A stretch of 64,000 nucleotides of DNA from Candidatus Electrothrix aarhusensis (GTDB taxonomy: Bacteria; Desulfobacterota; Desulfobulbia; Desulfobulbales; Desulfobulbaceae). Below the pieces are notes generated by a model, which worked only from the letters and a program-made list of their open reading frames with translations, was not told where the DNA came from and made no database searches. The stretch covers positions 62,001-126,000 of the forward strand of contig MTKO01000070.1 in assembly GCA_004028505.1 (NCBI GenBank), given 5' to 3'. The position numbers and the translations under genes were made by a program. This document shows, in pieces, positions 1 through 64,000 of this stretch (within the stretch, counting starts at the first letter, position 1; every line of letters begins with the position of its first letter).

Positions 1-495
1 AAGTTTGCCTTCTGGTGTACTCTGGCTTCAGTGGTTGGAGGAGTGGCTGGTTATGGAATTGGAGTCTTCGGCTGGGAGACGATTGGGCAATGGATTGTGC
101 AACATATTGCTCATATGGAGCTGACGGAAGTGAATGGTCGCATGGATATCGCTCTGCCAGCCTATCTTGTTACCGGTATGGGCAGTTCATTAGGCGGCGA
201 GTACCTCTTTCAGGTATACGATCACTGGAATGCTTGGATTGTCTTTGTCTTTGGTTTGACGCCTTTGCCCTATAAACTGGTCACTATTACCGCTGGCGTG
301 GCCCGAGTCAACCTACCGGTCTTTTTGATTGCCTCGATTCTTTCCCGGGCCTTACGCTTTTTTCTTGTGGCCTGGATCCTCAGTAAATGGGGAGACCCTG
401 CTCGGCGTTTTATTGATCGCTATTTTAATCTGCTCACCATTGCCTTTATTGTTTTGTTGCTTGGAGGATTTTTAGTTTTAAAGCTGGTTATGTAG
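1..495 (+). CDS. YqaA/DedA-family (SNARE-associated) inner-membrane protein, 5' truncated by window edge
   Basis: The reading frame is open from base 1, so the N-terminus lies outside the window. The visible 164 residues are very hydrophobic with several membrane segments. They carry the DedA/YqaA-type stretches GFTPLPYK-like (here FGLTPLPYKLVTITAGV) and the ending RFFLVAWILSKWGDPARRFIDRYFN followed by a last helix. The family is known as inner-membrane proteins of the VTT/DedA class, thought to act in lipid or ion transport; no substrate can be read from the sequence. It is followed by about 90 bp and then the tRNA promoter. Confidence 0.75.
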   Translation, partial: KFAFWCTLASVVGGVAGYGIGVFGWETIGQWIVQHIAHMELTEVNGRMDIALPAYLVTGMGSSLGGEYLFQVYDHWNAWIVFVFGLTPLPYKLVTITAGVARVNLPVFLIASILSRALRFFLVAWILSKWGDPARRFIDRYFNLLTIAFIVLLLGGFLVLKLVM

Positions 496-584
496 CTTTG
501 ACTAACGGTTATCTTTTTGTGATGATTTGATAACGGTTAGGCTTGGAGGGGGAGATATTATTTCATGATCGTGCTCGTTTTCTC

Positions 585-612
585 TTGACCAAAAAAGTGT
601 CGCTGGTATTAT
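585..612 (+). promoter_or_regulatory. Sigma70-type promoter for the CAU tRNA
   Basis: A -35 box TTGACC (585-590) and a -10 box TATTAT (607-612) are separated by 16 bp. They end about 20 bp before the mature tRNA 5' end, the usual geometry for a stand-alone tRNA gene. Confidence 0.6.
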
Positions 613-632
613 AGACTGTTTGTGTTAATTGG

Positions 633-709
633 GGGCCTATAGCTCAGATGGCTAGAGCCACCGGCTCATAACCGGTAGGTCCTTGGTTCGAGTCCAAGTA
701 GGCCCACCA
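633..709 (+). tRNA. tRNA with CAU anticodon (tRNA-Ile2 or elongator tRNA-Met)
   Basis: A 77-nt cloverleaf. The acceptor arms GGGCCTA and TAGGCCC pair perfectly, a CCGG/CCGG-containing anticodon stem carries the loop CTCATAA with anticodon CAT at 667-669, the T arm is CTTGG TTCGAGT CCAAG, and CCA is encoded. The GGGCCTA acceptor stem resembles isoleucine tRNAs, so a lysidine-modified tRNA-Ile2 reading AUA is somewhat favoured. Elongator tRNA-Met cannot be excluded without TilS-type identity scoring. Confidence 0.9.
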
Positions 710-825
710 ATTTTCCGAGAGATCATAAAGCTGAAAATCAAGCGGGTTGGATGAATAATCCAGCTCTTTTTTGATAACCCTTTCATTCTTCGTCTTTTGA
801 GTCCTCATACATTAAGTAAAAATTT

Positions 826-858
826 CTGCCCGCAAAGGAGGTTTTCCTTGCAGGGCAG
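826..858. repeat. Imperfect inverted repeat upstream of the nif3-like gene
   Basis: CTGCCC (826-831) pairs with GGGCAG (853-858), with a second inner pairing GCAA/TTGC and GGA/TCC around a GGTT loop. There is no T-run, so it is not a clear terminator. It could be an RNA leader hairpin for the downstream gene or a small interspersed repeat. Confidence 0.35.
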
Positions 859-922
859 CATAAAGCAAACGTCAATATAAGAGGTACACCCTTTACGGGC
901 TGTGCCTCTTTTTCTTTTTATT

Positions 923-1786
923 GTGGTAAAAGTTCAGAATATACTCAATATTCTTCAGGGAATCGTTCCTCTCGACCTTGCTCAGTCCTGGGATAATGTC
1001 GGTTTACTTGTCGGCAATACTGGCGGTAGGGTTACCTCGATTCTTCTTGCCTTAGATCCGACCACGGCCCTCGTTGCCGAGGCCGAACGATGCCATACCG
1101 AACTTATCATCACCCATCATCCTGCTATTTTTCATCCTTTGAAAAGCTTACGTTCGGATCGTCCCACGGAAAAATTCCTTTATGCTGCTGTGCAGGCAGG
1201 GATACATGTTATCGGTTGCCATACCAATCTTGATGTCGCCTATGGCGGGGTTAATGATGTGTTAGCACAGCTGCTTAACCTGCAAGGTACCGTCCCTCTG
1301 CTGCCCGACGGCGGGGAGTGCAGCGGGGGAAAGACTGGGTTGGGCAGAATAGGCGTGCTCACGGAGTCGGTTTCTGCGGAGAGCTTTCTGAGACAACTGT
1401 ATACCGTGCTTTCTCCCCCTTGGTTGCTGGAAGCCGGGCCACGACCTGAGGCAGTGAGCAAAGTCGCGGTGTGCGGCGGATCTTGTGCTGATATTTCTGC
1501 GACAGCCTTGGCAGCCGGAGCAGATGTGTTTGTCACCTCTGAAGTGAAGCATGATGTAGCCCGCTGGGCTGAAGAAGCCGGGTTCTGGCTGATCGATGGT
1601 GGTCATTTTGCCACGGAATACCCGGCAATGGAAGGATTGCGACAATTGCTCGTTGAGAGACTGGAAGCCTCTGATATGCCGGTGCCGGTACAGTGCGCAC
1701 GGCAGGAGCCTCCACTGCGCTTGGTAGCAGGAAACAGGAAAAAGTTGCTAAGGAACGTCGCAGAGAAACATGGCAGCGAAACATAG
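923..1786 (+). CDS. Nif3-like dinuclear metal centre protein (DUF34/YbgI family)
   Basis: The protein has the family N-terminus with LAQSWDNVGLLVG and the metal-binding motifs ITHHPAIFHP and IGCHTNLD. It also has the C-terminal VTSEVKHDVARWA and IDGGHFATEYPAM, which supply further His/Glu ligands. Nif3/DUF34 proteins form hexameric toroids with a di-metal site; older annotations call some of them GTP cyclohydrolase I type 2, but the physiological reaction is unsettled. A GTG at 923 (M-V-K-V-Q-N-I-L) fits family N-termini better than the GTG at 902; neither has a strong ribosome-binding site. The neighbouring order with the zinc-ribbon protein and RNase H is common in Desulfobacterota-like genomes. 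Confidence 0.85.
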   Translation: MVKVQNILNILQGIVPLDLAQSWDNVGLLVGNTGGRVTSILLALDPTTALVAEAERCHTELIITHHPAIFHPLKSLRSDRPTEKFLYAAVQAGIHVIGCHTNLDVAYGGVNDVLAQLLNLQGTVPLLPDGGECSGGKTGLGRIGVLTESVSAESFLRQLYTVLSPPWLLEAGPRPEAVSKVAVCGGSCADISATALAAGADVFVTSEVKHDVARWAEEAGFWLIDGGHFATEYPAMEGLRQLLVERLEASDMPVPVQCARQEPPLRLVAGNRKKLLRNVAEKHGSET

Positions 1787-1911
1787 CGGCTCTTTGTATC
1801 CTGTAACATGAGAGAGAACGAGCATTGCCACAGATTTTTGATACTATTTTTTTCAATATTTAACATGCCGACCTTTATGTCGGTCGGAATTTGATACATG
1901 AGGAGTTTACC

Positions 1912-2637
1912 TTGAAAGAAGATATCAGCGTGCTTGTAGCCCTGCAGGGACTTGACACAGAACTTTCTGGATTTGACCGGAAAATTGAGGATAAGAAACA
2001 GGAGTTGACAGAGCGCGATCAGGCCATCGTGGATAAAGAGGCTCTTGCTGTGCAATGCCGCGAAAAAGCGGTGGAGCTGGAGCAGAGCCAGCGTGATATC
2101 AAAGCGGGCAGCGAGGATGCGGCGGAACGAATAAAGGATCGCCAGAGCAAAATGATGCAGGTACAGACCAGCCGGGAGCATCAGGCCTTGCTGAAAGAGA
2201 TTGAAGAGGCTAAAAAAACAATCAAAGATTCTGAAGAACAGCAGCTTCAGGTGATGGAGCAGGTGGAGGCGGAAGAGGCCAAAGCGAAAGAGCTGGAGAA
2301 TCTCTGTGTTGGAGAACGGAAACTTCTTGCCGAGGAAACCGGTAAGGTGGACAAGGCGGTTGAGGCGCTCAATAAGCAGCGTTTGGCCGTGCAGGGGCAA
2401 CGGGATAAGCTTGCCGAGAAGGTCCCTTCTTCACGAATAAAGCATTATAATAAGCTGCTCAAAAAACGTGAAGGGCTTGCTGTTGTCCCGGTCATTGATG
2501 CTGTTTGTCAGGGTTGTTTTATGACTATACCGCCACAAAAGTATAATGATATTTGTTTAGGAGAGCAGATCTTTTCCTGCCCGACCTGTCAGCGTACGTT
2601 GTATTATCTGCCCCATACAGAAGAAGCTGATGCCTAA
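1912..2637 (+). CDS. Coiled-coil C4-type zinc-ribbon protein (COG1579/DUF164)
   Basis: 241 residues. A long charged coiled coil (about residues 20-170) is followed by a zinc ribbon with CQGC (AVCQGCFMTIPP) and CPTC (FSCPTCQRTLYY). The TTG at 1912 is chosen as start because GAGGAG lies 6 nt before it; an in-frame TTG at 1891 lacks such a site. The family is widespread and uncharacterised; nucleic-acid binding is only an inference from the zinc ribbon. Its 3' end overlaps the RNase H gene by 8 bp, so the two are translationally coupled. Confidence 0.85.
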   Translation: MKEDISVLVALQGLDTELSGFDRKIEDKKQELTERDQAIVDKEALAVQCREKAVELEQSQRDIKAGSEDAAERIKDRQSKMMQVQTSREHQALLKEIEEAKKTIKDSEEQQLQVMEQVEAEEAKAKELENLCVGERKLLAEETGKVDKAVEALNKQRLAVQGQRDKLAEKVPSSRIKHYNKLLKKREGLAVVPVIDAVCQGCFMTIPPQKYNDICLGEQIFSCPTCQRTLYYLPHTEEADA

Positions 2638-3256
2638 AATGTCTCAATCTTGTTTGGACAGGGCCGCTGTTGCAGCAGCTCTGGGGGAACAGCTGCCGGA
2701 TGCGATCTTGGAAAATTTGTTTCCGGAGTATAGGCTTGCTGATGTACGCGCTGTTTTATGCGGTGCAAAGAAGACAGCAGGCCCGGCTACGCTTACCTCT
2801 TCTCCTGCTCAGCAGCAGAGTCTGTTTGTCGAACCGACTTCTGGTTCAGGCCTTGCCTGCAAACTCTTCACAGACGGTGCCTCTCGGGGGAATCCCGGAG
2901 AAGCTGGGGCCGGAAGTGTTCTTTTGGACGGTGACGGCCAGGAACTTGCGGCTCGGTCGCTTTATCTCGGCAAATGCACCAATAATGTGGCCGAGTACAA
3001 GGCCTTGATTATGGGGCTGCAATCCGTTCTTGAACTGGACTGCGGCAGGGTGGATATTTTTCTTGATTCGCAATTGATTGTCCGCCAGATTCAGGGGCAG
3101 TATAAGGTCAAACATCCGGCCCTGAAGCCCCTGTTTGAGGAGGTGAAAGAGCTGCTCGCCAATATAGACAGCTGGACGGTTGCTCATGTGCCCCGCGAGC
3201 AGAATAAGCGGGCCGATGAGTTGGCCAATAAGGGGATTGACGAAAAAGCAGCGTAA
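2630..3256 (+). CDS. Ribonuclease HI-family protein with N-terminal extension
   Basis: The RNase H fold begins near residue 80. The four acidic catalytic positions are visible: TDGASRGNPG (Asp), NNVAEYKAL (Glu), FLDSQLIVRQ (Asp) and NKRADELAN (Asp). This is the archaeal/Bacillus-like type rather than E. coli RnhA. It would cleave RNA in RNA:DNA hybrids. The first 80 residues form an extension without a recognisable domain; a small helical part (AALGEQLPDAILENLFPEY) may be an interaction module. It lies immediately upstream of rnpB. Confidence 0.85.
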   Translation: MPKMSQSCLDRAAVAAALGEQLPDAILENLFPEYRLADVRAVLCGAKKTAGPATLTSSPAQQQSLFVEPTSGSGLACKLFTDGASRGNPGEAGAGSVLLDGDGQELAARSLYLGKCTNNVAEYKALIMGLQSVLELDCGRVDIFLDSQLIVRQIQGQYKVKHPALKPLFEEVKELLANIDSWTVAHVPREQNKRADELANKGIDEKAA

Positions 3257-3269
3257 AAAACAATAGTTT

Positions 3270-3641
3270 CAGGGTGGACGCATGGTCGCTCCGGTCTTCG
3301 GGCCGGTGAGGAAAGTCCGAACACCGCAGGGCACGGTGGTTCTTAACGGGAACTTTGGGAAACCGAAGGAAAGTGCCACAGAAAATACACCGCCGATGGA
3401 ACGGGCAACTGTTCACAGGTAAGGTTGAAATGGTGAGGTAAGAGCTCACCGCCTTTATGGTGACATAAAGGGCAAGGTAAACCCCACCGGGTGCAAGACC
3501 AAATAGGGAAACGTTTGAGGGCGGCTCGTCCAAAGTTTCCGGGTAGGTTGCACGAGGTGCCGGGCAACCGGCATCCCAGTCAAATGATCATGGCCTGCTT
3601 CGGCAGGAACAGAATTCGGCTTATAGTCCACCCTGTTTTTT
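3270..3641 (+). ncRNA. rnpB: RNase P RNA (bacterial class A)
   Basis: The terminal helix P1 is formed by CAGGGTGGAC at the 5' end and GTCCACCCTG at the 3' end. Conserved cores GAGGAAAGTCCGAAC (about 3308-3322) and ACAGAATTCGGCTTATAG (about 3610-3627) are present. The P1 3' strand runs into six T residues (3636-3641), so P1 doubles as the terminator stem. The RNA is the catalytic subunit that matures tRNA 5' ends. Reading frames on either strand through this interval are spurious. Confidence 0.95.
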
Positions 3642-3668
3642 CTTCAGCAACATATTCGAGGTTGCGCA

Positions 3669-4277
3669 ATGTCCTACAGTAATTTTGATCTCAAAACGGT
3701 TAAGCAGAAACTCGGTGTTCATCTGGCTGAACAGGATGGACTTTTCTCCGCTGTTGCAGGAATCACGGTCAGCCCCTCATTTCAGGATATTCTCCAGGAG
3801 AATGTTCCTCTTGCCCGTGCCATTAATACCGAGAAGGCTCGGTCAGAGCTGATTATTGCCAATATCCTTGTTGAATTACGCAAGATCCTCAAACATCAGA
3901 TCAGTTTATTTTCCGGTATTGAATTTAATGTTGATAGGAAAAAGGGGCTGAATGGGTTCTGTGACTTCATCATCAGTGCATCTCAGGAACAATTACTGCT
4001 GAATAGTCCGGTGATCGCGCTTGTTGAGGCGAAGAATGAAAACATCATCGGCGGATTAGGGCAATGCATTGCCGAGATGGTGGCGGCGAAGTTGTTCAAT
4101 GAGGCAGAGGGTGTTGAGAATATCGGCACGATTTACGGGGTTGTTACAACGGGAACGGCTTGGAAATTTCTCAAAATGGAGAAACTTGAGGTCGTTATTG
4201 ATTTGGATGAGTATTCCATTGAACAACCGGAGAAGATTTTAGGAATTTTACTCGCTATGGTGAAGCAGAATGCTTGA
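3669..4277 (+). CDS. Conserved hypothetical protein with PD-(D/E)XK nuclease-like core
   Basis: 202 residues. The order Glu in FSGIEFNVD, Asp in NGFCDFII and the motif VEAKNE matches the restriction-endonuclease-like core (E...D...ExK). A conserved GGLGQCIAEM follows. Similar unannotated proteins are frequent in cyanobacteria and other bacteria and have no established function. Its stop codon overlaps the ispDF start (ATGCTTGATAA), so it sits in an operon with isoprenoid biosynthesis, probably by chance of genome layout. Nuclease activity is inferred from motif order only. Confidence 0.6.
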   Translation: MSYSNFDLKTVKQKLGVHLAEQDGLFSAVAGITVSPSFQDILQENVPLARAINTEKARSELIIANILVELRKILKHQISLFSGIEFNVDRKKGLNGFCDFIISASQEQLLLNSPVIALVEAKNENIIGGLGQCIAEMVAAKLFNEAEGVENIGTIYGVVTTGTAWKFLKMEKLEVVIDLDEYSIEQPEKILGILLAMVKQNA

Positions 4278-5481
4278 TAATAATATACATTCCGTCGCTG
4301 CCATTATTCCGGCGGCAGGCTTCGGCACCCGCATGGGAGCCGACGTCCCTAAACAATTCCTTGAACTGGCCGGTGTGCCCATCCTGGTGCGTACCTTGCG
4401 GGTTTTTCTGGCCCACCCGGCAATTCACATCATTATGCTTGTTCTGCCGCCGGAACAGTTGCAATCCGGTAAAGAGCAGCTCCTACCTTTCCTCACCCCG
4501 GAGCAGCAGGAGAAAATTCTGTACACTGCTGGGGGCGAAACCCGTCAACATTCGGTGCAGAACGGTATGAAGGCCCTGCCTGCTTCTATTGAGCGTATTT
4601 TTGTTCATGACGGGGCCCGACCTTTGGTGAGTGCGGAGATTATCGACCGCTGCTTAGCAGGTATTGAGGAGCACGGGGCTGTGATCGCGGCTGTCCCGGT
4701 CAAGGATACCTTGAAAGAGGTTGAGGAGATTGATGACGGCACAGAGATCATCGGAACTGTTGATCGTTCGCAACTGTGGCAGGCCCAGACCCCCCAGGCT
4801 ATGGACCTGCACTTGCTGGAGCGTGCCTATGAATATGCGGAAGCCACTGAATTTATCGGCACCGATGAGGCTTCGCTGCTGGAACATGCCGGAGTTTCGG
4901 TAAGTGTGGTTATGGGCAGTGAAGAGAATATTAAGATTACCCGCCCGGATGATCTGCGGATTGCTGCTGCTTTATTGCAAGACAACCGGGAAAAAGGAGA
5001 TGCAATGCGGATAGGACATGGTTTTGATGCCCATCGACTGGTGGAAGGGCGCAAGCTTATTCTTGGTGGGGTGGATATTCCCTATCAGCTGGGCCTAGCT
5101 GGTCACTCGGATGCCGATGTCTTGGCCCATGCCCTGATGGATGCGCTGCTTGGTGCGCTCGGTGCCGGGGATATCGGGCGTCATTTCCCGGATACCGATG
5201 AACAGTATCGGGGCGCGGATAGCCTCAAGTTGCTGGAGCAGGTGATGGCGTTGGTCAAGGCCAAGAAGATGCGGTTGGTTAACGCGGATATCACGGTGGT
5301 CTGCCAGCAGCCTAAGCTTGCTCCTCATTTAACAACTATGCAAAGTAACCTTGCCGCTATTTGCGGAGCCTCGGCGGAGCAGGTTAATATCAAGGCTACC
5401 ACCACTGAGGAGATGGGCTATACCGGGCGGGGTGAGGGGATTACTGCCCATGCGGTGGTGCTGCTGACCGAGATGGTATGA
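4270..5481 (+). CDS. ispDF: Bifunctional MEP cytidylyltransferase / MECDP synthase (IspDF fusion)
   Basis: Residues 1-240 are IspD: AAIIPAAGFGTRMG (nucleotide-binding loop), VHDGARPLV, VPVKDTLKEV and AQTPQAM. It makes CDP-ME from MEP and CTP. Residues 246-403 are IspF: RIGHGFDAHRL with the metal ligands D-x-H, GGVDIPY, HSDADVLAHALMDALLGA, and KATTTEEMGYTGRGEG. It forms MECDP. IspF acts one step (IspE) after IspD in the MEP isoprenoid pathway; fusions are known in several proteobacterial lineages. AAAAAGGAG at 4991-4999 precedes an in-frame ATG at 5005 exactly at the IspF start, so free IspF may also be made. Confidence 0.95.
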   Translation: MLDNNIHSVAAIIPAAGFGTRMGADVPKQFLELAGVPILVRTLRVFLAHPAIHIIMLVLPPEQLQSGKEQLLPFLTPEQQEKILYTAGGETRQHSVQNGMKALPASIERIFVHDGARPLVSAEIIDRCLAGIEEHGAVIAAVPVKDTLKEVEEIDDGTEIIGTVDRSQLWQAQTPQAMDLHLLERAYEYAEATEFIGTDEASLLEHAGVSVSVVMGSEENIKITRPDDLRIAAALLQDNREKGDAMRIGHGFDAHRLVEGRKLILGGVDIPYQLGLAGHSDADVLAHALMDALLGALGAGDIGRHFPDTDEQYRGADSLKLLEQVMALVKAKKMRLVNADITVVCQQPKLAPHLTTMQSNLAAICGASAEQVNIKATTTEEMGYTGRGEGITAHAVVLLTEMV

Positions 5482-5535
5482 TTGAGGGGCTTGCGATGAG
5501 GTTAGGGGAAACTTTACATAAGGTTATATTATGCG

Positions 5536-5560
5536 ACACTAACGCCAAACTAAACGCGAT
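5536..5560 (-). repeat. Half attC-like site (L'-R' side)
   Basis: On the minus strand the sequence CGCGTTTAGTTTGGCGTTAG has the look of the 3' half of an integron attC site, with a core GTTAGTG. No matching left half (which would need CGCTAAC) is present, so this is a remnant at best. The predicted cassette boundary would be at about 5543. Confidence 0.3.
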
Positions 5561-5669
5561 ATTTTTCTATCTCTCTCGTCTCGATTGTACTGGTGCCACT
5601 CCTCCACACGGGCATTGAACTCACCAGAAATGCAAGAGCAACTAATATTGTGAATTGATAAATCTTCAT
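5550..5669 (-). CDS. Small 39-residue ORF with signal-anchor-like N-terminus, possible cassette gene
   Basis: The minus-strand ATG at 5669 lies 18 bp after the predicted cassette boundary at 5687/5688. It opens a 39-codon frame beginning MKIYQFTILVALAFLVSSM and ending in ...EKYRV. A hydrophobic N-terminus suggests a small membrane or exported peptide. The stop codon lies inside the attC-like half site, which is common for cassette genes. Very short, with no clear ribosome-binding site, so it may not be expressed. Confidence 0.3.
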   Translation of the reverse strand: MKIYQFTILVALAFLVSSMPVWRSGTSTIETREIEKYRV

Positions 5670-5681
5670 ATTCTTATTTGT

Positions 5682-5768
5682 CGCTAACGTGTGGTATAAC
5701 CTGCCAGCCCCGTGATAGTGTGGGATTGACCAAGCCTCTCCTGGTCAGGTTAATACCTTGGTTAAGGC
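5682..5768 (-). repeat. attC-like recombination site at the 3' end of the PIN gene
   Basis: Read on the minus strand: R'' GCCTTAAC, L'' GGTATTAACCTG, a variable middle, L' CAGGTTATACC, then R' CGTTAGC. L'' and L' are complementary except for one extra base in L'', the extrahelical-base asymmetry expected of attC. The R'' GCCTTAAC is exactly complementary to GTTAAGGC, the first bases of the PIN unit at its other end (see 6260-6390). That is the relation expected when a cassette is a closed circle. Confidence 0.6.
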
Positions 5769-5770
5769 TT

Positions 5771-6238
5771 TCATTCAAATTCACTAAAGTAGTTTGCAGA
5801 ATGACGACTATCATTCAGATTCAAAATTTTGATGTGTTCAGAAACGTGTTTATCAAAATGTTTGTCTAGTGTTACCAAATATGCATTTTCGACATAAGCG
5901 ATACATGCAAAGACTAAGTCTGCGCCCCGAAGTTGGTTAAAACCCTCTTTTTCGTGGAGTTGGTAGCTCTTCGAAATAAGAGTTTCATCCACATCATAAA
6001 GTTTTGAGTTTTCATCAAATATGTAAAATTCTCTCAAAATTTTTCTTCCGTCGCGATGCATTCGAGAAACTGTAGCTGAAACCTCAAACACTGCTAAAGA
6101 TGGAAAAATATTTTGATATGGCCCTGGAATCCATCCGTCTGACAAATCTTTGTATAGGCTGTACCCAGGTGAGTAGCCTTCAGAGTTTGGCTCTTTAATA
6201 TTTATGATTGCAGATGTATCCCAAACAAATTTCTTCAT
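5771..6238 (-). CDS. PIN-domain protein (VapC-like toxin candidate)
   Basis: 155 residues. The PIN acidic residues are visible: FVWDTSAI (Asp near residue 8), SLAVFEVSA (Glu), LRGADLVFACIAY (Asp) and LVTLDKHF. PIN domains are Mg2+-dependent ribonucleases and commonly the toxin of VapBC pairs. No antitoxin gene is adjacent: the upstream DNA is an attC-like site. The gene is AT-rich relative to the surrounding housekeeping genes and sits inside a predicted 579-bp cassette (5688-6266). Solitary PIN genes are known cassette cargo. Confidence 0.75.
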   Translation of the reverse strand: MKKFVWDTSAIINIKEPNSEGYSPGYSLYKDLSDGWIPGPYQNIFPSLAVFEVSATVSRMHRDGRKILREFYIFDENSKLYDVDETLISKSYQLHEKEGFNQLRGADLVFACIAYVENAYLVTLDKHFDKHVSEHIKILNLNDSRHSANYFSEFE

Positions 6239-6259
6239 TTTTATTGAGTAATTTTTGGA

Positions 6260-6390
6260 GCCTTAACGTTTCGATAACTGGAACCGAGCGGAATTACCAC
6301 GAAACTACGAACGAAGTAAAAACAATCAATAACCCGGATGGTGGCCTAAAAATAGGCGTGCTCGGTTTCCACGTTAATTGATTCGTTATC
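6260..6390 (-). repeat. attC-like recombination site at the 3' end of the DUF4145-like gene
   Basis: Minus-strand order: R'' AAAGATAACG, L'' AACGTGGAAACCGAGC, a long middle (including an inner AGGC...GCCT hairpin), L' GCTCGGTTCCAGTT, R' ACGTTAAGGC. L'' is longer than L' by two bases, as in attC sites. R'' GATAAC is complementary to the GTTATC that starts this unit near 7143-7148, and the complementarity extends to about nine bases (AAAGATAAC against GTTATCTTT). The site ends 2 bp from the gene's stop codon. Confidence 0.6.
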
Positions 6391-6391
6391 T

Positions 6392-7132
6392 TTATTTTTT
6401 TCGTATATTTCTTGCTTTAGTAATTTTTGCTATGTGCCTAGCTCGATTATCGTAAATCTCGTTTAAAACATGGTTTAATAAATCATACGCGTCAAAGATA
6501 TCTTCAATTTCTAGTCCTTGAGTATGGCTGGCAGAATTTCCAATCCATTTTATAGCGAGAATGTTTTCACTTAATTTTTCATTTTTTTTACCATAAGCGA
6601 TAATTCTGTCATGTAGAGTTAATTTTACTCTTTTACTAGTTTTTTTAGAGATGCTAGTTTTATTAATTTTTTGAAAATCCATCAATTTTTCAATTGATGT
6701 TCGTATCTTATTACCAGCACAATTTGGCTGAGAAAGAAAAATACTAAACGATTGTAGGATCGCATCAGTTATGTCTTTTGGGGTCTTTTCAGGAATTTTA
6801 AATATTGCTGGTGGCGGATGACAATATTCAGGTTTATAGTATTCTACCTGCTTATAATCATAACCTTCTTCTACCACATTACCCCTACCTGTTATTACAG
6901 CACTTTCTTTACATTCATTATTGTTGCATCTTAAAAATGCGCAAAAACGTAAATAGTAATGGTGTGTTTGGAAATTATCACGAAATTTATAAATTTCAGT
7001 AGTTCCATCACAAGCAACTTGAAAGGTATCATTCACTATTTTAAAAAAACCTGTGTTGCATTTTGAACAGGTCCAGTTGGGGAAATTGTTTTTAGTGAAC
7101 CTTTTCCCCCATAATTCTCGATTAATTAGCAT
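6392..7132 (-). CDS. DUF4145/HEPN-like domain protein in a cassette-like unit
   Basis: The ATG at 7132 (MLINRELWGKRF...) is chosen: it lies 15 bp inside the predicted cassette boundary at 7147/7148, giving 246 residues; the frame stays open upstream to 7228. The N-terminal part has CSKC and CNNNEC pairs, suggesting a zinc-binding segment. The C-terminus has KWIGNSASH followed by IEDIFDAYDLLNHVLNEIY, typical of DUF4145, a HEPN-related helical domain. Base composition is clearly AT-rich compared with neighbours, indicating transfer. Function is unknown; relatives are often found near restriction or toxin systems. Confidence 0.6.
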   Translation of the reverse strand: MLINRELWGKRFTKNNFPNWTCSKCNTGFFKIVNDTFQVACDGTTEIYKFRDNFQTHHYYLRFCAFLRCNNNECKESAVITGRGNVVEEGYDYKQVEYYKPEYCHPPPAIFKIPEKTPKDITDAILQSFSIFLSQPNCAGNKIRTSIEKLMDFQKINKTSISKKTSKRVKLTLHDRIIAYGKKNEKLSENILAIKWIGNSASHTQGLEIEDIFDAYDLLNHVLNEIYDNRARHIAKITKARNIRKK

Positions 7133-7814
7133 ATTTTTTAAAGATAACAGTGTTAATAAGTGGAAACTGTCCATGCTATTGACAGTAATATATTGCCACA
7201 TTTTCCACCTATGCCGATATTCAAGCACTAAACATGGAAAGATGAGTACTCATTGTGTCTGGATCACTTTTAACCATCTTGAATGAAAAGTAAACAGGAA
7301 AATGGTACTGACGGAAAAGCAGATCAACAGAAAACCGTTTCTGCGGGCTGCAAACGGATCAATGCAGATCGTTCGGAAACGGCGTACACGTAGGGGAAAC
7401 TATTTAAATGTGCTGTGGTTCACGGCCTCTCACGCCGGTATCACAGGCCAAAATCAGACCGCGTAGCGATGCGGGTTACTGGGCGAGGTCGCAGATTCGA
7501 ATCCCAAGGCCGAGGCAAAAAAAACAGGGGCACGCGTTACGCATGAACCCGGTGGCAATAATCAAAAAGCCGCAGAAGTAGCCGGTATTCCCCCGGACAA
7601 AATCGACGAAACCGTGCGCTCCCTTTCAGAGTACATGGGCTGGGATATTACTAAGGGCAGTGGGGCTGTGCCTAATGAAACCACCCACCGGGCATGAGCT
7701 GGTCGAATGTGAAAATGAGGATGAGATGTTCAAAAAACTCGATATTTGATCTTCATCCCGTATATACTGCATCAGAGAGAAACTGAATATGTTACCCCTT
7801 GACGAAAAAATACG
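7133..7814. other. Accessory intergenic stretch with coding debris
   Basis: There is no intact gene. A start-less frame on the plus strand ending at 7697 reads AAEVAGIPPDKIDETVRSL and then SEYMGWDITKGSG, apparently the 3' end of a decayed gene that I do not recognise. Around 7470-7510 a segment containing GATTCGAATCC looks like a tRNA T-arm, but no cloverleaf can be completed. The rest shows no structure I can name. Confidence 0.4.
7143..7175 (-). repeat. Partial attC-like site at the 5' boundary of the DUF4145 cassette
   Basis: Minus-strand CACTGTTATC carries a core G^TTATC, matching by complement the R'' box of the same unit's own attC at 6260-6390. An inverted repeat ACTGTC/GACAGT (about 7166-7186) lies next to it, but the full L'' and R'' of an upstream attC cannot be found, so this site is degenerate or truncated. 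Confidence 0.4.
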
Positions 7815-8102
7815 ATGAGCAAAACTACAACTACTCGTTTTGATATCGCGGAACATCTTAGAACACCAGAAGAAATGGCAACCTATCTTGAGGCGGCTGT
7901 TGAGGAAGCAGATGGGGATGTGGCGTTTTTCACTAATGCGTTGGATGATATTGTCCGCGCACAAGGGCAGGAAGAACTTGGTGCAGATTTTATGTCCTTG
8001 GCAGGTCTCTGGCAGGGCAGGGGTGTCACTCAAGACATAATCCATAAGAAAGCATGGCCGAGGCAAAATAACAACCCGGAGCAATATCATGGAATGGGCT
8101 GA
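7815..8102 (+). pseudogene. Truncated addiction-module antidote-like protein (HigA/TIGR02684-like N-terminus)
   Basis: The first 65 residues (TRFDIAEHLRTPEEMATYL, then ALDDIVRAQGQEELG) match the start of the antidote family whose members continue into a DNA-binding helix-turn-helix. Here the helix-turn-helix is replaced by unrelated sequence from about residue 70, so the gene looks broken. No toxin gene of the HigB type is present upstream. It overlaps the start of the following Uma2 gene by 14 bp. Confidence 0.5.
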
Positions 8103-8556
8103 AGTCATCAACAACCCGCTACTCCAAAACCTCCCCTTCAAGATCGAACTGAACCGCTTCGGTAAAATCCTCATGACCCCAGCCTCCAATCAACACGGAC
8201 GCATCCAGGGCCGTATGGCGGCAAACCTTATCAATAAGCTCCCCAACGGTGAGGTCATCACGGAATGCTCTATCCAAACCTCGGAGGGAGTCAAGGTGGC
8301 CGATGTGGTTTGGGCCTCGGATGAGTTCATCCAGACCTTTGCCTATGAAACCCCGTACCCTAATGCCCCGGAAATCTGCATTGAGATCGTCTCCCCGTCA
8401 AATTTTAAGGCGGAAATGACCGGCAAGGTGGAGCTCTATCTGGCAAAGGGTGCGCAGGAAGTCTGGGTGATATACGAGGGCGGCAAAATCACGACCTACA
8501 GCCATGTCGGGGAAATAGAAAAAAGCGCACTCGCCCCTGATGCGCAGAACCTGTAA
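8089..8556 (+). CDS. Uma2 (DUF820) family putative endonuclease
   Basis: 155 residues with the family pattern: RFGKILMTPASNQHGRIQGRM, VADVVWAS, PEICIEIVSPSN, the acidic/Lys positions KAEMTGKVELYLAKGAQEVWVI, and a C-terminal beta strand. Uma2 proteins have a PD-(D/E)XK restriction-endonuclease fold and occur in large numbers in some genomes, with no clear physiological role. The ATG at 8089 lies within the end of the antitoxin remnant. Confidence 0.8.
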   Translation: MEWAEVINNPLLQNLPFKIELNRFGKILMTPASNQHGRIQGRMAANLINKLPNGEVITECSIQTSEGVKVADVVWASDEFIQTFAYETPYPNAPEICIEIVSPSNFKAEMTGKVELYLAKGAQEVWVIYEGGKITTYSHVGEIEKSALAPDAQNL

Positions 8557-8571
8557 GGACACTTCAAGACA

Positions 8572-9719
8572 ATGCAGCTCCAAGAACTGATCAACCAAGA
8601 ACGACTCGCCCAGACCTTTATCCAGCTCTGTGAAACCGATAGCCCATCCCGTAAAGAAGGCGGATGGCAGCCCTGGTCATGGAAATGCTCTGCGCCCTTG
8701 GTGCGGAACCACCCTTTGAAGATGATTCCGCCGCAGCAACCGGCTCGGAATGTGGTAACCTGATCTTCCGCTTTGAGGGTGACCCGAACCAGGAACCGCT
8801 GTTCTTCAATTGCCATTTGGACACTGTGGAGCCCTGTCTCGGTATCAAGGTGGTGCGTAAGGATGATATCTTTACCAGCCTGGGTGAGACCATTCTGGGG
8901 AGTGACGATAAATCCGGTATTGCCGCCATGATTGAGGCCTTGACCGTGCTGCGGGAAAATAAGCTGCCCCATGCGCCAATGGACTTTGTTTTCACCACCT
9001 GTGAAGAGATCGGGCTGCTCGGAGCCAAGGCTCTTAATCCTGAACATATCCGGGCGAAGATGGGCTATTCCCTGGATTCCACTGGATTCGGCAGGGTGAT
9101 TATCGGCGCACCGGCTGCCAATCGGTTCCGTATTACCGTCAAAGGGGTGGCGGCCCATGCTGGCTTAAATCCAGAGCAAGGCATTAATGCTCTTGTCTTG
9201 GCTGGTCAGGCCCTTGCAGCGGCTCCCTGTGGCAGGATCGATGAAGAAACCACAGCCAATTTCGGGACGATTCAGGGTGGTGCCGCCTCCAACATCGTTG
9301 CGGAAGAGGTCAGTATTGTGGGCGAGGTGCGTAGTCATTCCCCGGAAAAATTGGATCGCCTGACCGCTGAGATCGAACAGGCCTTTTCACGGGTGATTGA
9401 GGAATGGAGCGACCTTTCAGGCAAGGCCCGTGGCGTACCGGAGCTTGATTTTCGGGCGGAACAGGATTTTCCGGCCATGCAGCTCTCGGCTGAGGATGCA
9501 GTTATTCAGCGACTTGATGCGGCGGCTGCCCGTATTAATATCCACATGGAGCATGAGATTGCTGGCGGCGGCAGTGATGCCAATATTTTTAACGGCTGCG
9601 GCCTGCCCACAGCCATTATCGCTACCGGCATGACCCATGTCCATTCCACGGATGAACAGGTCAGTCTTGAGGATATGACCAATTTGACCGCCTTGCTGCT
9701 GGCACTTGTCAGCAGCTGA
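8572..9719 (+). CDS. M20-family metallopeptidase (PepT-like), interrupted by one frameshift
   Basis: The N-terminal part (LINQERLAQTFIQLCETDSPS) starts at 8572; the frame must change near 8662 to continue as MAALVMEMLCALG and on to the end. M20 ligands are all present: FFNCHLDTVEP (His, Asp), LGSDDKSGIAA (Asp), TCEEIGLLGA (Glu-Glu), YSLDSTG (Asp) and THVHSTDEQ (His). These enzymes use two Zn ions to hydrolyse di- or tripeptides, or acylated amino acids. Length after repair is about 382 residues, normal for the family. One lost base is the simplest explanation. Confidence 0.8.
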
Positions 9720-9747
9720 AAAAAGCGCTTTTTTTCAATGCAGGATC

Positions 9748-9842
9748 GTAGGGGCATGGTCCCTGTGCCTGCCCGTTTATTATACCGTCGTTTATACTGC
9801 CGCACGGGAACGTTCAGGGCGAACACAGGGGTTCACCCCTAC
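9748..9842. repeat. Interspersed inverted repeat with GTAGGGG / CCCCTAC ends
   Basis: A 95-bp intergenic unit begins GTAGGGGC and ends with the inverted GGTTCACCCCTAC, with GCCC/GGGC pairs inside. A shorter relative occurs at 26440-26501. It resembles REP/MITE-like palindromes common in bacterial genomes. Confidence 0.5.
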
Positions 9843-9876
9843 AACGCCCTGCATACTATTTATTATCAGAAAAAAT

Positions 9877-11223
9877 ATGTCAGTCATAATAGAGCAGGAT
9901 CAGAGAGTAAAAGAAGCTCAGCGTACCAGAGGTACTGTATATGCCAGGGGCACCATAGGGCAAGATGATGTCTTTCTTCAGCGTATTCCTGATGCGGTGT
10001 ATCAAGAGATAGTCGACACCTTTTCCGAGCAATATCATTTTTGCAATGGTCTGGAGAACGGTGGTAGGATGCGGATTGCCAATTATTTTGTCGGCATCAG
10101 CGCAGGCTTAGTACACAGTTTCAACCAATTTATTGCGACGATTGAACAGGAAGCAACAGATGACCGGTTGCCAGCCTTTCAGGTGCCTAACGGTTTTGCC
10201 CCGCAAAAAGAAAATCTCCTGCCTACGGAACAGGGGGGCGGATTCTCGATGGGTAGCTTTGATATGGCCGTGACTGATGATGGCCTGCGCAATATCGAAC
10301 CCCAGGCTGTTGCCACTTATCCTGTCAGTGCCGCTTTGCTCAACAGGATGCTGTTGCAGCATCTTCCTGATGTTGAGCAGGCTGATAAGGCTTTTCTCTT
10401 TGCAGACGGCCCGCAGAAGGACTGGGATGACTTTCAGCAAGTCTACCAGAAAATGCTGGGGGGCGAACAGGGCGAGCGGGTTGTGCTCACGGACAGGAAG
10501 GTGCAGGAGCAAAAAACTAATTTTGAGTTCTATGCAACCCAAAAAGAGCTTGGCCTCTCTGTTGATATTGTTGATGTGGAGGATTTTTTTGAGCAGGACA
10601 GAGAGCTGTACTATACCAACTCTGCTGGTCAGCCGGTAAGGGTAACCCGCCTGTACAATAGGATTATCTTGGCCGATGCCCTGTTTTTGGAAAATTACCC
10701 GGAAGGATCGTCCTGGCAGTATTGTTTTGATAAACGATATGAGGGCTTGCAGCTTGTCAATCATCCGATCAAACAGTTTGAGGTCTCTAAGCGGCTTGCT
10801 CCGTATATCGAGCACCCCTTGAATCCGACCAGTTATGAATTGGCTGAGGTGGCCTCGGCTTTTCGTCAGGGTATTTTGGCCTATGATGATTATGTCTGGA
10901 AGCATAAATGGGGGGCAGCAGGGCATCGTCTCTTTCTTTCACCGTCAGAGGAGGTCTTAGATGATCTGGCTGATGTGCTGGACGAATATATTGCCCAGAA
11001 AAAGGTGGATTATACAACTTTTATCACCGATGACGGACAGGAGAAGATTGTCGAATTACGGTTTATGACCGCTCGGCATAATGAACAGACCATAACCGTC
11101 CCTATGGCACGAATAGGGCATGTTCATCGAGATCAGGCAGGGCGTAAGTCATATAAAATTCATTTCGGTGATAATAATATGGCCGGATACGGCTTCAGTC
11201 CGGTCCTGATTTTTAATGAATAA
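9877..11223 (+). CDS. Uncharacterised protein, possible circularly permuted ATP-grasp relative
   Basis: ATG 9877 ([11 protein letters not shown]) gives 448 residues; the longer upstream frame runs through the repeat and is unlikely. I do not recognise a named family. Stretches such as [25 protein letters not shown] and [14 protein letters not shown] resemble the 'FDF...IE-N' and 'NR-I-DEL' features of circularly permuted ATP-grasp ligases. The following part, [20 protein letters not shown], could be the nucleotide-binding half. If so, it would join an amine to a carboxylate using ATP, but this is weak inference. It precedes cysK by about 50 bp on the same strand. Confidence 0.45.
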
Positions 11224-11272
11224 TGCTCATCACGCTCTTCGGGGGCGGGACAAAAAAAGCGAGGGAAGGAAA

Positions 11273-12199
11273 ATGCGGATTTATGCAAATTTGGCAGAGA
11301 GCGTGGGCAATACCCCCTTGGTTCGTTTGGGTAGGATCGGGGTGAGCTGTGCAGCAGAGATCGTGGCAAAGCTGGAATCCGCCAATCCGCTGGGCAGTGT
11401 GAAAGATCGCATTGCCGTAGCCATGCTGGATGCCGCAGAGGCTGACGGTCTGCTTACCCCGAAAACCACTGTTATTGAGCCGACCTCCGGAAATACCGGG
11501 ATAGGGTTGGCCTTTGTCTGTGCTGCCCGTGGGTACAGACTGATCCTGACCATGCCGGAAACAATGAGTGTGGAGCGGAGAAAACTGCTGACTTACCTCG
11601 GAGCTGAGCTTGTCCTGACGCCCGGATCAGGGGGCATGAAGGGAGCCATTGCCGGTGCAGAGGGTTTGCTGCTGGACAATGAACCGAGTTGGATGCCGAA
11701 TCAGTTCGCCAATCCTGCTAATCCGGCCATGCATCAACGGACAACTGGCCCGGAGATCTGGGAACAGACCGACGGTGCAGTGGATATTTTGGTTGCCGGG
11801 GTGGGGACTGGCGGTACGCTTACCGGGACAGGTCGTTTTCTGAAAGAACAGAATCCGCAGATTCATATTGTGGCTGTGGAACCTGCTGATTCACCGGTGC
11901 TGTCCGGCGGCAAGCCAGGGCCGCATAAGATTCAGGGGATCGGGGCCGGGTTTGTGCCGGAAAATTTGGATCAGACGCTCATTGATGAGGTGGTGCAGGT
12001 CGGCAATGAGGAGGCTTTCCAGGCAGCCCGTCGCCTTGCTCGACAGGAGGGGATCCTTTGCGGGATATCCTCGGGTGCAGCTGTAGCGGCAGCCCTGAAA
12101 ATCGGGAGCAGGAAAGAAAACCAAGGCAAGCAGATCGTGGTGATGCTGCCGGATACGGGTGAGCGTTATCTCAGTACGGAGCTGATGGAATCAGCTTGA
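11273..12199 (+). CDS. cysK: Cysteine synthase A (O-acetylserine sulfhydrylase)
   Basis: 308 residues. [10 protein letters not shown], the PLP lysine in [11 protein letters not shown], the substrate loop [10 protein letters not shown], phosphate-binding [10 protein letters not shown] and the C-terminal [10 protein letters not shown] are all present. It makes cysteine from O-acetylserine and sulfide with PLP. ATG 11273 follows GGAAGGA by 2-3 nt; the in-frame upstream ATG overlaps the previous gene and is less likely. Convergent with the REC-HisKA gene downstream. Confidence 0.92.
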
Positions 12200-12250
12200 G
12201 TAGCCTGATTATTTCCAGAGAGAGGAAAGAGGGAGGAAGATTTGTGCGTT

Positions 12251-12870
12251 TCAGTATTCCTCTTTCTCCTCCTTGATGGTCGAAACCTTCAGAAGATCAT
12301 TGACCTGCCCCAGCATTTTCGACGCTGCATCATGGATAGCATCAAGGTGTTTATCCTGGTCTTGACGCATTTCAGGAAAATTTTCATCTGTCAGCAGCTC
12401 AGACATGGTGATAATGAAACCCAGAGGATTTTTGAGGTCATGGGCCGCTACCCGCAAAAAACGATCTTTGAGGTGGTCAAGTTCGAGTAGACGATCATTG
12501 GCCTCCACAAGACGTTTGCCCACTGCTATGCGGCTTTGTAGTTCGCCGACGTGAACCGGTTTGCTGAGAAAATCGTGCGCCCCTTGATCAAGGGCATGGA
12601 TGGCATCCTCTTTATCTGATTTGCAGGTCAGCAGGATAGTGTAGGTTAGCTGGTTATTGGGTTTATCCTGAAGCCGGGAGCATATTTCAACCCCGTCAAG
12701 ACCAGGCATCATCCAGTCCAGCACCGCTATTCGAGGCGGATTCTTGCTGCGGAGAAAGGTCATCGCCTCAAGCCGTCTCTGGCCTCAATGACTGTATAAC
12801 CCCACTTTAGCACACAAGTCTTGAGCAAGGTCCTGGTTGATAGCTCGTCGTCTGCGATGAGAAGTTTCAT
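12251..12870 (-). CDS. Receiver plus HisKA dimerisation domain protein lacking an ATPase domain, one frameshift
   Basis: The start at 12870 gives MKLLIADDELSTRTLL, the receiver N-terminus with the acidic pair; a frameshift near 12772 joins it to MTFLRSKNPPRIAVLDWMMPGLDG (phosphoacceptor Asp) and LSKPVHVGEL (conserved Lys-Pro). After the receiver comes a HisKA-type helical hairpin with the H-box RVAAHDLKNPLGF. The protein stops about 50 residues later, with no HATPase_c domain. It could be a phosphotransfer relay or a remnant of a hybrid kinase. No partner kinase is adjacent. Confidence 0.65.
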
Positions 12871-13142
12871 TGCATTGTATAGAGATATTGGTTACGGGGC
12901 GAAGTCAAGGGGGCAGGGATCTCTGCCAACACTCCACTTCCTTACAGATTTTCGATAACAGAAAGTACAATAGATACTGTAAAGGAAGCATATTGCCAAG
13001 TCAATAAGAAGAAAAAGGAGAACAGAAGCTCTGGTCTGCAAGATATTGACTTTTGACAGAAGCAGCTGGTTATGATACCTTCTCCTAACATTTTTGAGAA
13101 GTTTGTTACGAAGGACAAAAAATAGACGTTGTGTGCCACCTT

Positions 13143-14096
13143 ATGGAAAAGAAAAAACGTGTCTCTGTTGTTATCCCTGCCTATAATCATGAGCGATTCA
13201 TTGGCCCGGCTGTGGATTCTGTTCTTAATCAGACGTGGGAGAATCTGGAGCTGATCGTGGTTGATGACGGGTCCACTGATGGGACCGGTGATATAGTCAA
13301 ATCTTATAGCGATCCCCGTTTATCCTATTATTATCAGGAAAATCAGGATGCCTTTAATACCATCAATCGGGGCATGGGACTGGCCAAAGGCGAGTATATC
13401 ACGATCCTCAATTCTGATGATATCTATACTACGGATCGGCTAGAAAAACTCGTTGCCATCCAGCAGGAAAGCAATGCTGCCTGTTTGTTTACCGATGTTC
13501 TTCCGATCTCAGATGCAGGCACGGTGTTCACAGACCCGGATTTTGGTTGGAATATCTGGCATCGAAAAAACAGGGTGTGGTTTTTTGCCTGCGGGGATTT
13601 GTATACAGCTTTTCTTAAAGGCAATTTCATGGTGACCACCTCAAATATGTTCATGACCGCAGAGGCCGTGCAGCGGGTTGGAAAATTTTCTGCTCTGCGC
13701 TATCTCCATGATTACGATTATATTTTCAGGATGATGCTGGCCTTTCCCGGTCAGGTGCGATATGTAGACGATGAGCAGCTCCTTTATTATCGTATCCATG
13801 ACGGCAACACCTTGGGCGAGGCAGCAATCACCGGGCGGCAGCAGGATCTTGAGGTGATTCAAAAATACATGCTGGCCGCCCTGCCGGACAAGCAGAGACG
13901 TATCGCAGCTGCCGGAACAGGACGTTTGCTGGAGCTTCGGGATGAGTTGGAACAAGTACGGAGCGACTTGTCTGGACAGGCCGAGCCCAGCGTGCGAGAG
14001 CGCTTGCATCTGTTGCTCTTGGCAATCAAATACAAGTTGCGCAAAAAACTGCATCAATATTTGGATAATTTTAGAGAGTTAATGCAAGGGAGGTAG
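13143..14096 (+). CDS. Glycosyltransferase family 2
   Basis: 317 residues. A GT-A domain shows VSVVIPAYNHERF, ELIVVDDGSTDGT and the metal/sugar-nucleotide motif ILNSDDIY. Then comes LHDYDYIFRMM in the acceptor region and a basic helical C-terminus. It transfers a sugar from a nucleotide donor, probably to a polysaccharide under synthesis, given the downstream GT4, MBOAT and AlgJ-like genes. ATG 13143 is preferred over a GTG four codons upstream. It ends 4 bp before glpD. Confidence 0.85.
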   Translation: MEKKKRVSVVIPAYNHERFIGPAVDSVLNQTWENLELIVVDDGSTDGTGDIVKSYSDPRLSYYYQENQDAFNTINRGMGLAKGEYITILNSDDIYTTDRLEKLVAIQQESNAACLFTDVLPISDAGTVFTDPDFGWNIWHRKNRVWFFACGDLYTAFLKGNFMVTTSNMFMTAEAVQRVGKFSALRYLHDYDYIFRMMLAFPGQVRYVDDEQLLYYRIHDGNTLGEAAITGRQQDLEVIQKYMLAALPDKQRRIAAAGTGRLLELRDELEQVRSDLSGQAEPSVRERLHLLLLAIKYKLRKKLHQYLDNFRELMQGR

Positions 14097-14100
14097 GGAT

Positions 14101-15804
14101 ATGCAGCGGCAAGAACATCTTCAGCGATTGAAGGAACAGCAGTTTGATATCCTGGTCATCGGCGGTGGCATCACCGGTGCCTGTATTGCCCATGATGCGG
14201 CCTTGCGCGGTTTTTCCGTAGCCTTGATTGAACGCCGCGATTTCGGCGGTTTTACCTCGTCCGCCTCTTCAAAATTACTTCATGGCGGTATTCGTTACCT
14301 GCCCAAAGGTCAGGTCTGGAAAGTACGGGAATCCGGGCGTGAGCAGATGATTTTTCAGCGGCTCGCACCTCATCTCGTGCGTTGGCGTCCTTTTCTGATT
14401 CCGACAGAGCATGGGCTGAGCCTCACCAAGGGGGCCTGGGCCCTCAAGATAGCAATGAAGATCTACGGCCTTTGTCATTTCGGACTGAAGAATTTGCTGG
14501 ATAATCCTGCTCGACAACCGCCGCAGGGAGAATTTTTTGATGTTGAGGCCGCCTTGGACGTGGCCCCCCAGTTGAGCAGTGTTGATCGGTTGAGCGGTGC
14601 TCAGGTACTCTTTGAATCACATATGCACAGTTCCGAGCGGATGACTCTGGGCTTTCTCAAGACTGCTGTTAGCAATGGGGCAGCCATTGCCAATTATCTG
14701 GAGGCAGAGCAGTATCTCACTGCACAGGGTAGAATTGAGGGCGTAGCTGTGCGCGATACCTTGACAGATGAACAATTTTCTGTGCGGGCACGTCTGACCA
14801 TTAATTCGGCTGGTCCGGCGACCCAGGCCTGAATCGTTCGGTGCCGGGTCTCCAGCTTCGCCTGCAAAAAGAGCTCACCGGCTTTGCACGGGGCGTCCAT
14901 ATGGTGACCCGTCAGGTCCACCCGGAATATGCAATGGCCCTGAGCACACCTGAGAAAACCGAGGGCTTTGTCACTCGGGGCGGACGCCATTTTTTCATCA
15001 TTCCTTGGCGAGGACGTTCCCTGATTGGCACCACCAATGTACCCTTTAAGGAACATTTGATCAGGTCAAAGTGACACAGAAAGATATTGATGATTTCCTC
15101 CTTGATATTAATGAGGCCCTGCCAGACCTCCATCTGACCCGCCAGGATGTGCATTATGCTTATACCGGCCTCTATCCGCTGATTGTCCGCAAGATTGAAG
15201 AGGATAAATATCAGGGAACCGGTGAGTATCAGCTGGTGGATCATGAAGTAACCGATGGTGCTCCCGGACTCGTCACTGCACTGGGAGCCAAATTTACCAC
15301 GGCCAGGAATGTGGCGGAAAAGACTGTGGATCTGGCTGCAAAAAAGTTCACGGAGCAGAAGAAGCCTTCTTGTACGATTTCAACGCCCCTGCTGGAGGGT
15401 ACTATTGCTGACCTGCCCGCTTTTGTTGAGGAGAAGCAGGAGCAGTACAAAAGCCTGCTTTCTGGTGAGGAGGTGGAACATCTGATTCGCTATCATGGTG
15501 CTGAAATTGATCGGGTCATGGCCTTGGCTGCTGACCAGCCTGAACTCCTCCAACCCCTCTCGCCAGACCTTGCCAGCCTTGCAGTAGATGTCCTGTACGC
15601 TGTGCAGGAAGAAATGGCCATGAGCCTAGATGATGTCTTCTTTCGCCGTACCGGGGCCGGGACCATTGGTCAGCCTGACGAGACCGCCTTAGAGCAGGCC
15701 GCCTCTATCATGCTACCGAACTTGGTTGGACTGCGCAGCAAAAGGAGGAGGAAAAGAACAAGGTCCTTGCCTGTTATGTCTATGAGGGAAGTAGTAGAAA
15801 ATGA
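14101..15804 (+). CDS. glpD: FAD-dependent glycerol-3-phosphate dehydrogenase, interrupted by three frameshifts
   Basis: FAD-binding VIGGGITGACIAHDAALRG, SSASSKLLHGGIRYL, then RGRSLIGTTNVPF, GGRHFFIIPWRG, LVTALGAKFTTAR and the C-terminal helical domain are all present but in three frames. The joins fall near 14830, 15066 (CATTTGAT where CAT TTT GAT is expected) and 15735. After repair it ends ...YEGSSRK with TGA at 15802-15804, overlapping the next ATG by 4 bp. It oxidises glycerol-3-phosphate to dihydroxyacetone phosphate and passes electrons to quinone. The repaired length (about 567 residues) is normal, which argues for sequencing indels. Confidence 0.8.
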
Positions 15805-17039
15805 TCAGGCCGGGGGGAGGGCAGAGGGCAACCGTGCTGCATATTGCACCCACACCGTTTTTTGCTGATCGAGGGTGCCACATCCGGATTCGTAATGAGG
15901 TTGAAGCCCTCCGGCACTATCCGTATCGGCTCATCGTCTGTACCTATCATCATGGTCATGATGTTGAGGACATTGATATCCGACGTATCCCTGCTGTGCC
16001 GGGCTATATCAAACTGGATGCAGGTTATTCGCCCTTTCGTTTTCTTGCAGATTTTTTCCTCTTCTTTCTTGTTCTTAAAACCGTCTGGCAGGAACGTCCG
16101 ACCCTGCTCCACTGCCACCTCCATGAAGGTGCCCTGATAGGCTGGGCTGTTAAAATTTGCCTGTTTTGGCGAAAGATGCGGGTGCTAATGGATATGCAGG
16201 GCAGTCTTTCCGGGGAGCTTGCTGCCTATAAGACCTTTGAGTCCTGTGGCCCGTTTTCTTTTCTCCTGAGCTTTTTTCGGGCCATTGAAGGCCTCATCTG
16301 CCGAATGCCGGATTTCTTTTTTTGCTCTTCCCGACAGAGTTGTCAGGTACTGGAAAAAGAGTTTAAGGTCTCTCCTGAGAAGATTCTGCTGCTTCAGGAT
16401 GTTGTTCCTGATGTTTTTTTCGAAACAGCTCCCCAACAGGTCGTTCAAAAAAAACGCTTTCAGGATATGATTCCTCAAGATAAGCAGGTCATTCTCTATA
16501 CCGGTTCCTTATTGCCCGGAAAGGGGATTCAGCATATTCTGGAAGCCATGACAGCCCTCTGCGCTGAACGTGATGATCTTTTCTTTGTTCTGGTCGGCTA
16601 TCCCTTGGAGGGCGCAGAACAGTATGTCCGGCAGCATCAGCTGGAGCAATTCTGCCTGTTACCGGGTCAGGTCGCTTATTGTGATCTGAGTGACTGGTTG
16701 GCATTAGGGGATCTTGCTCTTGAGCCCAAGGAAGCGGATTCCGGCGAGGCTAGTGGGAAATTACTTCATTATATGGCTGCTGGGCTGCCGGTGGTTTGCT
16801 TTGCCACAGAGAATAATCAAAAAATGCTCGGGGAAGCCGGGTATTACGCCCCCTCCTACGACGGGCAGGGACTAGCTGCCGGGATAAAAGCTGCCCTTGC
16901 TGAGGGTGAACGGGCTTGCAAGAAGGGGGAGCAGGGAAGGAAAGTCGTCAGTGCGCAGTATTCTTCAGCAGCGGCAGGGCAACTTCTCCATGAGGTGTAT
17001 GGGCGGTTTATCAAACCGTTAAGCAGAGATTCAGCCTAA
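15801..17039 (+). CDS. Glycosyltransferase family 4
   Basis: 412 residues with two Rossmann-like halves (GT-B). N-terminal IAPTPFFADRGCHIRIRNEVEAL binds acceptor; the C-terminal half has VILYTGSLLPGKGIQHIL, LVGYPL and the donor-binding ALEPKEADSGEASGKLLHYMAAGLPVV, including the E-x7-E-like segment. The ATGA overlap with glpD implies co-translation. Its place before the MBOAT gene suggests a role in assembling the polysaccharide that is then acetylated. Sugar specificity cannot be read. Confidence 0.85.
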   Translation: MIRPGGGQRATVLHIAPTPFFADRGCHIRIRNEVEALRHYPYRLIVCTYHHGHDVEDIDIRRIPAVPGYIKLDAGYSPFRFLADFFLFFLVLKTVWQERPTLLHCHLHEGALIGWAVKICLFWRKMRVLMDMQGSLSGELAAYKTFESCGPFSFLLSFFRAIEGLICRMPDFFFCSSRQSCQVLEKEFKVSPEKILLLQDVVPDVFFETAPQQVVQKKRFQDMIPQDKQVILYTGSLLPGKGIQHILEAMTALCAERDDLFFVLVGYPLEGAEQYVRQHQLEQFCLLPGQVAYCDLSDWLALGDLALEPKEADSGEASGKLLHYMAAGLPVVCFATENNQKMLGEAGYYAPSYDGQGLAAGIKAALAEGERACKKGEQGRKVVSAQYSSAAAGQLLHEVYGRFIKPLSRDSA

Positions 17040-17049
17040 CATAACCGAT

Positions 17050-18492
17050 ATGGTTTTCAGCTCTATTACATTTCTCTTTTTTTTCCTTCCTGTTTTCCTG
17101 CTAGGTTACCTCTGTGTCGGTAAAAGAGGGCGTAACCTCTTTTTACTTTTAGCGAGTCTTTTCTTCTACCTTTGGGGCGAGCAGCTTTTTGTGCTTGTTA
17201 TGCTTGCCTCCATCGTGATGAATTATTTCTTCGGTCTTCTTTTGGATCAGGATGGAATACAGGGCAGCAGGGCAGCTAAGTTCCTTTTGGCAGCGGCTCT
17301 TGTCGCTAACCTTGGTATGCTTGGTTTCTTTAAGTATGCAAACTTTGCTGTGGACAATCTCAGTCTGCTGCTCAGTTGGCGCAATATGCCCCTTATGCAC
17401 TTGCAGAAGGTGCATCTTCCTATAGGTATATCTTTCTTTACCTTTCAGGCTATGTCATATCTTATTGATTTGTATCGTCAGGAATATAAGGCGCAAAAGA
17501 ATCCTCTCTATCTTGGACTGTATATCTCCCTTTTTCCACAACTCATTGCAGGTCCCATTGTTCGCTACAGTGATATTGCGGAGCATATAAAAAAACGTAC
17601 AGTCAGTCTGCATGATTTTGCCTGCGGAGTGGAGCGTTTTATTTTCGGTTTAGGAAAAAAGATACTGATAGCCAACCCTATGGGGCTTATGGCGGATCAT
17701 ATCTTTGGTATGCAGACGGAGCTGCTGTCAACTGGGACGGCATGGCTCGGCATTATCTGTTACACCTTGCAAATTTATTTTGATTTTTCCGGGTATTCGG
17801 ATATGGCCATCGGACTTGGGCGTATGTTCGGTTTTCATTTTTTGGAAAATTTCAACTATCCGTATATCAGTCGGTCTATTCGTGAATTCTGGCGGCGCTG
17901 GCATATTTCTTTATCGACCTGGTTCAGGGATTATCTCTATATTCCCTTAGGGGGGAATCGGCACGGCAATAAAAGGACGAATTTAAACCTCTTGATAGTC
18001 TTTCTACTTTGCGGCCTTTGGCATGGTGCGAGTTGGAATTTCATCCTTTGGGGCCTGATGTACGGCTTTTTTCTGGTTGCAGAACGAGGGAAATGGGGCC
18101 GGATAGTGACTGGTATGCATCCGATCGGGCAGCATTGTTATGCCCTGCTGGTGGTGATCAATGGTTGGGTGTTTTTTCGTCATGAGCAATTAGCAGAGGC
18201 AGGCTCTTATTTTTCCGTTATGTACGGCTTTTCAGGCGCGGAGAGGATGCATCCTCGCATCAACATAGACTGTAACGCGTTATTCATCTGTTCTCTTGTG
18301 GCCGGTATTCTGCTGAGTCTTCCTCTCTACCCCCAACTCCGGACATACTGGAGGGTTCGGGCAAAAGAAAATTACCTTGCCGTCGTATCCGTACAGGTTG
18401 CAAAACTGGTGCTTACTTCGACAATTTTATTGTTTGCAGCGGGCTCAATATCTGTCGGAGCTTATAATCCTTTTATCTATTTTAGATTTTAA
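17050..18492 (+). CDS. MBOAT-family O-acyltransferase (AlgI-like)
   Basis: 480 residues with about ten hydrophobic segments. The catalytic histidine lies in CGLWHGASWNFILWG. Other family landmarks are LPIGISFFTFQAMSYLIDLYR, PQLIAGPIVRYSDI, YFDFSGYSDMAIGLGRMFG and REFWRRWHISLSTWFRDYLYIPLGG. AlgI-type proteins move acetyl groups across the inner membrane to periplasmic acetyltransferases. The next gene encodes such a partner and starts 4 bp after this stop. The start at ATG 17050 follows the GT4 stop by 10 bp. Confidence 0.93.
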   Translation: MVFSSITFLFFFLPVFLLGYLCVGKRGRNLFLLLASLFFYLWGEQLFVLVMLASIVMNYFFGLLLDQDGIQGSRAAKFLLAAALVANLGMLGFFKYANFAVDNLSLLLSWRNMPLMHLQKVHLPIGISFFTFQAMSYLIDLYRQEYKAQKNPLYLGLYISLFPQLIAGPIVRYSDIAEHIKKRTVSLHDFACGVERFIFGLGKKILIANPMGLMADHIFGMQTELLSTGTAWLGIICYTLQIYFDFSGYSDMAIGLGRMFGFHFLENFNYPYISRSIREFWRRWHISLSTWFRDYLYIPLGGNRHGNKRTNLNLLIVFLLCGLWHGASWNFILWGLMYGFFLVAERGKWGRIVTGMHPIGQHCYALLVVINGWVFFRHEQLAEAGSYFSVMYGFSGAERMHPRINIDCNALFICSLVAGILLSLPLYPQLRTYWRVRAKENYLAVVSVQVAKLVLTSTILLFAAGSISVGAYNPFIYFRF

Positions 18493-18496
18493 GATC

Positions 18497-20104
18497 ATGA
18501 GCTTTAAGAGACGAGTTTATCCGGCAGCAGTTTCTGGCATTTTTTTGCTTTTTCTCCTCTTGCCCTTTTGCCTGTTTATGGTGGGTCCACGTAAAGAAAT
18601 TTCAGAAGCAGAAAAACGAAAGCTTGCTGTTTTTCCCGAGATAATTCTGACCATGAGCGGATTGGCTGAATTTCCGAAGAAATTTGATGCATTTTATAGG
18701 GATCATTTTGGGTTGCGTGATAACCTTATCAGATTACATAATATTTTTTCTTTGAAGGTCTTTCAGGTATCACCTTCTGATTTTGTTCTTAAAGGGAGGG
18801 ACGGTTGGTTTTTTTATACTGCCGAAGGGGTGTTTGAAGATTTTAACGGGATGCAGCAGAGCGATCAGGTCTCCCTTGAGAAACATGCCGCGACGCTGAT
18901 TGATCGGCGGGATTATTTTGCCAGCCTTGGTGTGAGGTATCTTTTTGTTCCGGTTCCTAATAAGATTTCTATCTATGATGAATATCTTCCTGAAAGGATA
19001 CAAGGAGGCAGAGGAACGACTTTTTATGAGCAGTTTACCTCCTTTTTAGAGCGAGAGATGCTTTTTAAAGATTTTATAAATCTTTACCTTGTATTACGAG
19101 GAAACAAGCAGAGAGAGCAGCTTTACTTTAAGACCGATACCCATTGGAGTAATGCCGGAGCGTTGTTGGCCTTTCATCAGATCATGAAGCGGTGTTCCGA
19201 TTGGTTTCCTGAAGGAATTGAGGACATGACTGATGAGGAGATTGTTCGAGAAAAGGTACAATTTTCCGGTGATCTGTCTTGGCTTATGCATCAGGAAAAG
19301 ACGGTGAGTGAGTACGTGGATGTTGTACGTATTGCCAATCCATGCGCTCAAAAGAAAAATATTCATCTCTCTCCGGCCTCCCAATATGTGCAGGGAGCAG
19401 ATATTCCTCCTTCGAAACTACCCTTTGAAAACGGCTGTTCAGAGAAAAAACTGACAGCTCTTATTGTGCATGATTCCTTTGGTAGACCTCTCCAGCGATA
19501 TTTTAATGAACGTTTTAGAAAAGTTATTTATTCTCAGTTTATTAAGTTGGATGAACTTCAGGACTTGATTCTTCAAGAACGCCCTGATATCGTTATTGAG
19601 ATATGGGTGGCGAGAAATCTCGGTAGAGCACTTGCCCCGAATCCAGCTGAATGGACGAACAAAGTACTTGAAGAACAATATGCGACGTCCGAGACAGTAC
19701 GCATGCAGATAGACGACTCATTAGATTTGCAAAAAATCTCCTTGCGTAATGATGTCAGTTTGGAACGCCATGCTGATGGATTACTGATCCATGCACAGGG
19801 GGACGATCCGTTTTTTGTGATACCGTTTACTCCGCCGGAAACCACTGAACGTTATTTGGTTGAGGTTGTTCTGGATAGCCCGCAGGACTCGATATTTGCC
19901 CTGTATTTTACCATTGGAGAAAATACCAGGGATATAGTACCAGACCACGTAGTGGAGCAAAAAATACATAAGGGAAGAAATCGGTTTTTTCTTCGCTTGC
20001 CCCATCATGACGTTCGTGGGTTACTTCGTCTTGATCCTGGTAAGACGGCAGGTAACTATCTCCTTCGTTCGCTGACAGTGAAGGCTGTTGCAGGGCAGAG
20101 ATAG
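18497..20104 (+). CDS. AlgJ/AlgX-like periplasmic O-acetyltransferase (SGNH-related), membrane-anchored
   Basis: 535 residues. The start MSFKRRVYPAAVSGIFLLFL gives an N-terminal signal anchor. Domain landmarks are FDAFYRDHFGLRDNLI, GRDGWFFYT, VPVPNKISIYDEYLP, the catalytic TDTHWSNAGA (Asp-x-His-Trp) and the serine motif IVHDSFGRPL. The last 130 residues form an extra beta-rich domain absent from AlgJ. With the MBOAT protein it should acetylate an exported polysaccharide. The alginate-specific genes are not in the window, so the polymer is unknown. Confidence 0.85.
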   Translation: MSFKRRVYPAAVSGIFLLFLLLPFCLFMVGPRKEISEAEKRKLAVFPEIILTMSGLAEFPKKFDAFYRDHFGLRDNLIRLHNIFSLKVFQVSPSDFVLKGRDGWFFYTAEGVFEDFNGMQQSDQVSLEKHAATLIDRRDYFASLGVRYLFVPVPNKISIYDEYLPERIQGGRGTTFYEQFTSFLEREMLFKDFINLYLVLRGNKQREQLYFKTDTHWSNAGALLAFHQIMKRCSDWFPEGIEDMTDEEIVREKVQFSGDLSWLMHQEKTVSEYVDVVRIANPCAQKKNIHLSPASQYVQGADIPPSKLPFENGCSEKKLTALIVHDSFGRPLQRYFNERFRKVIYSQFIKLDELQDLILQERPDIVIEIWVARNLGRALAPNPAEWTNKVLEEQYATSETVRMQIDDSLDLQKISLRNDVSLERHADGLLIHAQGDDPFFVIPFTPPETTERYLVEVVLDSPQDSIFALYFTIGENTRDIVPDHVVEQKIHKGRNRFFLRLPHHDVRGLLRLDPGKTAGNYLLRSLTVKAVAGQR

Positions 20105-20269
20105 TAGAGGCTTACTCCCATTGGTCTTGTTTTTTCCGGCATTAGGCCGGTTGTTTTTAAATGGTGTGAGGATCAGGGTGGTCATGGAGACTGTACAAAA
20201 AGAAGGGCTCCCAACTCATTAAACGTTCCGCTGAAAAGCGGCCTCATAATTTTTAAGGAATGGAAGAGA

Positions 20270-21253
20270 ATGAAAGTACTTGTAACAGGCGGTACCGGCT
20301 TTACCGGTAAGGCTCTGGTCAAACGGTTGATTGATGAAGGCCACGAAGTCGTGAGTCTGGATTATCAGGAAGGGTTAAAAACCGACGAGATTCGTTCCTG
20401 GGGTGCTAAGGTAGTCATTGGTTCGGTGACAGATTCTGCGGTTGTCAAGGAGTGCATGGAAGGAGTGGATATTGTCCAGCATCTTGCCGCAGCTTTTCGG
20501 GAACTGGATGTCCCGAACAACTACTACGACGAGGTGAATGTGGGCGGCACCAAGATCGTGCTTGCGTCCGCCTTAGAGCATAAGGTAAAGAAGTTTGTTT
20601 ACTGTTCCACCTGCGGTGTGCATGGAAATGTGGATCATCCGCCAGCAGCTGAGGATGCACCCATTCAGCCCGGTGATTACTACCAGCAAACCAAGTATGA
20701 TGCTGAGCCCGTTGTCAACGATTACTGTAAGCATGGCATGGATACCATCATCATCCGACCTGCTGCTATTTATGGCCCTGGTGATCCCGAGCGTTTTCAG
20801 ATGATCTTCAGGCGGGTCAGTAAGGGCAGCTTTCCCATGTTCGGCTCTGGAAAGACTTTGTATCATCCCCTGTATATTGATAATCTTGTGGATGCTCTGA
20901 TACTGGCTATGGAGCCGGGGAAAGGAGTGGGAGAGGCCTATCTGATTGCTGATGAGGAATATGTTACCATTGAAACCCTGGTCCGCAAGACCGGCACAGC
21001 CTTGGGGGTGGAGGTTGATGTACCCCATTATCCCATTATGCCCTTGGTTGTTGCTGGTCATGTCTGTGAAAAGGTCTGCAAACCCTTTAAAATCACCCCG
21101 CCTATCTTTCCGCGCCGGGTGGACTGGTTTCGCCAGAATCGGGCCTTTGATATCAGCAAGGCCAAGCGGGATCTCGGGTATGCTCCCAAGATTGGTTTGG
21201 ATGAGGGCCTGAAGCTGACCGGTGACTGGTACAGAGCAGAAGGGTATATTTAG
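20270..21253 (+). CDS. NAD-dependent epimerase/dehydratase (extended SDR)
   Basis: 327 residues. The N-terminal cofactor loop is VTGGTGFTGKAL, then VYCSTCGVHG (the catalytic Ser/Thr) and YYQQTKYDAE giving the Tyr-x3-Lys pair. A C-terminal substrate part has FGSGKTLYHPLYIDNLVDAL. It probably acts on a nucleotide sugar or on a steroid-like 3-beta-hydroxy group; the sequence does not decide. It lies 165 bp after the acetyltransferase on the same strand and may extend that cluster. A GC-rich hairpin follows. Confidence 0.8.
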   Translation: MKVLVTGGTGFTGKALVKRLIDEGHEVVSLDYQEGLKTDEIRSWGAKVVIGSVTDSAVVKECMEGVDIVQHLAAAFRELDVPNNYYDEVNVGGTKIVLASALEHKVKKFVYCSTCGVHGNVDHPPAAEDAPIQPGDYYQQTKYDAEPVVNDYCKHGMDTIIIRPAAIYGPGDPERFQMIFRRVSKGSFPMFGSGKTLYHPLYIDNLVDALILAMEPGKGVGEAYLIADEEYVTIETLVRKTGTALGVEVDVPHYPIMPLVVAGHVCEKVCKPFKITPPIFPRRVDWFRQNRAFDISKAKRDLGYAPKIGLDEGLKLTGDWYRAEGYI

Positions 21254-21279
21254 CACTCCGGGTTCTCTGCATGTTTTAT

Positions 21280-21300
21280 GCTCGGGGGCTTCCCCCGAGC
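21280..21300 (+). terminator. GC-rich hairpin after the epimerase gene
   Basis: GCTCGGGGG and CCCCCGAGC pair perfectly around a CTT loop, 27 bp after the stop codon. The T-rich tract after it is weak. Confidence 0.55.
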
Positions 21301-21462
21301 TGTCCTGCCTCCTTCTCCTTATATCCCTTCCTTCCCCGACAATCTGGCGGTACCTAAATATTTCATTGATTTTGCGGAAAAGAATCTGTTATCTTGTAGT
21401 ATAAAGTAGTTGCCTTTCTGTTTAGCTTCCTTACAGTCAACGTACAACCGGAGAAGGTTAAC

Positions 21463-22119
21463 GTGATGAATATTGTTCGCCCGATTCTTGATGCCTATCG
21501 TGACTGGTACAAGCCTGAATGGTTATATCAATCAATGCCGTTTTTATACATAAGCTCCGGTGTGTTGGCCATTGCCCGGTTACGTAACGGAATGGGTATG
21601 TTCAGTGGTGGTATACTGATTATGACAAGTGCAGTTGTTCTGAGTCAACGATATAGCTACAGGCGACAGAAGGAGCTGGCGGAGGAGGAAAAGAAGGAGG
21701 AGAATAGAGAATTCAAAATATTGGGAACGCTGGTCTGGCGTTCATCCTTCAACTGCGGCAATAAACTCATTGACCGCCAGCATCAAGCCCTCTTCCATGC
21801 AGCAAACAAGATTATTGATGCGATCATAGATGATGAGCAGGAAGTAGATTACGATGCAACCTTGCTCAAACTCTTGGGGGATATCCAGAGACACTTCAGG
21901 GATGAAGAGAAGTTTCTGAACGCAATGGTCCCGGAAATAGCCCATTTGCACAAGGATATACATAAGAAACTGCTCAATCAGATTATGTCGTTTGTCAACC
22001 GTATACGTGAAGAGGAGGCAACCTCGCGCGAGTTGCTCAGGTTTCTTATAGTTGATGTAATCTCCAATCATATTCTGAAGGAAGATCTCAAGTGGCAGGA
22101 GATGCTGAAAAACGGATGA
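21463..22119 (+). CDS. Membrane-anchored bacteriohemerythrin
   Basis: 218 residues. The N-terminal 65 residues contain two hydrophobic stretches (about 25-60), then a charged linker (AEEEKKEENREF) and a hemerythrin four-helix bundle. Di-iron ligands are in IDRQHQALFHAAN, IQRHFRDEEKFL (His-x3-Glu), HLHKDIHKKLL and SNHILKEDLKW. Hemerythrins bind O2 reversibly; a membrane-tethered form in a likely anaerobe could scavenge or sense oxygen. GAGAAGG precedes a start at ATG 21463 or 21466. Confidence 0.9.
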   Translation: MMNIVRPILDAYRDWYKPEWLYQSMPFLYISSGVLAIARLRNGMGMFSGGILIMTSAVVLSQRYSYRRQKELAEEEKKEENREFKILGTLVWRSSFNCGNKLIDRQHQALFHAANKIIDAIIDDEQEVDYDATLLKLLGDIQRHFRDEEKFLNAMVPEIAHLHKDIHKKLLNQIMSFVNRIREEEATSRELLRFLIVDVISNHILKEDLKWQEMLKNG

Positions 22120-22183
22120 GCAACGAACGCCATGAACATTGCAGGCTTTGAGAAGGGGATAGGTGGGGGGATTCTATAGACTG

Positions 22184-22208
22184 TGAGGGCAGGCCGTTCC
22201 TGCCCTCA
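22184..22208. terminator. Bidirectional hairpin between convergent hemerythrin and cytochrome genes
   Basis: TGAGGGCAGG and CCTGCCCTCA pair perfectly around a five-base loop between two converging genes. No long T-run, so termination is inferred from position. Confidence 0.5.
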
Positions 22209-22246
22209 TACTTATTTGCACTTGTTGGGCATCTCAGAGAGGAGCA

Positions 22247-22603
22247 TTACTCTGCCAGACTCATGATCCATTTAGCCATTTCTTTCGCATGGGCCGGGTC
22301 TATATTTTTTCCGTTTTCCGACCGAGGCTTCATATCTACAGGACGATCCCATTTGTTATGACTGCCACGGAGGATTGAGTTCTCAAGTAACGCTAAAGCT
22401 TTGTCACTGTCGTCTTTATATTTTTCTTTATATTTTTTCGCAATGTCCTTGAAGTAGGGAGCATATTTTTTGGGCAACGATTTGTTGGCTTCTATTGAAT
22501 GACATCCCATGCAGTCGTATTGTCCAGCCATATCTTCACTTGCAAATACAGATGCAGCAAACAATACACAAGCAGCGACAATACCAATAACAGATGTTCT
22601 CAC
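22247..22603 (-). CDS. Small periplasmic monoheme cytochrome c (class I-like)
   Basis: 118 residues. The signal peptide MRTSVIGIVAACVLFAASVFA is followed by the haem-binding CMGCH near residue 32. A methionine in RPVDMKPRSE is a plausible sixth ligand, and the ending AKEMAKWIMSL is the usual C-terminal helix. It should shuttle electrons in the periplasm; the redox partner is not visible. A good GGAGGAAG ribosome-binding site precedes the ATG at 22603. Confidence 0.88.
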   Translation of the reverse strand: MRTSVIGIVAACVLFAASVFASEDMAGQYDCMGCHSIEANKSLPKKYAPYFKDIAKKYKEKYKDDSDKALALLENSILRGSHNKWDRPVDMKPRSENGKNIDPAHAKEMAKWIMSLAE

Positions 22604-22926
22604 GATCTTCCTCCTCTTCTTGAAATAAGAAATTTATATTACCACCTGCAACCGTAACGAACCAGCAGTACGTGTCAGGTTTACTGATAGTAACCTTGTA
22701 ATTAATTCGATACTATCACAAGCGAACCCTGTATAGTCAAGAGAAAAATAGCGCTCCACTGTACCGTTAGGTACGGTTGGAGATTATGGTTACTAGAGGC
22801 TTCAGTTGGAACCCGCCGGAGGATGCTGGACGCAACCTGTGCCAAAAAGCCCTGAAAGGTTCAATGAGACCAGCTCAGGGGAACCCCCTGAGCATAATGC
22901 ATAAGAATTGATAGAGAAAGTATACC
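22604..22926. other. Divergent intergenic region carrying structured repeat copy 1
   Basis: It lies between the cytochrome gene (minus) and the hydratase-like gene (plus). Its notable content is a short hairpin around 22760-22780 (ACCGT/ACGGT) and the 71-nt repeat annotated at 22831-22901. I see no convincing promoter. Confidence 0.5.
22831..22901 (+). repeat. Structured direct repeat, copy 1 (candidate cis-regulatory RNA)
   Basis: 71 nt, about 90% identical to 25177-25248. It starts CGCAACCTGTGCC and ends GAGCATAATGCA. A perfect 8-bp hairpin is CTCAGGGG/CCCCTGAG, and CCT-GAA-AGG forms a second. It ends 25 nt before the start codon of the hydratase-like gene. Confidence 0.6.
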
Positions 22927-23808
22927 ATGAAAACTCGTAACATCACCATTACCTGCTCAACCCTTTGCGCTCTGCTCTGCCTCCTCCCCCTGCACCTCTT
23001 CGCCGTCTGCCCACCAGCAGCGGAGATAGAAGCACGGGCAACAGCTTTTCTGGAGAAGCGTCCCTTGGATCTTTATTCCACTGAGCTCTCCCTTGCTGAT
23101 GCCTACTGCGCTCAGGAGAAGTACGTTGCCGCCTTGATTCCCCGGTTTGGCCAACCTATTGGCTATAAAGTCGGCTTTACCAGTAAGGGCCTGCAAGAGC
23201 GTTTTCAGATTGAGGGGCCTGCCCTGGGTGTCCTCCTGGAGAAGATGCTCCTTCCTGATGGCGCGACCTTCTCCCTTGATTCGGCCTATCGTCCTGTGAT
23301 TGAGCCTGATCTCGTCGTGACCATAAAAGACGAGGGCATTATGGCGGCACAGAACGAGCTGGAAGTGGCCGCCCATCTTGATGAGCTCCGCCCCTTTCTG
23401 GAGCTGCCAGCCATCTCATTTACCAAAGAAACTCAGCTGAGCGGTACAACGCTGGTGGCCTGCAATATTGCAGCCCGTGCCGGTGTTGCCGGGGCAGGGC
23501 GTAAGGTCGAGGCAACTCCGGCCTTTGTTCAGGCCCTTGCTGATATGGAAACCGTGTTTACCGACGAGACGGGTGCGCTGCTGCAAAAGGAACCAGGCTC
23601 TAATCTCCTTGGTCATCCTCTGCAAGCCGTGCTTTGGCTGATTGAGGAACTGCAAGCGCGAGGAGAGACCCTGCATGCAGGTCAGGTTATTAGCCTGGGG
23701 GGATTTGGGAAGCTTTTTCCCCTGAAAGAAGCAGGTAAAACCTATACCCTCACCTATATGGGGCTGCCCGGTGGTCCGCTCAGCACCTCCGTAACAATCA
23801 GTGAGTGA
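22927..23808 (+). CDS. Secreted 2-keto-4-pentenoate hydratase / FAH-superfamily-like protein
   Basis: 293 residues. The fold markers of the hydratase branch are SLADAYCAQ, IGYKVGFTSKGLQERF, PVIEPDLVVTI, ACNIAARAGVAG and HAGQVISLGGFGKLF. Unusually it begins with a clear signal peptide (about 26 residues, ending LFAVCPP), so it acts in the periplasm or outside, unlike cytosolic catabolic hydratases. The acidic metal ligand region IEPDL is kept, but the usual E-x-E pattern is only partly recognisable. A TPR membrane protein follows about 50 bp downstream, possibly co-transcribed. Confidence 0.7.
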   Translation: MKTRNITITCSTLCALLCLLPLHLFAVCPPAAEIEARATAFLEKRPLDLYSTELSLADAYCAQEKYVAALIPRFGQPIGYKVGFTSKGLQERFQIEGPALGVLLEKMLLPDGATFSLDSAYRPVIEPDLVVTIKDEGIMAAQNELEVAAHLDELRPFLELPAISFTKETQLSGTTLVACNIAARAGVAGAGRKVEATPAFVQALADMETVFTDETGALLQKEPGSNLLGHPLQAVLWLIEELQARGETLHAGQVISLGGFGKLFPLKEAGKTYTLTYMGLPGGPLSTSVTISE

Positions 23809-23859
23809 TGCAAGCAATCAAGCAGTTTACCTGAACAGAGGAGCAGCAGGAGTACCACC

Positions 23860-25155
23860 ATGAACATCACAGGCTTTGACAAGGTTGCCCCGTATCTGAC
23901 GAACCCGCTGGTGCTGGTGGGCTTTGTGCTGATGCTGGCTTACGGGATTCACTGGCAGCTCATGAAGTCCGGGCTGCTGACCCAAGCGACCAAGAAAGAC
24001 AGTGCCTTAATCATCAGGATTTTTCTCCGCTACGGCTTTTGGCTGGCCCTGGTCCTGGTGCTGGCGGGCTTCGGGTTGCAGTTCTCCGGTATTGGCTTGT
24101 CCGCATGGAACAGCTACATGGACAAAGAGAAGGTGGTTGCGGTGAATGCGGGCAAGGTGGCTGAACAGCTCTATGCGCAGCTGGACACCAAAGATCAGCA
24201 GCTTTCAACCAAGGATGAGCAGATCAAGGCATTGACGGAAGCCGTCACGGCGTTGTCCAAGACTGGCGCACCGGCCAAGAGCATTAACGATGCCTTACGT
24301 GCTTTAGAGCAAGGTGATACCAAGCAGGCCCAGGCCATCTTTGCCGAGGTGCTTCGGAGCAAGGTGGCGGAAGGGCAGCAGGCGAATAAAGAGGCCGCTG
24401 CCGCAGCTCGGCATTTGGGCGCATTGGCTTATATGAACGATACCAAAGCGGCTTTTGCTGCTTACCGAACGGCAGTGGAGCTTGACCCGGACAACACGCA
24501 GGGCTTAAACATGCTGGGGCTTTTGTTGCAATGCACTGGGGAGCTTGATAAGGCGGAGGAGATGCACAAGAAGGCTCTTGAAATCAACAATAACTCTGGT
24601 TGTAAGGAGGGGACCGCGTGTGCAAACATCAATTTGGGCATTGTTTATCAGAGACGAGGTGAGCTTGGCAAGGCAGAACAGCTATATAGAGAAGCACTTA
24701 AAGATAGTAAAAATGCGGGAGATACTGAAGGAGTAGCGAGAGCATATGGCAATCTGGGCCTTGTGTACGCAGATCGCGGCAACATGGATCAAGCGAAGGA
24801 GATGCACAGGAAAGCTCTGGCAATCAACGAAGCCTTGGGCCGCAAGGATGGTATGGCAAAACAGTACGCCGCTCTGGGGCTTGTGTATCAGAAACGAGGT
24901 GACCTGGACAAGGCGGAGCAGATGTACAGGAAAGCTTTGGTAATCAACGAAGCCTTGGGTGACAAAGAAGGTATAGCGCATGATTACTGGTACATGGGCT
25001 TTGAATGTCAGATGCGCGGCGAGTTTGCGCAGGCGGAAGCAGCTTGGAAAAAGAGTCTGCGCCTGTTTCAGGCAATGGGGCACCCCAATGCCAAGAAGGT
25101 GCAGCATCTTTTGGATGATCTGGCCCGACAGCGCAGCACCTCTTCCACCCAATAA
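23860..25155 (+). CDS. Membrane-anchored TPR protein (kinesin-light-chain-like repeats)
   Basis: 431 residues. Two transmembrane segments (about 14-34 and 53-78) are followed by a coiled coil (VAEQLYAQLDTKDQQLSTKD...) and at least five TPR units from about residue 180. The last units are near-identical 40-residue copies of the type GLVYQKRGDLDKAEQMYRKAL. The TPRs should be a protein-interaction platform; the partner is unknown. High DNA identity between repeats at 24740-24970 suggests recent internal duplication. GAGGAGCAGCAGGAG lies upstream of the ATG. Confidence 0.85.
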   Translation: MNITGFDKVAPYLTNPLVLVGFVLMLAYGIHWQLMKSGLLTQATKKDSALIIRIFLRYGFWLALVLVLAGFGLQFSGIGLSAWNSYMDKEKVVAVNAGKVAEQLYAQLDTKDQQLSTKDEQIKALTEAVTALSKTGAPAKSINDALRALEQGDTKQAQAIFAEVLRSKVAEGQQANKEAAAAARHLGALAYMNDTKAAFAAYRTAVELDPDNTQGLNMLGLLLQCTGELDKAEEMHKKALEINNNSGCKEGTACANINLGIVYQRRGELGKAEQLYREALKDSKNAGDTEGVARAYGNLGLVYADRGNMDQAKEMHRKALAINEALGRKDGMAKQYAALGLVYQKRGDLDKAEQMYRKALVINEALGDKEGIAHDYWYMGFECQMRGEFAQAEAAWKKSLRLFQAMGHPNAKKVQHLLDDLARQRSTSSTQ

Positions 25156-25176
25156 GCGCAAACCGTTCGTGCCGGG

Positions 25177-25248
25177 CGCAACCTGTGCCAAAGAACCCTG
25201 AAAGGGTTCAATGAGACTAGCTCAGGGGAACACTCTGAGCATAATGCA
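25177..25248 (+). repeat. Structured direct repeat, copy 2 (candidate cis-regulatory RNA)
   Basis: 72 nt matching 22831-22901. Here the middle hairpin is perfect (GAACCCT-GAA-AGGGTTC), a 5' hairpin GGCGCA-ACC-TGTGCC forms, and the third stem CTCAGGG/CTCTGAG keeps pairing through a G-U pair. It ends 18 nt before the rtcB start codon. Confidence 0.6.
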
Positions 25249-25266
25249 ATCAACCAACCACGTTCT

Positions 25267-26443
25267 ATGAAGCAAGTTATCAGCACCGAAAACAAGCCTA
25301 TCAAGCTCTGGCTTGACGATCTCGAAGACGGAGCCCTTGAGCAGGCAAAGCATCTTGCCAACCTTCCTTTTGCCTTTCGTCACATCGCCCTCATGCCGGA
25401 CGCGCATCAGGGCTACGGTATGCCCATCGGCGCGGTATTGGCCACAGAGGGCGTGGTTATCGCTAATTCGGTCGGTGTGGATATCGGCTGCGGAATGTGT
25501 GCCGTAAAAACCTCTGTGCAGCATATTGAACGCGACGCCCTGAAGAAGATCATGGGCGATGTCCGCAAGAGGATACCGGTTGGATTCAACCATCATAAAA
25601 AAGCCCAGGACGAGAGCCTGATGCCCGATGGGTACGCAGACTGTCTTGATGGGATCGTACAAGGGGAATATCGGTCTACGCTCAAGCAGGTGGGCACCTT
25701 GGAGGAGGCAATCATTTCCTTGAGATCCAGCAGGGGAGCGACGGTTTTGTCTGGCTGATGATCCACTCGGGGAGTCGTAACCTCGGCTATAAGGTGGCCC
25801 ATCATTATAACAAGCTGGCTATTGAGCTGAACCGGAAATGGCATACCTCGGTGCCGGAGAAGTGGCAGCTGGCCTTTCTGCCCCTGGACAGCCAAGAAGG
25901 ACAGGATTATCTCCAAGAGATGCAGTATTGCGTGGACTTTGCCTTGGCAAACCGACAGCTGATGATGCAAAGGATGCAGGAGATTTTTGCCGAGGTTGTC
26001 GGCGAGATCGCTGGAGAGGTTCAGTTTGCAGAGATAATCAACATAGCCCATAATTATGCGGCAATGGAGCATCATTTCAAAACCGATGTGATGATCCACC
26101 GCAAGGGTGCGACCAAGGCTGCTGTGGGGCAGCTGGGGATTATTCCCGGCAGCAGGGCACTGCGAGCTATATCGTGCAGGGCAGGGGTGAGCCGGAGAGC
26201 TTTATGTCCTGCTCACACGGGGCCGGTCGCAGGATGGGCAGGAAACAGGCCCAGAAGGAATTGGATCTTGCTGCGGAAAAAGAGCGGCTTGATGCCATAG
26301 GGGTGATCCACGGGATACGGAATACAAAGGATCTTGATGAGGCTCCGGGTGCCTATAAGGATATCTCCGTGGTTATGGCGAATCAGCAGGATCTGGTTGA
26401 TATTGTGGTTGAGCTGCGCCCCTTGGCGGTCATTAAGGGGTAG
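25267..26443 (+). CDS. rtcB: RtcB-family RNA ligase, interrupted by two frameshifts
   Basis: Family landmarks appear in order: LMPDAHQGYGMPIGAVLAT, SVGVDIGCGMCAVKT (Mn-binding Asp/Cys), GGNHF (only after frame repair), LMIHSGSRNLGY, NIAHNYAAMEHHF, RKGATKA, then SCSHGAGRRMGR with the guanylylated histidine and EAPGAYKDI. Frames change near 25702 (a G missing in CCTTGGAGG) and 26153 (a C missing in GGCAGCAGG). RtcB joins 2',3'-cyclic-phosphate and 5'-OH RNA ends using GTP and Mn. It acts in RNA repair or tRNA recycling. No archease or release-factor-H gene is adjacent. The stop lies inside the palindrome at 26440. Confidence 0.85.
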
Positions 26444-26501
26444 GGGAGACCGGCTGGTCGCCCCTTGTATTAATGACAGGGCAACCGCCGGTTGCCCCTA
26501 C
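26440..26501. repeat. Interspersed palindromic repeat between convergent rtcB and pyrC
   Basis: A 62-bp unit starts GTAGGGG and ends CCCCTAC, with inner ACCGGC/GCCGGT pairing. The TAG of rtcB lies in its left end and the TAG of pyrC (minus strand) in its right end, so the repeat supplies both stop codons. Related to the unit at 9748-9842. Confidence 0.6.
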
Positions 26502-27786
26502 GCCAGGCTATGAGTTATACGCCCACCCATGATGGTGTACACTGCCCGACCTTGGAGCTTCTCCCCTAAAAATGGCGAGTTCTTGCTTTTCGAGACCACC
26601 TGCTCTTCAGTATAGGTAAAGGCAAGGTCAGGTTGATCACCGTGACATCCGCAACCGCACCTGTGCTGAGCGTGCCGCCCTCCACACCTAAGATCCGGGC
26701 CGGATTTACCGACATCAGTTCAACCAATTTTTGTTCATTGATCACACCTTCTCTGACCAAGGCCAAGGAAAGGGGTAAGGAGGTTTCCAGCCCGATGATT
26801 CCGTTCATGGCTCGGTCAAATTCTACCTCTTTTTCCAGCATGGAATGCGGGGCATGATCTGTGGCTATGGCATCAAAGGTGCCGTCTGCTAGGCCTTGCC
26901 TGATCGCCTGCCGATCCTTTTCCGAGCGCAGCGGGGGATTCATCTTGGCATTGGTGGTATAGCCCATAACTGCCTCATCTGTGAGGGTGAAGTAATGGGG
27001 GGCTGTTTCAGCGGTGACCCGCACACCCCTAGCTTTGGCAGAGCGGATGAGTTCGGCGCTCATAGCACAACTCACATGGGCGATATGTACTCGTTTACCG
27101 AGACATTCAGCCAAGGCGATTTCCCGATACACCATGATGGATTCAGCAGCCGTGGGAATGCCTTTTAAGCCGAGCCGGGTGGAAATAATCCCCTCATTCA
27201 TAACCCCGTTACTCAGCGAGGGTTCCTCGCTATGGGAAATAACCAGCAGCCCGTGGTCATCAGCATACTCCATAGCCCGTCGCATGAGTTGGCTGTCACG
27301 AACCGGTAGCCCGTCATCGCTGACCGCGACCACACCGTTTGCTTTGAGCTCACCGAATTCAGTGAGGGCATTTCCTTGGCTGTTTTGGCTGATAGCAGCA
27401 ACCGGATAGACTCGTGCATCGGCCTTTTCCGCCTGGGAAAGGATCAAGACGGTCACGGCCCGGCTGTCGTTCACCGGTTTGGTATTGGGCATACAGGCAA
27501 CCGCAGTGAAACCGCCAGCAGCAGCAGCTCGGGTACCGGAAAGGATATCTTCCTTATACTCTTCTCCAGGTTCTCTGAGATGCACATGCATGTCAATAAG
27601 GCCGGGAACCACCCAACATCCTGCTGCATCTATCTCCTGGATTTCTGAAGAATCGGAAGATTCGGAAGGAGGGACAGCTGTCGGATCAGCAATACGCCCA
27701 TCCACGATGAGTAGGTCGCGTATACAATCGACCTTGTTTGCCGGGTCTATAATCCGCCCGTTTTTTATCAGTAGGGAAGTTGGCAT
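26498..27786 (-). CDS. pyrC: Dihydroorotase, one frameshift near the C-terminus
   Basis: The class I dihydroorotase motifs are [10 protein letters not shown] (zinc His pair), [32 protein letters not shown], and ATDHAPHS with the catalytic Asp. Near 26635 the frame changes: one frame ends in [12 protein letters not shown], the other continues [18 protein letters not shown] and [14 protein letters not shown] to a normal end GGRITHSLA. It closes carbamoyl aspartate to dihydroorotate in UMP synthesis. It lies 41 bp after pyrB in a pyrBC operon. Confidence 0.9.
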
Positions 27787-27828
27787 ATTTTACACCTCAA
27801 TTCAAACCTCAATATCATGAGTAATCTG

Positions 27829-28761
27829 TTAATTGTTTCCCGTGACCAAATACAATAAGGCCATTCGGACTGCAACACCATTGGTCACCTGATCGAGAAT
27901 GACCGACTGCGAGCCGTCTGCGACATCCGGCATGAGCTCAATCCCTCGATTGATCGGACCAGGATGCATGATCAGTGCATCAGGGCGTGCCCACGAGGCA
28001 ACCTGAGCTGTGACGCCATAGACTGCCGCATATTCACGTAAGGACGGGAGCAATGGGTCATCCTGCCGTTCTTTTTGGATGCGCAGGGTCATAACAACAT
28101 CTGCATCCTGAACAGCCTCCTTCATATTCGAGCAAACCGTGACGCCAAGCTCTTTGAGGCCCGGAGGAATCAAGGTTCCAGGACCGTACACAAAAATCTC
28201 TGATCCCATCCGGAGGAACCCGAGGATGTCAGAGTGGGCCACTCGGCTATGGAGAATATCGCCGATGATGGCGATTTTTAAGTTGTTCAGTCTCTTTTTA
28301 TGCTCACGAACTGTCATCATGTCCAACAAGCCCTGCGAGGGGTGCTCATGGGTGCCGTCGCCTGCGTTGATAACCGCTGCATTAACGTATTGGCTGAGCA
28401 TATGGGGTGCGCCAGAAAATGAATGGCGAAGAATAATAATATCAGGGTTCATGGCCGAGATATTACGAGCCGTGTCAATAAGGGTTTCACCCTTGGTCGT
28501 GGAGCTGGTGGAGGCAGAAATATTAAAGGTATCCGCGCTCATTCGCTTTGCGGCGATCTCGAAAGAAAGACGGGTGCGGGTGGAGGGCTCAAAAAAAAGA
28601 TTAATAATGGTGTTGCCTCGGAGTGTAGGCACTTTTTTTATGGGACGAGCTGAAATCTCCTTGAAGGATTCTGCGGTGGTCAGAATATGATCGATATCAT
28701 CAGCGGATAAATGTTCTATATCAAGGATATGTCGATGTGAAAAAAAATAGCCGGTAGTCAT
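27829..28761 (-). CDS. pyrB: Aspartate carbamoyltransferase catalytic subunit
   Basis: 310 residues from ATG 28761 ([15 protein letters not shown]). The carbamoyl-phosphate loop [36 protein letters not shown], the hinge [13 protein letters not shown], and [10 protein letters not shown] are intact. It condenses carbamoyl phosphate and aspartate in the committed pyrimidine step. No regulatory pyrI is adjacent; pyrC follows. The gene spacing to lepB upstream is about 140 bp. Confidence 0.95.
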
Positions 28762-28902
28762 AATCAAACCAGTTCAGAGTAAAGTAAATCTACGGGCTTG
28801 CGCAGGAGGCTGTCAGTCAAGACTCCCTAGCGTATCTTTGCAATAATCGTTCAATGATGGCAAGAGGAAAATAACACATACTACGAACAAAGAAAGCAAA
28901 TA

Positions 28903-29553
28903 TCAATGGAGGATGTTGCCAATCCTACTCCAGCGGACAGAGGATAAGCGATCCCAAGAAAGGAGATCTTTTTTGACATCCCATGACCAGTAAATGATAA
29001 AAGCTTTACCGCGAATAGCTTTTAGATCGACAAAACCCCAAAATCTGCCGTCAAACGAGTTATCCCGGTTGTCGCCCATGACAAATATATGTTCGTCCGG
29101 CACGGTAACAGGACCAAAGTTATCACGGGGACTTTCTGAGGCGGAAAGTATGTTGTTGTCAGTGAATTCTCCATGAGAATCTTCAACGATCGCGCCGTTT
29201 ATAAACACCTTTTTATCTCGTATTTCAAGAGTGTCTCCTGCTGTGGCTATCACTCGCTTAATGTAATCCAATTTTGGATCTTCAGGGTACTTGAAAACAA
29301 CAATGTCACCTTTATTCGGAGATTTTATTGGTATCAACACAGAGTCGTTGAACGGGTTTTTTATTCCATAAATAAACTTACTGACTAATATATGATCACC
29401 TATCAGTAAGGTATGCAACATAGAACCTGAAGGGATTTTAAAGGCCTGAACTATAAAGGTCCGTATGAAAAGCGCAAGCACGAGGGCTATCAATATGGCT
29501 TCGATGTATTCGCGCGCAACGGATTTTTGTTTCTCGGCTTGTTTATTTTTCAT
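28903..29553 (-). CDS. lepB: Signal peptidase I
   Basis: 216 residues. An N-terminal transmembrane helix (AILIALVLALFIRTFIV) leads to box B with the nucleophile serine IPSGSMLHTLL, box D with the general-base lysine DYIKRVIATAGD, and box E FVMGDNRDNSFDGRFWG. It cleaves signal peptides on the outer face of the inner membrane. A single-helix form, as in many Desulfobacterota. AGAGGAGGATG precedes the start. Confidence 0.95.
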   Translation of the reverse strand: MKNKQAEKQKSVAREYIEAILIALVLALFIRTFIVQAFKIPSGSMLHTLLIGDHILVSKFIYGIKNPFNDSVLIPIKSPNKGDIVVFKYPEDPKLDYIKRVIATAGDTLEIRDKKVFINGAIVEDSHGEFTDNNILSASESPRDNFGPVTVPDEHIFVMGDNRDNSFDGRFWGFVDLKAIRGKAFIIYWSWDVKKDLLSWDRLSSVRWSRIGNILH

Positions 29554-29955
29554 GGTTTAAAGAGGAGGATGTATTTAGTAGAGTAGTTCAGATTGGTTAT
29601 AATTCGGTTGAAATCAAGAGTAGCACAAATCTTATAGAAGATAAGGAGCTTAACATGAAGAAATATTGTTAAATAGACGAAAAAAAGAATAAATTCAAGC
29701 ACCAATTGTTTGGTCGCGACATAGAGATAGTCTAATTGACGGTTTTTTCAAGGGGTTTCCCGGAAAGAAATATTTGAGAAGAAAAAAACGTTGATTTGGT
29801 TCTGTGATTTTCTAAAAAAAGGAATGCTTTTCTTGACATTTCCTTTTTTTTATGACCTATTATGTTTATACGCTTGGACTTTTGGTGAGCAGTCATTTTT
29901 TATGATTTCACTGCTCTTGGCTGATAGCTGCTCATAAAAATAAGAAAAAAACAGC
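29554..29955. other. Divergent AT-rich intergenic region between lepB and the pilus operon
   Basis: 402 bp without a gene. It contains the putative pilus promoter (29833-29863) and an inverted GAGCAG/CTGCTC pair around 29887-29933 just before pilM. No other structure is evident. Confidence 0.5.
29833..29863 (+). promoter_or_regulatory. Possible sigma70 promoter of the pilM operon
   Basis: TTGACA (29833-29838) and TATTAT (29858-29863) have consensus-like sequences but a long 19-bp spacer, so strength or use is uncertain. They lie about 90 bp before pilM. Confidence 0.4.
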
Positions 29956-31011
29956 ATGGCAAAAAAAGAGAAACTTGTCGTTGGGATTGATATCGGCTCC
30001 CATGCGGTAAAAATTTGTCAGATTCAGAGATCTGGCAAGGACGGTTATCAGCTTGTCGCCCTTGGTAGTGCTGCGATCTCACCTGGAGCTGTCGAAGATG
30101 GCGTCTTGCAGGATGCGGAGGATGTTGGGACTGCCATTGCAGAATTATGTAAGAATCTTAAAATAAAAAATAAAGAGCGCGTTGGATTGTCAATTTCCGG
30201 CTATTCAGTGATTGTTAAAAAAATTAATATTGAAATGGAAAGTGAGGCTGAGCTTGCAGAACGCCTCAATGAAGAGGCAGAGCAGTATATTCCCTTTGAT
30301 ATTAATGAGGTATATTTAGATTTTCAGGTTCTCAAGGCTGGTGAAGATGAGTTTGATCGCAGTGAAGTTATGTTGGTGGCAGCAAAAAAAGAGGTTATTG
30401 ACGGTTATCGTTCAATGTTAGAGGCGCAAAAACTTGTACCTACCTTGGTCGATGTTGATGGCTTTGCTTTGGAAAATATTTGGACAACGGTATCGGGCGG
30501 TCATAAGAATGTTTGTCTGATTGATATCGGCGCGTCTAAAATGAACATAAATATTATTGCAGACGGAGCTTCTGTGCTTGCCCGGGATGTTGTCATGGGA
30601 AGTGACGATTTGAGTCGAGAAATTGCCAATACTCTTGACCTTGATTATGAAGAGGCTGAGCATATTAAAACAGGCAGGATTGAGGCTCAAGAGGAATATA
30701 AAGAGGAACTTCATGACATTTTCATTCAAATCTGTACCAGATGGGTGTTAGAAGTAAAAAAGGCTATTGACCTTTATAGTAATAATAATCCCAAAAAGCC
30801 ACTTTCCGCTCTTGTTCTGAGCGGTGGAGGCTCCAAGGTTCTCGGTTTGAAAAGTTATCTTGCCAGTGAAACCGGTCTTGAGGTTGTCGCTTTTAATCCT
30901 TTTGAGGGAATGAAAGTCAATGAGAAGAAGATCGACTTGGAATACCTTGAAGCTGTTGCTCCTGAAATGTCTATAGCGGCCGGACTGGCAATTCGACCAG
31001 CAGAATTTTAA
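29956..31011 (+). CDS. pilM: Type IV pilus assembly ATPase-fold protein PilM
   Basis: 351 residues with the actin-like fold: VVGIDIGSHAVKICQI (phosphate 1), VCLIDIGASKMNINI (phosphate 2) and LSGGGSKVLGLKSYL (adenosine motif). PilM is cytoplasmic, binds ATP and the N-terminus of PilN, and connects the motor to the inner-membrane platform. First gene of a tightly spaced operon; pilN starts 3 bp after its stop. Confidence 0.95.
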   Translation: MAKKEKLVVGIDIGSHAVKICQIQRSGKDGYQLVALGSAAISPGAVEDGVLQDAEDVGTAIAELCKNLKIKNKERVGLSISGYSVIVKKINIEMESEAELAERLNEEAEQYIPFDINEVYLDFQVLKAGEDEFDRSEVMLVAAKKEVIDGYRSMLEAQKLVPTLVDVDGFALENIWTTVSGGHKNVCLIDIGASKMNINIIADGASVLARDVVMGSDDLSREIANTLDLDYEEAEHIKTGRIEAQEEYKEELHDIFIQICTRWVLEVKKAIDLYSNNNPKKPLSALVLSGGGSKVLGLKSYLASETGLEVVAFNPFEGMKVNEKKIDLEYLEAVAPEMSIAAGLAIRPAEF

Positions 31012-31014
31012 GAT

Positions 31015-31599
31015 ATGATCCGGATTAACCTCCTGCCCGTGCGGCAGATGAAACAGAAGACGCGGGCGCTAAGGCAACTTGCCGTGAGCGGAGCTGTCCT
31101 GATTGCAATTTTTGTCGTTTTATTGTTAGGGACCGGTTTTTTATTTTCCAAAGTCAGTGGACTGGAAGAAGGCATTGCTCAGCTTACAGCGGAGAAGAAA
31201 GAACTGCAAAAGACGCTCGATTTGATCAACAAACTTGAAAAGGATAAAAAACTTGTAGAACAGCAGATAAGCATTGTTCATGAATTACAAAAGAAGTCTC
31301 AGCTTACTGTGCATATACTAGACGAGATTGCCCGGATAACACCACATGAACGTCTGTGGCTGGATAAACTTACTCAGGATACAAGTAAGTTAAATTTGTC
31401 TGGTGTTGCTTTGGACAATCGGACGATTGCAAACTATCTTGATGAAATGAAAAAATCTCAATATCTCACAGGTGTAACTTTGGGGAGTTCTCAGTTGTAT
31501 AAGTACGGCGGGAGAGATTTGAAAAAATTTACTCTAACCTGTTCTGTCGTCCTTCCTGGAACGGATGATGAGGCTTCTAAAGAAAAGGGGGGGGAATAA
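31015..31599 (+). CDS. pilN: Type IV pilus inner-membrane protein PilN
   Basis: 194 residues. The N-terminus MIRINLLPVRQMKQK carries the INLLP motif that docks into PilM. One transmembrane helix (VLIAIFVVLLLGTGFLF) precedes a coiled coil and a ferredoxin-like periplasmic domain (ITPHERLWLDKLTQD...). Pairs with PilO to form the alignment complex. It is 9 bp from pilO. Confidence 0.93.
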   Translation: MIRINLLPVRQMKQKTRALRQLAVSGAVLIAIFVVLLLGTGFLFSKVSGLEEGIAQLTAEKKELQKTLDLINKLEKDKKLVEQQISIVHELQKKSQLTVHILDEIARITPHERLWLDKLTQDTSKLNLSGVALDNRTIANYLDEMKKSQYLTGVTLGSSQLYKYGGRDLKKFTLTCSVVLPGTDDEASKEKGGE

Positions 31600-31608
31600 T
31601 ATTCTATT

Positions 31609-32247
31609 ATGGCCTCGGAAAACACAGCGTCAAAATTTGATGTTTTTATTGAAGAAAAGTATATTCCCCTTGATCAAAAAATCAAGATTGCTGTTGCTGT
31701 TGGTGTTGTGGCGGCATTGTTAGCAGGTTTTTATTTTGTTGTTTTAACACCAAAACTTGAGAAAATAGACGCGTTGGAGTCTAAACAGGCTGCACTTCAG
31801 GCAGATGTGGATAAGGCTAAAAAAGCTGCAAAGAATTTAAAACAGCATGAGGAAGAACTGAAAGCGGCGAACCAAAAATTCGAGGAAATTTCAATTGTTT
31901 TGCCTAAGACAAAAGAAATTCCTGCCTTGCTGACCAGTATTTCCGATCATGGCACAAGTGCTGGGCTTGATTTCAACTCATTTGTTCCGGGTAATGAAAC
32001 ACCTAAAGAATTTTACGCAGAGATTCCCATTAGTATCAAAGTGAGCGGTCCCTATCATAATGTCGGTTATTTTCTTGATCAGGTAAGTAAACTTGAGAGA
32101 ATTGTAACTGTAAAAGATATCACAATGGGCTCTCCTAAACAAGTAGAAGGAGAAATGTTGCTTACCTCTTCCTGTAATCTACTGACCTATCGTTTTACCA
32201 ACGAGGAGGCCGCTGGTGCGCCAAAGAAAGGGAAGAAAGGGAAATAG
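31609..32247 (+). CDS. pilO: Type IV pilus inner-membrane protein PilO
   Basis: 212 residues: short cytoplasmic N-terminus, transmembrane helix (AVGVVAALLAGFYFVVL), a coiled coil (DALESKQAALQADVDKAKK) and the periplasmic domain with LPKTKEIPALLTSISDHG, FYAEIPISIKVSGPYHNVGYFLDQVSKLERIV. It heterodimerises with PilN. A lysine-rich tail (KKGKKGK) ends the protein. Confidence 0.93.
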   Translation: MASENTASKFDVFIEEKYIPLDQKIKIAVAVGVVAALLAGFYFVVLTPKLEKIDALESKQAALQADVDKAKKAAKNLKQHEEELKAANQKFEEISIVLPKTKEIPALLTSISDHGTSAGLDFNSFVPGNETPKEFYAEIPISIKVSGPYHNVGYFLDQVSKLERIVTVKDITMGSPKQVEGEMLLTSSCNLLTYRFTNEEAAGAPKKGKKGK

Positions 32248-32269
32248 CTAAAATGACGGGAAGGGTTCA

Positions 32270-32791
32270 ATGAAGCTTCTTATAAAAGTATATATATGGT
32301 CACTAGCTCTATTGTTTATTTGCTGGCCAGTAAATGGAAAAATTTGGGCGGCAGGTAGTGAGGCTGTCAGTCAGGATGCGCAATCTGGTGAGGAACAGGA
32401 AATACGTGAGGTTGATAAATTTCAATACAAGTTTGAAGATAGGCCAGACCCTTTTTTTCCTTTTCTGTCAAAAGATACCGGTAGAGACCCGGATGGAGAT
32501 CTCCCCATAGACGATGACGAAGGGAAACCATTAACAGGCATGCAACTGTTTGAACCGGGACAACTGAAGCTGGTTGCCTTACTGAAGATTGGAAACAAAA
32601 ATGTCGCTATGGTTGAAGATGTCGGTGGAAAAGGTTATCGCTTGGATGAAAATATGCTTATCGGTAGACATGGTGTTATCAATCGTATTAAAGATGAACA
32701 AGTTGAAATAACAGAGAGTTACAAGACAAAAACAGGGCGAATTGTTACCAAAGAAATTACAATGCGCATGAAAAAAGAGGGCGATAAGTAA
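32270..32791 (+). CDS. pilP: Type IV pilus assembly protein PilP
   Basis: 173 residues. An N-terminal membrane or signal segment (LALLFICWPVNGKIWA) has no lipobox cysteine, unlike classic PilP lipoproteins. The beta domain contains DPFFPF, LKLVALLKIGNKNVAMVED, GKGYRLDENMLIG and ITESYKTKTGRIVTKEITM. PilP links PilN/PilO to the secretin. Confidence 0.88.
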   Translation: MKLLIKVYIWSLALLFICWPVNGKIWAAGSEAVSQDAQSGEEQEIREVDKFQYKFEDRPDPFFPFLSKDTGRDPDGDLPIDDDEGKPLTGMQLFEPGQLKLVALLKIGNKNVAMVEDVGGKGYRLDENMLIGRHGVINRIKDEQVEITESYKTKTGRIVTKEITMRMKKEGDK

Positions 32792-32798
32792 CTGTTTT

Positions 32799-33174
32799 AT
32801 GAAAAAATCCCCAGATTATTTTACGAGAAGATGTCTCTCTGAGAAAAAAAGGACCATTTCAATATCAAATGGAGCATAGGTCTGATCCTTTTGCGCCGTT
32901 TATAAATCAAAAAATAGCACCTCCCGCGCTTGATACCCCTACGCAGAATTTTAAATTGGTTGGAGCGGTTGTTGTAGGGATAGAGAGGGTGGCAATGGTA
33001 GAAGCTGCTTCTGGAAAAGGATTTTACTTGAATAAAGGGACAAGAATAGGAAGAAGTGTTGTTAGCCGGATTGAAGAGGGTGAGTTTCGGCTAACAGAAA
33101 CTTATAGAATTGCAACAGGCAGGATTGTAATAAAGGAAATAAAAATGCCTTTGAAAAAAGAGGGAGATAAATAA
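32799..33174 (+). CDS. Second PilP-like protein, frameshift in an A-run
   Basis: A start at 32799 (MKKSPDYFTRRCLSEKK) needs removal of one A from the seven-A run at 32844-32850 to join PFQYQMEHRSDPFAPF. The repaired gene has 375 bases (124 residues). The rest parallels PilP closely (LVGAVVVGIERVAMVEA, GKGFYLNKGTRIG, LTETYRIATGRIVIKEI), so it is a tandem duplicate of the PilP beta domain with a short N-terminus and no signal peptide. It may be cytoplasmic or tethered by an unseen start. The next gene begins 2 bp after its stop. Confidence 0.7.
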
Positions 33175-33176
33175 AA

Positions 33177-34793
33177 ATGCCGCATTTCTTTTTGATTGAC
33201 ATGCAACAAGGCAGGAAAATTCGATCCTATTGTATTTTTTATTGCACGGTGCTCCTTATTCTGCTGATGGTTAGCCTTCCAGCCTTGGCAACGGATGAGG
33301 GAGGCGCCAGTGAAAAGGTTTTGATTAACGGGCTGAGTGCCACGGCTTCCGGGAAAAATCTTGATATATCGATTCATTGTAGTGGAAAGGCGGATTATAT
33401 CCCTATTCAGATAACGAATCCTCCGAAAATACATATTGATTTTTCTGATGCAGCAATAGCGACCGGAGTTGAGCTTGCTTTATCCCCCGAGTCTTACGGC
33501 ATAGAGGTGGCGAGCGAACTGATAGCCTCGTCGCAACTCGTACGTATTGAGTTTTCCTTGGAGAAAAAATATATATATAATATAAAATGGAATGAGAATG
33601 ACCTTGTTCTTACTCTGGAAAATTTTTTTGCGAAGGAGCAGGTAGGTCCTGAAAAAAAGAGCGGGCCTCCTTCTTCTTTAGGAGATGGGGAGCAATCTAC
33701 AGGGGTTTCTTCATTGTTGTCTGAGTCAAAAAAAGAAGGCGTTGATCAGGAAACAATTGATAAGCATTTGCCGAATATTGATGTACTGAGCTCTGTTGCT
33801 AGTGGCAGCAGTGCAGGCACGACCGAAACAACAGAAGATAAATCTGGTGGAAAAGCGAGTACTGGAGGTGTTGGCGGAGGAGACAGCGACACGATCAGTG
33901 TAGATTTTTACAAGATTGATATCCATAATGTTTTTAGAATGCTGCGGGAAATTACTGGCAAAAACATTGTGATTGCCGAGGGGATTTCCGGCACTTTAAC
34001 TCTTGCATTAACCGATGTTCCTTGGCGATTAGCCCTTGATATTATTTTGAACCTCAAGGATTTGGAGAAAGTAGAGGAAGGTAATACTCTTGTTATTTAC
34101 CAAAAAGGTAAAGAATTTATCTGGCCGGAAAGAGAGGGAGACACTCTTTCAATCGAAGTGAATGATGAAATAATCAGTCAGGAATCGATTGTTATTACGC
34201 AGGAAAAAGATACTCCTCCTGAGCAACTTGAAGCAAAAAAGTTGATAGCAAATGGTAGAGCCGCCGAAAAAAAAGGTGATATAGAAACAGCTGTTCGATT
34301 TTATGAAAGAGCACTTGGCAAATGGCCAAAAAATACGAAGCTTGCGAATAAAATTTCAACAACATATCTTGCTCAACTACATCAGAATGCAAAGGCTGTT
34401 TTTTTTGCTAAAAAAGCCCTTAAATCGGACAAAAAAAATACTGCTGCTGCCTTGAATGCAGCCATTGGCTATGCGAATATGGAGGAGTACCGTCAGGCGC
34501 AGCAATATTTTGATCAAAGTGTCAATACTGGAAAGCCGAGTAGAGAGGCGTTGATCAGCTATGCAGCCTTCAGTGAGCGACAACGGCAGTATGATGCAGC
34601 CCTGCGTTTGCTGAAAAAATTAGAGGATCTCTATGGACAGGATCTGAATACAATGGTTGCCCAAGCCCGTATTTACGATTCTTTAGGGGACTACGGAGCA
34701 GCTCGTAAAGAATACAAGGCTATTCTTCATGCCGGATTTAGGGTACCTCCAGATTTGAAAAAATTTATTCTGAATAAAACCGGTAATAATTAG
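33177..34793 (+). CDS. AMIN + secretin short N-terminal (STN) + TPR protein of the pilus operon
   Basis: 538 residues. An N-terminal hydrophobic segment is followed by an AMIN-like domain (INGLSATASGKNLDISIHCSG... PPKIHIDFSDA), a Ser/Gly-rich linker, and an STN/PilQ-N domain (SVDFYKIDIHNVFRMLREITGKNIVIAEGISG ... DVPWRLALDIILNLKDLE). The C-terminal half consists of TPR repeats (AAEKKGDIETAVRFYERAL, etc.). The arrangement is the N-terminal half of PilQ without its secretin channel, fused to TPRs instead. It may bind peptidoglycan and help the MshL-type secretin assemble, like a pilotin. Confidence 0.8.
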   Translation: MPHFFLIDMQQGRKIRSYCIFYCTVLLILLMVSLPALATDEGGASEKVLINGLSATASGKNLDISIHCSGKADYIPIQITNPPKIHIDFSDAAIATGVELALSPESYGIEVASELIASSQLVRIEFSLEKKYIYNIKWNENDLVLTLENFFAKEQVGPEKKSGPPSSLGDGEQSTGVSSLLSESKKEGVDQETIDKHLPNIDVLSSVASGSSAGTTETTEDKSGGKASTGGVGGGDSDTISVDFYKIDIHNVFRMLREITGKNIVIAEGISGTLTLALTDVPWRLALDIILNLKDLEKVEEGNTLVIYQKGKEFIWPEREGDTLSIEVNDEIISQESIVITQEKDTPPEQLEAKKLIANGRAAEKKGDIETAVRFYERALGKWPKNTKLANKISTTYLAQLHQNAKAVFFAKKALKSDKKNTAAALNAAIGYANMEEYRQAQQYFDQSVNTGKPSREALISYAAFSERQRQYDAALRLLKKLEDLYGQDLNTMVAQARIYDSLGDYGAARKEYKAILHAGFRVPPDLKKFILNKTGNN

Positions 34794-34845
34794 GCTGAAC
34801 GTCTAATTAACTTAAAGATAAGAGAGAATTATTCTTAAGGAAGAC

Positions 34846-36792
34846 ATGATGAAAAGCAATACTCGATTATTGCATAGTGTTTTGGCGGTGACAGCGGCTA
34901 CTCTCCTCCTTTGCTCATGCGTAGGTAAGAAATCGGAAGATGAGAGTAAGCAAACCGCCCGCCTTGCAGCTCCTGAAAAAAAACAACGTACAGTTATTGA
35001 GCCTTCTTTGTTGCCACAACGTTTTCAAAGAGCAGGATACATGATTAACGATGATGAGGTGAACGCTATGCTTGATAGCGACGCTTCTGACGATTTCCAG
35101 CTTAAGGTCGGCGCAGATATCACAACGCATGAGCCGATAACTCTGCGTGAGGCGATGAAGGCTCTCGTCAGAAATAAAAAAATGAGTCTCAGCTGGGCCA
35201 GTGATGTGAATCAGGATCTCCTTGTAGATATTGATCTCACTGCCAATGATAATTTTTATGAAGCGATTGATAATATATTGCGTCAGCTGGATTATTTTCA
35301 TGAGATGCAAGGATCAACCCTTATTATCAAATACAGGGAGACAAAACAATATCAGGTAGCGATGCCCTTTATAAAGCAAAATTATGAAACCCAGGTCGGC
35401 GGGGACATGTTTGGCAATAACGAGGCCATGCGGACCACCAAAGGTTCTATAAAAATAGATAGTGAAAAGAACGAGTTTGATATGTGGGAGAATATTAGCA
35501 AAAATCTTGATGTTCTCATATCAACATGGAGTGCAACAACAACAAGTCCTGAAGAGAGTGGCGGGGATATTGAAAAGGATCAGGATAAGGGGGACGAGGC
35601 AGAAGAGCCAGCTGCTCAAGTCTCACAAAGGGTGTCATCCACAGAGTCAAGCTACACCATTGATAAACCTGTTGGTTTGATAACCGTTCATGCTCCAAAA
35701 TCCTTGCAAAAGAGGATAAATGATTATCTGACAACGCTCGAACGGGAATTATATAAGCAGATTATTATCGAGGCAAAAATTATTGAAGTCCAGTTGCGGG
35801 ACGGCTCTTCACTCGGTATCAACTGGAATACCATTCTTCAAAGTTTAAATTTTACTGGTGGAGGGATAGGGGTAGCCCAATCATATAGTAAGGGGACGAG
35901 CGAGTCGAATCAGAACGGTACGAGCTTCTCTGATACTTCAACTCGTACAAGCGGTACTTCAAACGATAGCATCAGCACAAATTTGTCCAGCTCAAATGAT
36001 TCTACTAGCTCATTAGCAAGCTCATCAACAAGCAGTTCAGGGGAGGACAGTACGTCATCTGGTTCAGGCAGTACAGGCAGTACAGGGGGAACAACGGGTT
36101 TCAGTGAGCTTTCTGACATAAGTTCGACTTCAAATAGCATTGCTGATGTATTAACATCTGGTACAACAGCTGCGAGTACTCTAGCAACCCTCATTACCGG
36201 TGGTGCCTCTAACGCCGCTGCCGCCGGAATAAGTCTTGCTGCATTTTCTTTTGATAAATTTATTAATGCATTGAAGCAACAAGGGCAAACCTCAGTTCTC
36301 TCCAATCCGAAAATTAGTGTGATGAACGGCCAGCCAGCACTTATAACAGTTGGGCGTAATGTCACCTACATAGACAATATTTCAACAAAACTTGATAAAG
36401 ATACCAATGTCGAAACCTACTTAATCAAGACGGATAGAATTCTTTCCGGTGTTGGCTTGGCTCTTTCAGCAGTAGTCAAGAAAAATAATGATATCGTTAT
36501 GAATCTTGTGCCGGTTACATCGGAACTAGCTGAAGATATTGAGTACATGGAAATTGGTTCATCACGAATCGGGCTGCCTGTAGTTAACATCCGAGAAATG
36601 AGTACAACAGTGACTGTCAAGAATAATTCCATACTGGTGCTTGGCGGGCTTATTAGTGAGACTGAAATCAGTGACGGGGATTTTCTTTATGGAACAGAAA
36701 ATATGCCCTACCTGAAATATTTGTTTGGTTACGAGGAAAAGAAAAAAGTAAAGCGAGAGTTAATTATTCTGTTGAGGCCTCGTATTATTTAA
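34846..36792 (+). CDS. mshL: MshL-type outer-membrane secretin lipoprotein
   Basis: 648 residues. The lipobox LLLCSC is followed by an STN domain (ITTHEPITLREAMKALVRNKKMSLSW), a secretin N domain (VGLITVHAPKSLQKRINDYLTTLERELYKQIIIEAKIIEV) and the secretin C-terminal domain (SVLSNPKISVMNGQPALITVG ... LPVVNIREMSTTVTVKNNSILVLGGLI). Between residues about 346 and 425 there is a Ser/Thr/Gly-rich low-complexity insertion in the middle of the channel-forming part. It forms the pore through which pili leave. Closest in type to MshL rather than PilQ. Confidence 0.9.
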   Translation: MMKSNTRLLHSVLAVTAATLLLCSCVGKKSEDESKQTARLAAPEKKQRTVIEPSLLPQRFQRAGYMINDDEVNAMLDSDASDDFQLKVGADITTHEPITLREAMKALVRNKKMSLSWASDVNQDLLVDIDLTANDNFYEAIDNILRQLDYFHEMQGSTLIIKYRETKQYQVAMPFIKQNYETQVGGDMFGNNEAMRTTKGSIKIDSEKNEFDMWENISKNLDVLISTWSATTTSPEESGGDIEKDQDKGDEAEEPAAQVSQRVSSTESSYTIDKPVGLITVHAPKSLQKRINDYLTTLERELYKQIIIEAKIIEVQLRDGSSLGINWNTILQSLNFTGGGIGVAQSYSKGTSESNQNGTSFSDTSTRTSGTSNDSISTNLSSSNDSTSSLASSSTSSSGEDSTSSGSGSTGSTGGTTGFSELSDISSTSNSIADVLTSGTTAASTLATLITGGASNAAAAGISLAAFSFDKFINALKQQGQTSVLSNPKISVMNGQPALITVGRNVTYIDNISTKLDKDTNVETYLIKTDRILSGVGLALSAVVKKNNDIVMNLVPVTSELAEDIEYMEIGSSRIGLPVVNIREMSTTVTVKNNSILVLGGLISETEISDGDFLYGTENMPYLKYLFGYEEKKKVKRELIILLRPRII

Positions 36793-36856
36793 CTGACCTG
36801 AGCAAAAGTTTATTTAATTAACTTACTTTCGTCTTCACTCTATTTGGGAGTAGCAT

Positions 36857-37887
36857 ATGAACCTGCTGAAATACATATCCATAGGGATAGTATTGATCGG
36901 AGCAATCACTGGTTGCGGTAAAAATACGGTTGAGACCTTAATGGTTCCAGCTCAGGTTGCCCCTAATGGGCGTGGCAAAAATATGTCAGTTGTTATTTTG
37001 CCTTTTGCTGACTACAGCAACGGTAATAATATTGCATCCGCGTTTCGTCGAAACATACTGGTTACTGAATCATTGACAGATAATCTAACCAGTAATAGTT
37101 TTCGATTAACTGTTCAGGAAGATGTTTTTCAATATCTGCTTGAACAGAAAATTATTAGCACTGCGCCATATGATGATCCTGGTGCAACCTCAATTGTTCA
37201 TGAGCTTCAGGATCCTGATTGGTCCAGCGTTATGAAAGGAAAGCTGAAAGGATATATTGAGCATATGAATATCGGAAGCAACTCAGCACGCCCGGATGGC
37301 CCTGGAGTGCATGGGTTGACTGCACAAGAGGTAGTGAAACTCGGAAGGAAGTTTGGAGCTGACTATATAATTCGAGGGCGTATCCTTGAGTTCAGGACCA
37401 GACAGGAGCATACTTGGCTCCTTGGAAACGCGGACTTCTTCCCTTTGCTATCGGCAGCACAAGTAAGATGGCTTTTGGGTTTGCTGATTCAGCCAAGTAT
37501 GATAATTGGGACAATTTGCTTGCTGGTGGGACATGGGGCACTATTGTCGGTGCGAGTGCGAACAATCCATGGAATCCAGATAGCTCCACGAGCTTTTTGG
37601 GCATCAGCGGTGGTTCAGGTGCCAATGTCATAGCATGGGCTGGAGCAGGAGCGGCACTTGGTGATATGGCCACCCACGGTGGCAGAGTCGATCAGGCGGT
37701 TGTTCAAATGCGTATTTGGGTGCAAAGTGCCTATGATGCAAGTGTGGTGTGGACAAATCGAGTTGATGTGAAAGTCTCGCCGGAATCAGTCCTTGCTGAT
37801 AATCAGTACGATACACTTTTTGAGCACGCAATCAGAAAGGCGACAACAGCGCTTATGGATAATTTTGTACTGTATGGCCTTCCTTGA
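36857..37887 (+). CDS. Lipoprotein of the pilus operon (CsgG/FlgO-like N-terminus), one frameshift
   Basis: The signal peptide ends in a lipobox GAITGC. The first part (MSVVILPFADYSNGNNIASAFRRNI) resembles the start of CsgG/FlgO-type lipoproteins. Near 37412 the frame changes: RTRQEHT must join LAPWKRGLLPFAIGS in the next frame to reach the natural C-terminus ALMDNFVLYGLP. The second half includes a Gly/Ala-rich stretch (GGSGANVIAWAGAGAALGDM). Its place after mshL suggests a role in secretin or pilus function; this is inference from position. Confidence 0.65.
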
Positions 37888-37929
37888 AAAGGAGGACAAA
37901 TCCAATACGCTAGTATACATAAGATGTAA

Positions 37930-37966
37930 AAAAAGCCCGAACAGTTTAGCTGTTCGGGCTTTTTTA
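37930..37966. terminator. Bidirectional rho-independent terminator
   Basis: AGCCCGAACAG and CTGTTCGGGCT pair perfectly around a five-base loop, flanked by an A-run on the left and a T-run on the right. It serves both the pilus operon (plus) and secB (minus). Confidence 0.9.
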
Positions 37967-38002
37967 ATTTTGTTTATTGAGTTTGGGAGGATTGTTATGA
38001 AT

Positions 38003-38467
38003 TTATGAATCCTTCTTTTGCTGCTGAGCCTTTTCGTACAGAGCTACAAAGTTAATGGGTTCCATAAGGAAAGGCATGAAGCCGCCATCAACGGAAAGTT
38101 GCGAGGCAACTTGGCGGGTAAAAGGGAAAAGCATCAGAGGACAGTCTACGGAGAGAACGCGCTGAATGTGCTCTTCTGGAATATTCTTCAGCAGAAAGAT
38201 GGCAGCATGCTCAAGCTCAATAACAAACATCACGGTATCGTCAGCTTTCTGGTCAAGCACCTTGGCGGTAATGGAGATGGTCATTTCATAATGATCATCA
38301 TCGATTTTTTTGTTGCCGAGCTGTAGATTAAAATCAACCTTGGGTTCTTGACCTTGCGGAAGAAATATTTGCGGAGCATTAGGGTTCTCAAAGGAGAGAT
38401 CCTTAATGTAGATCTTCTGCATGCGAAAAACAGGGATATTCGGCTGTTCTACCTTTTCTTCAGTCAT
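38003..38467 (-). CDS. secB: Protein-export chaperone SecB
   Basis: 154 residues with VFRMQKIYIKDLSFENPNAPQIF, a middle beta sheet, FLLKNIPEEHIQRVLSVDCPLMLFPFTRQVASQLSVDGGF and PFLMEPINFVALYEKAQ, all diagnostic of SecB. It forms a tetramer that keeps preproteins unfolded and hands them to SecA. Genuine SecB outside classic proteobacteria is patchy, so its presence is informative for taxonomy. Confidence 0.93.
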   Translation of the reverse strand: MTEEKVEQPNIPVFRMQKIYIKDLSFENPNAPQIFLPQGQEPKVDFNLQLGNKKIDDDHYEMTISITAKVLDQKADDTVMFVIELEHAAIFLLKNIPEEHIQRVLSVDCPLMLFPFTRQVASQLSVDGGFMPFLMEPINFVALYEKAQQQKKDS

Positions 38468-38729
38468 CTTGTTTCCTTGTTAGGTATTTACTTTTTAGGA
38501 GTCACATTGGATGATGCACCGAAAAACGACATGTGGGATCCTGCCTTTTCCTCAGTTGATAAAGATGCATTATGCCAAGTTGACGGCTTGAACGTATATA
38601 AGTTGCATTAAACCATTGAGTGTTCTTGAACTCAAGAAGTTTTCAGTGTATTGAGAATTCAGGACTGTCAGTATGCGGACAGTATGCGTGCTGATCAAAA
38701 TGTTAGCCGCAGTTTATAAGCAGGAGTTT

Positions 38730-39557
38730 ATGAAAATACAAGGAAAAAACGCGTTGGTTCTTGGAGCCAGCAGGGGGATAGGGCGATCAATAGCCCGAAA
38801 ACTGGCTTCCGAAGGAATGCGTCTCTTTCTTCCTTGGTTTGACTGGCCGGACTCCTGCCGGGAAATGGAAGCTGAGTTTGTTGAGATGGGGGCCGGGCAT
38901 GTCACCCTGGAGGTTGATCTGCGTAATCCGGTCGCTATAGGAGAAATGGTCGATCGCTTGCAAGCCGAATTTGGCTCACTTCATGTACTTGTTAATAATG
39001 TTGAGCGAGGCGGAATGCCAATCGTGCATGGCAGCTACAGTCGTCCTGTCAATGCAGAGCAGTGGCAGCTGGAGATGGAAACCACTCTTCATGCCAAGTG
39101 GTTTGTTTTTAATCAATGCCTCCCCTTGCTCCGTCAGGCGGAGAAGGCAGCTGTTGTGAATATTTCTTCTGTAGCAGCTGTTACAGGGCGTTCAGGACCG
39201 GCAGGCCTGCTCTTTAATGACGGCTATGCAGCTGCCAACCGGGGAATCACGTCTCTGACCGAAACCTGGGCCAGGGAAGGCGCTCCGACTGTTCGGGTGA
39301 ACGAGTTAATGCTGGGCCTGGTAGAACAGCGACACGGGCCTGGGACACGCGGCTGGGAAGTACTCAGTGAGGCGGAAAGAGAGCAACTCCTGGAGCACAC
39401 CCTCTTAGGGCGAACCGGCAAGGCCGATGAAGTTGCTCGCGCGGTTCTTTTTCTTATCCGGGATGCGGATTTCATGACCGGAGCCTGTCTCAGGATGGAT
39501 GGTGGCTTTGTGCTGGGCAGCGAGCGAGTGCCGGATATGCCGAAGGGTGTGCTGTAG
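38730..39557 (+). CDS. Short-chain dehydrogenase/reductase with altered catalytic lysine
   Basis: 275 residues from ATG 38730, which follows CAGGAGTT. The cofactor loop GASRGIGRSI and NISSVAAVTG (catalytic Ser) are normal. The active-site tyrosine segment reads GYAAANRGI, with Asn where SDRs have Lys (Tyr-x3-Lys). The segment NVERGG replaces the usual NNAG. It ends MTGACLRMDGGFVL, an FabG-like tail. Activity could be lost or unusual. No obvious operon partner. Confidence 0.75.
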   Translation: MKIQGKNALVLGASRGIGRSIARKLASEGMRLFLPWFDWPDSCREMEAEFVEMGAGHVTLEVDLRNPVAIGEMVDRLQAEFGSLHVLVNNVERGGMPIVHGSYSRPVNAEQWQLEMETTLHAKWFVFNQCLPLLRQAEKAAVVNISSVAAVTGRSGPAGLLFNDGYAAANRGITSLTETWAREGAPTVRVNELMLGLVEQRHGPGTRGWEVLSEAEREQLLEHTLLGRTGKADEVARAVLFLIRDADFMTGACLRMDGGFVLGSERVPDMPKGVL

Positions 39558-39581
39558 CAAGATCAAGCTCTCCCTTCACTC

Positions 39582-40352
39582 TCACACCATACAAAGTTCA
39601 AGTGTATGTTTTATTTCTTTCCAGTCCGGCATGACAGTGTCCAAGAGCCTGTAGAATTCGGAGCTATGGTGATGATATTGCAGATGACAGAGCTCATGCG
39701 TAACCACATAGTCAATGCACGCTTGAGGTGCTCTGATCAGGTCTGTATTGAGGGTAACTGTCCCCTTTCCTGAAAGACTGCCCCAGCGTTTGTGCATGCG
39801 CTTAATAGAGAGGCGGGGTGGCGTGGATGGTACGGCCAGCATGGGCTTATTCATTGTATCAATACCGAGGCGGCCCATTTTCTGCCAGCAGCGATCCATA
39901 CTCGCTGCAAATTGCAGCCGGGCCTTTTCCAAATACCATTGATGCAAAAGTCTTCTGGCCGTTTCCGAAGTCAGCTCGTCCCGTGAGGTGACATGAAAGA
40001 AGCCACGGGATAATTTGACCGAGTTTTCTGATCCTTTGACCAATTTTAAGCGGTACTGCTTGCCAAGATACAAATGGGTCTCCCCGTTCACGTAACATCG
40101 AGCAGGCGTCTTTGGGACGAACTGCTTGAAATAATTCAGCTGCTTGAGAATCCAGCGAGCCCTTTGTCGTATCTTCTTTTCGATGAGCGCGATGTCTGAT
40201 TGAACCGGTGCTTTGACAACCACGGTATTATCAGGATGCACAGCAATTTCCATTGTTTTTCTCTCACAATAGAGCAGGCTGAACGCAATGGTTTTCTGTC
40301 CATAAAGAACCGAGTGTCTGCTGTGCTGGTGTACTTGGTGTACTGCCTTCAT
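39582..40352 (-). CDS. YgjP/SprT-like zinc metallopeptidase (M48-type HExxH)
   Basis: 256 residues. The zinc-binding THELCHLQYHHHSSEFYRLL gives HELCH with a downstream Glu, and MHKRWGSLSGKGTVTLN is typical of the YgjP-like (DUF45) family. These genes are frequent companions of type I restriction loci, as here; its start overlaps the hsdR stop by 4 bp, so it belongs to that operon. The role, perhaps protease or accessory to restriction control, is not established. Confidence 0.82.
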   Translation of the reverse strand: MKAVHQVHQHSRHSVLYGQKTIAFSLLYCERKTMEIAVHPDNTVVVKAPVQSDIALIEKKIRQRARWILKQLNYFKQFVPKTPARCYVNGETHLYLGKQYRLKLVKGSENSVKLSRGFFHVTSRDELTSETARRLLHQWYLEKARLQFAASMDRCWQKMGRLGIDTMNKPMLAVPSTPPRLSIKRMHKRWGSLSGKGTVTLNTDLIRAPQACIDYVVTHELCHLQYHHHSSEFYRLLDTVMPDWKEIKHTLELCMV

Positions 40353-43300
40353 TGTCTCTCGCTCCGGTGCCTTGCCACTTGCAGCATCTTTTCAATGATG
40401 CCGTCCATCTGATCAAGGGACAGCTCAATGCCTCTTGCTGTTTTGAGCTCATCATAGAGATAATCGTCGATCTCGTTCATCGCTTGTTTCTGCGCATCCT
40501 CATCCTTCCAAAAATGCACTTTTTTGTGTTTTTCCAAAATGGTATGAAGGGCAATTGCTGTATCTGCGGTAGCGAACTCAAGGGCAGGAGCAGAGGCAGC
40601 CCCCTGGTGTTGTTCAAAGAAAGGTTTGAGCACCCCAAAATATGCCAGAGCATCCTCATTGCCAGCAAGCTGATCCGGAACATGATCATGGACCTTGCCA
40701 ACAACCTTGTCTCGGATCTCCAGGACGTTCTTCAGATAGTCCAGATCCGATATCCTCTTTGCTCTGAAATGCTCTATCGCCTGCTGGATCAGCTTTGAAA
40801 ACTTTTCGTAAAACGCAGGGTCTTCCTCCATTTTTTCGGTAATAACCTTTTTGGTTGCATGGGCAATGGTATCTGCCTTGGAGGCCGTAGTTTTTCCGGT
40901 GTGATATACCCCCTGTTCCTCTTTGACTTGATGAAACCTTGTCTCGTCAAAGATATTAACCGGTTCATTAAGTTGAAAAGCCTTGTCGGCTTGGATATGG
41001 ATGTCCAGCAGCTTCTTGATTTTAGGTTCGTAATCCCGGTAATCAATGGCCTCGGCATAGCGCAATTGAACAGACGCCTTGAGTGCCTGGAACTTGCGAA
41101 GATCTGTCTTGTATCCGACCAAGGTCTTTTCATCGGTTTCGCTCAGGAATTTTTCCGAAGAGAGCGCGATGGCGAGACTTTTTCCAAACTCTGCCAGACG
41201 GGCATAAAACTCTTCTCGCAGCTCGTCATCAGCAAGCAATACTTCATAGGCCTCTTCATCCGAGGAATGCTTCACCGTTTTAAACAGATCCCAAAGATCG
41301 GAATATCGGCTCGGCAGCTTTTCAATTTCGCTCTGAATGGATGCCAGGGTACCGACAAGATCGGATGCATCAAACCCTTCAAAGGCACTGTACATGGTCA
41401 GTGCTTTGTCCAACTCACCAAGGACGCTTGCATAATCGACAATAAAACCGAAATCCTTGCCCTCATGCAAACGGTTGACCCGAGCAATGGCCTGAAGCAG
41501 GGTATGCTCTCTCAACATCCGGCATAAGTAGAGAACCGCGTTTCGTGGGGCGTCGAATCCTGTCAGTAGTTTGTCCACAACAATAAGGATCTCAGGATCA
41601 TTGCCGTGCTTGAATTGGTCGATGAGCTGCTTGGTGTACTCTTCCTCGCGACCATAGCGCGTCATCATTTTTTGCCAGAATGCAACAACCTCATCCGTGG
41701 TCTCGTCGTCGGTTTCCTCATAGCCTTCACGCAGATCCGGTGGTGAGATAACAACCTCAGAGTTGACTATCCCGATTTCATCCAGATAGGCCTTGTACCT
41801 GAGCGCGGATACTTTGTTGGGGGCAACCAACTGGGCTTTGAATCCGGTTCCTTGCCAGGTGGCACGGAAATGCTCGCTGATATCAAAGGCTCGCATGTAG
41901 ATGACCTGATTCGCCTTATTCAGCATATCAGCGCGTGCGTACTTGCGCTTGAGGTCTGCCTGCTGCTCCTTGGTCAGCCCTTGGGTATGCCTGTCAAACC
42001 ACAGATCAACAGCTGCCTGATTTTGGGTCATCTCGACATGCCGACCCTCATACAAGAGCGGCACCACGGCACCGTCTTCCACGGCCTGGGTGATGGAATA
42101 ATGCGGCTCCACCAGCTCACCGAATTTCGTGAAATTGTTTTTTTCCTTTTTGAGCAGTGGGGTGCCGGTAAAACCGAGATAGCAGGCATGGGGAAACATC
42201 TGGCGCATCCGGGCCGAAAAGGAGCCAAATTGGGTGCGGTGACTCTCATCCACAAGGATGAAAATATCCGGTGAGGCATCCTGATATTTCTTGACCGCAT
42301 AGGCCTTGTCGAATTTATGAATAAGGGTTGTGATAATGCCTGACTGCTTTTCTGCAACCAGTTCCAGCAGGTTCCTCCCCGAGGTCGCTCGCTGCGCCTC
42401 AAGGCCGCAGGCGGCAAAGGTGTTGCCCAGCTGCTTATCCAGATCGTCACGATCTGTGACCAGGACAATGCGCGGATTGACAATTTCCGGATCAAGCACC
42501 AGATTACGTGCCAGCATCACCATAGTCAGGGATTTGCCCGAACCCTGGGTATGCCAGATCACCCCGCCTTTGCGGGTACGTTCAGGATCTCCTTCAGGTC
42601 GGTCAAAATGCTTGACGCGCTGCAAGGTCGACTTAATGACGAAATACTGCTGATAGCGGGCGATCTTTTTGCTGCCCCCATCAAACACCGTGAATTTCCA
42701 GGCCAGCTCCAACAGTCGCTTTGGGCGGCAAAGAGAGAAGAGGGCTTTATCCTGTTCGGTGACAAGCCTGGTGCCTGTTAAGGTATCAGGGGTAACATGA
42801 AAGGTGGCTGAGATTTTGCTGAGCACATCGTCGGGAAGGGGTTTATTGACGACCCGCGCAAGTCGTTCAAAGGCCGGTTCTCCGTTCTCCATCCTGGGTT
42901 CTTGCCAATTACCCCAAAATTTGGCAGCAGTACCTGTGGTTGCGTACATGGCCCTGTTTTTATTCAGGCCCAGGACCAGCTGGCTATAGATGAAAAGCTT
43001 GGGGATATGGTCATCGGTCTGATTTCTGATCGATTGCGAAACAGCCTGTTCGATTTCCACCTGTGGTGCCTTACATTCGATCACGCAAAAGGGAATACCG
43101 TTGACAAAGAGAACAAGGTCTGGCCGAATGGTCTCTGTGGAGCGGGAGCGTTCCACGCTGTATTCAACCGTTACATGAAAGGCATTGCGACCGGGATTAC
43201 GCCAGTCGATATAGTTTATATTAAAGCTTTTTGTGTTCCCCTCAATGGTCTGCTCCATTGCTGTTCCCAGGGTGATCAGGTCATAGATGGCCTCGTTTGT

Positions 43301-43573
43301 TTTCAGCAGGCCGTCGTACTTGATGTTTTTCAGCTTCTGGAGAGCTGACTGCACATTTTCCTCGCTGAAGAGGTATGCACCGCCCTTGTAATGGATCCGG
43401 TTGATCGCCTTGAGCTGGTTGCGCAGAATATTTTCCAGCAGGACATTGGAAAGGCGTCCCTGGCGTTCTGCCAAGGCTTGTTCGGGAGGGAGATATTCAT
43501 ACCCCATCGCCACCAGCAGCTGAACCGCCGGGATTTGGGAAAGCTGCTTTTCATTCGTCTGGAATGTGTCCAT
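40349..43573 (-). CDS. hsdR: Type I restriction enzyme R subunit (HsdR)
   Basis: 1074 residues. An N-terminal nuclease domain has RPDLVLFVNGIPFCVIECKAP (PD-x-ExK), then superfamily 2 helicase motifs: Walker A TQGSGKSLTMVMLARNL, DEAD-type LVDESHRTQFGSF, GFTGTPLLKKEKNN, and DKLLTGFDAPRNAVLYLCR. A long helical C-terminus binds the methylase core. It translocates and cleaves unmethylated DNA using ATP. Uninterrupted over 3.2 kb, unlike several neighbours. It starts 2 bp after the fic gene. Confidence 0.95.
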   Translation of the reverse strand: MDTFQTNEKQLSQIPAVQLLVAMGYEYLPPEQALAERQGRLSNVLLENILRNQLKAINRIHYKGGAYLFSEENVQSALQKLKNIKYDGLLKTNEAIYDLITLGTAMEQTIEGNTKSFNINYIDWRNPGRNAFHVTVEYSVERSRSTETIRPDLVLFVNGIPFCVIECKAPQVEIEQAVSQSIRNQTDDHIPKLFIYSQLVLGLNKNRAMYATTGTAAKFWGNWQEPRMENGEPAFERLARVVNKPLPDDVLSKISATFHVTPDTLTGTRLVTEQDKALFSLCRPKRLLELAWKFTVFDGGSKKIARYQQYFVIKSTLQRVKHFDRPEGDPERTRKGGVIWHTQGSGKSLTMVMLARNLVLDPEIVNPRIVLVTDRDDLDKQLGNTFAACGLEAQRATSGRNLLELVAEKQSGIITTLIHKFDKAYAVKKYQDASPDIFILVDESHRTQFGSFSARMRQMFPHACYLGFTGTPLLKKEKNNFTKFGELVEPHYSITQAVEDGAVVPLLYEGRHVEMTQNQAAVDLWFDRHTQGLTKEQQADLKRKYARADMLNKANQVIYMRAFDISEHFRATWQGTGFKAQLVAPNKVSALRYKAYLDEIGIVNSEVVISPPDLREGYEETDDETTDEVVAFWQKMMTRYGREEEYTKQLIDQFKHGNDPEILIVVDKLLTGFDAPRNAVLYLCRMLREHTLLQAIARVNRLHEGKDFGFIVDYASVLGELDKALTMYSAFEGFDASDLVGTLASIQSEIEKLPSRYSDLWDLFKTVKHSSDEEAYEVLLADDELREEFYARLAEFGKSLAIALSSEKFLSETDEKTLVGYKTDLRKFQALKASVQLRYAEAIDYRDYEPKIKKLLDIHIQADKAFQLNEPVNIFDETRFHQVKEEQGVYHTGKTTASKADTIAHATKKVITEKMEEDPAFYEKFSKLIQQAIEHFRAKRISDLDYLKNVLEIRDKVVGKVHDHVPDQLAGNEDALAYFGVLKPFFEQHQGAASAPALEFATADTAIALHTILEKHKKVHFWKDEDAQKQAMNEIDDYLYDELKTARGIELSLDQMDGIIEKMLQVARHRSERQ

Positions 43574-43574
43574 T

Positions 43575-44345
43575 TTATTTTCCCAGTTTGTGAACCATGT
43601 TGTCGAGGTTTGTTTTCACATATCCTGCCATTAAGATGGAGAAGTCTGTCTTGTCATCATGAAGATTACATTTTTCTAGGGCATTATAATACGCCAGTCG
43701 ATGTTCCGTCTCACCCGGAATATTTGTTATGGTATAGCCGTATTGCAGAAGAACAAGGTTCATCATTAACCGGGCTGTTCTGCCGTTGCCATCAATAAAA
43801 GGGTGGATTGTTGCTATTCTTTCGTGGATTTCTGCTGCGAAAACGACAGGATGGATTGTAGAGGATTCGTTTTTTATCCATAATACCATGTCTTCCATTA
43901 GTTTCGCTACTTGCCAGGGCTGCGGAGGAACATGCCTGCTTCCGGATATTGCCACCGGAACAGAGCGATATTTCCCGGCATTTTCTCTGTCGATTCCCCT
44001 TAAAATAAGAGCGTGGACATTCTTTATCAGGCTTTCTGAAATTTCTTTTTTCTGTTGAACAAGATCTTTGATAAAGAGAATTGCCTCGTAATGATTGGTT
44101 GCTTCCAGGTGTTCCCGCATTGATTTACCGCCAACAGTCAGGCCTTTGTTGATGATAATATCGGTTTCCCGCAGGGTGAGGGTGTTTCCTTCGATCCGGT
44201 TGCTGTCATAGGTGTACTCGATATCCATCGCTTCAAGGATGGACTTGTTGAGCAAAGGGCGGGCAGCATCGAGCTTGATTTTGAGTTGGTCGATGTCTTG
44301 TAAGAGGTTGTTTAATTCAGCATTCATTATACATTCCTCATGCAT
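43575..44345 (-). CDS. Fic-domain protein (putative AMPylator) inside the hsd operon
   Basis: 256 residues. The Fic core HPFIDGNGRTARLMMN is complete, so catalysis (usually AMP transfer from ATP) is likely. The inhibitory-helix motif S-x3-E-G-N occurs near the N-terminus (TYDSNRIEGNTLT), giving a self-inhibited class. A start TTG/ATG choice exists (MNAELNNLL follows MHEECI); the upstream one overlaps hsdS by 8 bp. Placement between hsdS and hsdR is a recurring arrangement and may couple toxin-like activity to restriction. Confidence 0.88.
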   Translation of the reverse strand: MHEECIMNAELNNLLQDIDQLKIKLDAARPLLNKSILEAMDIEYTYDSNRIEGNTLTLRETDIIINKGLTVGGKSMREHLEATNHYEAILFIKDLVQQKKEISESLIKNVHALILRGIDRENAGKYRSVPVAISGSRHVPPQPWQVAKLMEDMVLWIKNESSTIHPVVFAAEIHERIATIHPFIDGNGRTARLMMNLVLLQYGYTITNIPGETEHRLAYYNALEKCNLHDDKTDFSILMAGYVKTNLDNMVHKLGK

Positions 44346-45480
44346 ATCTTTTGACGACTTCCGGTTTTATCCGCCACTCGCCGGTGAGTACCTTCTGCAT
44401 CAAACCGCGTTTCTGGGTTTTGTGTTTTTCTGCGAGTTGTTTCAGGAGATTGATTTCTTTGTCTATTGTCTCAAGGTATTCGCTAATATTTTTTTGAGTC
44501 TCTAGATCTGGAAGCCATATGGGCATTTTTAAGAAATCTTTCTTGTTGAGGACTCTGTTTCGTCCTGCACCACCAGGAGATATACCGGAAAGGTCGTATT
44601 TCATCCGGCTTGACATAATCAGCTGGCGAATGAAATTAGGTTCTGCCTTTGTTCTTTTTATTTCGTATGTTGGGAACCGGTGTGAAACATAACACTGCTC
44701 ATCCTCTTGCTTTACAAGAGCAATGGCTCCTTCCCATGCAAAGGTTATATTAATGATTAGATCGTTTTTTTTAACCCTGTATAACGAATCCATCTTTATA
44801 GTTTTTGGATCTTCAACGACTCTCTGGAAGGTTCCCTTGAAATGGCTTCTTATTCCCACGGCAATATAGGATTCATCAGGCTTGTCAACCTTCCTGACAA
44901 CAGGTTTTGCGAAAGAGCCGATGGTTGAATTTGCTTTATGGCTGCTTATCAAAGAATGAAGCTCGCTTAACTTTTGTTTTTTCTTTGCCTGAAGCAGTCG
45001 TTCGGTTTTCTTGATGGCCTTATCCCAGGTGGACAGAAAATCGGCAATGGCTTTTTGTTCGGGGAGCGGGGGAACTATAAAGAGAATCTCTTTAATATTT
45101 TTTACAGATAGCCCAGGTTGAGCAGCCCCAGTTGCGTATTTGTTTAAATTCGCATTGACCAGCTGATAATAAAGCCAGTTAACTTCAATATTTGGGTTAG
45201 GTGTTGCTACAACAGCATGTTCAGTTGCGTGAAATTCTCCCGAGGCTTTATTTATATTTCCGCATAAAGCTCCCTGTCTTCCAATCAAAGGGAAAGTCCC
45301 TCTGTGAGAAAACTCCTTAACATAGCCACGCAATCCATTTCCACCATAGCAAGGGTAAGGTGAGTTATCACAATATTCAGATATCTCGGAAGCAGGTACA
45401 AACTTGCCAGCCTTTAAATCACAAATCGAATCCAAGGCACCCCTTTTCCAACCATTTGGAAGATTTTTATGTCTACTCAT
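44338..45480 (-). CDS. hsdS: Type I restriction specificity subunit (HsdS)
   Basis: 380 residues with two target-recognition domains. Each is followed by a conserved helix region: VPPLPEQKAIADFLSTWDKAIKKTERLLQAKKKQK and LPDLETQKNISEYLETIDKEINLLKQLAEKHKTQK. It ends KRGLMQKVLTGEWRI. It selects the bipartite DNA target; the sequence target cannot be predicted by eye. The DNA is AT-richer than hsdM and hsdR, as expected of exchanged specificity genes. Confidence 0.93.
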   Translation of the reverse strand: MSRHKNLPNGWKRGALDSICDLKAGKFVPASEISEYCDNSPYPCYGGNGLRGYVKEFSHRGTFPLIGRQGALCGNINKASGEFHATEHAVVATPNPNIEVNWLYYQLVNANLNKYATGAAQPGLSVKNIKEILFIVPPLPEQKAIADFLSTWDKAIKKTERLLQAKKKQKLSELHSLISSHKANSTIGSFAKPVVRKVDKPDESYIAVGIRSHFKGTFQRVVEDPKTIKMDSLYRVKKNDLIINITFAWEGAIALVKQEDEQCYVSHRFPTYEIKRTKAEPNFIRQLIMSSRMKYDLSGISPGGAGRNRVLNKKDFLKMPIWLPDLETQKNISEYLETIDKEINLLKQLAEKHKTQKRGLMQKVLTGEWRIKPEVVKRYA

Positions 45481-45769
45481 TACTGAATCTCCTTGAGTCG
45501 GTGTTTAAAATTCATTATTTTTTTCTCCCAGCTTCTTCACCGGCGCATTCCCCATAATAGAAAACATCTGTTCAATCGCTATGTTGTTAAGAATAACCAA
45601 ACGCTGTTTTTGAGCGATACTCTGTTTAATGGATAAAGGAGTCGGATTCGACCCCTTTAAAATCTGAATTGCTCAATTTTTTCCAAAGACCTAAAATTCT
45701 ATACTTCGGCGTCAGCGTAAAGCTGTTTAACCCAGCCTGTTTTTTAAACCCATCGAATTCGATGGGTTT

Positions 45770-45835
45770 AACCATTTTCGTGACACCAAGAAAATGGTTC
45801 GGCTGTATTTTTGCTTATTCGTGGCCATCTCCACC
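45770..45835. repeat. Hairpin repeat, copy 1
   Basis: AACCATTTTC and GAAAATGGTT form a stem, followed by CGGCTGTATTTTTGCTTATTCG. The second copy lies at 46159-46220. Confidence 0.55.
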
Positions 45836-46158
45836 CGCACTGCTGCCAGCTCTTTTTCCATTGAGTGCCGTCACTAATCATTGTTTTTCCCTTCAAGTTG
45901 TTTCACCACTCTATTAAACCAGTCGAATTCGACGGAATTAACATCAGGATTATTCAGGCTTTCCCGGAGATAAATCACCGGGCTATTAGCGAATGTCCCT
46001 CCGGGATACCTTGTCCCGGAGGGACAGCCCGATTATAGCCCACCGTTTCAACGGTGGGTGGATAAATTGTCGTGCCAGTGGAACGATAATCTTGAATCAG
46101 CTCTATTGAGGCACCAGTGGTGACACATTTTTTGTGTTCATGATCAAGATTGATTCAG

Positions 46159-46220
46159 ACCATTTTGTTGACGTTAACAAAATGGTTCGGCTGTATTTGT
46201 GTTCATTCGCGGTTATCTCT
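46159..46220. repeat. Hairpin repeat, copy 2
   Basis: ACCATTTTGTT and AACAAAATGGT form a stem, followed by CGGCTGTATTTGTGTTCATTCG, matching the unit at 45770-45835. Confidence 0.55.
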
Positions 46221-46261
46221 GAATTTGTTGAAGCTTAACTTCACCCAAGGGCGCTAGAATG

Positions 46262-46286
46262 ATTGGGCAACAGCCTGTTGCCCAAT
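46262..46286. repeat. 25-bp perfect palindrome of the 'GGGCAACAG' family
   Basis: ATTGGGCAACAG, CC-core, then CTGTTGCCCAAT reads the same on both strands. A near-identical palindrome lies inside the DUF1016 gene at 50358-50386. Confidence 0.65.
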
Positions 46287-46366
46287 TGTTTCATCACTGC
46301 TGCCGCTGCCTTGAGCTGAGACTGCCGTATTGTAATCCTTCATCGCTCAATCTTCTTGGAACTTGT

Positions 46367-47842
46367 TTACAGATTATGGTCAGAATCGTTTTTTTGTTCC
46401 AACAGAGCCCGGCCTTGTGGAGTGAGTCGATATTTTTGATTCCTGCTCTGCGGTTTATCTGGAATGGTCATCTCGATCACCCCCGCAGCAATACCCGCTT
46501 GCTGATAGTTTTCTCGAAAATGCTTTTCGTCGTTTAGGTCGAGAATATCCATTATTTCAGCTCGTTTCATTTCCCCTTTCAGGATGTTAACCATTCTTCC
46601 GACTTCGGGGGTGACTTCGGGGGTGACTTCGGGGGTGACTTCGGGGGTGACTTGCTGGGTTGTTAATTCCGCAGTCAAGGGAAGGGTCAATTCAAAACCA
46701 TACTGATTTTCTTCAAAGAGAGGAGCAGCACCCTTGGTATAATGAGGCAGGTACCTGTAAATATTGGTGACACCGGAACCTAGCTGGTCAAAACGGCCCA
46801 GCTGTACCATAAATCGACAAATGACCGGATTTTTTGAAAACGGACGTAAGTTCGCCGGGGTGATCTTGCCAAAATGATGTTGACTGCATGGATTATCCAA
46901 TATTACTTTATCCTTGTAGATCATCAACCGGGCCGGTGACCCATGAGTATATTCTCGATGGGAGATAATATTGGAGATAGCTTCCCGGAAGATCTTGTCC
47001 CGTAAGCTGATGCGCATATCACCTTCAAGGTAAAACGGATCATTCAGATGTTTTTCCACAAAGACCATCATCTGATCGTAGGCATCAATCAGGTTGGTGT
47101 AAATCTGTACCCGGTCATCGTAGCGATCCACGTTTTCTCGGCGGAGCAGGCAGTCAAATTTATAGGCGGGTACGGCCTGTTGAATGGCGGTATCCTTGCC
47201 AAAAAGCAGGATTGACGCCAATGTCAGGCAGCGTTTACCCGTCTCACGGTCATCTGTATAGAATCCAGTGATATTGAGCAGTTCTTCAGGTGAGAGCTGC
47301 GCCCAAGGATGTTGCGAATGATGGCTACGCATCAGGCGTTTTGCTTTCTCGAACAGATCCGGGCGTAAATGATCCAGGGAAAAGCCTGGTAAGGCCCGTT
47401 GTTCGGTAAACATTCCCAGTTTTCTGTTGATCAATCCGGCCAGTTGATGGGTTCCTTTGGCCCGATAATCGCCATCTTCGCTGCGTAGATAAATTTCTCC
47501 CGCAGTTTTATGGAATTGTGAACTTACCGAAACCTGAATGGCAATGATCATCTTTCCGTCAATCTCAAATTCTTCGGGAAAAAGCAGATAAGGAGGATCC
47601 ACCTTTTGAGGATTATTGGAAAGATTTGCAAGGTCAGATTTTAATTGAGTCATCTTTGTGGGATCAAGACCGATTACCCGGCCCTTATCATTGACCCCCA
47701 AGAGAATATATCCGCCATCCGTGTTGAGAAACGCACAGACGGTTTCAAAAAGACTTTTCGGGAGTTTTCCCTGAGACTCCTTGAATTCACAGTGCAATCC
47801 TTCACCCTTGTCAAGCAACTCATGGATCAGTTGTACATTCAT
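46367..47842 (-). CDS. AlbA_2 (Schlafen-type) ATP-binding transcriptional-regulator-like protein
   Basis: 491 residues. An N-terminal AlbA_2 domain (GLHCEFKESQGKLPKSLFETVCAFLNTDGGYILLGV) precedes an HATPase_c_4-like region (REAISNIISHREYTHGSPARLMIY ... GKITPANLRPFSKNP) and a C-terminal winged-helix part (MVNILKGEMKRAEIMDILDLNDEKHFREN). Between them is a VTPE repeat, four copies encoded by 12-bp units. It overlaps the hsdM stop by 4 bp, so it is in the hsd operon. The family is common in restriction/defence loci; the precise role is unknown. Confidence 0.82.
   Translation of the reverse strand: MNVQLIHELLDKGEGLHCEFKESQGKLPKSLFETVCAFLNTDGGYILLGVNDKGRVIGLDPTKMTQLKSDLANLSNNPQKVDPPYLLFPEEFEIDGKMIIAIQVSVSSQFHKTAGEIYLRSEDGDYRAKGTHQLAGLINRKLGMFTEQRALPGFSLDHLRPDLFEKAKRLMRSHHSQHPWAQLSPEELLNITGFYTDDRETGKRCLTLASILLFGKDTAIQQAVPAYKFDCLLRRENVDRYDDRVQIYTNLIDAYDQMMVFVEKHLNDPFYLEGDMRISLRDKIFREAISNIISHREYTHGSPARLMIYKDKVILDNPCSQHHFGKITPANLRPFSKNPVICRFMVQLGRFDQLGSGVTNIYRYLPHYTKGAAPLFEENQYGFELTLPLTAELTTQQVTPEVTPEVTPEVTPEVGRMVNILKGEMKRAEIMDILDLNDEKHFRENYQQAGIAAGVIEMTIPDKPQSRNQKYRLTPQGRALLEQKNDSDHNL
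46601..46653 (-). repeat. 12-bp minisatellite encoding (VTPE)n
   Basis: About four tandem copies of the unit GTGACTTCGGGG (plus-strand reading), in frame within the AlbA_2 gene. Copy number change would lengthen or shorten the linker by four residues without breaking the frame. Confidence 0.85.
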
Positions 47843-49406
47843 CGCTGAATCTCCAGGAGCTTTTCAGCCATCATCACCCGCATCTCTGCCAGCTCTTTTT
47901 CCAGAGCATCAATCTCCAGCTGCACCGCATCGATATCGATTTCCGCTTCCTCCTCAAAGGTGTCCACATAGCGGGGGATATTGAGATTGAAGTCGTTCTC
48001 CTTGATCTCGTCAAACGCAGCCACATGGGCGTATTTTTCCTCTTTCGCCCGTGCAGTATAGGTCGCCATGATTCTGGCCAAGTGCGCTTCAGAGAGGGTG
48101 TTCTGGTTTTTACTGGACACAAAATCCCGGCTGGCATCAACAAAAAAGACGTTATTGCACGTTTCCCTCAGCCCCCCTTTTTCGCGGGCGCGGTCAAAGA
48201 CCAGGATAGCTACTGGAATATTGGTGGTCGGGAACAGGTTACCCGGCAGGCCGATGACTGCATCCAGCAAGTTTTCCTCAATCAATTTTTGGCGGATACG
48301 GCCTTCGGCAGCACCCCGGAACAACACCCCATGCGGAACCACCACCGCGACCCGGCCCTGTTTTTCAAGGGCGGTTTCCACCATATGGCTGATAAAGGCC
48401 CAGTCGCCCTTGCTTTTGGGCGGAACCCCACGCCAGAAGCGGTTGTACTGGTCGCTCCCGGCACTTTCTGCACCCCACTTATCCAGCGAGAACGGAGGAT
48501 TGGCCACCACACAGTTGAACCGCATCAGGCGGTCATTTTCCAGCAGGAGCGGGCTGTTCAGGGTGTCGCACCATTCTACTCGGGCACTGTCAAAGCTGTG
48601 CAGGAACATATTCATGCGGCAGAGTGCCCAGGTGCTGCCGTTGGATTCCTGGCCGAACAGGGCAAAATTACGGTCGCCCACCTGTTTGGCCGCCTGGATC
48701 AAAAGGCCGCCTGAGCCGCAGGTAGGATCACAGATGCGGTCCCCCGGTTTAGGCTGGCCAGTTTGGCAACCAGCTCGGTCACCTTGAGCGGAGTAAAGAA
48801 TTCTCCGGCCTTTTTGCCCGAGTCCGAGGCAAAGCGTTCAATCAGATAGATGTAGGTATTGCCGATTACATCCTCGGAGATGAGGCTGGGCTTCATATTG
48901 AGCTGGGGCTTGTGGAAATCCTCCAGCAGTTGCTTGAGGCGGCGGTTGCGGTCTTTGGTCTTACCGAGGTTGGCCTCGCTGTTAAAGTCGATATTGCGGA
49001 AAACCCCTTCGAGTTTGCTCTTATTGCTCTCTTCAATATGATCAAGCACGATGTTGATTAACTCACCGATGTTGGCGGCGGACCGGCGCTCATACAGGCT
49101 GTAATAGGTGGCGGGAAATTCATCCAGAACCGTCTCTTCGCCGGTCTCGTTATTCTTTTCAGTGAGTTTTACCACCGGGAGGACAAAACGCTCACGCTCA
49201 AGCTTGCGGCGGATACGAACATCGTCATCGCCATACTGTTGCTGATACTCTTCATAATGGTCCTGCCAGACATCAGAGATATACTTCACAAACAGCATCG
49301 TAAGGATGTAGTCTTTGTACTGTGCCGGATCAACAACTCCCCGGAAGGTGTCGCATGCGGCCCATGCTGCGTTGTTGATGTCTTTTTGATTGATTTTACT
49401 ACTCAT
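47839..49406 (-). CDS. hsdM: Type I restriction-modification methyltransferase subunit (HsdM), one frameshift
   Basis: The N-terminal HsdM_N bundle (INQKDINNAAWAACDTFRG) and FASDSGKKAGEFFTPLKVTELVAKLASL are in one frame. The frame changes near 48748 to give KPGDRICDPTCGSGGLL (SAM-binding motif I), then FNCVVANPPFSLDKWG (catalytic motif IV, N6-adenine type). The C-terminus ends in a coiled coil. It methylates adenine in the HsdS-defined target. If the frameshift were real, the cell would lack methylation while hsdR is intact, which would be lethal; so a sequencing indel is likely. Confidence 0.9.
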
Positions 49407-49525
49407 GTTTTATTTTCCTTGTGCAAACTTTGTGCAAATTATCAGGAGGCGGGTTGCCCCTGCGGTTCTTTACTGAAGGGGATGCTGTTTTAACGTAGTC
49501 GATGGGAGACGGAATGTCACAGGAC

Positions 49526-49562
49526 AAAAAAAGCCCGCAAACCTTGTTAGGTTGCGGGTTTA
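49526..49562 (-). terminator. Rho-independent terminator of the DUF1016 gene (duplicate of the ssrA terminator)
   Basis: Minus-strand hairpin CCCGCAACC/GGTTTGCGGG followed by seven T residues. The 32 bases at 49527-49558 are identical to 50885-50916. Confidence 0.8.
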
Positions 49563-49643
49563 TAGACTTCTTTGGATTTCTCTGGACTTGTTATTGGTGG
49601 TGCCATCCGTTAAACTCCCCTGCCAACTTCCTGTAATAAGTTT

Positions 49644-50708
49644 TTATTTCGGATTACCGAACTCCGTTTCCAGTTCTTCAATAGTGGGGAGGCTCGGTTT
49701 CAGGTTTTCGGGTAGGGCACGAGTCAGCTGATACTCGGAAACACCCATGGGCTTTTGTATATCGCTCAACGCATATTCCACCACCACTTTATCTCGGGAT
49801 TTGCAGAGCAGGATACCGATGGTCGGTTCATCCCGTTCGCTGCGGAGCTGTTCGTCGACTGCTTTCAGATAAAAATTGAGTTTGCCTGCATACTCCGGCT
49901 CAAACTCGCCTGTCTTCAGCTCAATCACCACATAGCAGTGCAGTTTTGTGTGGTAAAAGAGCAGATCAAGGAAGAAATCCCGCTCACCGACGTGCAGCCT
50001 TTTTTGACGGCCTACATACGCGAACCCGGCTCCCAGTTCCAGCAGGAAGGTGGTAATATGATCCGTAAGTACCTTTTCCAGTTCCCGTTCATTGTAGTCA
50101 TCGGTCAGGGTGAGAAAATCAAAGGTATAGGGATCCTTGATCAGCTGTTGGGCAAGATCTGACTGGGGAGCAGGCAGTGTTTCGATAAAATTTGTGACCG
50201 CTTTTCCTTCGCGTTGATACAGCCCGCTTTCCATCTGATGGGTGAGGACATTTCGGCTCCAGTTATGCTCAATTGTCTTGTTAACATAGTAGAGTGCTTC
50301 AGTGACGTCTTTGCATTTGGAGATGATGACCAGATTATGCCCCCAGGGAACTTGGACCAATTTGGCAACAGCTTGTTGCCCAATTGTGGAGCAGGCTGTT
50401 CCACAATTTACAACTTGCCCTGAATAAAAGGAAAACCATCTTTTTATGTACTGGAGATTGTTGTGGGAAAAACCCTTCATATCCGGAAATTCCACCATCA
50501 GGTCGGTGCTCAGCTGCTTTAAAAATCCACTGCCCCATTTCGCTGTTTTCTGGCGTTCAACAATATCTGCGCCTAGCTCCCAGTAGAAGGTCAGCAGGGC
50601 TGTGTTCACCTGCACTGCCGCCTTGACCTGGGCCTGCCGTACTCGTTGTTTGATGTCCTTTAGCCAATCGCGATATTCAGATGTTGTTGTAATGGGTTGG
50701 GTGGTCAT
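49644..50708 (-). CDS. DUF1016 / YhcG-type PDDEXK nuclease-domain protein
   Basis: 354 residues. An N-terminal helical domain (EYRDWLKDIKQRVRQAQVKAAVQVN, LLTFYWELGADI, KGFSHNNLQYIKRW) is followed by VPWGHNLVIISK and the C-terminal nuclease core RDFFLDLLFYHTKLHCYVVIELKTGEFEPEYAGKLNFYL (Asp...Glu-x-Lys). Known for frequent association with type I restriction loci. About 18 residues before VPWGHN (NCGTACSTIGQQAVAKLVQ) are encoded by two palindromes and look like an in-frame repeat insertion. Start at 50708. Confidence 0.85.
   Translation of the reverse strand: MTTQPITTTSEYRDWLKDIKQRVRQAQVKAAVQVNTALLTFYWELGADIVERQKTAKWGSGFLKQLSTDLMVEFPDMKGFSHNNLQYIKRWFSFYSGQVVNCGTACSTIGQQAVAKLVQVPWGHNLVIISKCKDVTEALYYVNKTIEHNWSRNVLTHQMESGLYQREGKAVTNFIETLPAPQSDLAQQLIKDPYTFDFLTLTDDYNERELEKVLTDHITTFLLELGAGFAYVGRQKRLHVGERDFFLDLLFYHTKLHCYVVIELKTGEFEPEYAGKLNFYLKAVDEQLRSERDEPTIGILLCKSRDKVVVEYALSDIQKPMGVSEYQLTRALPENLKPSLPTIEELETEFGNPK
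50358..50406 (-). repeat. Two adjoining palindromes inside the DUF1016 gene
   Basis: CAATTTGGCAACAG/CTTGTTGCCCAATTG (50358-50386) overlaps TTGTGGAGCAG/CTGTTCCACAA (50384-50406). The first matches the intergenic palindrome at 46262-46286. They keep the reading frame. Confidence 0.65.
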
Positions 50709-50804
50709 AAGCTCTTGTCTCTGTTGAGCGGTTTTTCAGCGGACTACTGTAGCATTACGGTAGAGCAGCCGGGGCAGGTAGCTCGAATAATGGATTTATG
50801 GCTT

Positions 50805-50881
50805 GCCGCCAAGGTCAAACAGCACTTGCCGGTTTCACGATCATCTGTGTAGAAGCCAGCGATATTGAGCAGTTCTTTAGG
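50805..50881 (-). pseudogene. Fragment of an AlbA_2-type gene
   Basis: The minus strand reads PKELLNIAGFYTDDRETGK then CCLTLAA, matching PEELLNITGFYTDDRETGK and RCLTLAS of the intact AlbA_2 protein at 46367-47842. Nothing upstream or downstream of this 25-residue piece is preserved. It abuts the ssrA terminator. Confidence 0.7.
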
Positions 50882-50884
50882 CGC

Positions 50885-50918
50885 AAAAAAGCCCGCAAAC
50901 CTTGTTAGGTTGCGGGCT
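50885..50918 (-). terminator. Rho-independent terminator of ssrA
   Basis: Minus-strand hairpin GCCCGCAACC/GGTTTGCGGGC followed by six T residues, 12 bases after the tmRNA CCA end. Confidence 0.85.
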
Positions 50919-50929
50919 TATCTGCTACT

Positions 50930-51290
50930 TGGTGGAGGTGCCGGGAGTTGAACCCGGGTCCGAAAATACTCCCCTCACGTATCTACATGCTTAGTTCCGA
51001 GTAAAGATCTCGTATTCAGCTCTCACCCGGAACGGTGGATTGCTGAATACCAGCCTGTTAAGTTCTCGTCTTTCCAATGAGAGGCACATCGGTTAGACCA
51101 GCCCGAAGAGTCGACGCTTTACTCCGGCCTTACGGGCGCGGACCGGGAAAGCGGCAAAGCAGCTTACGCTGCTACTGCGTAATTATAATCGTCTGCGATT
51201 ATATTAATTTTCCATCAAGTTTACGAGCTGACAGAACACTCGGCATGCAACGTTGAGCTTTCATATCCCCGTCGAATCCGTTTCACCCCC
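50930..51290 (-). ncRNA. ssrA: Transfer-messenger RNA (tmRNA)
   Basis: The 5' end GGGGGTGAAACGGATTCGAC and the 3' end GGACCCGGGTTCAACTCCCG ... CACCTCCACCA form the tRNA-like domain, with acceptor pairing GGGGGTG/CACCTCC including the hallmark G-U pair at position 3. The tag frame lies at 51164-51196 and encodes ADDYNYAVAA followed by TAA. Pseudoknot-like GC-rich helices fill the rest. It rescues stalled ribosomes together with SmpB, whose gene is immediately upstream. Confidence 0.95.
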
Positions 51291-51304
51291 ATATCTTTTG
51301 TTAT

Positions 51305-51330
51305 CCCTCCCCCAAAAGGAGGGATGGAAA
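51305..51330 (-). terminator. Hairpin between smpB and ssrA
   Basis: ATCCCTCC and GGAGGGAT pair around a TTTTGGG-type loop just after the smpB stop codon. There is no T-run, so it may attenuate rather than end transcription, or mark a processing site upstream of tmRNA. Confidence 0.45.
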
Positions 51331-51335
51331 TCATA

Positions 51336-51785
51336 CTAGTCTTGCTGCCGCAATGATCGTTGAACATCACGGTTTGATTGCTTTTCTTTTAAGGCGGCCC
51401 GCTTGTCATAGAGTTTTTTGCCTCGGGCCAAGCCAAGTTCTATTTTGGCCTTTCCATTATCTATAAAGTATATCTTGAGCGGAATAAGCGCAACCCCTTT
51501 TTCATTCAGCTTACCGATCAGTTTTCGTACTTCTCGCTTGTGCAGCAGTAATTTGCGCACTCTCAGCGGGTCTGTGGCAGAGTGTACGGCAAAGGCATAG
51601 GGGGAAATATGAATGTTGTATAAAAACACTTCACCGTTTTTGAGCTGGGCATAACCGTCTTTAATATTGGCCCGACCTGCTCTCAGGGACTTGACCTCTG
51701 GTCCGGTTAAGACCATACCAGCTTCCATGGTTTTATCGATATGATAATCATGAAAAGCCTTTTTGTTTTTACAGACTATTTTCAT
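51336..51785 (-). CDS. smpB: SsrA-binding protein SmpB
   Basis: 149 residues. [42 protein letters not shown], the oligonucleotide-binding barrel with [10 protein letters not shown], and the basic tail [18 protein letters not shown] are diagnostic. It binds the tmRNA tRNA-like domain and places it in the stalled ribosome. Adjacent to ssrA on the same strand, 45 bp apart. Confidence 0.96.
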
Positions 51786-51935
51786 CGCTCAGTTCATTGC
51801 TCAGAGAGTATCCCGCTGATGATCAAAGGGTGTTTCGTTTACTTCTTGTAAGAATATTCAAGGATAATCACTTTTTTTGTTCTTGGCAAGAAGAGAAGCG
51901 AGAAAGGAGCCGTCAGGCTGCAAAAGAAAATAAAA

Positions 51936-51970
51936 AAAGCCTCCAGATCTGAAAAGACCGGGAGGCTTAA
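51936..51970 (-). terminator. Terminator after tRNA-Arg
   Basis: Minus-strand AAGCCTCC and GGAGGCTT pair around a loop, followed by a run of seven T residues, just downstream of the tRNA. Confidence 0.8.
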
Positions 51971-51976
51971 AATTTC

Positions 51977-52053
51977 TGGTGCGCCTGGCAGGATTCGAAC
52001 CTGCTACCCTCGGATTCGTAGTCCGATACTCTATCCAGATGAGCTACAGGCGC
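51977..52053 (-). tRNA. tRNA-Arg (anticodon ACG)
   Basis: 77 nt. Acceptor arms GCGCCTG/CAGGCGC, D arm AGCTC...GAGT, anticodon loop CTACGAA with ACG (plus-strand CGT at 52017-52019), T arm GCAGG TTCGAAT CCTGC, and encoded CCA. The A34 should be deaminated to inosine to read CGU/CGC/CGA. Confidence 0.95.
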
Positions 52054-52101
52054 AAACGCATACACTCTTTATCATCTTGAGGTTTTTTATGCAAGGTGTT
52101 T

Positions 52102-52899
52102 TTACAGGTTTGATGATTTTTTCGTCACGTCATGACTGCGTCGGGCAACAAAATACAATGGATTATAGGTGAGGCGCACTGCCTGGTCAACTTGAAATTT
52201 TTTTGTATATTCCTGGCAAAAGGAATGTAATTCTTGCCGGGTCCAAGGCTTGCGATTGATGGAATTCACCCCGGTCTGGCGAAGATGATTCAGGACATCG
52301 CGCGGTTTGGGGAAAAGAAAAACTTCGTTGTCCTGATGGCTTTCTTCGAGAAGGCAACGTTTTTCCAGCATTGATGTTATCTCGGGCAGGGAGAGGTAAT
52401 CAAGTCCGACTCCTGTGAGTTCTTTGATCTCAGGCAGATTGTCCGGGCCGTAGAGGGAAAAGGCCAGTACCCCACCGGGATTGAGAGCGGCAAGGAGTTT
52501 GTCCAGGGTCTGCTCTAAATCATCAAGCCAATGAAAGGTGGAGGATGAGATGATCAGGTCAAAGGGGCCGGGCAGGGTGAGCTTTTCTATATCACCAGGA
52601 AGGAAACTGAGTTTATCAACGGTGATATCTTGGGGAAGTCGTTCGGCAAAATCCGGCATGAGATCATTGAGGGCTAGGCTGCGGACCTTGATGCTGCTGT
52701 TGAGGAGCTTGCTGGTCAGTAGGCCGGTGCAACAGCCGATTTCCAAGACGCTGAGGGCCTGATGCTGTTGATTGGTATATTTGGCAGTGAGGGCCAGCAG
52801 TAGGTCCGCGACCCGATGTTGGATCGTGGCTTGGCGGTCGTAACTGGCTGCTGCTCGGCGAAATTGGCGGCAGACGAACTGCTTGTCGATTTTCTGCAT
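52102..52899 (-). CDS. bioC: Malonyl-ACP O-methyltransferase BioC
   Basis: 265 residues from ATG 52899 (MQKIDKQFVCRQFRRAAASYDRQA), the typical BioC start. The SAM site is VLEIGCCTGLLTSKLL, followed by NDLMPDF, FLPGDIEKL and ISSSTFHWLDDLEQTL. It methylates malonyl-ACP so that the fatty-acid machinery can build the pimeloyl chain of biotin. Last gene of bioF-bioG-bioC. Confidence 0.9.
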   Translation of the reverse strand: MQKIDKQFVCRQFRRAAASYDRQATIQHRVADLLLALTAKYTNQQHQALSVLEIGCCTGLLTSKLLNSSIKVRSLALNDLMPDFAERLPQDITVDKLSFLPGDIEKLTLPGPFDLIISSSTFHWLDDLEQTLDKLLAALNPGGVLAFSLYGPDNLPEIKELTGVGLDYLSLPEITSMLEKRCLLEESHQDNEVFLFPKPRDVLNHLRQTGVNSINRKPWTRQELHSFCQEYTKKFQVDQAVRLTYNPLYFVARRSHDVTKKSSNL

Positions 52900-52952
52900 A
52901 ATGAACGGCAAGGTGATGCAGGTTGAGGTTGATTTTTGAGTTTTTTAACTCT

Positions 52953-53687
52953 TCAGCTCTTTAATTCTTCAATCATTGCTGACCAGCTTGGCCAATGATA
53001 AAAAGGAAAATGGGACAGAGAGAGTGTGCGGCATTTTTTGCGGCCCCAGGCTCGGACCTGGTTGCGGGCCTGGAAAATTTGATCCCGCCCGGTAACAATC
53101 CTGCTGGTGTAGATATTGGGTACGTTTGGTTGTACTTTATCGGTCGTGTATGTCGTATATGTCGTATAGGCTGTGGCTAGAGCAAGTAACTCCTGATGAA
53201 CCTCTTCGAATGATCGTTCTCCCTTACCAAAAGAGGCTGTGAACCGGTTTGCTTCCTGTTCATCAGAAAACATGGAACGCTGAAATGCTTCCAGACGGGT
53301 CGGGGAAAGTCGCTTTGTCATATCAGTAAAGTTATGCTCAGGGATACCGAGCTTATCGTGGATGGGATGACAGGTTCCGCCGATGGCGATTGCTGTAGTT
53401 AGGCGGCTGTCGAAAAGCTCGTCGTGCCTCGACAGCATGGAAGCTGTCCAAACCCCCATGGACCAAGCCAGCAGGTGCAGTCTTTTATATGTTTTATACT
53501 TTCTATACGTATTGCTACGGAGAAAAGAGGTGATGCCGCCGGTGTCCATGTCGCGATAATCATAGGCCATCAGGACGTCGGTACCGCCAGAAGGGATATC
53601 CTGAAAAGGTTCCGGGCACATGCCCCAACCTGCCATGAAAAGCAGGCAATCTTGATTGCCCTGTTGATGGAGCCAGCACGTTTTCAT
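52953..53687 (-). CDS. bioG: Pimeloyl-ACP methyl ester esterase BioG
   Basis: 244 residues, DUF452 family: FMAGWGMCPEPF, VLMAYDYRDM, the nucleophile elbow LLAWSMGVW and IGGTCHPIHDKLGIP. The C-terminal histidine is probably in SHFPFYHWPSW. It removes the methyl group added by BioC. A Thr-Tyr microrepeat (TAYTTYTTYTT) is encoded by a short tandem DNA repeat around 53140-53175. Its start overlaps the bioF stop by 4 bp. Confidence 0.88.
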   Translation of the reverse strand: MKTCWLHQQGNQDCLLFMAGWGMCPEPFQDIPSGGTDVLMAYDYRDMDTGGITSFLRSNTYRKYKTYKRLHLLAWSMGVWTASMLSRHDELFDSRLTTAIAIGGTCHPIHDKLGIPEHNFTDMTKRLSPTRLEAFQRSMFSDEQEANRFTASFGKGERSFEEVHQELLALATAYTTYTTYTTDKVQPNVPNIYTSRIVTGRDQIFQARNQVRAWGRKKCRTLSLSHFPFYHWPSWSAMIEELKS

Positions 53688-54919
53688 ACTGAAGAGGCCT
53701 GGGTGAGCTGTGCAGCGATCTGTTCCGGCAACGTTACCAGCTGCTCGGCTTTTATGACAGCAGTCAGGGAGAGGCGCAAGCGGGCTGTGCCGCGCGGGAC
53801 GGTCGGGGTTCGGACAGCCTGCACCCAGAAACCTTTTTTGCGCAACTGTTCGGCAATCGCGACAGATTGGCCTTCGTCGCCGATCATAACCGGGACGATA
53901 TGGCTTTCCCCGCCAGTCTGGAGGCCAGCCTCTTGCAGCGCATAACGTACTTGTCGAGCCAGTTCCGCAAGCTGTTGTCGTTCCTTGCTCATCTTTTGGA
54001 TGATGGGCAGGATAAAGTTGAGCCAGTGGATATTGACCGGAGGCAGGGCTGTGGTGAAAATAAGCGAGCGTGCTGTATTGACCAAGTAATTATATATGGT
54101 CTCTTCACAGGCCACAAAGGCCCCTTGGCCCCCCCAGGCCTTACCGAAAGTACCCACCAGAAGATCAACTTGGTCTATAACCTCCTGTTCTTCAGCCAAG
54201 CCCAGGCCCCTGTGGCCGCGCACTCCGACGGAATGCGCTTCATCAACATAAAGAACAGCTCCGTACTGTTCCTTGAGGCGGACCAAGGCCGGGAGATCTG
54301 CACAGTCACCGTCCATAGAAAAGATGGATTCGGTTACGATAAAGACGGTTTGATTTTTGGAACCTGTTGATCCTGTGTAATGGCCTGTACAATGGCTCCT
54401 GCAATGTTTTTGCAGGAGTTGCTCAAGGCGATCATAATCAAGGTGAGGGTAGCGGATCATCTTGGCCCCTGAGAGCCGCATGCCGTCAATGAGGCTGGCA
54501 TGGCAAAGCTTGTCTGCAAGAATCAGGTCGCCCCTTTGGGCAAGAGCAGGCAGCAAGCCTATATTAATATGGTAGCCTGAATTGAAAATCAGGGCCTTGT
54601 CTTTATGATAATACTGAGACAGTCCTTCTTCCAGGCGAGAGTATTGCTCATGATTACCGGTCATGAGGCGGGAAGCACCACTGCCCAGTCCGTACTGTTC
54701 AATAAGGTGTTCCTTTTCAAGAGCAGTGTAAAATTTCTGCAGCAGGGCAGGGGTGCTAGATAGGCCGAGGTAGTCGTTGCCTGCCAGATTGAGGTATTCC
54801 CTGTCTCGGTTCTGGAGATGAGCGAAATCAGTTACTTGAACAGGAAGGAGCTCCCGTCGTACTCCTTGCTCGGCAAGAGTTCGCAACTGTTCCGTTAAGC
54901 GGAAGGTAAATGGATCCAC
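53684..54919 (-). CDS. bioF: 8-amino-7-oxononanoate synthase BioF
   Basis: 411 residues. NLAGNDYLGLSSTP, GSGASRLMTGNHEQYSRLE, FNSGYHINIGLL, YVDEAHSVGVRGHRGLGL and the PLP lysine VGTFGKAWGGQGAFV are intact. It condenses pimeloyl-ACP (or CoA) with alanine. Relative to typical BioF, a roughly 20-residue segment around HCRSHCTGHYTGSTGSKNQ is extra, and its DNA holds a perfect hairpin CTCCTGCAA/TTGCAGGAG (54397-54418). First gene of the bio operon. Confidence 0.93.
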   Translation of the reverse strand: MDPFTFRLTEQLRTLAEQGVRRELLPVQVTDFAHLQNRDREYLNLAGNDYLGLSSTPALLQKFYTALEKEHLIEQYGLGSGASRLMTGNHEQYSRLEEGLSQYYHKDKALIFNSGYHINIGLLPALAQRGDLILADKLCHASLIDGMRLSGAKMIRYPHLDYDRLEQLLQKHCRSHCTGHYTGSTGSKNQTVFIVTESIFSMDGDCADLPALVRLKEQYGAVLYVDEAHSVGVRGHRGLGLAEEQEVIDQVDLLVGTFGKAWGGQGAFVACEETIYNYLVNTARSLIFTTALPPVNIHWLNFILPIIQKMSKERQQLAELARQVRYALQEAGLQTGGESHIVPVMIGDEGQSVAIAEQLRKKGFWVQAVRTPTVPRGTARLRLSLTAVIKAEQLVTLPEQIAAQLTQASSV

Positions 54920-55149
54920 AGTTATCCTATGAACTGTTCGTACATATTAATCAAGAAGAGCAGGCTCTATTTTCAGGAGGCTATAATATGATATTCAGAA
55001 AGAATAGTCAATATGTGGAGAATGTGCTGTATTTCTGAGAAAAGATACGATAAGATATCTGGATATTTTGGGGTGATAACGACAGGGGCGACTTTTGATG
55101 TTCTGTGGGGCGATTTCTGAGAGAGATTACAGGGTAATAGAAGAGTGCT

Positions 55150-57128
55150 ATGCTGAATTTATGGAAAGAGCAAGAGGCTAAGGCCTGTAAAAACGAGCTT
55201 GAGCTGCGAGTATACTCGTCACGTTTATTGGGACGAGATCCTTCATTAGTTCTGCATGGCGGCGGTAATACCTCGGTAAAGATCACAGAGAAAAATGCCG
55301 TCGGAGAAGAGGAAGAGATCCTCTATATTAAAGGAAGCGGCTGGGATCTGGAGACCATTGAGACTGAGGGCTTTGCTCCGGTTCGTTTGCAGCCTATGAT
55401 TGCCTTGGCTGCGCTGGATGCCCTGACCGATCCGCAAATGGTCAATGAGTTAAAAACTCAGCTGACCCGCGCCAATGCTCCTGCCCCCTCTGTAGAAACT
55501 ATCCTGCACGCGGCCTTACCGTTTCGCTACGTAGATCATACCCATGCTGATGCGGTGGTTACCATCACCAATACAGCTGACGGACGCAGGCGCATTGAAG
55601 AGATATACGGTGATCAGGTAGTGGTGGTTCCTTATGTGATGCCGGGGTTTGATCTGGCCCGTGATGTTGCCCGTCTTTTTGCTGAACAGGCTGGTCCACA
55701 GACTATCGGTATGGTCTTGATGAATCATGGCGTTTTTTCTTTTGCTGATTCGGCCAGGGAATCCTATGAGCGGATGATTCACTTGGTGGATATGGCGGAG
55801 AGCTATCTTGCTGCTCATAATGCATGGGAGTTGGCGTTGTCAGCCAGAGCCATAATGAGATTAATAGGGTGAGCCGTCTTGAGATTGCCCAGTTGCGACA
55901 AGATGTGTCTGGGCAGGCGGGCAGGCCCATGATTCTCCATGTGACCGACAGTACACGAGGGTGGAGTTTTGTCCAGCGTGATGACGTGGGGAGTATTTCC
56001 CAACGCGGCCCGGTAACTCCGGATCATGTGATCCGTACCAAAGCTGTGCCCATGCTTGGCCGTGATGTGGAAGACTATGCGCAGGCGTACAAACAATATT
56101 TCGCTGCCCATGAGCCTATTGCTAAGGAGCAAAAAACCATGCTGGACCCGGCCCCACGGGTGATCCTGGATCAGGACCTTGGGTTGTGCTGTTTAGGTAA
56201 ATCAGCAAAGGATGCGGCAATTGTTCATGATATCTATGAGCATACAATGGAGTGCATTCTACGTGCAGAAAAGCTCGGCGGCTGGAAGGCCCTGCCTCCT
56301 GAAGAGCTGTTTGGTATGGAATATTGGGATTTGGAGCAGGCTAAATTAGCCAAGGGCGGTAAAGCGCTGCTTTTTAGTGGAGAAGTAGTTTTGATCACTG
56401 GAGCGGCATCTGGGATTGGCAAGGCCTGTGTTGAGTCTTTTCTGCAAAGAGGAGCCGCAGTGGTCGGTTTGGATATTGCTGAACGTATTGCAACAGTTTC
56501 GTCAAAGCCGGGATTTTTCGGGATTCAGTGCGATCTGACAGATGAGGACCAGGTACAGAAGGCCCTTGATCAGGCCGTCTCTCGTTTTGGTGGAGTGGAT
56601 ATGTTGGTGCTCAATGCAGGAATGTTTCCAGCGAGTGCGACGGTTGCTGAGTTATCCCTAGAAACGTGGCGCAAGGTGATGGCGGTGAACCTTGATGCCA
56701 ATCTTGTTTTGCTCCGGGAATGTTATCCTCTATTAAACTGTGCTCCGGGCAAGGGCCGAGTCGTAGTTATCGGTTCAAAGAATGTGCCAGCCCCCGGTCC
56801 GGGAGCCGGAGCGTACTCAGCTTCCAAAGCAGCCTTGACCCAGTTGATGCGAGTTGCTGCCTTGGAATGGGGCAAGGATGGAATCCGAATAAATGCCCTG
56901 CATCCCAATGCAGTTTTTGATACAGGAATTTGGACAGACGAGGTGCTGGAGGCCAGGGCAAAGCATTATGGTTTATCTGTACAGCAGTATAAAACAAATA
57001 ATTTGCTTGGGGTAGAGGTGTTGAGTCGGCAAGTTGCCGAATTAGCGTCTGAAATGTGCGGACCTTTGTTTGCCAGTACAACAGCTGCCCAATTGCCTGT
57101 TGATGGAGGTAATGATCGTGTAGTTTAA
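55150..57128 (+). CDS. Bifunctional class II aldolase / short-chain dehydrogenase (RhaD-type fusion), one frameshift
   Basis: The N-terminal aldolase has LVLHGGGNTSVK, YVDHTHADAVV (zinc His) and VLMNHGVFSF. The frame changes near 55850 and continues VSRLEIAQLRQDVSG into the SDR half: LITGAASGIGKACVE, LVLNAGMFP and the catalytic AYSASKAAL. The repaired length (about 659 residues) fits the TIGR02632-like family described as rhamnulose-1-phosphate aldolase/lactaldehyde dehydrogenase. No rhamnose genes are nearby, so the substrate here is open. Confidence 0.82.
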
Positions 57129-57580
57129 AAAAAACTCAAAGGTATAAAAAACTGTATCCATAAGAGACAACGATTGGGAATAGGAATTATTCTTAGTATC
57201 TTGCTTTGTTTATAATGTGCGGCCTAAAACTGTCATTTTATCCTGTTGGGCAGGCAGAATTGATTGAAATATTTTTTTTGGTATGTAACAAAGAAAAATA
57301 TCATCTATTAGTCAGAAGGGATACCTGGAATGGTAGTGAAGAAGATATCGTTTTTTACTTATTGTACAGTTTTTTGTATTGCTATTTTTTTTAGGGGATG
57401 GTATTCCTCCAGTATGCAAAAGTTTCAGTAGCTGCAGACAGTCGGCAGCAAAAAATGGCCGCGCTCCTGTTGGGATGTTACTGAAGTATATCGTGTTGGT
57501 TAAAGAATAACTTGTTATCTTGATACTTTTTTGCAAATCTGTATGGCTTGTGGACGAGCGAGAGGTAAAGGAGAGGTGCG
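57129..57580. other. Intergenic region before the repeat proteins
   Basis: 452 AT-rich bases without a credible gene. A weak promoter-like pair TTGATA (57520-57525) and TATGGC (57542-57547), 16-bp spacer, lies just upstream of an AAAGGAG ribosome-binding site for the next gene. Confidence 0.4.
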
Positions 57581-59062
57581 ATGAAACAGATGAAAAATGG
57601 CGTGGCCATCGGGGCTGTCGCTCTTTTTGCCTTAACTGGCTGTGTGGCGGATGTTGCTTATGTTCCGCAGAATTCCGGATCACAACCCTGTACTCAGGGG
57701 CCGTGTGATGAAGGGCAGGTAAAACAGCAGGTAGCAGCAAAAGATTTTAGTCAGGCGTCTGCACCCAATGTAGCGGCTCCAGATTATACTGCATCCGATG
57801 TAGCGGCTCCGGCTTATAGTGCTCCTGTTGCATCGGCTCCGGCTTATGCTCAGCAAGGTCAAAATCAGGATCAAAATCAAGGTCTTGGTGAAGGGTTGCC
57901 GCCAAATGTTCAACCCGGTGAGTGTTACTCCCGCTGTCTTGCTCCGGCTGTTTTCGAGGATGTAGAGGAGCAGATTGAAGTTGCTCCAGCTATGGAGCGG
58001 ATCGACGTTATTCCTGCCGAGTACGAATGGGTGGAAGAGCAGGTCGTTGCCAAAGAAGCATCTGAGAAAATTAAAGTTATTCCTGCGAAATACGATTGGC
58101 AGGATGAGCAGGTTGTTGTTAAGGAAGAGTCTGAAAAAGTTAAGGTTATTCCTGCACGATACGAATGGCGGAATGAGCAGGAAGTTGTTCAAGAGGCTTC
58201 CGAAGAGTTCAAGGCTATTCCTGCGGTTTACGCATGGCGTGAAGGGCAGGTTATGGTTTCACCCGAGATCACCACCGTCACCATAACCAATCCCGGTTAT
58301 GAAGAGGTGAAAGAGCAGGTTTTGGTCAAGGCACCTTCTGCAAAATGGATCAAAAAAGCGACACACTGCTCTCCAGAAGATGTCAAGATGGGTTTGACCG
58401 ACTGTGATACTTTGTGTTATGTTGCAGTTCCTGCCATGTACAAAACGGTTATCAAGAAGGTGCCCAATGATTCGGGTGGTGGTCCAGGTGGTGCAGGACG
58501 CGAGGAAGTTATTATTCCGGCAGAGTACAAGCCTGTGAGAACAAAGGTTGTGGTTGAGCCTGCAAGGACTGAGACCGTAACTGTGCCTGCGCAATATCGC
58601 ACAGTCAGGAAGCAGGTTTTGGTTGAGCCTGCTCGGACAGAGACGGTTATTATCCCTGCTGAGTATAGAACTGTACGGAAAAAAGTTATAGCTGAACCAG
58701 CTAGAACTGAGACTGTCCCGGTTCCTGCTGAGTACAAGAATGTTCGGGTGAAAAAGCTCGTTAAAGAGGCTGAGGAAAAGGTCGTTCAGGCTCCTGCCGA
58801 ATACAAGACTATTGTTAAGAAAGTTAAAGTCTCTGACAGTAAAATCGTATGGCGTCTGGCTCTTTGTGAGGATGAAGCTGTTGATTCAAAGATCAGAGAA
58901 ATGCAAAGTGCTCTGAGTCGGGAAGGTTTCTACACCGGAGAGATTAATGGCGTATTGAACCAAGGGACCAACGACGCGATTAGAGCGTATCAGGTTGAAC
59001 GAGGGTTGCCACAAGGTGGCGGAATGACCCTTGAAACACTTGAGTCGTTGGGGATTTATTAA
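57581..59062 (+). CDS. Repeat lipoprotein with Y-x-W and PAEYKTVRKK repeats and C-terminal peptidoglycan-binding domain
   Basis: 493 residues. The lipobox ALTGC is followed by a Pro/Ala/Gln-rich linker (30-110) and a cysteine-containing motif PGECYSRCLAP. Next come four degenerate 28-residue repeats of type VIPAxYEWxxEQVVxKEAS (about 140-225). A middle segment with HCSPEDVKMGLTDCDTLCYV precedes four or five 23-residue repeats VxPAEYRTVRKKVxxEPARTE (about 290-420). The last 60 residues are a PG_binding_1 domain (MQSALSREGFYTGEINGVLNQGTNDAIRAYQ). It is probably outer-membrane-anchored and bound to peptidoglycan. The function of the repeats is unknown. Confidence 0.8.
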   Translation: MKQMKNGVAIGAVALFALTGCVADVAYVPQNSGSQPCTQGPCDEGQVKQQVAAKDFSQASAPNVAAPDYTASDVAAPAYSAPVASAPAYAQQGQNQDQNQGLGEGLPPNVQPGECYSRCLAPAVFEDVEEQIEVAPAMERIDVIPAEYEWVEEQVVAKEASEKIKVIPAKYDWQDEQVVVKEESEKVKVIPARYEWRNEQEVVQEASEEFKAIPAVYAWREGQVMVSPEITTVTITNPGYEEVKEQVLVKAPSAKWIKKATHCSPEDVKMGLTDCDTLCYVAVPAMYKTVIKKVPNDSGGGPGGAGREEVIIPAEYKPVRTKVVVEPARTETVTVPAQYRTVRKQVLVEPARTETVIIPAEYRTVRKKVIAEPARTETVPVPAEYKNVRVKKLVKEAEEKVVQAPAEYKTIVKKVKVSDSKIVWRLALCEDEAVDSKIREMQSALSREGFYTGEINGVLNQGTNDAIRAYQVERGLPQGGGMTLETLESLGIY

Positions 59063-59076
59063 CGAGTAGGGACAGA

Positions 59077-59112
59077 ACAAAGGCGCTTTCCGCGCTTTTG
59101 TTCTTTTTTAAA
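59077..59112 (+). terminator. Terminator between the two repeat-protein genes
   Basis: AACAAAGGCGC and GCGCTTTTGTT pair around a short loop and run into six T residues, so the second gene probably relies on its own promoter or on read-through. Confidence 0.8.
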
Positions 59113-59148
59113 AACCACCTGAAGTAAATATTTAAAAAGGAAAAAGAA

Positions 59149-60426
59149 ATGTTGAAGAAAAGAAATTTTATGATGGCTGCTGCGTTCCTGTTCGCGGTAT
59201 CTTCACCTGCTGTAGCGCAGCAGTATGGTCAGGTTGATCCTTCTCAATACATTAATGAAGGCTTTCCGACTAATGTTCAGCCTGGTGAGTGTTACTCCCG
59301 CTGTCTTGCTCCGGCCGTTTACGAGGACGTGGAGGAAGAAATCGAGATAGCACCTGCTATGCAGCAAACAGAAATTATCCCGGCTGTGTACGAATGGGTT
59401 GATGAGCAGGTTGTTGCCAAAGAAGCTTCTGAGCAAATCGAGACACTTCCCGCGAAATTTGAGTGGACAGAAGAAGAGGTCGTTGTCAAAGAAGCATCAG
59501 AGGAAATCAAAGTTGTTCCAGCACGGTATGAGTGGCGGGACGAGCAGGTCATTGTCAAAGATGCTACAGAGGAGTTGAGGTCTGTTCCAGCCAAGTATGA
59601 CTGGATTGATGAGCAGATCATGATTTCTCCTGAGGTTATTACTGTGACCATAACCAATCCCGGTTATGAAGAGGTGAAAGAGCAGGTTTTGGTCAAGGCA
59701 CCTTCTGCTAAGTGGATTAAAAAGGCAACTCATTGCTCTCCGCAAGATATTCAAATGGGTTTGACCGACTGTGATACCTTGTGTTATGTTGCAGTTCCGG
59801 CTATGTATAAAACCGTTATTAAGAAAATACCGAAAGACTGTTACGGTCAAATGGACGGATGTCGTCAGGAAGTCATGATCCCTGCTGAATACAAAACTGT
59901 TCGGAAAAAAGTTGTTGTTGAGCCTGCAAGGACTGAAACCGTGTCTGTACCAGCAGAGTATAGAACTGTGCGGAAGCAGGTCATGACGGCTCCGGCTATG
60001 ACTGATGTAATAACGACTCCTCCTGTGACTCAGAAAATCAGGAAAAAAGTAATGGTTGCTCCGGCCCAGACACGATCAATCCCAGTACCTCCTGAATACA
60101 GGAGTGTCAGGGTGAAGAAACTGGTAAAACCGGCTGAAGAGAATACTATTACAGTTCCAGCTGAGTACAAAACCATTGTTAAGAAAGTTAAGGTTAGCGA
60201 TAGTAAAATTGTTTGGAAACCTGCACTTTGTAAGGATGAGCTTGTTGACTCAACTATTCGTCAGGTACAATCAGCCTTAAGCCAGATGGGCTTTTATAGC
60301 GGTTTGATCGACGGACAATTGAATCAGTCAACCAGTGAAGCTATCAGAGCTTTCCAGGTTGAGAACGGTCTTGCTCAGGGCGGCGGACTGACAGATGAGA
60401 CTGTAGAAGCTTTAGGGATTTACTAG
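59149..60426 (+). CDS. Paralogous secreted repeat protein with C-terminal peptidoglycan-binding domain
   Basis: 425 residues, about half identical to the preceding protein but with a cleavable signal peptide (ending SSPAVAQQ) instead of a lipobox and without the Pro/Ala linker. It keeps PGECYSRCLAPAV, the Y-x-W repeats (about 75-160), an almost identical central block (ITNPGYEEVKEQVLVKAPSA then KWIKKATHCSP), the PAEYKTVRKK repeats (one unit diverged to TTPPVTQKIRKKV) and PG_binding_1. The pair arose by duplication and now differs in anchoring: one lipidated, one soluble periplasmic or exported. GGAAAAAG precedes the ATG. Confidence 0.8.
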   Translation: MLKKRNFMMAAAFLFAVSSPAVAQQYGQVDPSQYINEGFPTNVQPGECYSRCLAPAVYEDVEEEIEIAPAMQQTEIIPAVYEWVDEQVVAKEASEQIETLPAKFEWTEEEVVVKEASEEIKVVPARYEWRDEQVIVKDATEELRSVPAKYDWIDEQIMISPEVITVTITNPGYEEVKEQVLVKAPSAKWIKKATHCSPQDIQMGLTDCDTLCYVAVPAMYKTVIKKIPKDCYGQMDGCRQEVMIPAEYKTVRKKVVVEPARTETVSVPAEYRTVRKQVMTAPAMTDVITTPPVTQKIRKKVMVAPAQTRSIPVPPEYRSVRVKKLVKPAEENTITVPAEYKTIVKKVKVSDSKIVWKPALCKDELVDSTIRQVQSALSQMGFYSGLIDGQLNQSTSEAIRAFQVENGLAQGGGLTDETVEALGIY

Positions 60427-60738
60427 GATTTTATATAAGAAATCCTTAGGATCGTAAATAATCCTTAGAAAAGCCAAGGGCATTTTGCCCTTGGCTTTTT
60501 TTGTGTCTGAAGCAAGCTGCTTTAAGAGTGGGCACCTTTCCCAGCTCGATTTATAGCCGAGGGTGCTTTGTAGGGCGGACCTTGGGGGGTTTGTGCCTCA
60601 CGGTGCCTGTCCTTCCGCTGTATGCTATCCGGCGCACAGCCGGAAGGCCACCCCAAAGGGGGGGAGCACAAAGAGAAACACCTTTATTACGGGGGGTGCA
60701 GGGCTCAGCTTATAAGGTAGAGAGGTATAACGGAATGT
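60427..60738. other. Intergenic region between convergent repeat-protein and kinase genes
   Basis: 312 bases. Apart from the terminator it holds GC-rich short inverted pieces (CCGGCGCACAGCCGG-type and CCCC/GGGG runs around 60580-60700) that look like an interspersed repeat; no gene is credible. Confidence 0.45.
60471..60502 (+). terminator. Rho-independent terminator after the second repeat-protein gene
   Basis: AAGCCAAGGGC and GCCCTTGGCTT pair perfectly around ATTTT and run into T residues. Confidence 0.9.
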
Positions 60739-62888
60739 TTAAGTGAGCTCGTTACTCGGAACGCCGGGCAACGTAATCGTGAAAACCACACCGGTTCTCC
60801 CATCGGAAAGGTTTTGCACACTTACTCGCCCATCATGATGATCCAACACGGTACGAACAATATATAATCCAAGGCCCAGATGAGGTAGCTTATCTTTGAC
60901 TGCTCGATTGGAGATCATTGAGTGAAAGATTTGTTGCTGCATATCCGGCTCAATAATCGGCCCTTGATTGATAACGAGCAGGGATATATTGTCGTTGTCA
61001 TGTTGCTCAAGCTGGAGTTCAATCGCTGTGCCAGGAGTATGGAAAGATACAGCATTTTCGACAAGCTTCTCTAATGCTTGGCGTAATCGAACTGGATCAC
61101 CGTTTACCAAGATCTCATGTTCAGGTGCTTGATAGAGGATGTCGACCTTGTTAAAGGCAGGTCGCCAACCGTGCTCAAGCCATACTGAGACAGCTCTGCC
61201 GAGATCCAGCAATTCCATACTGTCCAACAACAGGGCATTCTTTAAGGTCGTGGCCTCCCGAATTGAAGTGAGAAGCTCTTCCATCCTCTGTACATCGCGT
61301 TCGACCCACTGAATATATTCCATAATACGATCCGAGGGATTCGTATCAAGCTGTTCCTGGCGAAGATTTTTTACTGAGGCGGCAATGCCAGCCAAGGGCG
61401 TTCGCATTTCGTGTTCAAGATTATCAGCCATTTGCTCCCGGTGTTCAATCTGCTGTTGGAGTTGGCTGAGCATGGAATCCAGGGTGCGACCTAAATCAGC
61501 GATTTCATCACTTGCGGAATCCTTGTTGATGGTATTAAGGATTCTTCCATCAGGAGTGATGGCCGAAGCCGCCTGATTGCGCAGGCGACGGATTCGGGCG
61601 GAGATGCGGAAGGCAAAAAAGAGCAGAATGCAGCCGCCAAAGAGAAAGGCGATAACAGAGAGAGAAATGGTCTCTTCAATTAGGCGGTTACTGAGAGAAA
61701 GAATGGAGTTTGTGGTTTGCTCGACAACCACGGCACCGATGACCTGCTCCTGTTCGTATAACGGGGTGATGGCTGCCATGACCTCCACCTGACCGTCTTC
61801 CATTAAATAGCTGGTAACAGAATGCTTGCCAGCAAGTCCTTCGCGAATTCCTTGGAGGTCCAGCTCAGTCGCTGGGAGGCCTGATCTTTAAATTCCGTTA
61901 AAAAGGGGTTGATAAAAAAACGATAGAGGGGCCGCATAAGCTCATTTATACGAAGAGAAAACTTGTCAGCCTGTTTTTTGGGTATTTCTGAGGTGCGCAG
62001 GCTGCCTACCTGAGCTCTCACTCTTTGATTGCGATCGACGATCCGAATACGCGCATACGGGCGATCAAGAGATTTCAGTATTTCTTCAATGGGAGTTGAG
62101 GTCGTTAGAAGCAGGCCCGGAGCCTTGTCTTCCTTTAAATTCGAGGTGCCGATTAATGCTTTGATATCTCTGGATGCAACATCGTCAACATCGGCTATTG
62201 TGAAGGCAAGTTTATTTCCGAGTAACTCCAGGTGAATACGTATCTCCAGAATGTAGCCGCTGTCGGTCTGATTCCAGACTCCTTGGATTCGTTGCTCGCT
62301 GACAGGAAATTTGATCGGAACATCGGGCATGAGAAAGCCATTGACCCATCCTGGCTCGTAGGCTGTTATTAGATACTTTCTTTGGCCTTTATCATCACCT
62401 ATAACAATTTGCAAATGATCGGAACGATCAAGGCGTAACGAGTTTTTGCTTCGATAAATGACATGATCATCCTGCACGTCAAAGAGCGCGTACAAAAATT
62501 TATCCTGCTTACCGGCAAGATGACGGAAATTAAGGGACTGGAGAACATAGTTGCCTTCGGAACTGATCAAATGCTCACGAGCAAATTCTTCTGCTTCAGC
62601 GAGTTCTGGCCGCCAATCGTCGAGCTTTCCGTCCAACCTGATAGTGTTGCTGAGCTGAAAGAGATAAAGATCGCGGTCTTGGTTCAGACCATGAAATTGT
62701 TCTCTATCAAAGAGATCATTCCGGTTGGTTAATGCAGCAGAAACCGCTTGAGCTGTAAGGCTGAGGGTCTCTTGCTGGCTGGTGATCAGGCTGTTCTTTA
62801 AGGTATTGTTGAGGCGCATCCCCAATAAAGGGAAAAGGAGGAGCAGGAGAGAAAGGAGGGCGAGTTTTAGGCGCAGAGAGAAACGCAT
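60739..62888 (-). CDS. pdsS: Sensor histidine kinase of the proteobacterial dedicated sortase system type, one frameshift
   Basis: From 62888: transmembrane helix (KLALLSLLLLLFPLLG) and a large periplasmic domain with LDGKLDDWRPELAEAEEFA and LYALFDVQDDHVIYRSKN. The frame changes near 61868, then a second transmembrane segment (LSVIAFLFGGCILLFFAF), HAMP-like linker, H-box LEHEMRTPLAGI, N-box VENAVSFHTPG and G-box LGLGLYIVRTVL. The repaired protein has about 716 residues. The large DGxLDDW-type sensor domain and the adjacent regulator fit the TIGR03785 description. The ligand is unknown. It lies 70 bp downstream of its regulator. Confidence 0.78.
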
Positions 62889-62958
62889 GGGGTTTTGTAA
62901 TGCTGATGCCTGATAAGGGGGAAGAAAAATGCGATTATGTGATTGTCAGGTGGCGGCA

Positions 62959-63651
62959 TTATGGCTGCCAGCGGTATCCCATTCCGTATTCAGAACGAAT
63001 AGCCTTGAAATCGGAATCAACATCTTGGAATTTATCTCTGATCCTTCGGATATGTGCAGCAATCGCATTATTCGTGACAATCACGCTGGCCGCCTCCATT
63101 AACTGCTCGTGATTTTTAACATGCCCTGGCCGTCTGGCGAGGCAAACCAGTATCCAGAATTCTGTCAGGGTCAGGCTGATCGGGTGTCCCTTCCAATATA
63201 CTTCCTTCCGATCTTCGTCAATCTGTAAGTCTTTATGCTGGATAATTTTGTTTTCCGTTGTATTGCTGCGTAAGGCCTCAACAGTACGGAATAGAGCAGA
63301 TATTCTGGCAGGCAGAAAGTCTAGGGTTGTTGTGTCCTTGGTCAGGTAGTCCCAAGCACCTAAGCGCAGCCCGGAAACTCTATCCAGATCTGAATTGCGT
63401 GCTGTAAGGAAAATAATTGGAATGACGGGGGATAAAGAGCGAAGGTGTTGGCAGAGGTCAAAGCCACCAGCCATTTCCTCTCCGAGCATGACGTCCAGGA
63501 TGGCAAGGTCGGGTAGGGCGCGAGCAAAAGCAGACATGGCTTCAGACTTGCTGCTGTAGGTAGCTACATCGTAGCCTTCGCGCTGGAGGGCTTGCGCATA
63601 ATTAGCCTGCAGCCTGCAATCATCTTCAACAAGGGCGATACGGTAGGTCAT
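62959..63651 (-). CDS. pdsR: Response regulator of the proteobacterial dedicated sortase system type
   Basis: 230 residues. The receiver has ALVEDDCRLQANYAQALQR, phosphoacceptor LAILDVMLGEEMAGGFDLC, IIFLTARNSD and DYLTKD. The OmpR-type winged helix has LTLTEFWILVCLARRPGHVK, AIAAHIRRIRDKFQ and the ending EYGMGYRW. The combination GGFDLC...RRPGHVK...GMGYRW matches the TIGR03787 family, known to pair with the TIGR03785 kinase and a variant sortase in mostly marine proteobacteria. The sortase and its LPxTG target are not in the window; they may lie to the right. Confidence 0.8.
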   Translation of the reverse strand: MTYRIALVEDDCRLQANYAQALQREGYDVATYSSKSEAMSAFARALPDLAILDVMLGEEMAGGFDLCQHLRSLSPVIPIIFLTARNSDLDRVSGLRLGAWDYLTKDTTTLDFLPARISALFRTVEALRSNTTENKIIQHKDLQIDEDRKEVYWKGHPISLTLTEFWILVCLARRPGHVKNHEQLMEAASVIVTNNAIAAHIRRIRDKFQDVDSDFKAIRSEYGMGYRWQP

Positions 63652-64000
63652 AGCAATAAAGATCTATAGCCTGTTGCGGCGTTAAGATTAGGAAACTTGC
63701 GAGGTTCTCATAAGCTGTTAATTGGGGGTAAAATGAAACGGGTAATGAAAATGAGAAAAACGCTGTGATGTATCAGGGCCGTTGCATGAGCCGTAGTGCC
63801 GTAGTTTACGGTCCGTGTCCTTTATTTTTAGGGCGGGACAATCTTTTGCACTGAAAGTTGCACCTTAAAATAGTTCACAGCCTATGTAAAGAAATTACTT
63901 ACGAACAGGCAGTGAGTTAATATGGTTTTTTGCCGACCATATTTCCTGGTGGAGTATACTGGCATACCCATACCTGCGCTTTGTCGCTGCAGAAAGCCAT
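63652..64000. other. Right-end region without a recognised gene
   Basis: 349 bases upstream of the response regulator. It contains no ORF of note on either strand and no tRNA. It may hold the promoter for the regulator/kinase operon and the start of the next gene beyond the window. Confidence 0.4.

Follow-up and report, generated by a model that had tools for sequence, protein, structure and literature searches.

Cysteine-bearing repeat proteins with peptidoglycan-binding ends in Electrothrix and their possible place in the cable-bacterium envelope

The published work considered here (PMC11976967, PMC13047784, PMC11247825) identifies neither the protein of the conductive fibres of cable bacteria nor the proteins that hold these fibres on the cell wall, and motif searches have yielded no nickel-protein candidate for the fibre (Digel et al., PMC11976967). 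A search by known nickel or haem motifs (PMC11976967) would miss an unannotated repeat family. The locus described here raises the question of whether such a family, represented by two adjacent genes that we call P1 and P2, has a part in that envelope and, if so, which one. A first-pass annotation had suggested that both proteins build a periplasmic fibre or surface scaffold, and had noted a two-component pair of the sortase type lying tail-to-tail with them.

Two exported paralogues with a repeated core

Both genes lie near the end of the window, that is, the whole stretch of 64,000 nucleotides that was analysed, and their parts are the following:

57581..59062, + strand: P1, a lipoprotein of 493 aa in which 23-aa repeats precede a C-terminal peptidoglycan-binding domain (open reading frame, PG_binding_1, dN/dS)
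57581..57643, + strand: P1 lipoprotein signal, lipobox LTGC, lipidated Cys21, Val at +2 (sequence reading; same lipobox in orthologues with a complete N-terminus)
57923..58417, + strand: P1 acidic half, residues 115-279, with CYSRC, repeats PAxYxWxxEQVVVKEASE, and HCSP followed by DCDTLC (net charge -16; cysteine columns)
58418..58867, + strand: P1 basic half, residues 280-429, repeats PAEYxTVRKKVxVEPARTETV, last motif ALC (net charge +11)
58886..59050, + strand: P1 PG_binding_1 domain (Pfam)
59149..60426, + strand: P2, 425 aa, paralogous to P1, with a signal peptide of the ordinary type (open reading frame, PG_binding_1, dN/dS)
59149..59217, + strand: P2 signal peptide, predicted cleavage after AVA (AVA/Q; sequence reading)
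59290..59784, + strand: P2 acidic half, residues 48-212, with CYSRC, HCSP and DCDTLC (net charge -22)
59785..60231, + strand: P2 basic half, residues 213-361, including the linker cysteine pair C231/C238 (net charge +17)
60253..60414, + strand: P2 PG_binding_1 domain, helical in the AlphaFold2 model with pLDDT of about 83 (Pfam, AlphaFold2)

The two products had been presented as tandem paralogues, one a lipoprotein and one with a plain signal peptide, and the comparison bears this out: they are 69% identical over residues 16-425, and both C-terminal domains reach the gathering score of PG_binding_1 (PF01471; 35.1 bits in P1 and 43.2 bits in P2, with a cut-off of 23). In both, the export signal is followed by PGECYSRC, an acidic block, HCSPxDxxMGLTDCDTLC, a basic block, ALC and the PG_binding_1 domain. 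Such domains attach proteins to peptidoglycan, and a lipoprotein that lacks Asp at position +2 is usually sorted to the outer membrane (the enterobacterial rule).

Each protein carries roughly twelve 23-residue repeats. Identity at a lag of 23 residues reaches 0.369 in P1 and 0.296 in P2, far above the best values obtained at any lag in 500 shuffles (0.165 and 0.161), and the period is consequently not a product of chance. The acidic and basic repeats, which had been described as alternating, are instead arranged in two blocks, with net charges in the N- and C-terminal halves of -16/+11 in P1 and -22/+17 in P2. The repeats matched no family in Pfam, NCBIfam or the PDB, and a repeat profile run against the PDB also gave no match.

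AlphaFold2 was run twice, on full-length P2 and on its repeat core, with an input alignment of six sequences. It returned an all-beta chain rather than a globular enzyme, in which each repeat contributes one strand of 12 and one of 7 residues, with turns at both PA positions and a helical peptidoglycan-binding end, and the two runs agreed on the strand pattern. Confidence was low (mean pLDDT 59.6 for full P2 and 59.2 for the core, pTM 0.26). A Foldseek search with the model found confident matches to peptidoglycan-binding domains only, and no solved fold for the repeats. On the strength of the models, the repeats are likely to have an elongated, beta-rich shape, either a solenoid or a meander.

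Both genes are under purifying selection, with dN/dS of 0.16-0.19 for P1 (against orthologues) and 0.13-0.14 for P2, within an overall range of 0.07-0.19. Their codon adaptation lies in the 94th-99th percentile, similar to that of rpoB and rpoC; as the bias of the organism is modest and the background was made of mechanically chosen open reading frames, this rank no more than hints that the genes are highly expressed.

Several known systems resemble P1 and P2 in part. They share their C-terminal domain with the PG_binding_1 envelope proteins but, unlike these, have no hydrolase or transpeptidase domain, the remainder being made of cysteine-bearing 23-residue repeats that belong to no curated family. 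The His-Xaa-Ser repeat protein HxsA (TIGR03979) shows a weak similarity restricted to the peptidoglycan-binding part (50.2 and 55.3 bits), far under its 121.65-bit cut-off, and the His-Xaa-Ser repeats themselves are absent. Tethers of the Lpp and Pal type, like P1, pair a lipoprotein signal with a peptidoglycan-binding end, whereas P1 and P2 have a long predicted beta-repeat region in place of a coiled coil or an OmpA-like domain, and Pfam revealed no relation to them. There is also an uncurated family with three cysteines, in other Desulfobulbales (G041, G042, G044, G080, G082, G083, G112) and in G384, in which GxCY, repeats, MCLV, repeats, LCxT and the peptidoglycan-binding domain follow in the same order; copies of the P1/P2 type have six to eight cysteines instead of three, and longer repeat halves.

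Other assignments were considered and rejected. A catalytic function was discarded, as nothing outside the peptidoglycan-binding end matched Pfam, NCBIfam or the PDB at cut-off. Haem binding was likewise discarded, the motif CxxCH being absent from P1 and P2. A phage origin was also set aside: the PHROGs matches are endolysin families that align mainly with the peptidoglycan-binding end, and no viral contig encodes the repeats. Among plasmids, the only relatives were peptidoglycan-binding ends of the HxsA type.

Cysteines, repeat number and lineage

The host genome is almost certainly that of an electricity-conducting cable bacterium, a point that escaped the first-pass annotation, as it belongs to the same genus as Ca. 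Electrothrix gigas. When named genome contigs were scanned with P2, only two loci were recovered (Ca. Electrothrix gigas AU1_5 and Desulfobulbaceae S24.Bin023), both from the genus of the window. The cable bacteria are monophyletic and comprise two genera, Electrothrix and Electronema (PMC11247825), and a RpoB tree (ignoring the row for G006, which was read in the wrong frame) places a genus that we call g12 as the sister of Electrothrix (100/100), with g9, which holds a simple form of the protein, as the next branch. Given both observations, g12 is most likely Electronema.

Within the family (74 genomes), the tandem pair is found in seven of the eight Electrothrix genomes and a single gene in all five g12 genomes. 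The form with six cysteines occurs in 12 of these 13 genomes, the sole exception being an assembly that is 69% complete. Across the order (258 genomes), the repeats were detected in 20 genomes, and in a sample of the phylum (395 genomes) matches were limited to the window's genome and one other, with either a single-protein or a profile query. The simple form, with three cysteines and fewer repeats, is sporadic in other Desulfobulbales. As these relatives live in genera outside the cable clade, the ancestral job of the family was not conduction. The simple form may be common in Gammaproteobacteria as well.

The first-pass annotation had drawn attention to conserved cysteines in ECYSRC, HCSP and DCDTLC. 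These motifs are present and invariant across all Electrothrix copies, and the alignment separates two layers in them. Three core cysteines (in GxCY, MCLV and LCxT) are found in every protein compared, namely 19/19 copies of the cable clade and 7/7 outgroup proteins. Three further cysteines (the second of CYSRC, that of HCSP/PC and the first of DCxTLC) are present in all 19 copies of Electrothrix and g12 and in none of the outgroup copies, a small sample of seven (G041, G042 and G044, from the next-closest genus; G080, G082 and G083; G112). The repeat halves follow the same division: they measure 116 and 100 residues in the outgroup, 143 and 123 in g12, and 166 and 151 in Electrothrix, having grown in steps of 23 residues plus short inserts. 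In the protein tree, outgroup and cable copies separate from each other, and the duplication that produced P1 and P2 falls inside Electrothrix. Judged by these alignments, the extra cysteines are specific to the cable lineage, if g12 belongs to it as we infer, and the gain of cysteines and repeats coincides with the origin of cable bacteria.

Other characteristics are less constant. The cysteines are not wholly alike in both paralogues, since the linker pair C231/C238 is found in P2 and is missing from P1 of the window. Both linker cysteines are present in 12 of the 14 Electrothrix copies and neither in the other two, a single one being found in none; this joint retention or loss is what disulfide partners would be expected to show. 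The acidic/basic polarity is absent in g12 and, for this reason, it cannot be essential to the structure that both genera share.

There is, in addition, a cysteine-rich third paralogue, with a GECWSQC start and a peptidoglycan-binding end (L014 918-2144, on G000:C77 of the window's genome; L055 287-1627; L056 8203-9744; L057 7581-8828; genomes G000, G061, G057 and G058). In one member, the stretch PCSPDDIAKGMKDCSSVC resembles HCSPEDIKMGLTDCDTLC. It differs from P1 and P2 in having 24-27 cysteines and in the loss of most of the regular repeats. We rejected it as a universal cable gene, as it occurs in only 4 of the 13 genomes of the cable clade.

A possible role in the envelope

The peptidoglycan-binding domain, the export signals, the repeats, the all-beta AlphaFold2 chain, the presence in the cable clade, the cysteines, the growth of the repeat halves, the codon adaptation and the published chemistry of the sheath (PMC8238962) lead us to read P1 and P2, tentatively and with a little less than even confidence, as peptidoglycan-anchored structural rods of the cable-bacterium envelope, with a role in its sheath or ridges. 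In such a model, both proteins would be abundant and exported and would bind peptidoglycan through their C-terminal domain, while the dozen or so repeats would make up an extended beta rod, acidic in one half and basic in the other. The lipid anchor of P1 would most likely sit in the outer membrane, so that P1 would tether this membrane to the peptidoglycan, and P2, a soluble rod, would be fixed to the peptidoglycan. Cable bacteria would have added repeats and three cysteines to an older, shorter rod family, the cysteines most likely forming disulfides that stiffen or cross-link the rods, and these rods would probably serve in the construction or spacing of the ridge and of the basal sheath under the conductive fibres.

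According to Boschker et al. (PMC8238962), a peptidoglycan-like layer underlies the conductive fibres, the protein of the sheath is not alpha-helical, and the sheath may owe its chemical resistance to disulfides. In the same study, the amide signal was read as mainly disordered rather than beta; together with the relatives outside the cable clade, the low confidence of AlphaFold2, the lack of a solved fold and the absence of polarity in g12, this counts against our reading. The scaffold that had been suggested earlier is still a fair reading as far as a secreted, peptidoglycan-anchored and probably beta-rich protein is concerned, but its functional tie to the sortase-type two-component pair has been weakened (see below).

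A plainer explanation, which we consider rather unlikely though to be taken seriously, is that P1 and P2 are generic envelope tethers, either between outer membrane and peptidoglycan or as periplasmic spacers, that provide stability in every carrier and that in cable bacteria have merely become longer and richer in disulfides, with no special relation to the fibres. The same architecture, signal included, in unrelated genera of Desulfobulbales and in one other family of Desulfobacterota speaks for it, as does the lack of linkage between the gene and known conduction genes. However, such a tether would require neither the fixation of three cysteines and further repeats precisely on the cable lineage nor the near-top codon adaptation of P1 and P2.

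A stronger form of the structural-rod reading would make P1, P2 and the single protein of the sister genus core structural proteins of the fibre sheath, the cable-specific cysteines having turned an ordinary rod into a scaffold for the conductive fibres or into their sulphur-rich matrix; this we hold to be doubtful. Less probable still, P1 and P2 could be the fibre protein itself, the rods polymerising head to tail, through acidic-basic contacts and through disulfides, into strands of roughly 3 nm, with CxxxC clusters that hold sulphur-ligated nickel or a cofactor. The smallest strands are 3.1 nm wide and their protein has not yet been named (PMC11976967), and the cable-restricted pattern CxxxC, C, CxxxC, C, the repeats, the charge polarity and the high codon adaptation would fit. 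Nevertheless, the proteins have no more than 6-8 cysteines in about 420 residues, the model published for the cofactor is nickel bis(dithiolene) rather than plain cysteine ligation (PMC12093952), the polarity is missing in the sister genus, and the family exists outside cable bacteria.

The structural rods proposed here amount to a testable shortlist of two proteins in Electrothrix and one in the sister genus, all secreted, predicted to be wall-anchored and probably well expressed.

Neighbouring genes and upstream elements

The neighbouring genes are arranged as follows:

55150..57128, + strand: aldolase/short-chain dehydrogenase (SDR) gene, broken by a frameshift in this assembly and conserved as the neighbour on the upstream side in both genera (NF006196 halves; synteny)
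60739..62888, - strand: pds-type histidine kinase, two open reading frames here and a single one of 711-719 aa in most Electrothrix relatives (neighbour in Electrothrix only)
62959..63651, - strand: pds-type response regulator (TIGR03787, 309.4 bits, below the cut-off of 335.7)

The two-component pair that the first-pass annotation placed tail-to-tail with P1 and P2 was found, the kinase being split by a frameshift in this assembly into halves that match positions 1-340 and 366-703 of TIGR03785. Kinase and regulator are pds-like by similarity, with scores under the curated cut-offs. The open reading frames of the halves overlap at 61803-61875 in the kinase and at 55824-55872 in the aldolase/SDR gene, both of which are single frames in related genomes; two frameshifts within 7 kb suggest either assembly errors or decay. 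In every complete Electrothrix locus examined, the order is aldolase/SDR, P1, P2 and then the convergent kinase and regulator, whereas in g12 the single gene keeps its aldolase/SDR neighbour and the kinase is located elsewhere. A secreted, putative CAP/SCP-domain protein (L007 9918-10514) lies beside the response regulator and is kept in several Electrothrix genomes.

Adjacency to the kinase is therefore limited to Electrothrix, and co-occurrence is confined to the family. Although 14 of the 16 repeat-positive genomes inside the family have the kinase, these are mostly of the cable clade; among the 184 genomes outside the family, four have the repeats, 33 the kinase and none both. As repeats and kinase never occur together there, the pair is to be regarded as a neighbour and at most a candidate partner. 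For this reason, it is quite improbable that P1 and P2 are cell-wall cofactors or sensors whose repeats display the peptidoglycan-binding domain to recruit or sense wall synthesis under control of the pds system: the domain and the adjoining genes of all complete Electrothrix loci would suit that role, but there is no catalytic domain and the kinase is not adjacent in the sister genus.

Six of the eight Electrothrix genomes encode the sortase TIGR03784, which in five cases lies no more than about 10 kb from the pair; it had no match in the window's genome, in E. gigas or in g12. P1 and P2 were also rejected as sortase substrates, as their C-termini (...TLESLGIY and ...TVEALGIY) are the ends of the peptidoglycan-binding domains and contain no LPXTG. 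The pds kinase is retained in G000, G061 and the g12 genomes, which have no dedicated sortase match, and the two-component pair may consequently have other targets. The literature searched on the pds system, mostly open-access, contained no relevant match.

Two further elements flank the genes:

57364..57382, + strand: 19-bp element GTACAGTTTTTTGTATTGC, about 200 bp upstream of P1, identical in 7/7 Electrothrix genomes
59074..59104, + strand: terminator-like hairpin between P1 and P2, a 13-bp stem followed by a T run (consensus scan only)

A slightly relaxed pattern, GTRCARWTTTTTGTATTGY, is also found upstream of the g12 gene. There are exactly two perfect copies of GTACAGTTTTTTGTATTGC in each of the six Electrothrix genomes searched, and none of the reversed pattern used as a control. 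The second copy (L196 6848) lies ~70-130 bp upstream of the gene for a 243-aa secreted protein with an outer-membrane-barrel-like end, which is followed by a FG-GAP protein, and this second site is present in g9 too. It is likely that both sites share a regulator. The hairpin, for its part, could possibly lower read-through into P2. A conserved RNA structure in the P1 leader was discarded, as the RNAalifold covariation term was unfavourable (+0.65) and double changes affected 2 of 70 pairs; against Rfam, the leader gave a single match, below threshold.

Elsewhere in the window, there are genes for a type I restriction subunit HsdR (40349-43573), a MshL-like secretin (34846-36792) and a DltB-like acyltransferase (17050-18492).
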